Below, one piece after another: positions 1 to 30,081 of a stretch of DNA of 30,081 nucleotides. The stretch covers positions 1-30,081 of the IMG/VR virus record IMGVR_UViG_3300032268_000535, one strand, 5' to 3'. The stretch is from a virus. Every line of letters begins with the position of its first letter. Within the stretch, counting starts at the first letter, position 1. A program made the position numbers and the translations under genes. The notes below the pieces were generated by a model. That model did no database searches. It had not been told where the DNA came from and was given only the letters and a program-made list of their open reading frames with translations.

Positions 1-150
1 GTCGAGACCAGCTTGTCAAACTACGCGGATGTGGTAAATAGAGTTTCTGCCCTGGAACACCTGCGTTCCAAGGTTTTCGCAATTGCTGGGGTCGCCGGGC
101 TACTGTTTTCCGTTGCCTGGGACCTGGTCAAAAACAGGATAAATCACTAA
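1..150 (+). CDS. C-terminal end of a small membrane protein (partial, 5' end outside window)
   Basis: The frame is open from base 1 to a TAA at 148-150 and gives 49 residues. The end of the protein has a heptad-like stretch (YADVVNRVSALEHLRSK) followed by one hydrophobic segment (FAIAGVAGLLFSVAWDLV) and a short basic tail (KNRINH). A coiled coil followed by a single C-terminal membrane anchor is seen in several small phage proteins, including XhlA-type lysis accessories. That identity is inference only, since the N-terminus is missing. The stop overlaps the next start as TAATG, so it is translated with the fibre genes downstream. Confidence 0.6.
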   Translation, partial: VETSLSNYADVVNRVSALEHLRSKVFAIAGVAGLLFSVAWDLVKNRINH

Positions 151-875
151 TGGCAACACTTGGCACACAGACAATTAGCACAAGCTATACCCAACTCCTA
201 AAGACGTTTGGTAGCAACATTGTCGACGGCACCATGCGAGCCATTTCCAGTGGCGACGAGGCCGGAGTTTCGGCCCTTCAGATATGCACTACAGGGGTCA
301 AGAGCACCGGGACGTTTGCGGTGGATGGTGCGTCCACGCTCCTGGGCCCGGTCACGTTTGGCTCCAACACTACTCTTTCCACAGGCACAACAACGATCGC
401 TACTGCCAGCATCAGCACTGCCACGATCAGTACAGCTACAATCAGCACAGCTACAATTAGCACGGCCACGATTGGAACAATTGCATCAACAACGATTAAC
501 AATACTGGCTTGGGAACTGTTGGAACACTCCAAGTTGGAGCAAGTGGTCCAAAGTTAACTGTAGTCAGCTATGGCACGGCAGCGTTTACTGGCTCTACAT
601 TCCAAGACCTAGACTCGGCTACAGCGGGATCAAATGTTACAACAGGAACATTTGCGGTAACAGGCGCAGCCTTGGGAGACATCGTCTTTGGTGGGCTTAC
701 ATCAATTGGCTCAAGCACAGGAACAAACGCTACCTTGGCTCAAAGGCTCATTCCTTCGTTTAGGGTTGAATCGGCAGATACGATTCGATATGTAATACTT
801 AATACAGATATAGTTTCCCACGGCACAACTCCCGCAGGAACGCTATTCGCAACCGCAATGAGGTTTACAACTTAA
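150..875 (+). CDS. Tail fibre-like structural protein with pentapeptide repeats
   Basis: This 241-residue protein is very rich in Thr, Ser, Gly and Ala and has no recognisable catalytic motif. Residues 88-107 are four exact copies of the pentad ISTAT, flanked by degenerate copies (IATAS before, IGTIA after). Such short-period Thr/Ile repeats usually form beta-solenoid or intertwined trimeric shafts in phage fibres (family-level knowledge, inference here). The C-terminal half (about 140-241) is non-repetitive, with a FRVESADTIRYVILN-type beta segment, and could be the head or tip domain. The start overlaps the preceding stop (TAATG) and the next gene begins one base after its TAA, so it is coupled to the larger fibre gene that follows. 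It could equally be a short fibre or decoration protein. Confidence 0.65.
   Translation: MATLGTQTISTSYTQLLKTFGSNIVDGTMRAISSGDEAGVSALQICTTGVKSTGTFAVDGASTLLGPVTFGSNTTLSTGTTTIATASISTATISTATISTATISTATIGTIASTTINNTGLGTVGTLQVGASGPKLTVVSYGTAAFTGSTFQDLDSATAGSNVTTGTFAVTGAALGDIVFGGLTSIGSSTGTNATLAQRLIPSFRVESADTIRYVILNTDIVSHGTTPAGTLFATAMRFTT
411..470 (+). repeat. Four tandem 15-bp units encoding ISTAT
   Basis: Units start at 411, 426, 441 and 456, each reading roughly ATCAGCACAGCTACA with third-position drift. A degenerate unit precedes them at 396-410. The in-frame 15-bp period keeps the reading frame if copies are gained or lost. Confidence 0.85.
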
Positions 876-876
876 T

Positions 877-2547
877 ATGGCAAACGTACTCGATCGCAAT
901 TTTGACTTTCTAACCAATGGCACGGTCACGGCCGCGGGTCTTCACAACCTTATTGACGAAACCAATATCTATGCCGGGCTAATCTCGACCCAGGAAGAGA
1001 GGACGTCTGTAGGTACCGGGGATTTATTGCTTATTGCGAATTCGTCAGCGATAGGAAGTCCTCAAATAGCTGCGAATCGGACGACGGTTTACAATCTATT
1101 TGAAGACGCGTTGACAGGCGGGACATATGTAAATGCACAGCTTTCCGGAAATCTGACCTATGGTACTGCGACCGGGGGCCGGACGATTAGCACTAGCGCA
1201 AACATTACCAACGGCACAATCTCGACTCTCATAGCCGGGACGACAACGTCGACAGCGGCCGCGATCACGAATGGGACTATCACGAATGGGACGATCACAA
1301 CGGCACTGATCCCTACATTAACCGCTGGAACTACAACAGGAACGGCAGGCATCTTTACGTCTGGAACAGTTGCAACGCTTAACAGCACAACTGGAACTAT
1401 TGGAAATCTTTCCACAACTCTTGCTGGTGATTTCACTATTAGCCAAGGGACAGGAACGCTTGGAACTACTGGCGCAACCCTAGGAACTTATGGTGGCGCA
1501 ACATCTGTTCCTGTTCTTGCAATTAACGCAAAGGGCCAAGTCACAAGCACTGGCACGGCTGCGATTACGAGTGGATTAACTGGTTTCCGTAACCGCATCA
1601 TTAATGGGGATATGCGCATTGATCAGAGAAGTGCTGGTGCTTCTTATGCAATTACATCTTCATTGTATGGAAGTTGCGACAGATGGGGGTCTTTGGCTGG
1701 AGCAAATGGTGTGTGGTCGCAACAAAGAGTAACAACTGGATCGACAGACTTTCCATTTGCAATGAGAGTTCAAAGAACTGCTGGATCTACATCGACTGCT
1801 GTTGCTTATGTCGGTCAAGTTATTGAAACAGCTAACTGCCAAGATTTAGCTGGTCAATCTGTAACAGTATCTTTTTATGCAACTGCTGGCTCTAATTTTT
1901 CTGCAAGTGGATCTGTTATAAACTGCAATGTATATGGAGGAACAGGCGAAGATCAAGGATGGGTAGCATTAAATACTGGCTCTTGGACTGGCTTTACTTC
2001 ACTAATGACATTGTCGCAAGCAATCACAACAACTAGAACAAGATATTCTGTTACCGCAACATTGCCATCAGGAATAAAAGAAATAGCTATTAGATTTGAT
2101 GTTGCCGGAGCTGGGACAGCAGGAGCTAACGATTGGTTTCAAATTACAGGAGTCCAACTCGAAGCAGGCTCAACCGCAACCGACTTTGAACGCAGGCCGA
2201 TTGGGACGGAGTTGGCGTTGTGTCAGAGGTATTATCTAAAGAAAGCTGCTCTAGCTATAAATGGTCTTGCGCTTGCTGGAAATGCAGTAGTAACAAATGT
2301 TCAGCAAGATTTTCCAGATACATTTCCAACGATGAGAAGCTCTCCAGTTGCATCTGTAAGTGCTGCTTCAGATTTTACTATTTATGTTGCAGCCGTAACA
2401 AGGACGGCCACAAACTTGCAGGCAGCTAATACATCGCCAGCAAGCTGTTGGTGGATAGCGCAAAATAATAACATTGGTCAAACTGTTGCCGTCACATTAT
2501 ACGCATCAAACGCAAACGCATTTTTGCAATATAATTCGGAGTTATAG
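877..2547 (+). CDS. Receptor-binding tail fibre protein
   Basis: The protein has 556 residues. Residues 1-90 form an N-terminal virion-attachment region (NFDFLTNGTVTAAGLHNLID). Residues about 100-215 are Gly/Thr pentad-like repeats (NGTIT, TAGTTTGTAG) resembling those of the upstream gene. From about residue 235 there is the module widely seen at the tips of podovirus and cyanophage fibres, starting FRNRIINGDMRIDQRSAG, containing a CDRW motif, and ending ITGVQLEAGSTATDFERR followed by ALCQRYY. This module has the look of a CenC-type carbohydrate-binding jelly roll. The role is host-surface recognition. The 3' half of the gene is visibly more AT-rich than the flanking genes. The start is one base after the previous TAA. 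Confidence 0.82.
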   Translation: MANVLDRNFDFLTNGTVTAAGLHNLIDETNIYAGLISTQEERTSVGTGDLLLIANSSAIGSPQIAANRTTVYNLFEDALTGGTYVNAQLSGNLTYGTATGGRTISTSANITNGTISTLIAGTTTSTAAAITNGTITNGTITTALIPTLTAGTTTGTAGIFTSGTVATLNSTTGTIGNLSTTLAGDFTISQGTGTLGTTGATLGTYGGATSVPVLAINAKGQVTSTGTAAITSGLTGFRNRIINGDMRIDQRSAGASYAITSSLYGSCDRWGSLAGANGVWSQQRVTTGSTDFPFAMRVQRTAGSTSTAVAYVGQVIETANCQDLAGQSVTVSFYATAGSNFSASGSVINCNVYGGTGEDQGWVALNTGSWTGFTSLMTLSQAITTTRTRYSVTATLPSGIKEIAIRFDVAGAGTAGANDWFQITGVQLEAGSTATDFERRPIGTELALCQRYYLKKAALAINGLALAGNAVVTNVQQDFPDTFPTMRSSPVASVSAASDFTIYVAAVTRTATNLQAANTSPASCWWIAQNNNIGQTVAVTLYASNANAFLQYNSEL

Positions 2548-2548
2548 T

Positions 2549-2731
2549 ATGTACAAACAATCTGTTAAACTATTTGGAAGAAGCTGTGGCGTTGTACGGA
2601 TTTATGATAACTCATTTATTCCATTCGATCCAGCCAACACAGACTACCAAGCCTATCTAAAATGGCTGGCCGAAGGCAACACTCCGCTTCCTGCTGACGA
2701 GCCTACTCCTGCTGAAGAAACAAACATCTAA
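2549..2731 (+). CDS. Small tail-fibre-associated protein
   Basis: This 60-residue protein has the motif FIPFDPANTDYQAYLKWL, which recurs in small proteins, and in the C-termini of larger ones, encoded next to phage fibres. It ends in an acidic, Pro-rich tail (PADEPTPAEET). It starts 2 bases after the fibre stop and ends directly before the next ATG. A role as fibre chaperone or fibre tip accessory is inferred from position and motif only. The frame is open further upstream, but the ATG at 2549 is preferred because it lies immediately after the fibre gene. Confidence 0.7.
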   Translation: MYKQSVKLFGRSCGVVRIYDNSFIPFDPANTDYQAYLKWLAEGNTPLPADEPTPAEETNI

Positions 2732-3430
2732 ATGACCCTAACCGAAATCGCTCAGTATGCTGGCGAGAAGGTTGGCAAGACCGACGCCGATACGCTCACC
2801 TTCTTACAAAAGTCGGCATCGCTTAACTATAGGCGCGTTTGGAACTTTGCACCCTGGCGTGAAAGCATCACAAATTCCACATACTCCGTCTCAACGTCGA
2901 CTAGGACGGTGACGCTTGGATCTCTTGTAGAAAATCCTTTATCCGTAGCCTACGGAGACAGCGAGTTGCTATCTGTAGACCTTCAGACGATTGTCAGTCA
3001 AGACGCGGACTTGCTTGACCAGGAAAGGACCGGGACTCCAACTCAGTATTATTTCAAGGGCCGGAACACGTCCGGGACTGCTGAGATCGATCTGTACCCA
3101 CTGCTCAACACGTCCAGCACAACCACGCTGAAGGTAATAGAAAAAGTTTCTTGTGTCACAAGGCAGAACAATGTTGTTGAGTTTCCTCCGAGCTCTTCCG
3201 CTCTTACCGACGAATTGCGTCTTCCTCACGTTCAGCATGTTGTCTTGGCGCTTACTCACGCCGACGCATTGGAACGCGAGCGTCAGTACGCAAAGGCTCA
3301 GGCAGTTGTGTCGACCGCGAATGCTGACCTGGCGCAGATGGCTCAATACGAGATGAGCCAGGTCGGAGGAATAAAGGTCATCACACCGTCAAGTTTAGGC
3401 GAATACAGCATCACAGACATAGGGGTTTAG
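2732..3430 (+). CDS. Head-tail adaptor candidate (T7 gp11 / P22 gp4 type)
   Basis: This 232-residue, mainly alpha-helical protein has an N-terminal motif, LQKSASLNYRRVWNFAPWRE, typical of adaptor proteins that ring the portal in short-tailed phages. A beta-rich centre follows (residues about 50-150), then a C-terminal helix rich in Ala and Gln (RERQYAKAQAVVSTANADLA). Its place directly before the tail nozzle gene matches the adaptor-nozzle order of T7 (gp11-gp12) and P22-like phages. The assignment rests on motif likeness and synteny, not on a full family alignment. The start abuts the preceding TAA. Confidence 0.6.
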   Translation: MTLTEIAQYAGEKVGKTDADTLTFLQKSASLNYRRVWNFAPWRESITNSTYSVSTSTRTVTLGSLVENPLSVAYGDSELLSVDLQTIVSQDADLLDQERTGTPTQYYFKGRNTSGTAEIDLYPLLNTSSTTTLKVIEKVSCVTRQNNVVEFPPSSSALTDELRLPHVQHVVLALTHADALERERQYAKAQAVVSTANADLAQMAQYEMSQVGGIKVITPSSLGEYSITDIGV

Positions 3431-3433
3431 TCC

Positions 3434-5284
3434 GTGCCATATTTCCAGGACAATTTAGACGAAGTCTTGTCCTTTGACGGAATTCGCAATTTTACCGGGG
3501 GCCAGGCTAGCGGATTGCAGTCTGATCTCCTGGGCGAAAATCAAGTACAGCAGCTGTACAATATGACCCTTTCCCCGAAGGGCAATCTTGAGACTAGGGT
3601 CGGAACTTCAAGTTTTGCAACCGGGGCAACTAGCGGAACAGGGTCTATCGGCGGGATGCGGTACTACGAAACAGGATCGACGTCGCAATTGCTTACCGTG
3701 ACAAACGGAAGATTCTACAGCATCAATTCAAGCGGAAGTGCGACAATACACCCGGCAGATTCAACATGGATCGCAAACACAAGCCTGTTTGGAACGAGTA
3801 CACAAAAATGGGCTAACGGATATTCTATTGGTTCTGCCGTTGAAGTGAGCATGGCACAATTTAACAACAAGATGTACATAGCGGACGCTGACGGTGATCT
3901 GCACTATTGGGACGGAGATATTGTGGTAAGGCAGGCCGGGAAGGTCAGGGCAATCACGATAACCAGTGGTGGCACTGGGTACACAAGCGCAACGGCAATC
4001 GTGACAGGACCGCAGTGGGGAGGACAATTCCCTACGCTTATTACCCAGGTCGCAGGGGGCGTCGTAACAGGCGTGACAGTCGTTGAGGGAGGATCTGGGT
4101 ATTCCGCGGCCCCAACCGTGACAATTATTGGGAATGGATCTGGAGCCACGGCAACGGCAACCGCTAGTCCGCCACCTCAAAATCTTAGGCTTTTGATCAA
4201 TACCGAAAACAGGCTTTTTGCGGTTGGGTCTGGAGATACCAGGAACACTCTTTACGCGTCAGACATTCTCGATCCTGCCGTATGGGATGCATCAAACAGC
4301 ATAGTCGTTAACGGAGACGACGGAGATCAGATCACGGCAATTGTCCCATACTATAAAAACAGAATCATCGTATTCAAGAAGCGCCGAGTCTTCCAGGTAG
4401 ACATTCCTAGCGACGCTACAACCGCAGCCGATTGGGTCGTGTCCATCATATCGAATAACACCGGATGCGTCGCAGCCGGGACAGCGGTCCAGGTAAGTAG
4501 TGACATCCTGTTTTTATCAGATAACGGAATTCGATCCCTGGTCCGCTCGGTTGCAGACGACTTTAGCTCGGTTGGCGTACCAATCTCGGAAGTTGTCAAA
4601 GACGTCATCCAAACCATAAACACTGACTCAATCAGAATTTCTACAGCAATTTACTACGACAATAGATATTTTCTGGCAGTGCCGACAGGATCGAGCAACG
4701 TCAACGACACGCTTATAGTTTACAACACTGTGCTAGGAGCATTTGAGGGGACCTGGAGCCCAAAGATAATGCAGTTTACTCTTACGAATTTTAACCAGGC
4801 CGGAACTAGGGCTATGTTCAAAAAGGTTAACGGAGTTATCGAGCAGTACGCTGGATACAAGTCCCCGGCTGGAACGGTTTCGTCAGACTACCTAGACGCA
4901 GGCACAAACTACGAGTCCTATGTTCGCACAAAAGATTTTAATTTCGGGGATACGTTTGCTGCCAAATACGGCTCGCATTTCGAGGTCATCTTTGATGACT
5001 CGTTTTCTAACAGCGCGAACATCTTTATTCAAAGAGACGTCGATACCGGAGACATTAGCGTTCAGTCTGGGCTGAACATTGCGAGCTCAGTGCTCACGTT
5101 GGATTTTGTTTTGCCAGCAGTACTTCCAACGTCAGTAAAGAAACGGATTGCAAGCGATCTTCGTAAGTACGAAAAGTGGCGCCTGCTGAATATAAAGATC
5201 TCAAGCACTGCAAACAAGATGGCAATTCGGCAGATTGTCGCGGCCGCTAACCCGGACACGATCGAGATCCAGAAAGTAATATGA
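3434..5284 (+). CDS. Tail nozzle / hub protein (P22 gp10-like, T7 gp12-like)
   Basis: The protein has 616 residues and starts with GTG, four bases after the adaptor stop. The N-terminus (ENQVQQLYNMTLSPKGNLETR) and the propeller-like centre (NRLFAVGSGDTRNTLYASD, YYKNRIIVFKKRRVFQV, SDILFLSDNGIRSLVR) match the beta-propeller nozzle proteins that form the tube below the adaptor in podoviruses. Residues about 177-190 (TSGGTGYTSATAIVT) and 217-231 (EGGSGYSAAPTVTI) are two copies of a Gly-Gly-x-Gly-Tyr beta module inserted in the propeller, followed by an Ala/Thr run. Such modules are common add-ons in surface proteins. The stop overlaps the next start. Confidence 0.75.
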   Translation: MPYFQDNLDEVLSFDGIRNFTGGQASGLQSDLLGENQVQQLYNMTLSPKGNLETRVGTSSFATGATSGTGSIGGMRYYETGSTSQLLTVTNGRFYSINSSGSATIHPADSTWIANTSLFGTSTQKWANGYSIGSAVEVSMAQFNNKMYIADADGDLHYWDGDIVVRQAGKVRAITITSGGTGYTSATAIVTGPQWGGQFPTLITQVAGGVVTGVTVVEGGSGYSAAPTVTIIGNGSGATATATASPPPQNLRLLINTENRLFAVGSGDTRNTLYASDILDPAVWDASNSIVVNGDDGDQITAIVPYYKNRIIVFKKRRVFQVDIPSDATTAADWVVSIISNNTGCVAAGTAVQVSSDILFLSDNGIRSLVRSVADDFSSVGVPISEVVKDVIQTINTDSIRISTAIYYDNRYFLAVPTGSSNVNDTLIVYNTVLGAFEGTWSPKIMQFTLTNFNQAGTRAMFKKVNGVIEQYAGYKSPAGTVSSDYLDAGTNYESYVRTKDFNFGDTFAAKYGSHFEVIFDDSFSNSANIFIQRDVDTGDISVQSGLNIASSVLTLDFVLPAVLPTSVKKRIASDLRKYEKWRLLNIKISSTANKMAIRQIVAAANPDTIEIQKVI

Positions 5285-5649
5285 CCGCTATAGAGTATAT
5301 TGAAGCGTCCGGGGTGCCGGAGGGCATGTGGCACAACCTATCTGATTGGTTTAATTGGTTCGAGAGGCAGGGCATGGTTGGCATCGTCGAGGACTCAAAC
5401 GGCATCGCCGGGGTAGCTCTAGCCAGGTGCCTTAAAGAAGGCCAGAAGCCCGACCACTACGTTCACTCTGAGGATGGGGACAATGTCTTTGTAGACTTGA
5501 CGATCTCCTCAAAGGGTGCTATCTCCTTGAGGTGCCTGTTGCTTCTCCTTTGGGAGCGTTTTGGCATTCGTAAACGTATTACGTTTAATCGTTCTGGAAG
5601 ATACAGGAGTTATGACTATATGAATTTTATGAAAAAGGCAAGGGTCTAA
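5281..5649 (+). CDS. Conserved small phage protein, GNAT-like fold possible
   Basis: The protein has 122 residues. Its visible blocks are a mixed alpha/beta core (GIAGVALARCL), a strand with NVFVDLTIS, a helix (LRCLLLLLWERFG) and a C-terminal block ITFNRSGRYRSYDYMNF. These blocks recur in a family of small phage proteins found between nozzle and internal virion genes and often annotated as acetyltransferase-like. I see no firm acetyl-CoA-binding signature, so enzymatic activity is unproven. It overlaps the nozzle stop by 4 bases (ATGA) and the next gene by 1 (TAATG). A virion-assembly role is inferred from position. Confidence 0.55.
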   Translation: MTAIEYIEASGVPEGMWHNLSDWFNWFERQGMVGIVEDSNGIAGVALARCLKEGQKPDHYVHSEDGDNVFVDLTISSKGAISLRCLLLLLWERFGIRKRITFNRSGRYRSYDYMNFMKKARV

Positions 5650-6125
5650 TGGGTGGCTCACCTTCTATTCCCGCGCCCCCTCCCCCGCCCGATCCGAATG
5701 CGGTAGCGCAGGCCAACGCGGCTGCGTACAGGACAAACATTGAGACGTACATGGAGAAGGCTCCTGGCATGGCCGAGCTAGAGAACAAGCTACGAATTCA
5801 GTACATGCCCCAACAACGTTCCCTAGAGCGACAGTTGTCAGCGCTTGACCAGCAGGCCGGGGTACAGGCCGGGATGCAACTTGAGCGTCAGTACGGACCT
5901 CAGAGAACGCTGGAAGGCTTGCGTAGGGCGTATGAGCAGAGTCCACAGGCTTATGCCTTAAACCGTGGATTAGGCGATCAGATGACCCGCCAGTTCGAGC
6001 GTCTATATGGAACTAGCCCATACGAATCGGTTGAGCAGAATGTAGCGTTTAACCGCCAACCAGGACCAGTTGATTTCTACGGCACGATTGGAACGAATAT
6101 CGGTAGTCCAGAGTTAAAGGCGTAA
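5649..6125 (+). CDS. Virion structural protein with Pro-rich N-terminus
   Basis: The protein has 158 residues. The N-terminus MGGSPSIPAPPPPPDPN is a hallmark of small internal or tail proteins in podoviruses. It is followed by a helical, Gln/Arg-rich region (residues 30-130) with heptad character, including LRIQYMPQQRSLERQLSALD. The gene directly precedes the larger internal virion genes and overlaps the previous stop as TAATG. It probably packs inside the head or at the portal (inference). Confidence 0.6.
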   Translation: MGGSPSIPAPPPPPDPNAVAQANAAAYRTNIETYMEKAPGMAELENKLRIQYMPQQRSLERQLSALDQQAGVQAGMQLERQYGPQRTLEGLRRAYEQSPQAYALNRGLGDQMTRQFERLYGTSPYESVEQNVAFNRQPGPVDFYGTIGTNIGSPELKA

Positions 6126-6127
6126 GA

Positions 6128-7867
6128 ATGAAAAGAATTGGAAGTACTGCAGAAGAATTGGCATCTAGGTATCCAGCGAGATACAAGGTTAATGAGGACG
6201 GAACAATTTCTACCTATCCGTCACCACGACCAGGAACAAATGATGTGCGTTATTACAATGAAAACGCTGGTGGTTTTCCATACACGAACATAGTTGAAGC
6301 TCAAAATCAAGTGGCAAAGCAACAGCAATCAAATCTAAAGAACCTACAGGACACATACGAAAAGCGTCTTGCAGATGTCACAAGCCAAGAAAATACCCGC
6401 AACTCTCTTGCCTCCCAGATCCAAGCATTAACCGCTGGTGGCGGATCACAGAATCAAAACGCTGGCCCAGCCTTTAACCAAGCCTTATCCCAACTTTCCG
6501 CTGGGCGTAACTACGGATCGTCTGATCTTGGCTCAATGTTAAACTTCCAAGTCTCCGATCAGCAGATCGTTGACGACTACAACAACTCAAAACTTTCTCG
6601 TCTAAACAGTGTGATCGAGCGCGGCAACACGCAGATTGCTGGCATTCAAGAGCGTCTAAATGCGGCTAATCAGCTATTGGCTGGCTTACCCGCTGGTGAC
6701 GCTCGCAGGACTGGTTCGGAAGTATTCATCAAACAACTCAACGATGATCTGAAAAGCGTTACCAATGCGGTAACTGAAGCGCAGGACATGCAGAAGAATT
6801 TCACCCCGATCACAATGGACAGTCCAGAGGGGCTGAAGGAGATCACGTCTTTCCGCAGTTTCGCACAGTTGCCAGAAGAGCGCGCAGCCCAACAACTTTA
6901 CCAGATTGATCCAGATTCTTATCGCACCGCGGTTAGTCTGGGTCGGCAGTACAGGGACATGGCGACTCAGCCGATCGGGCCCACAACTACTCCAGAGACA
7001 GAGCAACTCCGCAGGACAATTGAGGATGAGGCAATTAATCAGTTACAACTTGGATCTACGATCGGGGCCGAGGAACGTCGCGGGTACGAGCAGGCAATCC
7101 GCGGGGCTCAAACTGCCCGAGGCAATATTTTTGGCCTTGGACCAGCAGTGCAAGAGGCCGCGCAGATCGGCGCAGCCGGAGAGCAACGCAAGCTGGCCCG
7201 GTTTGGCGCCGCGCAACAGTTTCTTGGTTCCGGTGAAACGTCTGGAGCAGCCAGGGCTCGCGATCTATTACTTCGTGAAGGCATCCAGCAGAACAGGCTT
7301 GGGGCCGCGGCCGGGTTCATTGCTGGTGGACCCAGCATTGGCAACCTGGCCCAAGCCAGAACAGCACAACAGCAAGGCGCGATGCAGGGCTACATCCAGG
7401 CGAATCAAGCGCTACCAGGTGGATTTAATCAGCAGGCATCTACTGCTTCAAACTTCTATCAGACAGTTGACCCGGGCATTCCTGTTGCCCTTACAGGCGA
7501 ATTCAACAAGCTCTACAATACGCAATCTAATTACCTGGCTAATACTTATGGAGCGCAAGTTGATGCCCTATCTCGCGTTGCTGTCGCAAATTCACTTCCT
7601 AACTATCTCAGCGCTGGTGCTGACATAGCCAAGGGAATTGGATCGTTTGGTGGAACAGCAGGAATATTCGCATGCTGGGTGGCTCGCGAGGTCTATGGTG
7701 CCGACAATCCTAAGTGGCTTGAATTTAGGGAGTGGATGTTCACAAAGGCATCAGACAACTTGAGGAACTTCTATCTCGAATATGGAGAAAGAATTGCCAA
7801 GTCAATACGCAACAAACCCAAAATAAAAGCAATCATCCGCAAGTGGATGGACAGCAAGATAGGATAA
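6128..7867 (+). CDS. Internal virion protein with C-terminal CFI-box-like motif
   Basis: This 579-residue protein is largely helical and Gln/Ala/Arg-rich. Coiled-coil stretches lie at about 60-110 and 150-230, and a Gly/Ala-rich helix region at about 290-430. The C-terminal 65 residues differ: they open with ACWVAREVYGADNPKWLEFR and end with a basic helix (IRNKPKIKAIIRKWMDSKIG). The C-[FW]-[IV]-A-x-x-x-Y-G pattern followed by an amphipathic helix resembles the CFI-box C-terminal domain found at the end of many unrelated proteins. The position between the nozzle and the giant virion protein suggests an ejection (core) protein. It begins 2 bases after the previous TAA. Confidence 0.65.
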   Translation: MKRIGSTAEELASRYPARYKVNEDGTISTYPSPRPGTNDVRYYNENAGGFPYTNIVEAQNQVAKQQQSNLKNLQDTYEKRLADVTSQENTRNSLASQIQALTAGGGSQNQNAGPAFNQALSQLSAGRNYGSSDLGSMLNFQVSDQQIVDDYNNSKLSRLNSVIERGNTQIAGIQERLNAANQLLAGLPAGDARRTGSEVFIKQLNDDLKSVTNAVTEAQDMQKNFTPITMDSPEGLKEITSFRSFAQLPEERAAQQLYQIDPDSYRTAVSLGRQYRDMATQPIGPTTTPETEQLRRTIEDEAINQLQLGSTIGAEERRGYEQAIRGAQTARGNIFGLGPAVQEAAQIGAAGEQRKLARFGAAQQFLGSGETSGAARARDLLLREGIQQNRLGAAAGFIAGGPSIGNLAQARTAQQQGAMQGYIQANQALPGGFNQQASTASNFYQTVDPGIPVALTGEFNKLYNTQSNYLANTYGAQVDALSRVAVANSLPNYLSAGADIAKGIGSFGGTAGIFACWVAREVYGADNPKWLEFREWMFTKASDNLRNFYLEYGERIAKSIRNKPKIKAIIRKWMDSKIG

Positions 7868-7871
7868 TATT

Positions 7872-8837
7872 ATGGCAGACAGAATCCAAAGACCATTAGT
7901 CACGATGCCCTGGAGCGAGAAGTACTATGCGGACGCAGAAAGGGCTCAGGCTGTTGAAGATGAAGATCGTCAACTTCGCGTTGAAATGCTGAAGCAAAAA
8001 CTCTATCCAGCAGACACTGCACAAAAGGCAGCGGAAGAATTAATGCAGACCACAGACTCGGCGAGAAGGGCTGCGCTAATGCAGACTCTTTACGAGACAA
8101 CTGGCACAACCACAATTCCAGGAACTAGCTTGAATGTTCCAGCCGGAACACCGGAAGAGGACCAGTATAACTATCTTGAAGGCATGATGGACAGAGTTGC
8201 CAGATACGAAAGAATGGCAGGACTAGAAACTGATCCGATCAAGAGGGACATGAAGATGAAGACGGTCGACATGGCAAAGAAGTCCATCCAGGCCAAAGGC
8301 AAGGAATTGACCGCTGCCGATGTCGCTTTTGAAATGAATGCCACCGACGCCTATAGGCTGGCAGACGAACTTGAGGACGTAGTTAAGAAATATGGCAATT
8401 ACGAAATATCAAATCCAGAAGGAAGCGCGGCCCTTCGCCAGAAACCTTATTTCCTTGCAGTGGCTTTAGCCAAGGCGCTTGACCCAGGATCTGTCGCAAG
8501 AGAAAGTGAAGTCAAATCATTCCTAGAGACGATGGCATTGGGAACAAGTCCGGTTGAGGTTCCCGGATTAGATCTGCCGATTGCTGGGCCAAGAACTGCG
8601 ACGACCCTCGAAGGAATTAAGATGCTTAGGGATCGACTTGACATTAAGGCCAACGACTACAAAAGAATTTCCGGCAGGACAATTGAATTGCCAAAGAGGA
8701 ACAGGGAAGACGCAACTGCTCCAACTCAGGCGCAACAATCGTACCAAGCACCAACGCAACAACAATCGCAACCGATGAGTCAGTCCGGATTTGGCGGATA
8801 CGATCCTCGCGCCCGAAGAGTAATCCCAAGCCGTTAG
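7872..8837 (+). CDS. Internal virion protein, function unknown
   Basis: This 321-residue protein is mostly charged helices (residues 15-60, 95-160). At about 195-215 it has AVALAKALDPGSVARESEV, a K-x-L-D-P-x-S-V-x-R-x-x-E pattern that recurs in phage virion proteins of this neighbourhood. The C-terminal 45 residues are low-complexity Gln/Pro/Ser (QAPTQQQSQPMSQ) ending in a basic tail. There are no enzymatic motifs. It lies between two putative core proteins, 4 bases after one and 6 before the next, and is probably co-packaged with them (inference). Confidence 0.6.
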   Translation: MADRIQRPLVTMPWSEKYYADAERAQAVEDEDRQLRVEMLKQKLYPADTAQKAAEELMQTTDSARRAALMQTLYETTGTTTIPGTSLNVPAGTPEEDQYNYLEGMMDRVARYERMAGLETDPIKRDMKMKTVDMAKKSIQAKGKELTAADVAFEMNATDAYRLADELEDVVKKYGNYEISNPEGSAALRQKPYFLAVALAKALDPGSVARESEVKSFLETMALGTSPVEVPGLDLPIAGPRTATTLEGIKMLRDRLDIKANDYKRISGRTIELPKRNREDATAPTQAQQSYQAPTQQQSQPMSQSGFGGYDPRARRVIPSR

Positions 8838-8843
8838 TCGGTC

Positions 8844-11800
8844 ATGGCCGACGAAATCATCCAGGATAAACGCGAGGCGGCAAACTATCTGCTTCGCCAG
8901 TATCGCGAAAATCCTCAGTTTGAGTTCACACAGGACGAGGCAAAGATCGTCCACGAATCGTATGAGGGCAAAGTCCGATTCGTAGATTCAAAACCAATAT
9001 TTGAGGACGAATTGACTTCTGCTGAATTCATTAGATCTCAAGACGAGTCAGATCCAAACTTTATAGCGAGTGAAGACGAGTTTCTTCTTCTAAAAAGAAC
9101 CGAACCCACATTCAGCAAGAAATTTGAAACCGGGTACGAGGGCGGGAAGCAGTACTTTAAAGATGCTTTTGGAAAGGCTGGGCAAGATATTGCAGAATAC
9201 TACAACAAGCCTATTGAGTTTGGTGACGAAATAAAGCCCCTCGCAACAGCAGCCGAGGCGCTAGCAAGAGGCACCATGGATCTTGGCACAACAGTAGCCG
9301 GGGCGTCAAAGTTTATCGAGAAGGTGCCTTACATGGCTGCCGGGGCGCTTGGCCTCCAGGCAGATTATAAATCGTACCTAAACCAAAAGACGATCGACCA
9401 AAACTATCAGATGCAGGCAGTTGACAAGATCAACGCCGAAAGAGCTCAGGGGAAAAGCATTATTGGATTGCCGAAGGAGTCGATCATGCCGGGGGTTGCA
9501 GAGGTTGGATCAATGTTCCTCGACCCCACAACATTTGCACCACTCGTCGGTCCAGGAGCGAAGGCTACATCCGCCGCGTCAAAAGCTAGCAGGGGATTAA
9601 GAGTTGGGACTAAGGTTGCCGAAGGAGTTGAAACTGGAGCTAGGGCTGTTGGGAACGTGATTGATCTTGGAGTCGAAAAGGTTGGGCAGGGCATCCAACG
9701 CGTTCTGCCTGGCGTAACTGCACCGAAGACTGCCGGAGCTATGGCTGCTGGAGCAGCTGCCGTTGGCATTCCAGGTGCATTCCCGGTCGGAGCCAAGATT
9801 GCCGCGACCAGGGCTGGAGCAGAGGTTGTAGAGAAAGGAGCCCAGGCCGCGAGGATTATGGGCGAAGAAGCAATGACAGGACCTTCTCGCATGAACCTTA
9901 TGCAGAGGGTTGCGAAGAATCAGAAGAATCCGGAATGGTTGCGCCGGGCTGCGAACACATCAGTTCTATCGTCTCCAATAACTGCCAAAACTGCTGAACT
10001 TGGACTAGACGTAGGGGTTGGATCGGCAAAGGGAGCGGTCGTTGGCGCGGGATTAGGTTACGTTGGGTCCGGTGGTGAAGAAGAGGGCATTGGTGGCGGA
10101 GTGGCAATTGGATCTAGGATGGGGGCAGTCGGAGGAGGATTTAGAGGAATTTCTCAACAGCCAGCCAGGAAAGCCCTGGCAAAGCAGGGTGACGTTAACA
10201 GGCTGCTTGCAAAACAGGCCGAGCTTGGGCTGGATGTAGAAAGCATAGCTAACTACATCCGTAAAGACAATCGTCCATTCCTAGACGCGGCGACCCTTCA
10301 GATGATGGACCCGAACGTCCAGGTCGAGTTCCATAATCGTGATTCTTTCATGAAGCCAGAAAATGCCGGGATCAACGCAGCGGGTGTAGTGAAAGGAGTT
10401 CCAGACAAAAGTGGAAAACTTAGGTTGCTGATAAACATGGACGACAAGAGGGCTTCGGGGGATACGGTGCGCCATGAGGCAACGCATATTATAACGAAGT
10501 CACCAGCAATCAATAAGTCTGAAGGTCGCATGGCAGTCATGGCGGAATATGGTCCGGAAGGTCTTCGCAAAAGAGGTAACGAGTACGCAAGAAAACTTAT
10601 TGAAGGCGAGCGCCAGGGCCGTGGATCTCCTACCGAAACCGAGGTGAGGGCAAAGGTGAACGAGCTTCGCGAGGGATCTCAAAGGGCAGAACCGGGGGCT
10701 GGAGACCTGGATTGGATTGCAGACGAAATTCTTGCCGAACAGTTTGTTGGAGAAACCCGAGGCAGAGATCTTGATTCTCTCCGGCGCAAAACTCTTCCGG
10801 GCACAGATCTGCTCTCGCTCCAGGAAGGATTCTTGGCCCCTGTTGGAAGGCTTTTGAATAAGTTCGGGATCGACACGACAGGGCCCAAGCCAACGAATAT
10901 TGACACGCTCTTTAAGGACAATCCCCTGGTCCCATCAAAGCAATTGCGTGAGCTCACGACAAGATGGTTCCGGGACCGCGACAAGTATCTTGACGGACTA
11001 GAGAAGGCAGAGAAGCAGAAGGACGTAACGCTCGTACCGGGGCCAGGGAACAGAAACCTAGCGAACAATCCAGCAATCCAATTCACTCGCAACAGGAAGA
11101 CAAATCTCGAGGAAAACGATTTTGCTGTCAGGTTCCCAGACGGCACCGTTCGAGCCAAAGACCCAGCATCGATCTTGGCGGTCGACAAGGCCAGGGTGGC
11201 GGACGTTGCCAAAATGTACGATCCCAACGCTGTCCTAGAGCGCGGGAGCCCCGAGTTTGGCGTCAAGATTCAGTCTGATGGCAAACCATACGTCGGTGGC
11301 AATACCCTCCCGGAGGGATTCTTTAACCTCGACAGTTTTAACGATTTCACGAAGGAAGTAGCCAAGACCCTCCAGGACAGTCGTCAGGAGGGTAAGACAT
11401 TTTCTGTCTGGTACCAAAAGATCGGCACAGGCGAGGATGGTAGCTGGGCTCAGTCTGTTAAGCGCGGACTAGGCAACATTAAGGTTGGACAATCCGAGAT
11501 CGCGTTCCTGGGTTGGCGCCTGTCTAAGGCCGGGAACATTTTGGCACAGGCAGTGGACATATCTGCCCTGCGCGGTCGCATGCTGGATTTTGCCAGGAGT
11601 GGCAAGGGCCGGATCAACGAGGTGTGGGGCGGAGACTTGGCCTCATACGAGAAGGACGTCATGCAGTACCTGGATAACCATGCCAACGAAAGGCCGGGGG
11701 AGACAGGGATCGGCATCGATAAGCGCAACGCAATCAACTACCTATTCGGCATCACAAACATTGCCAACAAAGATGCTAATCCAATGTACGCCACCGAAGG

Positions 11801-13859
11801 GCGACCCCCGGGGAGCCTGGTCAAATCTTATCGCCTAGACCGTATCGCCAACTCTCGCGATACCGGACGCACAGGATTCTTTTTCGATTACCAGAAGCAG
11901 GCTGCGAACTTGGCCCCGGGAGAGAGGTTTGCTCCGGCGGAGGCCCCAGCAAAAACTCCTTTAACCGACGAAGAGTTTACCGCAACGCTTCGTAAGGCAG
12001 CTGGCGATCCAGAGAAAAACCTTAACCTTCGGCTTGCAAGACGAGAAGGTACTGGTGTGGCAAAGAATAAACTTACTGAATTTACTACCAGAGATGGAAA
12101 GCCAATTGTAATTGGATCTAGCGCTGAAGATGGTGGTAAACCATTTTCTGCCTGGCAACGAGAAACAAACGCATGGCTGACTTCCGACGAAATCGGCAAA
12201 TTTCGCAAATGGTACGACGACTTGCCACAGGAATTCAGAGGAAGGTTTGATGAAGACCCCGGGCGTTACATGGTTTCATGGCTTGCTGGCCAACAGAACG
12301 CATCTCCAGGCCAGGCTCTTGGAATTATGTTTAGGGCCATGGATAGGATCGATGGCATCATCAGCGTTAACGAAAAGACAGGAAAACTTCTCAAGGGTGG
12401 ACTTGCCGACGACAAGGTAGAGGCAATTCTGCGAGGGAAAACCCCAGAGGGTGGGTATGGGCCTAAGTTAACAGATTTTGCAGATGCCGGGCTTGGCAGA
12501 TCGTCACGATCGTTTATGGGAGACGACCCCAGGGGGGGACAACCTTTTGTAGCGGATGTTCACACTGGACGCGATAGTGGTCACGTCGATCAGCAAACAT
12601 TGACTCGATTAATTTCCCTTTCTGAAGACAACAATCTTTTCATGAATGGCAAGCCAGTTTCGCTCAAAGCATCTGAATTCAAGGTTGTTTCGGCCAATGG
12701 GAAAACAACGAAGGTTCCTGAGAAAGTGGTAATTCAGCAACCCGGTGAAAAATCTTCTACAATTTTTGCTGACATGCGCGGGAGCCCCGGAGCAAATCAA
12801 TATGAGGGAATTTCGGTTTGGGGTAATAAACTCACAGATTTTCTGAATGAACAAAACTGGGAAGGAGGCAATTGGAAACCCGCCCAGGCGCAGGCTGTTG
12901 GATGGATGAGAATATTGCGTCAATACGGACTTAACGAAGGAACGTCTGAGGGCTCGTTCCGGACGAACACAAGAGACATTTATGCTGAAGTTAACTACAG
13001 TTCCGGAGCAGTTCTGCCAAGGATGTTTCCAGAATTTGGAAAACTTACGCCAGATCAACAGGCTTCAATTACTTCTTCTGTAATAGAAAAGACGGTAAAT
13101 GATCTCGTCGGAATTATTGGCGGATCTCTGAGGAAGGTAAGCATCACATCCGGGAAGGGTTATTTTGGTGGAGAGGCATCTCCGGCAATGATGATTCGGG
13201 CAATGGGCAGCAAGGAAGTAGCCGACATGCTTACGGTCGGTCTGGCGTATGTCTCTGAGCAGACCATGGCAATGTCTGTTATCAATGGGCAGGGAGGAAA
13301 GGCGAGTAATGGAATTTACATTCGCAAACTTGATAAAACTCCATTCACCCAGGAAAATCTTAATGCCTTGGCAAAAATGGATCAGATCAAGGGCATGAAT
13401 GCATTTCCTGTGGACGGATATGACACAATTTTCATTGCAGATGCGGGGAAGGATTTCGCTCCAAAGGGATTTACAGAGGAAAAAGCAATTTCCCTTAGAG
13501 ACGTGATGGCTAAATGGGTGCGAGAACAAGGCTTGGGCAAGGTTGACATTAGGCCGACTCCGTGCAAGATTGAGTCCTATGGCCAGAATTATAGAGAACA
13601 ACCCTCCGGAAATTCATTCCTTCGTCTTTTTGACGCCAGAGGAGGCGGTAAAAGAATTCGGAGGCTCATTCAGTATCGTGGGGAATATGTCAAAAACCTC
13701 AGAAAAGCCTTTGCCGAGTTTGCCCCAGAGCAACCAATCGGAAGAGAAGATCCAGAAATCAGATCAAAGATAACTGAAGCTCAAAAAGAAATTCTGCTTG
13801 AGGTAGAGCTCAATCGCAGAAGGCTTGAAAAAATAAAAGCAGAAGAGGCTAAAAAATGA
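8844..13859 (+). CDS. Giant internal virion/ejection protein with zincin-type metalloprotease motif
   Basis: At 1671 residues this is by far the largest gene in the window. Residues 1-110 are acidic and helical. Residues about 220-430 are Gly/Ala-rich and hydrophobic (GAMAAGAAAVGIPGAFPVGA, GAVVGAGLGYVG), as in T7 gp16-like proteins that enter membranes. Residues 543-549 read RHEATHI, an HExxH zinc site with H544, E545 and H548. A downstream DWIADEILAEQF (E628, E632) could supply the third ligand, as in gluzincins. Residues about 870-1500 contain blocks such as VWYQKIGTGEDGSWAQ and FVADVHTGRDSG, reminiscent of large phage polyvalent proteins. The end is a charged coiled coil. A role in ejection, wall or membrane penetration, or host protein cleavage is inferred. 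The next gene on the other strand ends 2 bases beyond its stop. Confidence 0.72.
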   Translation: MADEIIQDKREAANYLLRQYRENPQFEFTQDEAKIVHESYEGKVRFVDSKPIFEDELTSAEFIRSQDESDPNFIASEDEFLLLKRTEPTFSKKFETGYEGGKQYFKDAFGKAGQDIAEYYNKPIEFGDEIKPLATAAEALARGTMDLGTTVAGASKFIEKVPYMAAGALGLQADYKSYLNQKTIDQNYQMQAVDKINAERAQGKSIIGLPKESIMPGVAEVGSMFLDPTTFAPLVGPGAKATSAASKASRGLRVGTKVAEGVETGARAVGNVIDLGVEKVGQGIQRVLPGVTAPKTAGAMAAGAAAVGIPGAFPVGAKIAATRAGAEVVEKGAQAARIMGEEAMTGPSRMNLMQRVAKNQKNPEWLRRAANTSVLSSPITAKTAELGLDVGVGSAKGAVVGAGLGYVGSGGEEEGIGGGVAIGSRMGAVGGGFRGISQQPARKALAKQGDVNRLLAKQAELGLDVESIANYIRKDNRPFLDAATLQMMDPNVQVEFHNRDSFMKPENAGINAAGVVKGVPDKSGKLRLLINMDDKRASGDTVRHEATHIITKSPAINKSEGRMAVMAEYGPEGLRKRGNEYARKLIEGERQGRGSPTETEVRAKVNELREGSQRAEPGAGDLDWIADEILAEQFVGETRGRDLDSLRRKTLPGTDLLSLQEGFLAPVGRLLNKFGIDTTGPKPTNIDTLFKDNPLVPSKQLRELTTRWFRDRDKYLDGLEKAEKQKDVTLVPGPGNRNLANNPAIQFTRNRKTNLEENDFAVRFPDGTVRAKDPASILAVDKARVADVAKMYDPNAVLERGSPEFGVKIQSDGKPYVGGNTLPEGFFNLDSFNDFTKEVAKTLQDSRQEGKTFSVWYQKIGTGEDGSWAQSVKRGLGNIKVGQSEIAFLGWRLSKAGNILAQAVDISALRGRMLDFARSGKGRINEVWGGDLASYEKDVMQYLDNHANERPGETGIGIDKRNAINYLFGITNIANKDANPMYATEGRPPGSLVKSYRLDRIANSRDTGRTGFFFDYQKQAANLAPGERFAPAEAPAKTPLTDEEFTATLRKAAGDPEKNLNLRLARREGTGVAKNKLTEFTTRDGKPIVIGSSAEDGGKPFSAWQRETNAWLTSDEIGKFRKWYDDLPQEFRGRFDEDPGRYMVSWLAGQQNASPGQALGIMFRAMDRIDGIISVNEKTGKLLKGGLADDKVEAILRGKTPEGGYGPKLTDFADAGLGRSSRSFMGDDPRGGQPFVADVHTGRDSGHVDQQTLTRLISLSEDNNLFMNGKPVSLKASEFKVVSANGKTTKVPEKVVIQQPGEKSSTIFADMRGSPGANQYEGISVWGNKLTDFLNEQNWEGGNWKPAQAQAVGWMRILRQYGLNEGTSEGSFRTNTRDIYAEVNYSSGAVLPRMFPEFGKLTPDQQASITSSVIEKTVNDLVGIIGGSLRKVSITSGKGYFGGEASPAMMIRAMGSKEVADMLTVGLAYVSEQTMAMSVINGQGGKASNGIYIRKLDKTPFTQENLNALAKMDQIKGMNAFPVDGYDTIFIADAGKDFAPKGFTEEKAISLRDVMAKWVREQGLGKVDIRPTPCKIESYGQNYREQPSGNSFLRLFDARGGGKRIRRLIQYRGEYVKNLRKAFAEFAPEQPIGREDPEIRSKITEAQKEILLEVELNRRRLEKIKAEEAKK

Positions 13860-13861
13860 CC

Positions 13862-14134
13862 TCACTCGACGTCTTTGAGCCTATCGGTCAACCCGGAGAA
13901 TCTACCGCGGGAATCAAACACGGTTCCGTCCTTTGTAATGAAACCGTCAAATCTTCCGCTCCGATTGCTAACCCAACCCCTGTTCCTGGAAACCATTCCG
14001 TCAATAGCCCCTGTTCTTGTTGTGCGAATACCCCGATCCAACATGCCGGAGTAGGTTCCTGTCTCGTCCAGGAGGAGATCCCCGGCGAAACAACGACTGA
14101 GTGATAATGCTGTAACCAATAGGATTTTCTTCAT
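13862..14134 (-). CDS. Secreted repeat protein, possibly 4-fold beta-flower type; only minus-strand gene
   Basis: The protein has 90 residues from the ATG at 14134-14132; an in-frame ATG at 14185 would add 17. It begins MKKILLVTALSLSRCFAGD, a clear signal peptide with likely cleavage after CFA or nearby. The mature part is about four short repeats of the pattern G-x(2-3)-G-[FMY]-[ILV] (GTYSGMLDRG, GAIDGMVSRN, GRFDGFITKD, GRFSGLTDR). This resembles the small 4-fold beta-flower proteins built from D-x-x-G-x-x-x-G-[FY]-[IV] units. It exactly fills the space between two + genes: 2 bases from the stop of the giant protein gene, and its start shares CATG with the start of the muralytic gene. A TAGAAT box ends 7 bases upstream of its ATG, so transcription could be leaderless. 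The overlapping + frame (13856-14104) is the competing reading. Confidence 0.6.
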   Translation of the reverse strand: MKKILLVTALSLSRCFAGDLLLDETGTYSGMLDRGIRTTRTGAIDGMVSRNRGWVSNRSGRFDGFITKDGTVFDSRGRFSGLTDRLKDVE

Positions 14135-14957
14135 GGCAAACATTCTAACACAGATCCCCGAACTAAGCGCAAGCAGAAATTTCACCCCATTTGGGGCCGG
14201 GGAATTCGACAGGCAAAACGTATCCAGACCGATGCGGGAGCCACAGAGGGCGGGGTGGACCGACGAGAAGGGTCAGCGCCTGGTCGCAATGTCGGATCGT
14301 ATGCGGTCGGCTGCGACGATGGATGATATCCGGGCAGAGACAACACAAAGAGCAATGGAGGACGAAGTGAGTAAAAATATTATGCAGGATCAAAACTTAA
14401 TGGGGCCGAAGGTCCCGAAGAACGAATACGACTCAGCCCTGGCAACAGTCGACATGGAAGCTAGGAAGGACAAGTCCGGGAACGTCATGGTCTACAATCT
14501 TCCTTCCGGGGATATGGGCGGAAGCTACGAGGTCGCCGGGATAAACGACAAGTACCATCCAGCGGCCGCCGAGATGCTGAAGAATCTTCCGGCAGGGGAG
14601 CGCAGGGACGCAGCTGCCAGGTACGTCGTAGAATATACCAAGCCTTTCACGTCTAAACTTCCTGAGCCTTACCGACCATTCTTCCAGGATCTGGCATTCA
14701 ACCGCGGGGTAGGAGGGGCAACAAAGTTCCTGCAACGCGCGATCGGGGTTAAGGATGACGGAGCGCTTGGGCCTCAGACGCTCAAGGCCCTGGAAGGACT
14801 GAACCCATCAGAGGTAATGAGGAACGTTTCTGTCGAGCAGATGACCTACGAGAGAAGGCTTGCGGAGCAGAACCCGGAACGTAAAAAGTTTCTCAATGGT
14901 CTCCAGAATAGAGTCTCGAACAGATATCGACTTTTCGGGAATGCTCCAACCGGGTAA
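14133..14957 (+). CDS. Virion-associated peptidoglycan hydrolase, GH108/PG-binding_3-like
   Basis: The protein has 274 residues. Residues 1-100 are a polar virion-type leader (RQNVSRPMREPQRAGWTDEK). The C-terminal domain (about 105-270) shows the GH108-type lysozyme architecture: VDMEARKDKSG with a possible catalytic Glu, a Gly-rich strand pair (GGSYEVAGIND), then the peptidoglycan-binding 3 block LAFNRGVGGATKFLQRAIGV (about 185-205) and DGALGPQT (about 208-216). The usual EGG...GGxTxxGIT signature is replaced by a divergent version. The enzyme would cut the cell wall during entry or lysis. No signal peptide or membrane segment is seen, and its place after the internal virion genes favours a virion role. 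The start ATG follows AGGA by 8 bases. Confidence 0.68.
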   Translation: MANILTQIPELSASRNFTPFGAGEFDRQNVSRPMREPQRAGWTDEKGQRLVAMSDRMRSAATMDDIRAETTQRAMEDEVSKNIMQDQNLMGPKVPKNEYDSALATVDMEARKDKSGNVMVYNLPSGDMGGSYEVAGINDKYHPAAAEMLKNLPAGERRDAAARYVVEYTKPFTSKLPEPYRPFFQDLAFNRGVGGATKFLQRAIGVKDDGALGPQTLKALEGLNPSEVMRNVSVEQMTYERRLAEQNPERKKFLNGLQNRVSNRYRLFGNAPTG

Positions 14958-15330
14958 TCGTCAGACAGGAGCGGTTGGAGTCGCCAGGGTAATCGCAGGA
15001 CTCCTCGCTTCCGGGTGGAATGTGTTGACCCCATTTGAGGACAACGCCGGATACGATATTGTCGCAGAGAAAGATGGAAAATTCAAAAGAATCCAGGTCA
15101 AGTCGTGCGGATCTCCAAGGTTGCACAGTAGTGGCAGAAGGGGCCCGAGCTACAAGTTCAGCACCGGGCGCGGAGTCGACAAGAGAAAGTACGGCAAGTG
15201 CATCGACCTAATATTCCTAGTCGCGCTGGATAAAGATTTACTGTGGGTATTTGATTCAAACAAAATAAAAGCGACACGTTGCGCTTCTCCAGAGGACTCA
15301 ATTGCCTGGATGAGCCTGTCGAAGATATAG
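14941..15330 (+). CDS. PD-(D/E)XK endonuclease (group I intron endonuclease-like family)
   Basis: The protein has 129 residues from the ATG at 14941, overlapping the muralytic gene by 17 bases; an in-frame ATG at 14896 would overlap more. The order of elements fits a small PD-(D/E)XK fold: helix GAVGVARVIAGLLASGW, the strand with VLTPFEDNAGYDIVAE (D39), then RIQVKS (Q52-V-K54 as the (E/Q)xK), then an Arg/Lys-rich Ser/Gly loop and strand IDLIFLVALD. The Gln in place of Glu is common in this subfamily. The role is DNA cleavage; it may act as a homing-type or recombination nuclease. It ends the late block just before an untranscribed-looking gap. Confidence 0.72.
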   Translation: MLQPGNRQTGAVGVARVIAGLLASGWNVLTPFEDNAGYDIVAEKDGKFKRIQVKSCGSPRLHSSGRRGPSYKFSTGRGVDKRKYGKCIDLIFLVALDKDLLWVFDSNKIKATRCASPEDSIAWMSLSKI

Positions 15331-15425
15331 TAAGTCAAGCTAATTAATAATCCCCAAAAATAATGTATTGACCTGACTGCCATGTTTCTGGCAGAGTCCG
15401 GTGATCTTGAAACAAGGAGGTCACC
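15331..15425 (+). promoter_or_regulatory. Intergenic control region with small hairpin and strong ribosome-binding site
   Basis: These 95 bases separate the late block from the recombination/early block. An AT-rich stretch leads to TGTATTGACC at 15364-15373 (TTGACC could be a -35 box; no good -10 is seen at 17 bases). A perfect 6-bp hairpin CTGCCA/TGGCAG (15377-15382 / 15389-15394, loop 6) follows, with no T-run, so it is not a simple terminator and may be an operator. A near-perfect Shine-Dalgarno AAGGAGGT (15414-15421) ends 4 bases before the ATG at 15426. Confidence 0.4.
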
Positions 15426-15839
15426 ATGGGCGGAGGAAAGATGTCACGCAACAAGGGGAAGCGCGGTGAGCGCGAGGTCTCAAGCCTGCTCAGTGAGGCT
15501 GGATGGAAGGCTAGGCGCGCCCAGCAGTTCTGCGGGTCGCCGGATGGGGGAGCTAGTGATGTACTGGTCGAATCAGAATTCTGGCCCTACCACATCGAGG
15601 TCAAGTACTGCCAGCAAACCAAAATTTACGATTGGATGCAACAATCTTCCAACGATTCAAAAACTGGTAAGACGCCTATCGTGTGCCATCGAAGAAATCA
15701 AACCGAATGGCACGTCACAATGAAATTTAAGGATTGGATCGATTTAGTAAACAATAGTCTTCCGATCGTGTTGCCAGCAGTCACACACGCAAAAGACATT
15801 CATCAGACTTCACCTCAGATAAACCCAAATAAACCATAA
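15426..15839 (+). CDS. PD-(D/E)XK nuclease, Holliday-junction-resolvase-like
   Basis: The protein has 137 residues. RNKGKRGEREVSSLLSEAGW (about residues 7-26) is the N-terminal helix typical of Hjr/VRR-NUC-type enzymes. GGASDVLV gives D45, and YHIEVKYCQ gives E58-V-K60, completing the PD-(D/E)XK core, and a helix KIYDWMQQSSND and strand PIVCHRRN follow. It would resolve or cut branched phage DNA. There are two credible starts: ATG 15426 behind AAGGAGGT, and ATG 15441 (M6) behind GGAGGAAAG. The first is chosen for the stronger ribosome site. It heads the module with SSB and RecB-like nuclease. Confidence 0.75.
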   Translation: MGGGKMSRNKGKRGEREVSSLLSEAGWKARRAQQFCGSPDGGASDVLVESEFWPYHIEVKYCQQTKIYDWMQQSSNDSKTGKTPIVCHRRNQTEWHVTMKFKDWIDLVNNSLPIVLPAVTHAKDIHQTSPQINPNKP

Positions 15840-15852
15840 AGGAGACACACAT

Positions 15853-16470
15853 ATGGCACTAGTACTAAGCGAAAACACAATGAAAGAAAGACCCCTGGTG
15901 GAAGCGGGAGCGCATCCTGCAATCTGCTATTCGGTCATTGACCTTGGAACCCAAAAGAGCACCTACCAAGGTGAGACGAAGGAGTTGAAGAAGATCCGGA
16001 TCGCGTTTGAGATCTGCGATCAGAACGACGACTTTGAGCAAGTAGAGAATGGTAAGGTCACCATCATCAAAAAGCCGTTGGTATGTTCCGCGGAGTTTAC
16101 CGCGTCGATCGGACCGAAGGCGTCGCTTCGGAAGTTCGTTGAAGGTTGGCTAGGATCGGCGCTCAACGCGAAGCAACTTGCATCGTTCAAAGTGACGGAC
16201 TTCCTTGGGAAGTCAGCACTGCTCAACGTAGTCCACAAGGTTAGTCAGACGTCTGGCAAGACCTACGCTGCGATCGGATCGGCATCCAAATTGCCCAAGG
16301 GCATGGTCGTTCCTGAGCGCGTAAACAATCTTGTCTCATACGAGATTGAACAGGGCCAGGGTGGCGAATTCCCTAGCCTGCCTAAGTGGCTCCGGGAGAA
16401 AATCCTGTTGTCGAAAGAGTTGATCGGGACCAAGTCTCCAGAGTCGTCCGACGACGGAGCACCGTTCTAA
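15853..16470 (+). CDS. Single-stranded DNA-binding-like protein (phage DUF669/SSB-type)
   Basis: The protein has 205 residues. The N-terminal 150 residues look like the phage OB-fold-type proteins found beside RecB-like nucleases (GAHPAICYSVIDLGTQ, KKIRIAFEI, ASLRKFVEGWLGSALNA, LLNVVHKVSQTSGKTYAAI, LPKGM). The C-terminus ends SPESSDDGAPF: an acidic tail with terminal Pro-Phe, as in bacterial SSB (DDDIPF) and T7 gp2.5. That tail recruits partners in those proteins. It likely coats ssDNA in replication or recombination. AAAGGAG lies 8 bases before the ATG, and the preceding leader TAAACCATAAA is repeated before 22458. Confidence 0.75.
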   Translation: MALVLSENTMKERPLVEAGAHPAICYSVIDLGTQKSTYQGETKELKKIRIAFEICDQNDDFEQVENGKVTIIKKPLVCSAEFTASIGPKASLRKFVEGWLGSALNAKQLASFKVTDFLGKSALLNVVHKVSQTSGKTYAAIGSASKLPKGMVVPERVNNLVSYEIEQGQGGEFPSLPKWLREKILLSKELIGTKSPESSDDGAPF

Positions 16471-17342
16471 TGGCACTGGAACTCTCTACTCATTCGGAAA
16501 CGCCGACGAGGTTAGTGACCGCGGAATTCTCCGCGCACTGGTACTCGACTGACGGAGAGGCTTACCACACGGTCCCGGACGCGTCAGGATTTGACCGTCC
16601 CACGACGCTCCGGGATGTGAGGAAGCTAGCCAAGGAGGGAATTGATTTGCTTCCGTCGGTCACTTCGGTGATCAAAGTGAAGGACGCCCCTCAGCTGAAT
16701 GCATGGAAAATAACTCAAATCCTACTCGCAGCCGACGAGCGCCCGAGACTTCCCGGGGAGACCCTGGAAGATTGGGCCTCGGCAGTTGAGGAGTTGAGCA
16801 AGGCAGTAACTAAGAAAGCGTCGAACCATGGCACTGCTATGCATGACGTCCAGGAGAGACTGCTACCATTGCTACGCGAAAAGAAGGAGCCTGTGTCCGT
16901 AAAGGATATTGAGATTCGCGAGGATCTACTCCCCTTCGCGGAGTACATGGTGAAGTGGATCAACTCTGAGGTCGTCTCATCCCATTGGGAAGAGAAGGTG
17001 CTGGTCGGTGCTGGATACGCTGGAAAGGCGGACGCGCTGATCGATCACTCCGAGCATGGCACATGCCTAATCGATCTGAAAAACAGATCGTTTGACCCGG
17101 AGAAGGTAACAGCATCTAGGCGCCCGGTCTATGCGCACGACGCCATGCAACTAGGGGCCTATAGGAAGGCCCTTGGTAAAGAAGTGCACTGCATGTCGGT
17201 GATACTATCGTCCAAGACTCCGTCCGCTCCCTACGTTTACAAGTGGAGCGAGCAGGAGTTGGAAGACGGTTGGAGCGCTTTTCAGCACTGCCTAGCATTG
17301 TGGTGCTTTGACAAGAAATTCAAACCAAAAGGTGTGGCTTAA
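16470..17342 (+). CDS. RecB/Cas4-like PD-(D/E)XK exonuclease
   Basis: The protein has 290 residues. The core motifs are GKADALID (D188), CLIDLKNR (D202-L-K204) and the C-terminal MQLGAY (Q227...Y231), the QxxxY motif of RecB-family nucleases. The N-terminal 120 residues carry LPSVTSVIKVKDAPQLNAWK and a helix with KASNHGTAMHD (His-Gly-Thr block), typical for phage exonucleases of the PDDEXK_1 group. It probably resects double-strand ends and works with the SSB-like protein upstream in recombination. The ATG at 16470 shares TAATG with the SSB stop, and an upstream extension of the frame would run inside the SSB gene and is rejected. Confidence 0.78.
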   Translation: MALELSTHSETPTRLVTAEFSAHWYSTDGEAYHTVPDASGFDRPTTLRDVRKLAKEGIDLLPSVTSVIKVKDAPQLNAWKITQILLAADERPRLPGETLEDWASAVEELSKAVTKKASNHGTAMHDVQERLLPLLREKKEPVSVKDIEIREDLLPFAEYMVKWINSEVVSSHWEEKVLVGAGYAGKADALIDHSEHGTCLIDLKNRSFDPEKVTASRRPVYAHDAMQLGAYRKALGKEVHCMSVILSSKTPSAPYVYKWSEQELEDGWSAFQHCLALWCFDKKFKPKGVA

Positions 17343-17353
17343 AAGGAGGAAAA

Positions 17354-17512
17354 ATGAAACCAGGACTATACGCAAACATTCACAAGAAGAGGGCCAGGAT
17401 TAAAGCTGGCTCGAAAGAGAGAATGAGGAAACCCGGCTCTAAAGGAGCGCCGACCGCGAAGGCGTTTGAGAGGTCAAAGCTAACTGCCAAGGAGATTGGT
17501 TATGGCAGATAG
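17354..17512 (+). CDS. Small basic conserved phage protein
   Basis: This 52-residue protein is highly basic, beginning MKPGLYANIHKKRARIKAGS and containing MRKPGSKGAPTAKAFERS. This short Lys/Gly/Pro-rich pattern recurs in many phages with no assigned function; nucleic-acid binding is likely from charge alone. It is preceded by a strong ribosome site AAAAGGAGGA, 3 bases before the ATG. The end overlaps the next gene by 11 bases. It is too short for a standard gene finder at default length but clearly coding. Confidence 0.75.
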   Translation: MKPGLYANIHKKRARIKAGSKERMRKPGSKGAPTAKAFERSKLTAKEIGYGR

Positions 17513-17774
17513 TCCAGCATGGCAAAGAGCCCTGGGCAAGAACCCGGAAGGTGGGCTGAATGAGGCCGGACGTCGTAGCTACAATCGGTCTACAGGCGGG
17601 AACCTAAAGGCCCCGGTCAGCAGGAAGCAGGCTGCCCGATCGGAGACCTCGGCTGCGAGGCGTAAATCTTTTTGTGCTCGCATGTCGGGCATGAAGAAGA
17701 AGTTGACCTCGGCTAAGACTGCCAGAGACCCAAACAGCAGGATCAATAAAAGCCTGAGAAAGTGGGACTGTTAA
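17502..17774 (+). CDS. DUF6321-like small basic phage protein
   Basis: The protein has 90 residues. The sequence follows a known small family: SPAWQRALGKNPEGGLNEAG at the N-terminus, GGNLKAPVSRKQA in the middle, RRKSFCARMSGMKKKL and a C-terminal SLRKWDC. It is Lys/Arg-rich with a conserved Cys in SFCARM and a terminal Cys. No biochemical role is established. It is found in phages next to other small early proteins, as here. The ATG at 17502 overlaps the previous gene by 11 bases; a TTG two codons upstream is possible but weaker. Confidence 0.75.
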   Translation: MADSPAWQRALGKNPEGGLNEAGRRSYNRSTGGNLKAPVSRKQAARSETSAARRKSFCARMSGMKKKLTSAKTARDPNSRINKSLRKWDC

Positions 17775-17775
17775 C

Positions 17776-18147
17776 ATGGGCACCGAATCAATTATGGAAG
17801 CAATCAATTCGCTGGGCACAGCAGTCCGCGAGCTCCAGGAGGGGCTCCCGGTCAAGGATCATACAGAACCAACGATCGAAGACGTAGCCACCTATGCGAG
17901 CGACGTGATCAGAAAGATCATGAACCGCGGGTCAAACAAGTCTAGGTTTGGAGAGTGGTTCCACAAGAACTCACTCCGCTACAATTCTGACCGGGCGATT
18001 GCCCACATGACCCGAGCGATGCAACAGATCGATGGCAATGTGTCTTCTCCGGACGGTTCCGGCGAGACATGCATCGACCACCTGGAGCGAGCGCTGGTCC
18101 GGGCCGTGTTCACTCTCTACAAGGCAAAGGAAGGAAAGATACGGTAA
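17776..18147 (+). CDS. Conserved helical protein, dNTP-diphosphohydrolase-like pattern (weak)
   Basis: This 123-residue protein is all helical. RFGEWFHKNSLRYNSDRAIAH, then GSGETCIDHLERALVRAV follows the H-x-x-R-A and E-x-x-x-D-H-L-x-x-A spacing seen in small phage DUF5664-type proteins related to dATP/dGTP pyrophosphohydrolases. The likeness is partial and I do not claim activity. It starts 1 base after the DUF6321-like gene and ends in TAATG overlap with the membrane protein that follows. Confidence 0.5.
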   Translation: MGTESIMEAINSLGTAVRELQEGLPVKDHTEPTIEDVATYASDVIRKIMNRGSNKSRFGEWFHKNSLRYNSDRAIAHMTRAMQQIDGNVSSPDGSGETCIDHLERALVRAVFTLYKAKEGKIR

Positions 18148-18278
18148 TGGCTGGGCACATCATTGAGTTGATATTCTTAATCGGATTAATCACAACTGTC
18201 GTGATTGTGCTTGCGCCATTGGTTTGGGTGACCATGATCGCGGTCGAGAAAATTGACAAAATCCGTGACGACAAATAG
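18147..18278 (+). CDS. Single-pass membrane miniprotein (43 aa)
   Basis: After MAGH, residues 5-33 are one long hydrophobic run (IIELIFLIGLITTVVIVL, then APLVWVTMIAV), ending with a charged tail EKIDKIRDDK. One or two transmembrane passes are possible; the tail is probably cytoplasmic. It starts in TAATG overlap with the gene before and overlaps the next by 14 bases. The function is unknown. Position among early genes argues against a classical late holin. Confidence 0.65.
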   Translation: MAGHIIELIFLIGLITTVVIVLAPLVWVTMIAVEKIDKIRDDK

Positions 18279-18450
18279 TACCAGCATCCATATCGGTCCG
18301 AAGACAACGACCTGGGAGGACCCTCTCGCAGTGTTCCTCCACAAGGACGAGTCGACCAGGATGGAGCGCATCATGGAGTATTTGTCATGGGAAAATTATC
18401 GGCTGCATCAGATCATTCAGAGATTCATGGATGAAAGAAAGTCGACATGA
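18265..18450 (+). CDS. Small hypothetical protein
   Basis: The protein has 61 residues from GTG at 18265 (a TTG at 18253 is the alternative). It has a polar start (TTNSTSIHIGPKTTTWEDP) and then an amphipathic helix ESTRMERIMEYLSWENYRLH. No family is recognised. It overlaps the membrane miniprotein by 14 bases and the next gene by 4 (ATGA), which fits the operon style and supports coding. Confidence 0.55.
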   Translation: MTTNSTSIHIGPKTTTWEDPLAVFLHKDESTRMERIMEYLSWENYRLHQIIQRFMDERKST

Positions 18451-18599
18451 TCTTTGTCCAGTGGGGAGAAAGGTACTACGCGGTGACTTCCAATGGAGAT
18501 ATTTTTGATTCTGGCGGAAAGCTAACGATCATCCCAGAGGGGTTAAAGAAAGCAATCAAGGAGGCAGGCATTAATGAAGAGGCAAATAGTAACAGTTAG
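18447..18599 (+). CDS. Small hypothetical protein (50 aa)
   Basis: The predicted fold is a beta hairpin (MIFVQWGERYYAVTSNGDIF) followed by a helix (PEGLKKAIKEAG). It is joined to the previous gene by ATGA and overlaps the glycosyltransferase start by 26 bases; its 3' part carries that gene's ribosome site AAGGAGG. No family is recognised. Confidence 0.55.
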   Translation: MIFVQWGERYYAVTSNGDIFDSGGKLTIIPEGLKKAIKEAGINEEANSNS

Positions 18600-19218
18600 T
18601 TGCCAGTTGCCGGAATGGTTTGAGAATCATTCCCTCCCAAGGATGGAAGAGTCTTCTAAGCGATGGGACGCAAATCTTGTAGTCATTAAGCCTGAGAAGC
18701 CGATCGGACTGCTAGCCAAAATGTCACTGGTCGACGCGGTGCAGAATGCTGACAGGACTCTGTTTGTCGACAGCGATGTATTAATTTCGCGTGAGTGCGT
18801 AAACCCATTCGAGACTTTTCCACAAGGACACTTTTACGCTTGCGCCGACGCGCCTCACGGTGACCAGCTACATTGGGGCCGGGCGAACGAGATGATCTTA
18901 TCTCAGGCAATGCTCGGATCGGTCAAGTGGACCCAGGGCTACTTCAACACCGGTGTGATGGTGTGCGACAAGCAACATGCAGGCGCCTGGGCCAATTTCG
19001 TGTACGCACCATTCGCGTTCCCTGAGCAGACTTTCACCAACTACCGGGCCAGGATGCTCGGTTACTCCATTCGTTTCCTGAGTTGGGAATGGAATGCGAT
19101 GGAGATTAATACCCCGAAGGACAAGAAGCAGTCAGACGGATTCATGCCACACGCAGCCGGGATCTACGGAGATGCTAGGGCGAAGTGGATTGAGGAAATG
19201 GACAAGGTACTACCATGA
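18574..19218 (+). CDS. Glycosyltransferase, GT8-like (GT-A fold)
   Basis: The protein has 214 residues. TLFVDSDVLISREC contains the D66-S-D68 (DXD) motif that binds metal and sugar-nucleotide in GT-A enzymes. GYFNTGVMVCD and the C-terminal PHAAGIYGDARAKW match the substrate and C-terminal His blocks of GT8-type proteins. There is no signal peptide or membrane segment. The likely acceptor is unknown: phage DNA, host lipopolysaccharide or a phage protein are all possible. It is translationally coupled (ATGA) to the GT9-like gene, so both probably serve one pathway. AAGGAGG precedes the ATG by 8 bases. Confidence 0.75.
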   Translation: MKRQIVTVSCQLPEWFENHSLPRMEESSKRWDANLVVIKPEKPIGLLAKMSLVDAVQNADRTLFVDSDVLISRECVNPFETFPQGHFYACADAPHGDQLHWGRANEMILSQAMLGSVKWTQGYFNTGVMVCDKQHAGAWANFVYAPFAFPEQTFTNYRARMLGYSIRFLSWEWNAMEINTPKDKKQSDGFMPHAAGIYGDARAKWIEEMDKVLP

Positions 19219-20279
19219 GAATATTGACCCTAAAAGATCCCATGATGTTGGACGATCGTTTGCATCATCCGCACGATTCGATCGTAGTCCCGGACGAGGT
19301 CCGCGGAGTGCCCGGGACACATGCCGATGCCTACACGATTCCTTACAGGGTTGGTTGCGCCTCGGGCGGATACGCGGCCCTGTACCGGGGCGGGGCGATC
19401 GGGGATCAGTTCATCGCCATGGGCATCGCCAGGGCAATGCAACACTACGAGGGAGACGGAAGGATCGAGGCTTACGTTCCGCAAAGGCACTTGCCACTGT
19501 GGGAAGGATTCGCCGGAGTCAGGGTCATGCCATTAGCTCCTACGATTGCTACCTGGAAATCCTACAAGGGCCATGTCTGCCTGGACGATATCCTGTCGAA
19601 GACAGCGCACCTAGATGGCAACGTGTACGACTACGTCTACAGATCCTGGGGCGTCGAGGTCGACGACAACTTTAAGAAGCCTTACGCCAAGCTACTGGAC
19701 AAAGACCAGAACGAACTTGCCGACATTGGATTCCATCCGGAAGGACCGTTCCTGCTCTATTCGATCAGCGGGTCTAGCCTGTGGAAGAGCTACCCAACCT
19801 ACGAGGCAGGGCTGTTCATTAAGTCGTTCCTAAAGGAGAACAAGGATTGGCAAGTCGTAGCAGTGGGCCACGACGATCCTCCTTTATCTATCACGCACCA
19901 GAGGCTCATCAATCTCCAGGGGAGACTACGCAACGTTAGGACGCTACTGCACCTGGCTGCGCGTTGTGACATGGCAGTTTGCCCGGAGTCGGCAATCATG
20001 CACATGACAGCGATATTCGACGCGCCAACCGTTGGACTGTACGGACCCTACGGACCTGAGCACACGTCGAAGTACTACAAGTATGTGAAGCCAATCTTTC
20101 CTAAAGATGTTTGTCCCCACGCCCCATGCTCGGTGTACGAGCAACCCAAGGACAAATGTAAAGACGCGGTCAACGCAATACAGGGAGAACCCAAATGGTG
20201 CAACGTTCTAAGGTCAATCAAGCCAGAAGATATCCTGGCAAAGACAAAAGAAATCCAGGCAAACCTAAAACAGATCTAA
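19215..20279 (+). CDS. Glycosyltransferase, GT9/heptosyltransferase-like (GT-B fold)
   Basis: The protein has 354 residues. An N-terminal domain has ALYRGGAIGDQFIAMGIARA, the Gly-rich loop of heptosyltransferases. The C-terminal domain has AVCPESAIMHMTAIFDAPT and VGLYGPYGPEHTSKYY, the classic GT9 donor-site block (D/E-S-x-x-x-H and GLYGP). GT9 enzymes add heptose or related sugars to LPS core; here the acceptor is not evident. A Cys-rich segment (DVCPHAPCSVYEQPKDKC) near the C-terminus may bind metal, as in some GT9 relatives. The stop region overlaps the next gene by about 85 bases. Confidence 0.8.
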   Translation: MRILTLKDPMMLDDRLHHPHDSIVVPDEVRGVPGTHADAYTIPYRVGCASGGYAALYRGGAIGDQFIAMGIARAMQHYEGDGRIEAYVPQRHLPLWEGFAGVRVMPLAPTIATWKSYKGHVCLDDILSKTAHLDGNVYDYVYRSWGVEVDDNFKKPYAKLLDKDQNELADIGFHPEGPFLLYSISGSSLWKSYPTYEAGLFIKSFLKENKDWQVVAVGHDDPPLSITHQRLINLQGRLRNVRTLLHLAARCDMAVCPESAIMHMTAIFDAPTVGLYGPYGPEHTSKYYKYVKPIFPKDVCPHAPCSVYEQPKDKCKDAVNAIQGEPKWCNVLRSIKPEDILAKTKEIQANLKQI

Positions 20280-20449
20280 TCAGAATCGTTTCTGAGAAGA
20301 AAGTTGTTTGCTACGAATTAAATCTTGATGTTGACGATGATGTGTACGAATCAATCGTTGAGGCCGGGCGCGTCCATATCGCTAACGACAAGGAAGCACT
20401 GTTCCAGTACGCGTTAAAGACCGCGCTCAAGGAGATAGCAAATGGATAA
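20195..20449 (+). CDS. Small conserved hypothetical protein
   Basis: The protein has 84 residues. The first 28 are basic and lie in the GT9 overlap. The rest (VVCYELNLDVDDDVYESIVE, then HIANDKEALFQYALKTALKE) looks like a compact alpha/beta unit; the D-x-x-x-x-L-F-x-Y-A-x-x-x-A-L block recurs in small phage proteins. No other start codon is visible in the frame after the GT9 stop, so either the long overlap is real or a rare start is used. It overlaps the oxygenase start by 8 bases. Confidence 0.5.
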   Translation: MVQRSKVNQARRYPGKDKRNPGKPKTDLIRIVSEKKVVCYELNLDVDDDVYESIVEAGRVHIANDKEALFQYALKTALKEIANG

Positions 20450-21005
20450 CTTCAAACAAAAGATCCTTACAGCAGTGTGCGAGCCGGACGTGTTGACTGA
20501 GCACCAGTGCAGCATGATCCGCGATGACGCCCAGGTCATAGGCATGAAGAGATCTCACATCATGAACAAGGATGGAACAACCCGGGCCGCGTTCACCAGG
20601 ACATGCTCGTCGTGTTGGGTTCCGTTCGCGGAACATTACAAGTGGCTATACGAAGTGGTGAAGAACATGGCCGGGGATCTAAACCAACAGCACTACAGGC
20701 TGGACATTACCGGAATGCAACAACTGCAGATCTTGCGCTACAGGCCCGGGCAGTTCTTCCTACCACACTTCGACTGCTTTGACGGCAGCGATCGCAAGCT
20801 AACGATGGTGATCAACCTATCAGATCCATCCGAGTTCCTCGGCGGAGGGCTCAGGGTTGAGTGTGACTTGCACAATGCCAAGGATGTTAAGAAGCGGGGA
20901 TCGGCGACAATGTTCCCCACCTACATTAAGCACCAGGCGCTGCCAGTGTTCTTTGGCTCCAGGTGGGTCCTGGTCGCCTGGCTGACCGGGGGGCAGTGGA
21001 GATGA
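20442..21005 (+). CDS. Fe(II)/2-oxoglutarate dioxygenase, prolyl-4-hydroxylase-like
   Basis: The protein has 187 residues. The facial triad is visible: H109-x-D111 in FFLPHFDCF and H164 in YIKHQALPVFFGSRWVLVAW, with R174 as the 2-oxoglutarate-binding arginine. This P4Hc-type fold is common in phages of aquatic bacteria. It hydroxylates a protein, amino acid or sugar-linked substrate rather than having the TET/JBP signature for DNA methyl groups. The adjacent GT8 and GT9 genes suggest hydroxylation followed by glycosylation as one hypothesis. The next gene starts inside its stop (ATGA). Confidence 0.8.
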   Translation: MDNFKQKILTAVCEPDVLTEHQCSMIRDDAQVIGMKRSHIMNKDGTTRAAFTRTCSSCWVPFAEHYKWLYEVVKNMAGDLNQQHYRLDITGMQQLQILRYRPGQFFLPHFDCFDGSDRKLTMVINLSDPSEFLGGGLRVECDLHNAKDVKKRGSATMFPTYIKHQALPVFFGSRWVLVAWLTGGQWR

Positions 21006-21082
21006 GCGGCTGGTACGCAATTATTGTTTGGGTAATTGTTTTTGGATTGCTAGCAATCTACTGCGATAAGCTAACAAAATGA
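21002..21082 (+). CDS. Membrane miniprotein of 26 residues
   Basis: The protein begins MSGWYAIIVWVIVFGLLAIY and ends in a charged CDKLTK tail, so it is essentially one transmembrane helix. It overlaps both neighbours by exactly 4 bases (ATGA at 21002-21005 and at 21079-21082), the standard junction of this operon, which strongly supports translation despite the length. The function is unknown; inner-membrane exclusion or holin-like roles are possible. Confidence 0.65.
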   Translation: MSGWYAIIVWVIVFGLLAIYCDKLTK

Positions 21083-21252
21083 GAGCTCTAGCCTGGACTT
21101 TTTATTGGATAGGAGACTTGATCTCAAGGACGATCATGCGGTTTGGTTGGGGATATTCTATCTACAACAGGGTCATGAACTGGTCTCTGAGCCTTGATAA
21201 GGATGAGTCGGTTTGGAAGAAGATTAAGAGCGAGGCACCCTGGAAGAAGTAA
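21079..21252 (+). CDS. Small aromatic-rich conserved phage protein (57 aa)
   Basis: The protein opens MRALAWTFYWIGDLISRTIM, with RFGWGYSIYNRVMNWSLSLD next and a charged tail. This Trp/Tyr-rich, amphipathic pattern recurs in short phage proteins of unknown role and suggests a membrane-surface association. It is joined by ATGA to the miniprotein before and by TAATG to the GIY-YIG gene after. Confidence 0.65.
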   Translation: MRALAWTFYWIGDLISRTIMRFGWGYSIYNRVMNWSLSLDKDESVWKKIKSEAPWKK

Positions 21253-21803
21253 TGGTTTACGTAATTAAAGACAAAAAGGCCGACCTATATAAAATAGGTT
21301 ATTCGTGCAATCCAATTGATAGAATAAGATCATTTCAAATAGGAAGTGAGAACCTTGAGACTATTCTTATTATGCCAGGAGACAGGTCGAAAGAGAAAAT
21401 TCTTCACGAGCATTTTTCACACAGAAGAGTTAGACACCCAAATCCTAAAGGTTTTACTGGCAATGGATGGACGGAGTGGTTTAGGTTAAGTCAAAAAGAA
21501 ATATCCAGAATAAGAAATTTATACATAAAAAAGCTGGATTCTATGGAGGAAAAGATGGACTATCTCGAAAGAACTGTTCGCATTGAGGCTGGCAATGCCA
21601 AAATACTTTATTCTGTAATACAAAATCTTGAGGACACAATGGATAGAATATCTAAAATTTATATGGGCAAACTATGGGCAGATAAAAATTCTGGTTTCGA
21701 TAGAGATATTTTTAAGGACCCGATAGCTCTTGAGTTTATGGGTTACAAAAGATACTCCAAACTAAAAAAAGACTTGATCGACCTCACAACCCCTTGTCAA
21801 TAA
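21252..21803 (+). CDS. GIY-YIG family nuclease (T5orf172/Mug113-like)
   Basis: The protein has 183 residues. Residues 1-80 give the GIY-YIG core in its T5orf172 variant: VYVIKDKKADLYKIGYS, then NPIDRIRSFQIG (Arg site), SKEKILHEHF (metal-binding Glu, E48), and NGWTEWFRLS. Residues 85-145 are a coiled coil (EEKMDYLERTVRIEAGNAKI) that may dimerise or bind DNA. Codon use is strongly A/T-ending, unlike its neighbours, suggesting recent acquisition. It could be a homing-like or host-DNA-cutting nuclease. It is joined by TAATG to both neighbours. Confidence 0.75.
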   Translation: MVYVIKDKKADLYKIGYSCNPIDRIRSFQIGSENLETILIMPGDRSKEKILHEHFSHRRVRHPNPKGFTGNGWTEWFRLSQKEISRIRNLYIKKLDSMEEKMDYLERTVRIEAGNAKILYSVIQNLEDTMDRISKIYMGKLWADKNSGFDRDIFKDPIALEFMGYKRYSKLKKDLIDLTTPCQ

Positions 21804-22429
21804 TGGCAACGCTGAACGAAAACATTCCCAGCTTCAAAGCGATGGTGAGAAAATCATTCTTTACCAAGAACGAAGCGGACACAGAGTTCTACAACGTATA
21901 TGTGTTTGCCCTGCAATCTTGCGCTGGATCTATCCTAACCTTTCATGTGATGACAGATTCGGGAATGTTGCGGAGTCGAGTGCCCCTGTCAGAGATATAC
22001 ACTCAGGAACCAACCAACGACATACCTTTCAACTTCAAGCAATTATGGGACTGCTTCAGCGAGAACGTGACCGTGACCGAGTACAGCTTCCTGGCCTATC
22101 ACCGCGCGCAGATCCTGCTGCGAGATGCGACCAAGGTTTGGGGTACCTACTTGTTCACGGTGGACTGGTTTAACAACCCCTACAGCGACGAGCCGTCAGA
22201 CTACAAGTGCGGTCATGTGTTTGAGGGCGACGACGGATACTTGCTCTGCATGCCAAACAACCGGATCTTCTGGCGGGATTCCAATTGGGTGACGAAGAAT
22301 TTGCCAGACAATCTAAAGCAATTTCGAGTGGACGATGACTTGCCCAGCGTGGAGAACCGCAGCGATAAGTGGGTTACAGAAGACACAGACTCTTTCTATT
22401 ATGATATTCGCAAGGAAGAACAGTTGTGA
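21803..22429 (+). CDS. Conserved phage protein of unknown function
   Basis: The protein has 208 residues. It is aromatic-rich, beta-leaning and soluble, with segments such as FYNVYVFALQSCAGSILTFH, TVDWFNNPYSDEPSDYKCGH and FEGDDGYLLCMPNNRIFWRD. No motifs of known enzymes were recognised. GC content returns to the background level straight after the AT-rich nuclease gene. It starts in TAATG overlap and is followed by a 28-base leader for the next gene. Confidence 0.65.
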   Translation: MATLNENIPSFKAMVRKSFFTKNEADTEFYNVYVFALQSCAGSILTFHVMTDSGMLRSRVPLSEIYTQEPTNDIPFNFKQLWDCFSENVTVTEYSFLAYHRAQILLRDATKVWGTYLFTVDWFNNPYSDEPSDYKCGHVFEGDDGYLLCMPNNRIFWRDSNWVTKNLPDNLKQFRVDDDLPSVENRSDKWVTEDTDSFYYDIRKEEQL

Positions 22430-22457
22430 CGGTAAACCATAAACAGAAAGGACACAT

Positions 22458-22613
22458 ATGCCACTAGGAAAGAACGTATCGAAGAACATGCGGGAACTGA
22501 TGAAGGATAATAAGAAGAAGGGCAAGGAGCGCGGGGCCGGAGGCAAGGCCCGGAGCTTTGAGCAGATGGTCGCGATCGCACTCAACGCAGCTGGCAAGAG
22601 CAAGAATCGGTGA
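22458..22613 (+). CDS. Small basic DUF6496-like protein (51 aa)
   Basis: The protein is MPLGKNVSKNMRELMKDNKK followed by a basic Gly-rich linker and the block MVAIALNAAGKSK. This follows the pattern of a family of tiny phage proteins with a basic N-terminus and a short IALxAAGxSK helix. It is preceded by AAAGGACACAT. The leader carries TAAACCATAAA, also found before the SSB-like gene. It ends in a GTGA junction. Confidence 0.7.
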   Translation: MPLGKNVSKNMRELMKDNKKKGKERGAGGKARSFEQMVAIALNAAGKSKNR

Positions 22614-22840
22614 GTTTGGCGAACACCATCAAGTGGCAACGTGATATCCTCGAAGCAACCAGGAGGATGCTCATTGTGCAAAGAGATGCGTCGGACCATA
22701 CTCACGCTCCGTCAGTCCGGCAGATCATTACCAACGTCGACGCGGCCCTATTATTCAACAAGGAAATAAGTGAAAATCTACAAGCTAACGACGGCAAAGT
22801 TCGGAGCTCTTGTGAAGGAGTTCGGGCTGGCCCCGGGTAG
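22610..22840 (+). CDS. Small helical hypothetical protein
   Basis: The protein has 76 residues from GTG at 22610, which overlaps the previous TGA. It is helical: NTIKWQRDILEATRRMLIVQ, then HAPSVRQIITNVDAALLFNK. The conserved-looking part ends around residue 57; the rest lies in the 71-base overlap with the next gene and reads like low-constraint sequence. No family assignment. Confidence 0.5.
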   Translation: MSLANTIKWQRDILEATRRMLIVQRDASDHTHAPSVRQIITNVDAALLFNKEISENLQANDGKVRSSCEGVRAGPG

Positions 22841-23021
22841 TCTGTTCCCTCTTGAGTTCGGCAACCAAGGAAGAATAATCAACGCGATGCTTTACGATTA
22901 CTGGCACGGCAATGGATATAAGCTGGACATGTTGACAGGATGTTTTGTAGAAGATAAGACAACAACCCCAACGAAAGGAACCCCACAATGCAATCAACCA
23001 GACTCGCGAAAGGAGACCTGA
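22770..23021 (+). CDS. Small hypothetical protein
   Basis: The protein has 83 residues from GTG at 22770, behind AAGGAAATAA. It has an alpha/beta start (MKIYKLTTAKFGALVKEFGL) and a middle with FPLEFGNQGRIINAMLYDYW. The polar C-terminus overlaps the next gene by 34 bases. No motif of known function; the good ribosome site favours this frame over the tail of the overlapping upstream gene. Confidence 0.5.
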   Translation: MKIYKLTTAKFGALVKEFGLAPGSLFPLEFGNQGRIINAMLYDYWHGNGYKLDMLTGCFVEDKTTTPTKGTPQCNQPDSRKET

Positions 23022-23350
23022 CCGAACGGTACAGGCAACTAGCAGGAGAGGTCGTCGTACAGATGATCTCAGACATTAAACTACTGAACCGGAGAAAGAT
23101 TCTGTCCGGCCTTGTACCTATAGCCAGACCAGTGCGCACTGCCTGGCAGGGTGACGGATATAAAACGTACATAGAATCGGAAGAACTGGTGCGCGCGGTC
23201 CGCGGGGAACCAATGGCTACATGGCTCATGGTCGCCGGGGCCAACGTGGACCACCGCGACGTCGTCCGGCGCCTGGAGAAGTTAACCCCTGAGAAGTGTA
23301 TTGAGAGTGAGCATAGGAAGTTCCATCAGTCCAGGAAGGGGAACCGATGA
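22988..23350 (+). CDS. Basic hypothetical protein
   Basis: The protein has 120 residues with pI clearly basic: LAGEVVVQMISDIKLLNRRK, VRTAWQGDGYKTYIESEEL, then HRDVVRRLEKLTPEKC. It is helical and could bind nucleic acid, but no named family is recognised. AAAGGA lies 8 bases before the ATG. It is joined by ATGA to the next gene. Confidence 0.55.
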   Translation: MQSTRLAKGDLTERYRQLAGEVVVQMISDIKLLNRRKILSGLVPIARPVRTAWQGDGYKTYIESEELVRAVRGEPMATWLMVAGANVDHRDVVRRLEKLTPEKCIESEHRKFHQSRKGNR

Positions 23351-23511
23351 AGATGGACGACTACAAGTGCGCGGTGCCTAACGAACTAAAGAAACTGGCA
23401 GAACAGTTCCAGGTCGAGAAGTGCTGGATCTTTCCTGACAAGGTTTGGCAAGTGATCGTGGAGATGCGCGGTACTGCCTGGCGCAATATGTGGGGAAGGC
23501 AATACAAATGA
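23347..23511 (+). CDS. Small hypothetical protein before the helicase (54 aa)
   Basis: A short helix (NELKKLAEQFQVEKCWIF) precedes a Trp-rich end (VWQVIVEMRGTAWRNMWG). Both ends use the 4-base ATGA overlap, the second with the helicase gene, so it is likely co-translated. Its role is unknown. Confidence 0.5.
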   Translation: MKMDDYKCAVPNELKKLAEQFQVEKCWIFPDKVWQVIVEMRGTAWRNMWGRQYK

Positions 23512-24926
23512 ACCCGGACTCTTACGGACCACCGCGGGACAACGAGGCTGAGTGGGCAGTGCTGTCAGCATGCTTCACTGACCCCGAGATTTTGGAGCGC
23601 AACAAGGCTGAGATCCTGGACCCACACAACTACTACCAACCAGTAGCCCGGTGCGTCGCCCGGGGGCTCAGGGACGGTGTGCCACCTGACGCTGTCGCCA
23701 TGGGTGAGTTTGTGGCGAAGGAACATCCAAAGTATGTGCACGAATTCAGTCTGAAGATTATGTCAGGATCGGTCACGTCCGCGTCGAAGATGGACTATTG
23801 GTTGCCCAGGTTGCGGAAGACAACGCGTATGCGGAACATGCACACAGCTGCGCTCAAGGCGCTCGGTGCGATGGAAGAACAGGACGCATGCCCGGAAGAT
23901 ATTAGGAACATCCTGGCCGGGGCCAGCAAGCCATGGGGCAGTGGCAATCTACCACTCATCATGGAGGCGGGGGCCCTGGACGAATTGCCGATCGAGAAGC
24001 CGGAGGAGATTATATTCGGAGCCCTACACCGCGGTTGCAAGATGGTGCTAGGCGGGACCAGTAAGAGCATGAAGACCTGGACGCTGTTGCAGTTGGCGAT
24101 ATGTGTGGCGTCGGGCACAAAGTTTTGGGAGATGCCCACTCGTAAAACGCGGGTGCTGTTCATCAATTTCGAGATCCAGCAGTACTCGTTCCGGGAGCGG
24201 ATTAGGTCCGTGTGCAGGGCCATGGGAATTCAGATCCCCAGCGACCAGTTATTCGTTTGGAATCTACGCGGACACTCGGCGGACCTGAGCGCGTTGCGGC
24301 CCAAGATCATCGACCAGCTACGGATCGGAGAGTTTGGACTGATCTGCTTTGACCCGATCTACAAGCTGTACGGAGAGAGAGATGAGAACAGTGCAGGAGA
24401 GATGGCAACGCTGATGAACGAGGTGGATTCCATTGCAGTGGAGACCAACGCGAGCGTCGTGTTTGGGCATCACTTCAGTAAGGGCCACGGCAACAGGGCC
24501 GGGTTTGATAAGATGTCAGGCAGTACCGTATTCGCCCGGGACCCGGACAGCATCTTCGTTATGCATCCTCACAAAGAAGAGAATGTGCTGATCGTCGAGC
24601 CAACGATGAGAGACTTTTCTCCGATCGATCCGTTCTGTGTGCAGTGGGAATTTCCGCTGATGAAACGCACAGCAGAATTTAATCCGGACGACGCGCGCCC
24701 AACCGAAGGATCGAAGAAGGCATACGAGGACGAGGAAGTGATGGCATGCGTTGACAAGGAGAAAGGATCTTCATTCAAAGATGTGTGGGAGAAGGCAGAT
24801 CCTGCGATGGGAATTCCGCGGGGAACACTCTCGAGATATCTCACGCGCTTGGTGAAGTCCGGCAAGTTGCTGAAGGATAAAACTCAATTTGGCGAGGTTT
24901 ACCGCGTTCCAACGCCAGGTTTTTAG
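23508..24926 (+). CDS. RepA/DnaB-like replicative helicase (AAA_25) with C-terminal winged helix
   Basis: The protein has 472 residues. Residues 1-110 resemble the DnaB N-terminal domain (NEAEWAVLSACFTDPEILER). The RecA-like core starts with KMVLGGTSKSMKTWT, a Walker A variant (G182-T190) of the RepA type. VLFINFEIQQYSFRER, Walker B LICFDPIYKLYGE and VVFGHHFSKGHG follow. Residues about 435-470 (GIPRGTLSRYLTRLVKSGKL) form a winged-helix-like unit that may bind the origin. It is the only replication motor in the window. Start ATG 23508 overlaps the previous TGA; an upstream extension would lie inside that gene. The stop is followed directly by a large inverted repeat. Confidence 0.8.
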   Translation: MNPDSYGPPRDNEAEWAVLSACFTDPEILERNKAEILDPHNYYQPVARCVARGLRDGVPPDAVAMGEFVAKEHPKYVHEFSLKIMSGSVTSASKMDYWLPRLRKTTRMRNMHTAALKALGAMEEQDACPEDIRNILAGASKPWGSGNLPLIMEAGALDELPIEKPEEIIFGALHRGCKMVLGGTSKSMKTWTLLQLAICVASGTKFWEMPTRKTRVLFINFEIQQYSFRERIRSVCRAMGIQIPSDQLFVWNLRGHSADLSALRPKIIDQLRIGEFGLICFDPIYKLYGERDENSAGEMATLMNEVDSIAVETNASVVFGHHFSKGHGNRAGFDKMSGSTVFARDPDSIFVMHPHKEENVLIVEPTMRDFSPIDPFCVQWEFPLMKRTAEFNPDDARPTEGSKKAYEDEEVMACVDKEKGSSFKDVWEKADPAMGIPRGTLSRYLTRLVKSGKLLKDKTQFGEVYRVPTPGF

Positions 24927-24929
24927 AAA

Positions 24930-24978
24930 AAGTATTTCATTCAATATCAACAACTTACGCATTGTATTGAAAATACTT
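24930..24978. repeat. Long imperfect inverted repeat behind the helicase gene
   Basis: The arms AAGTATTT (24930-24937) and AAATACTT (24971-24978) pair perfectly. TCAATA (24941-24946) then pairs with TATTGA (24965-24970), giving 14 bp with one 3-base bulge and an 18-base loop. It is AT-rich without a long T-run, so a weak terminator or a protein-binding operator are the options. It ends 1 base before the candidate -35 box of the next unit. Confidence 0.6.
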
Positions 24979-24979
24979 G

Positions 24980-25008
24980 TAGACATAACCCAGCTGATCG
25001 GTTAAATT
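24980..25008 (+). promoter_or_regulatory. Candidate sigma70-like promoter, possibly leaderless
   Basis: TAGACA (24980-24985, 5/6 match to TTGACA) and TAAATT (25003-25008, 4/6 match to TATAAT) are separated by exactly 17 bases. The ATG of the next gene starts 7 bases after the -10 box and has no Shine-Dalgarno, so the transcript could start at or next to the start codon. The 14-bp inverted repeat lies just upstream and could be the operator. Confidence 0.45.
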
Positions 25009-25014
25009 CTAACC

Positions 25015-25206
25015 ATGAGCAACACATTAACAGCAAAAGCCGAACCCGCCTTGATCACCAAGACCGGGAAAACTTGGACAATGAGCAGACTCAATTCGGT
25101 TGGTGGAGTAATTTCATCAACCCATAAGACGCTGAAGTCCGCCAAGGAAAAAGCTGAAAGCCTCGGATACGTTTTCGAGGTCGGGAACTTTCAGTGGAAA
25201 AACTAA
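25015..25206 (+). CDS. Small hypothetical protein heading a new transcription unit
   Basis: The protein has 63 residues: MSNTLTAKAEPALITKTGKT, a beta hairpin (WTMSRLNSVGGVISSTHKT), a helix LKSAKEKAESLGY, then FEVGNFQWKN. It looks like a compact beta-alpha-beta fold. No family is recognised. It is the first gene after the candidate promoter, lacks a ribosome site, and is followed by 27 bases with AAGAAAGAA before the amber-interrupted gene. Being first in the unit it may be a regulator or an anti-host factor (inference). Confidence 0.5.
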   Translation: MSNTLTAKAEPALITKTGKTWTMSRLNSVGGVISSTHKTLKSAKEKAESLGYVFEVGNFQWKN

Positions 25207-25233
25207 CCCCCAACCAAGAAAGAACCAACCAAC

Positions 25234-25689
25234 ATGATAAACAAAGATACACTCAACATAATTCGTAACTAGATTGACCCGCTCCTGGCAGAGCTCAACA
25301 AGGTCAACAAGCAGTTCAACCTCAAGCTCGGCAACTGCACCTACAACGCGGACACTGCCACGTTTAAGATGGAGGTCCGGTCGGTTGAGGAAGGCGGAGA
25401 GATTGTGACCAAAGACCTGGCAGACTTGCGGTCAATTGTTCGCCATGGATTCGACGGACTGAAGGAGGAGCACTTGACCAAGGAGTTCAAGACCTCCAAG
25501 GGCACTGCTCGCCTGTGCGGGTACAGGGGCCGGGCGAACAAGTCGTTTGTCTTCGAGGTGCTCGACGGAGTTAACAAGGGCAAGAAGTTTGTGACGGACA
25601 CAAAGGGCATCCAGTTCTACCTGGGCATCGAGGCGCCCTCGATCCTGAAGGCGACCGAGTGGAAGAAGGAGGTTGTATGTCAGAGCTAA
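25234..25689 (+). pseudogene. Conserved phage gene interrupted by one in-frame TAG at codon 13
   Basis: ATG 25234 opens MINKDTLNIIRN, then TAG (25270-25272), and the same frame continues without another stop for 138 codons to the TAA at 25687-25689. The downstream part starts IDPLLAELNKVNKQFNLKLG and matches the form of a common phage family whose members begin with a helix, R-[DN]-E-I-D, and continue into a beta domain (GNCTYN, TFKMEV). A single G-to-T or C-to-T change from GAG or CAG would create the stop. No alternative start exists until ATG 25369. TAG is an ordinary stop elsewhere in this window (3430, 8837), so global recoding is unlikely. It may be a real nonsense mutation, an error, or read-through. 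Confidence 0.7.
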
Positions 25690-25757
25690 TCCTACTCAGC
25701 CCTTGCTTAATATTATGCACCGTGTTTATGTGGAAAATGTACTGGAGGAAACCATGA
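25677..25757 (+). CDS. Membrane miniprotein of 26 residues
   Basis: The sequence starts MSELILLSPCLILCTVFMW and ends in a basic KMYWRKP tail, a single membrane helix with two Cys. A strong ribosome site GGAGGTT sits 2 bases before the ATG. It overlaps the previous gene by 13 bases and the next by the standard 4 (ATGA at 25754-25757). This is a second miniprotein of the same size as that at 21002-21082 but with different sequence. Confidence 0.65.
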   Translation: MSELILLSPCLILCTVFMWKMYWRKP

Positions 25758-26026
25758 AGTATTACGCCGAAGAGGAAGGTGAACTGACGTTCGAGCAGAT
25801 GGTCCCGGGCAAGTATTATCGGTCCGGGAACGACTACGGTATCTGTGAGATCAATGAGTACTCCAGCAAAAGGCCCAAGATCTTAAAGTATCTGAATAGG
25901 TGCGGGAGTTGCATAGGCGGAAACGTTTTGCTGTTCGAGGTCGACATGACGGACAGGCTCCTGGCAGTGCTGAAGAAGCGCCGAGACAGGGAGATGGCAT
26001 TCATCGATGAGATGAGGACATGGTGA
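25754..26026 (+). CDS. Small conserved hypothetical protein
   Basis: The protein has 90 residues from ATG 25754, chosen because GGAGGAAACC precedes it; earlier in-frame starts would overlap the miniprotein. LTFEQMVPGKYYRSGNDYGI gives a beta-rich domain, NRCGSCIGGNVLLFEVD carries a C-x-x-C pair, and the end is a charged helix (LLAVLKKRRDREMAFIDE). Metal or redox function is possible but unproven. Its TGA overlaps a GTG start for the Mom-like gene. Confidence 0.55.
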   Translation: MKYYAEEEGELTFEQMVPGKYYRSGNDYGICEINEYSSKRPKILKYLNRCGSCIGGNVLLFEVDMTDRLLAVLKKRRDREMAFIDEMRTW

Positions 26027-26688
26027 GTTTACGCGCAGATAGTTCAGTAGTAGAACTTCCCCTATTCCAAGGGGAGAACGGAGGTGCAATTCCTACCTCT
26101 GCGCTCCAACTTAAATTCCGAGCCATAGGGTCAAAGACGATGAATGAGGTAGTCGTCGCCAACCACTACGCGCACCGGGCCGTGCCTTGCAACTGGTCGT
26201 TCGGATGCTTCCATGGCAGTGAACTGCTAGGCGTGATCTCGTTCGGCAAACCCGCGTCGCCTCATCTATGCAGGGGCATATGCGGGGCAGAGAATGCGTC
26301 CAGGGTCTACGAGTTGAACAGATTGTGGCTCGACGATCGATGCCCCAAGAACTCTGAGAGCAGATTCATATCCTGGAGCATTCGAGAGTTAACGAAGTTG
26401 CGGCCCTACTTAATCCTGGTTAGCTATGCAGATACCGGGGCCGGGCATAATGGAATGATCTACTCGGCAACGAACTGGATCTATACCGGACTATCTGACA
26501 AGAGATCTTCCGGGGACAAGGTGGTCGGCAACAAGCACAGCAGACACTCGCGGACCATGGAGGAAGCAGTGATCGTTCCGCGGACCAGGAAGCATAGGTT
26601 TGTCTACTTCTGCAATCAGAAGGACAAGCCTTTGCTGAAATGGGAGATACAAAACTGGAAAGAGTGGAAAGAATGGAGGGAAGAATGA
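26020..26688 (+). CDS. Mom-family DNA adenine modification protein (GNAT fold)
   Basis: The protein has up to 222 residues. From about residue 30, VVANHYAHRAVPCNWSFGCF, GVISFGKPASPHLCRGICG, YELNRLWLDD (E98), PKNSESRFISWSIREL, ILVSYADTGAGHNGMIYSAT and NWIYTGLSDKRSSG follow the phage Mu Mom family block by block. Mu Mom is an acetyl-CoA-dependent enzyme that converts adenine in DNA to an N6-carbamoylmethyl-type base and blocks restriction. The C-terminal RKHRFVYF also fits the family. The first ~28 codons overlap a tRNA-Gly-like element. ATG 26020 and GTG 26023 (GTGA junction, GAGG 5 bases before) are in frame. ATG 26140 would remove the first family strand (LKFRAIG). No com-like regulator is certain; the next gene is a zinc-finger candidate. 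Confidence 0.78.
   Translation: MVSLRADSSVVELPLFQGENGGAIPTSALQLKFRAIGSKTMNEVVVANHYAHRAVPCNWSFGCFHGSELLGVISFGKPASPHLCRGICGAENASRVYELNRLWLDDRCPKNSESRFISWSIRELTKLRPYLILVSYADTGAGHNGMIYSATNWIYTGLSDKRSSGDKVVGNKHSRHSRTMEEAVIVPRTRKHRFVYFCNQKDKPLLKWEIQNWKEWKEWREE
26033..26108 (+). tRNA. tRNA-Gly(TCC)-like gene, expanded anticodon loop, inside mom-like 5' end
   Basis: A full 76-base cloverleaf can be drawn. The acceptor is GCGCAGA (26033-26039) with TCTGCGC (26098-26104), 7/7 pairs, then T and encoded CCA (26105-26108); T at position 73 is typical of bacterial tRNA-Gly. The D-arm is GTTC/GAAC (4/4). The anticodon stem TCCCC/GGGGA is 5/5, with an 8-base loop TATTCCAA (26063-26070) containing TCC preceded by T and followed by A. 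The T-arm GGAGG/CCTaCC has a bulged A at 26095 and loop TGCAATT (T55 replaced by G). One D-loop G is A (AGTAGTA). The extra loop base, bulge and G55 suggest an unusual or decaying tRNA. Confidence 0.65.
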
Positions 26689-26882
26689 GTAAAACAATTG
26701 AATGTCCTAACTGTAGATGTGAGGTCCCGGTGGCGTTATTCGCGTCCAGGATCGGCAAGGTGAGGTCGGAGGCCAAGGCCAAGGCATCGATCGCTAATGG
26801 TAAGAAGGGTGGGGCGCCTAAAGGGAACAGGAATTGGGCCGGGAAAGAGCTTCCGGTGGTTGGTTTCAGTGCCCAAAGTTAG
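26685..26882 (+). CDS. Small zinc-ribbon-like basic protein
   Basis: The protein has 65 residues. TIECPNCRCEVP has Cys at 7, 10 and 12, a half zinc knuckle, followed by a basic stretch with SEAKAKASIANGKKGGAPKG. The GGAPKGN tail resembles AT-hook-like basic tails in small regulators. GGAGGGAAGA precedes the ATG, which overlaps the mom-like TGA (ATGA). In Mu, Com, a small zinc-binding RNA regulator, is translated just before mom; here a small Cys-containing basic protein follows the mom-like gene. A Com-like role is speculation. Confidence 0.55.
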   Translation: MSKTIECPNCRCEVPVALFASRIGKVRSEAKAKASIANGKKGGAPKGNRNWAGKELPVVGFSAQS

Positions 26883-26928
26883 TCCAAAACAGCCATTTCG
26901 GGCTACTCTGTAAACTGCGGGTTCTACA

Positions 26929-26975
26929 CTGTTTCACCATTTCGATCCCCTTATATATACAGAATGGTGAAACAG
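26929..26975. repeat. Perfect 13-bp inverted repeat with AT-rich loop
   Basis: CTGTTTCACCATT (26929-26941) pairs perfectly with AATGGTGAAACAG (26963-26975). The 21-base spacer contains TTATATATAC. It is too long-looped for a typical terminator; an operator dimer site or replication-origin iteron pair fits better. Confidence 0.75.
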
Positions 26976-27051
26976 ACCCCTGTTAGAGCGGGGGACTAAA
27001 GTCCCCCCGCTTCGCTTCGCTAGCGGTACCGCTCCAACCGCGGGGTCTTTT
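26974..27051 (+). terminator. GC-rich stem structures ending in a short T-run, attenuator-like
   Basis: AGCGGGGGACT (26987-26997) pairs with AGTCCCCCCGCT (27000-27011) with one bulged C. The palindrome AGCGGTACCGCT (27022-27033) can form a second hairpin. CCGCGGGGTCT (27038-27048), directly before TTTT (27048-27051), can pair instead with the CCCCGC of 27005-27010 or with AGACCCC at 26974-26980. The two pairings exclude each other, as in attenuators. The call as a terminator is tentative. Confidence 0.4.
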
Positions 27052-27102
27052 CAGTTTTACTATATGCCTTTTCTGTATTGTATTAAGAAAATTAAACTGA
27101 AA
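27049..27102. repeat. 9-bp inverted repeat around an AT-rich segment
   Basis: TTTCAGTTT (27049-27057) pairs perfectly with AAACTGAAA (27094-27102). The 36-base spacer is AT-rich and contains TGTATTGTATTAAG; a TGTATTGA-like word also occurs in the other two intergenic regions (15364 and 24964). It is a candidate promoter or origin segment. Confidence 0.5.
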
Positions 27103-27244
27103 CGGAAAGACTTGCGCGTCGGCCTGGATGCAATACGTTGACGAAAGCCAGTTCCTGGGGGTTGGTTGGGGAATTGGTTGCGACCCGGGAGGGGTGAAAG
27201 TGGTTCCCGGGCGCGGGGTTTTCTAACTACCGGGAGGGTTGCAT

Positions 27245-27442
27245 GTGGCAGACGAAGCTAAAATTAAATCGATCATCGCTGAGAACGTTAAGCTCAAGTC
27301 AACATGCTCATCGTTCTGGAAGTTGCTTACTAACTGCAACAGGAAATGTAGTGACGAAGTTGGGGAGACATTAGTTAATGAATGCATCTGGAAACTCCAG
27401 CGACTCGCTAACTACTACGAGTCCCGCGGAACAAGCCTCTAG
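27245..27442 (+). CDS. Small helical protein upstream of terminase
   Basis: The protein has 65 residues from GTG 27245, with GGGAGGG 8 bases upstream; TTG 27239 is the alternative. It is helical with four Cys (STCSSFWKLLTNCNRKCSDE, then ECIWKL) and ends NYYESRG. It overlaps the small terminase frame by 65 bases. No family is recognised. A competing ATG frame at 27243 gives a 43-residue peptide of unnatural composition and is not preferred. Confidence 0.5.
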   Translation: MADEAKIKSIIAENVKLKSTCSSFWKLLTNCNRKCSDEVGETLVNECIWKLQRLANYYESRGTSL

Positions 27443-28040
27443 TCCGGTCCCGGCCATAGTGCCGAGGCAAAAGAAGCGCAGGATGAAGTTGCGCGTTCCC
27501 GAGAAGAAGATTGAGAAGGTGGACGAGAAGCGCCTGGACAAAGAGCGCAGGCTCATGAATGAAGTTCCGAACTACATCCCGGACGTTGAACTAGGCGCCA
27601 GGGGATTGCCGAAGATTACCGAGGAGCACATCACGATTGTAGAGACTGCGCTGAGTAAAGGGTTCCCATATGCCATGATTGCGGACCTATTAGGTATCGC
27701 AAAGTCCACGCTATCAGCATTCCTATCCGCCAGGCCCCACATCACCGAACGCTTAAAAAAAGCGGAGTCACTCCACATCACCCGCGCGTTGGAAGTCATT
27801 GACAGGGCGGCAGAAAAGGGGACTTGGCAAGCGGCCGCCTGGCGCATCGAGCGCAGGGCCCAAGAGCATTTCGGGCAACAGTCCCGAGTCCAGGTTGGTG
27901 GAGCAGTGGCGAACGTGCACTTCACGGCCGCGGACGCGGCGCTCCTGGTCAACGCGAACAAGATTAAGTATGCGGGGAAGTCGCAGTCGAAGACCGTTTC
28001 CGAGCCGAATTCAGTACAAGACTCATTGTGCGACAAATGA
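27378..28040 (+). CDS. terS: Terminase small subunit
   Basis: The protein has 220 residues. The N-terminal ~60 residues are low-complexity Ser/Thr then very basic (RQKKRRMKLRVPEKKIEKV). A helix-turn-helix lies at about residues 94-116 (KGFPYAMIADLLGIAKSTLS), then SARPHITERLKKAES. The block EKGTWQAAAWRIERRAQEHF is the signature end of the oligomerisation region in many small terminases. It recognises the packaging site on phage DNA. The start is uncertain: ATG 27378 is used, with ATG 27483 possible if the Ser-rich leader is not translated. The large subunit follows. Confidence 0.78.
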   Translation: MNASGNSSDSLTTTSPAEQASSPVPAIVPRQKKRRMKLRVPEKKIEKVDEKRLDKERRLMNEVPNYIPDVELGARGLPKITEEHITIVETALSKGFPYAMIADLLGIAKSTLSAFLSARPHITERLKKAESLHITRALEVIDRAAEKGTWQAAAWRIERRAQEHFGQQSRVQVGGAVANVHFTAADAALLVNANKIKYAGKSQSKTVSEPNSVQDSLCDK

Positions 28041-28073
28041 AACGACCAATATTAGAATTATATTACATGGGGT

Positions 28074-29633
28074 TTGGGAGTCAATAAAATTGTGGAGACG
28101 ACGCCCCAAACAATCGTGACCCCCCACGACACCCCCCCCGGGGGGCCCCCACCACGCGCGCGCGCGCGCGCGACCCCCCACAGAAATTCGGCTAAAAATA
28201 AAAAGGGGTCATCGAAACCCGGCCCGGCATCGAAGGTTGACGAGCAGGCTACCCCGGCAGGATTCGCGGAGGGTGTGCTCAGGTTAAATCTGTACCCATG
28301 GCAAAAGGAGGTCATGAATAACCTGGCCCCGATCTATAGCCGGGTAGCGCTAGTTGCTGCGAACGGTTCCGGCAAGACGTCAAACGTCATCGCCCCGGCC
28401 CTGGTCTGGCACATGGTATGCTTTGAGGAGTCTTTGTCGGTCGTTACCGCGTCAGTCTATCGCCAGGTCGAATCTGTGCTCTGGCCTGCGATTAAAGCCC
28501 TTCTAAGGCCCTTTGGCGACATGGTTGAGGTCACCAGTGGGGAAATCCGCTTCAAGCATGCCTCGGGGCGTATAAGCCGAATTTTGGGGTTTACAGCAGG
28601 CAATGACAACGAGTCAGCTGGCCGGGCGGAAGGCTTCCACGCTGCGAACCATGAAACCGCTCCACTCATGTATGTGGTCGACGAAGCCAAGACCGTCCAG
28701 GACCCGATCTACGTTTCAGTGTTTCGATGCCAACCAACCCGCCTCCTGGTCGCCAGTTCGCCCGGGGCCCCGGTGGGCCAGTTTTATAGATGTTTTACAA
28801 AGGAGGCAGATCTGTGGAAAAAGACCAGGGCAACTGCCTGGGACTGTCCACACATCAGTCCGCTATACATTTCAGAGATCCAGCAACGGTATGGGGTCAA
28901 CAGTCCTTTCACTCAGTCCATGCTCAAGGCAGAATTCATGGACCTGGGCGAGGAGCGCCTGGTCGTGAGCCTGGGTAGCTACGACAACTGCGTAAACAAT
29001 CCTCCTGTCCCCAATGGGACAGACAGGGCAGCTGGCATCGACTTTTCCGCGGGTGGCGACGAGAACGTAATCGCGATCCGGGAAGGGAACCGAATACTTC
29101 CACTGATCACATGGCGGGAGCGGGATACGATGGCAACGGTCGGGCGGATCATCATGGAGCTAAAGAAAGCCGGGGTTAAGCCGGAGCAAGTATTCGCCGA
29201 CGCCGGGGGTTTGGGTCTGCCAATGTGCGACGCACTGAACGAAGCCGGGTGGACCGTGAACCGGGTAAACTTTGGTGGAAACGCTAGGGACAGCGATGCC
29301 TACCAGAACAGGGGTTCGGAAATGTGGCACAGGCTGGCCCGAAAGATCGACACTTGCGACATCATCCTGCCCGAAGACGATATTCTCAAAAGCCAGCTAG
29401 TGACTAGGAGGGCCCAGGCAACGTCCCGCGGAAAGCTGGGCCTGGAGTCGAAAGACGCAATGCGGTCCCGAGGAGTGGCGTCTCCGGACAGGGCCGACGC
29501 GGTTGTCATGGCATGCGACAACGCGGGGCTTGACTACGACTTGACAATGGCATACACGCGTCCATCTTTGCTTGAACTAATGAAGCAGGCGTCCGCGGAC
29601 ACAGAAATGTCCGGTTGGGATGCTGGGGGATAA
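28074..29633 (+). CDS. terL: Terminase large subunit (packaging ATPase/nuclease)
   Basis: The protein has 519 residues from TTG 28074; GTG 28092 is equally possible, and no good ribosome site is seen for either. Residues about 68-80 carry the adenine-binding LYPWQKEVM. Walker A is AANGSGKT (K101), Walker B MYVVDEAKT (D203, E204). The RNase H-like nuclease has D323 (GIDFSAGGDE), D376 (FADAGG) and D475 (PDRADAVVM). Both activities drive and cut DNA during head filling. The 5' coding part contains an extraordinary C/G run with (CG)9. An ATG at 28314 sits behind AAAGGAGGT but would lose the adenine motif, so it is not used. Confidence 0.9.
   Translation: MGVNKIVETTPQTIVTPHDTPPGGPPPRARARATPHRNSAKNKKGSSKPGPASKVDEQATPAGFAEGVLRLNLYPWQKEVMNNLAPIYSRVALVAANGSGKTSNVIAPALVWHMVCFEESLSVVTASVYRQVESVLWPAIKALLRPFGDMVEVTSGEIRFKHASGRISRILGFTAGNDNESAGRAEGFHAANHETAPLMYVVDEAKTVQDPIYVSVFRCQPTRLLVASSPGAPVGQFYRCFTKEADLWKKTRATAWDCPHISPLYISEIQQRYGVNSPFTQSMLKAEFMDLGEERLVVSLGSYDNCVNNPPVPNGTDRAAGIDFSAGGDENVIAIREGNRILPLITWRERDTMATVGRIIMELKKAGVKPEQVFADAGGLGLPMCDALNEAGWTVNRVNFGGNARDSDAYQNRGSEMWHRLARKIDTCDIILPEDDILKSQLVTRRAQATSRGKLGLESKDAMRSRGVASPDRADAVVMACDNAGLDYDLTMAYTRPSLLELMKQASADTEMSGWDAGG
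28118..28181. repeat. C/G homopolymer and (CG)9 tract between direct repeats, in terL 5' end
   Basis: C8 (28132-28139), G6 (28140-28145) and C5 (28146-28150) are followed by nine CG dinucleotides (28155-28172). The palindrome CCCCCCGGGGGG spans 28134-28145. Identical 10-mers GACCCCCCAC flank the tract (28118-28127 and 28172-28181). The frame stays open through it and encodes Pro/Gly then alternating Arg-Ala. Alternating CG can adopt Z-DNA. Confidence 0.85.
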
Positions 29634-29648
29634 AAGGGGGAATAAAAC

Positions 29649-29810
29649 ATGAACTGGAAAACAACTGCAACTGGAGTTTTGTCAATCGTAGTAGCCGTAG
29701 CTGGAGCAGGGGTGGAATTTTTGAAGACAGGCAAAGTGCCTGAGCTCGGAACACTCATCGCCGCGATCATCGCCGGGATCGGACTGATCAAGGCCGCCGA
29801 CGCCAAATAA
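29649..29810 (+). CDS. Small two-helix membrane protein, holin candidate (53 aa)
   Basis: Two hydrophobic helices, ATGVLSIVVAVAGAGVEFL and LGTLIAAIIAGIGLIKAA, are separated by a turn with KTGKVPE. This is the shape of class II holins, which open the inner membrane at lysis. It follows the large terminase by 15 bases with AAAAGGGGGAATAAAAC upstream and precedes the spanin-like pair. The holin role is inferred from shape and place. Confidence 0.6.
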   Translation: MNWKTTATGVLSIVVAVAGAGVEFLKTGKVPELGTLIAAIIAGIGLIKAADAK

Positions 29811-29816
29811 GATTTT

Positions 29817-30041
29817 GTGTTTTCGTGGATCGGCGCACTCATCGAATTGCTCAAGGCAATTGTAGGATTGTTCCCCGGGGAACGTGAGCGCAATGAGTCC
29901 GCAGTCAAGAAAGAATGGTCTGACGCTCGGAATCGCATCGACGCTTCTTTCAGCGGTAGCGCTTGGTGGATGCGCAACCGTAAGCCCGGTGGTGAGGACG
30001 TCGGGGAACGCGGACAGACTGCTGAACGACCCAAGGTTTGA
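29817..30041 (+). CDS. Small membrane-anchored lysis protein candidate (possible inner spanin)
   Basis: The protein has 74 residues from GTG 29817. The N-terminus FSWIGALIELLKAIVGLF is a membrane or amphipathic helix, followed by a charged helix (GERERNESAVKKEWSDARNR) and a Trp-containing segment (SGSAWWMRNRK). An out-of-frame lipoprotein gene starts inside it at 29893, the embedded arrangement known for Rz/Rz1 pairs. It is shorter than most inner spanins, so the call is tentative. The C-terminal third overlaps the lipoprotein's signal peptide and may be less constrained. Confidence 0.5.
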   Translation: MFSWIGALIELLKAIVGLFPGERERNESAVKKEWSDARNRIDASFSGSAWWMRNRKPGGEDVGERGQTAERPKV

Positions 30042-30081
30042 AGAGGTCACAAGATCTACCCCTAACGTTCAATCCTGGGCA
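29893..30081 (+). CDS. Outer-membrane lipoprotein, outer-spanin-like (partial, runs off window)
   Basis: The frame is open from ATG 29893 to the end, giving 63 residues so far. MSPQSRKNGLTLGIASTLLS has a basic start and a hydrophobic core, and ALGGCATVSP is a lipobox with the acylated Cys at 27. The mature part (RLLNDPRFEEVTRSTPNVQS) is polar. A lipoprotein nested in another frame downstream of a holin candidate is the Rz1 pattern and implies a Gram-negative host. It is missing at the 3' end, so its full length is unknown. Confidence 0.65.
   Translation, partial: MSPQSRKNGLTLGIASTLLSAVALGGCATVSPVVRTSGNADRLLNDPRFEEVTRSTPNVQSWA

What the first reader, a model, noticed from the sequence alone, without database searches (positions are those of the whole stretch)
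26020..26108. Complete tRNA-Gly-like cloverleaf nested in the 5' coding end of a mom-like gene
The first codons of the mom-like frame coincide with a 76-base element with full acceptor, D and anticodon stems, T73 and encoded CCA. The family's first strand (LKFRAIG) begins right after the CCA, and no start codon lies between. So either the enzyme is translated through the tRNA sequence, or the tRNA took over the 5' end. RNase P/Z processing would remove the start codon and silence the enzyme, making tRNA maturation a switch for a potentially toxic DNA modifier.
Basis: partly seen in the sequence, partly recalled or inferred. Interest (0 to 1): 0.85.

Follow-up and report, generated by a model that had tools for sequence, protein, structure and literature searches.

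The report
Glycine tRNA embedded in Mom gene
A phage gene for a DNA-modifying enzyme carries inside its own reading frame a complete but decoding-crippled glycine tRNA, and the same pairing recurs in hundreds of phages, which suggests that the phage brings its own glycine carrier to decorate its DNA against host defences.

Summary
Bases 26033-26108 fold exactly as a tRNA cloverleaf (z -3.25) with glycine identity elements (G1-C72, C2-G71, G3-C70, U73, UCC) and an encoded CCA. The sequence lies in frame, upstream of the first strand of a Mom-family GNAT enzyme (Pfam Mom E=1e-39; fold match to Mu Mom 8bv8, Z 20.6). It is no accident. A tRNA-only DNA pattern found 127 tRNAs, 118 of them next to a Mom gene. 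Starting from Mom proteins alone, 77/80, 64/80 and 66/80 loci in three subfamilies carry the tRNA at one end of the gene. Its stems covary massively and its four-fold sites are frozen (15% versus 67% divergence). Features needed for decoding or EF-Tu binding are often lost: bulged A in the T-stem, altered G18/U55, frequent loss of U33, even a missing D-arm. Best reading: a dedicated, translation-shy tRNA-Gly, charged by host GlyRS, that donates glycine to Mom. [quoted passage not shown] Mom appears to be translated through the tRNA. The proposed toxicity switch is untested and not the general rationale: a large part of the family has the tRNA at the 3' end.

The parts
26014..26017 (+). GAGG, possible Shine-Dalgarno, better spaced for GTG 26023 than for ATG 26020
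   Evidence: sequence; in layout A relatives of the A6 subfamily an SD-like word precedes the upstream start in 18/52 versus 12% background
26020..26688 (+). Reading frame of the Mom-family enzyme (222 aa from ATG 26020; probable start GTG 26023)
26033..26108 (+). tRNA-Gly(UCC)-like gene with encoded T73-CCA, in frame with and overlapping the 5' coding end
   Evidence: Rfam 33.5 bits; MFE cloverleaf z -3.25; family model R1 77 bits (the window sequence is one of the 50 sequences the model was built from)
26033..26039 (+). Acceptor stem 5' strand GCGCAGA, pairs with 26098-26104 TCTGCGC; G1-C72, C2-G71, G3-C70
   Evidence: pairs 4, 5 and 7 covary across the family
26042..26056 (+). D-arm GTTC-AGTAGTA-GAAC, G18 replaced by A; compensatory GCTC/GAGC in L008, L011, L032, L034
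26058..26075 (+). Anticodon arm; anticodon TCC at 26066-26068
   Evidence: C35/C36 in 100%/97% of pattern-selected 76-mers
26080..26097 (+). T-arm GGAGG-TGCAATT-CCTACC with bulged A at 26095 and G in place of U55; pair 50-62 (sequence numbering) covaries
26105..26108 (+). Discriminator T73 and encoded CCA
   Evidence: sequence; T73 in 60/62 and 43/54 of protein-selected loci
26110..26655 (+). Mom (GNAT) domain; Ser114 at 26359-26361 equals Mu Mom Ser124
   Evidence: Pfam PF25680; AF2 and 8bv8

Best explanation
The element is a dedicated, non-translating tRNA-Gly that serves as the glycine carrier of the Mom enzyme encoded with it. Inferred sequence of events: the phage transcript carries both. 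RNase P and 3' processing release the tRNA. Host glycyl-tRNA synthetase charges it through G1-C72/C2-G71/G3-C70/U73/C35-C36. Its altered T-stem and loops keep it away from EF-Tu and the ribosome, and U73 protects the glycine from D-aminoacyl-tRNA deacylase. The GNAT enzyme Mom then transfers glycine to adenine N6 in phage DNA (Mu product: N6-carbamoylmethyladenine), blocking restriction. Because mom is translated through the tRNA, one transcript can give enzyme or tRNA but hardly both. Shown here: the tRNA fold, the covariation, the genomic linkage, the open frame, the conserved catalytic serine and fold. Inferred: processing, charging, EF-Tu avoidance and use by this Mom.
For: Linkage from both directions. 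(1) DNA pattern of T-arm plus acceptor only: 127 tRNAs, 118 with a Mom domain on the same strand. (2) Mom proteins only: tRNA at the gene end in 77/80 (Mu-like), 64/80 (A5) and 66/80 (A6). Cultured phages too: Salinibacter B2_17, Psychrobacter Y8A (two in tandem), Arthrobacter BarretLemon and Wyborn, Microbacterium Appa, always Gly. Stems covary: 320 double-change cells versus 80 in shuffles. Four-fold sites differ 15% in the tRNA versus 67% in mom. The GlyRS elements and C35/C36 are near-invariant while U33, N34, GG18-19, U55 and the D-arm are lost in many. The fold equals Mu Mom 8bv8, Z 20.6, with the catalytic serine kept. A 2025 review cites Silva et al. [quoted passage not shown] U73 protection and non-proteinogenic tRNA-Gly: PMC6097841, PMC4052509.
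Against: No RNA, charging or DNA-modification data exist for any of these phages here. Mu Mom itself has no local tRNA, and only about 11 of 78 loci in the Mom subfamily nearest the window carry one, so a private tRNA is not obligatory. Some relatives have lost the cloverleaf. Arthrobacter and Microbacterium copies lack the T-stem bulge, so EF-Tu avoidance may not be universal. The R1 hits lean towards the model's own consensus. All 29 GTDB hits are MAG contigs, so hosts are poorly known.
Confidence: 0.83

Rival explanations
1. A cis-acting tRNA mimic: the cloverleaf in the mom mRNA is an operator bound by Mom (or a tRNA-processing enzyme) to repress or tune mom translation, and never acts as a free tRNA.
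For: It lies in the coding end of mom in layout A; Mu mom is already known to be controlled at translation by an RNA-binding protein, Com (PMC6483171 abstract); Mom is toxic when artificially expressed (PMC12707154).
Against: An operator needs neither the glycine identity set, nor U73, nor an encoded CCA, nor C35-C36. The 3' location in a large part of the family and the two tandem copies in Y8A fit a product better than a 5' operator.
Confidence: 0.1
2. One reading: maturation of the tRNA cuts off the start codon and silences a toxic enzyme; regulation, not donor supply, is why the two are fused. (Can coexist with the donor role in layout A.)
For: In layout A the starts are usually upstream of the tRNA, so processing must destroy the message for Mom.
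Against: Layout B (tRNA at the 3' end) and convergent Appa do not remove a start codon. L172 and L190 have their own ATG after the tRNA. It does not explain why the tRNA is always Gly.
Confidence: 0.25
3. An ordinary phage tRNA-Gly that supports translation of phage genes (codon compensation, or replacement of tRNA cut by host defences).
For: Phages often carry tRNAs; the window copy keeps U33 and anticodon UCC.
Against: Nearly exclusive neighbourhood with Mom genes; frequent loss of U33, anticodon ACC, GG18-19 changes, T-stem bulge, D-arm-less copies; standard finders miss many (the Y8A paper reports no tRNA, PMC10434257).
Confidence: 0.03
4. A recombination or integration landmark: a conserved tRNA-like sequence used for module exchange, with no RNA function.
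For: Almost the same tRNA is joined to at least six divergent Mom types in related phages, so recombination at the tRNA has clearly happened.
Against: Compensatory changes in all four stems and constancy of unpaired identity bases need selection on RNA, not on DNA identity. No integrase was seen among the window ORFs that were scanned.
Confidence: 0.03

Closest known systems
Phage Mu Mom DNA modification (Mom/ncm6A; PDB 8bv8; Silva et al. [quoted passage not shown]
   Same: Same enzyme family, fold and catalytic serine; the title states that charged tRNA is used.
   Different: Mu has no tRNA near mom and would have to draw on host tRNA; here the phage encodes the tRNA inside or beside mom. I could not read the preprint and do not know whether it already reports such linked tRNAs.
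Non-proteinogenic tRNA-Gly of Staphylococcus aureus and FemXAB (PMC4052509)
   Same: Gly-tRNA diverted from translation to a transferase; changes at positions 18-19 and in the T-stem that weaken EF-Tu binding; U73 kept.
   Different: Chromosomal, separate genes, cell-wall acceptor, no T-stem bulge described, no overlap with the enzyme's gene.
Ordinary phage tRNA genes
   Same: Short phage-encoded tRNA with CCA.
   Different: These lack parts needed for decoding and stand almost only beside Mom genes.

Membership tests
Mom DNA-modification enzyme (PF25680) | Pfam model above curated cut-off | tested here: met
   136.5 bits vs 27.1, E=1.3e-39; phrog_1384 E=7e-50
Mom DNA-modification enzyme (PF25680) | GNAT-type fold of Mu Mom | tested here: met
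   8bv8_A Z 20.6, 184 aligned, rmsd 3.3
Mom DNA-modification enzyme (PF25680) | Catalytic serine (Mu Ser124) | tested here: met
   aligned to window Ser114 in NSESR; near-invariant in A4
Mom DNA-modification enzyme (PF25680) | Transfers a glycyl unit to adenine N6 of DNA | not testable with these tools
   needs enzyme assay or mass spectrometry of phage DNA
Bacterial tRNA-Gly, charging identity | G1-C72, C2-G71, G3-C70, U73, C35, C36 (own knowledge of the identity set; U73 and C2-G71 also in PMC6097841, PMC4052509) | tested here: met
   all present in the window and near-invariant in the family, with A73 in 10/54 of A9
Elongator tRNA (decoding-competent) | G18 G19, T54-U55-C56, unbulged 5-bp T-stem, U33 | tested here: not met
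   window: A18, G55, bulged A; U33 present. Family: U33 in 74% of 76-mers and mostly absent in layout B; bulge in 57/62 and 52/54
Non-proteinogenic tRNA-Gly | Glycylated but weak EF-Tu binding | not testable with these tools
   sequence signs only (T-stem bulge, A18/G55)
Non-proteinogenic tRNA-Gly | Associated with an aminoacyl-tRNA-dependent transferase | tested here: met
   genomic association only: adjacent Mom in 118/127, and 77/80, 64/80, 66/80 in reverse tests; that Mom uses charged tRNA rests on the cited preprint title

The most novel reading that the evidence does not exclude
A whole class of phage DNA-modification systems encodes its own amino-acid carrier: a tRNA-Gly stripped of decoding features, embedded in the reading frame of the enzyme that consumes it, so that tRNA maturation and enzyme synthesis exclude each other on one transcript and set the enzyme-to-donor ratio.
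Probability: 0.45. Interest if true: 0.92.

Novelty: new variant of a known kind. Interest (0 to 1): 0.85.

Why it matters
What donates the glycyl unit of Mom was long unclear (glycyl-CoA was proposed, PMC7824862). The constant pairing of Mom with a glycine-identity tRNA, in phages of Proteobacteria, Bacteroidota and Actinobacteria and in many metagenomic contigs, is independent genetic evidence for glycyl-tRNA. It also gives a ready handle on how charged tRNA is diverted from the ribosome. It would be a tRNA gene kept for DNA chemistry, overlapping the coding sequence of the enzyme that uses it. Standard annotation misses it: Y8A was published as having no tRNA. The tRNA also marks momylating phages and divergent Mom enzymes.

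Tried and rejected
ARAGORN and plain tRNA scans were negative or ambiguous for the window and many relatives, so they were not relied on. A chance ORF-tRNA overlap was rejected by conservation and by the two-way linkage tests. An 8-nt anticodon loop (frameshift-suppressor idea) was dropped: the energy fold gives a 6-nt loop, canonical numbering 7 nt with a C27-A43 mismatch, and relatives L028-L030 break the 8-nt register. A function for the N-terminal peptide as part of the fold is unlikely: AF2 leaves residues 1-30 disordered (mean pLDDT 34-59) and L100 reads the D-arm in another frame, although decayed relatives keep the peptide. phiEf11 was suspected from a long tblastn match but has no tRNA there. 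Literature searches for Mom plus tRNA gave no paper reporting linked tRNAs in the held library; the key preprint is not held. VIA-align listed no aminoacyl-tRNA transferase of the FemX or L/F type among its 50 best rows, which shows neither kinship nor its absence. The A6 loci without an R1 hit were first taken for failures of the model and mostly turned out to carry decayed copies.

Full report
What is there. The window is a linear IMG/VR phage fragment. At 26033-26108 lies a 76-nt element that folds, as its own minimum-energy structure, into a cloverleaf with 7-bp acceptor, D-, anticodon and T-stems, T73 and CCA (-29 kcal/mol, z -3.25). Rfam calls it tRNA at 33.5 bits (cut-off 29); ARAGORN does not. 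It sits in frame within a 222-residue ORF whose residues 31-212 match Pfam Mom (E=1.3e-39) and PHROG 'Mom-like DNA modification protein'. No start codon lies between the CCA and the first strand. The most conserved start is GTG 26023: several relatives have lost ATG 26020, and others have ATG in place of GTG 26023.

It is conserved as RNA. In 34 relatives found by protein similarity the 76-mer and the open frame are both kept. Against 11 of the more divergent ones, four-fold degenerate sites differ at 26/169 (15%) in the tRNA but at 459/681 (67%) in mom. Several of the changes are compensatory, such as D-stem GUUC/GAAC to GCUC/GAGC and T-stem A-U to C-G. The same 76-mer is joined in frame to at least six Mom types, most of them only about 28-48% identical to each other. 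The joint is always at the same place, with the CCA just before the enzyme's first strand.

Linkage tested from the RNA side. Of 127 newly fetched hits with a proper acceptor stem, 118 have a Mom-family domain on the same strand: 70 with the tRNA at the 5' end (layout A), 44 at the 3' end (layout B), 4 slightly further away. Mom itself is rare: none of the 14 well-known control genomes has a Mom domain.

Linkage tested from the protein side. With a covariance model R1 built from 50 divergent tRNAs, loci chosen only by Mom similarity were scanned. In the Mu-like subfamily 77/80 carry the tRNA just after mom. In the A5 subfamily 70 matches include 64 at the mom 3' end. In the A6 subfamily 66/80 have it just before mom. 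Some of these loci overlap with those found from the RNA side. In the subfamily nearest the window only about 11 of 78 contigs have it; in two of these it stands beside a second mom gene. Cultured phages show it too: Salinibacter B2_17 with an annotated tRNA-Gly, Psychrobacter Y8A with two D-arm-less copies in tandem, Arthrobacter BarretLemon and Wyborn overlapping the mom 3' end, and Microbacterium Appa with a convergent tRNA-Gly. Mu, JD024, JeffCo, A511, LP-031, PM87, Alsa_1, pAEv1818 and phiEf11 have none next to mom.

What is kept and what is lost. On protein-selected loci the stems show 320 cells changed on both sides against 80 in shuffles (layout B) and 190 against 66 (layout A); sliding the partners destroys the signal. 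Acceptor pairs 4, 5 and 7 (and in layout B also 6) vary with compensation while G1-C72, C2-G71 and G3-C70 stay fixed. U73 (60/62 and 43/54) and the CC of the anticodon (62/62 and 53/54) are also kept. These are the glycyl-tRNA synthetase elements (own knowledge). By contrast U33, N34, GG18-19, U55 and in some copies the D-arm are lost, and most copies have a bulged A in the T-stem (57/62, 52/54), also copies that were not selected for it. R1 hits lean towards the model, so the exact percentages are upper estimates; the genomic positions are not affected by this.

The protein. AlphaFold2 with 51 sequences gives a confident core from residue 31 on and leaves the tRNA-encoded residues 1-30 disordered. 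The fold is Mu Mom (8bv8_A, Z 20.6, 184 aligned, 27% identity), followed by general GNATs at Z 12.8 and below. The serine whose mutation inactivates Mu Mom (S124A in the title of 8bv8) corresponds to Ser114.

Is mom translated through the tRNA? In layout A the Mom frame is open in 54 of 56 unique tRNAs versus 11 and 16 in the other frames, and a start codon usually lies just upstream of it. A6 relatives that have lost the cloverleaf keep the peptide PLF-x12-LQL at the same or nearly the same spacing, as expected if the peptide had been part of the protein. L172 and L190 instead have a separate ATG after the tRNA. Translation through the tRNA is therefore probable, not proven.

Mechanism. Glycine identity plus loss of translation features plus constant pairing with one enzyme family says that the tRNA is charged for Mom. 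A 2025 review cites Silva et al. [quoted passage not shown] I could see only the title. Parallels exist: S. aureus uses weak-EF-Tu tRNA-Gly for FemXAB (PMC4052509), and U73 is the shield of non-proteinogenic Gly-tRNA against DTD (PMC6097841). From general chemistry, N6-glycyl-adenine and N6-carbamoylmethyl-adenine are isomers, so a rearrangement after glycyl transfer would give the Mu base; this is inference. Earlier authors had proposed glycyl-CoA (PMC7824862).

Verdict. The donor-tRNA reading is well supported by comparative evidence and untested by experiment for these phages. The switch is possible for layout A only. Novelty depends partly on the unread preprint; I rate it a new variant of a known kind.

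Noticed in passing
L414, L420, L442, L445, L450, L455, L457, L461, L469, L478, L486 upstream of their Mom match: Mom relatives that keep the tRNA-derived N-terminal peptide but have lost the cloverleaf: coding sequence born from a tRNA gene.
   Followed up: partly
L311:2156-2296 (Psychrobacter phage Y8A 7786-7926): Two tandem D-arm-less tRNA-Gly after mom in a phage published as having no tRNA genes; the paper also lists a second Mom gene (ORF69).
   Followed up: partly
L311, L312, L313, L314, L323 upstream of mom: A ParB/sulfiredoxin-like gene directly or nearly directly precedes mom in five cultured phages of different hosts; possible functional partner.
   Followed up: no
L283, L287, L289, L290, L300, L301, L302, L303, L309 (Bacillota MAGs): Several copies of closely similar mom-type tRNAs per MAG, some without an intact Mom gene nearby; looks like a proliferating or decaying element.
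   Followed up: no
L180, L224, L267, L233: Two Mom-family genes in a row, the first one carrying the tRNA.
   Followed up: no
window 19215-21803: Glycosyltransferase family 9, 2OG-Fe(II) oxygenase and T5orf172-like genes upstream of mom, a possible further modification cluster.
   Followed up: no
window 8844-13859: 1671-aa protein without Pfam or PHROG match at E 0.001, in the structural region of the phage.
   Followed up: no
window 26910-27050: Intergenic stretch after mom with repeated GCTTCGCTTCGC and C/G runs, between mom and the terminase genes.
   Followed up: no
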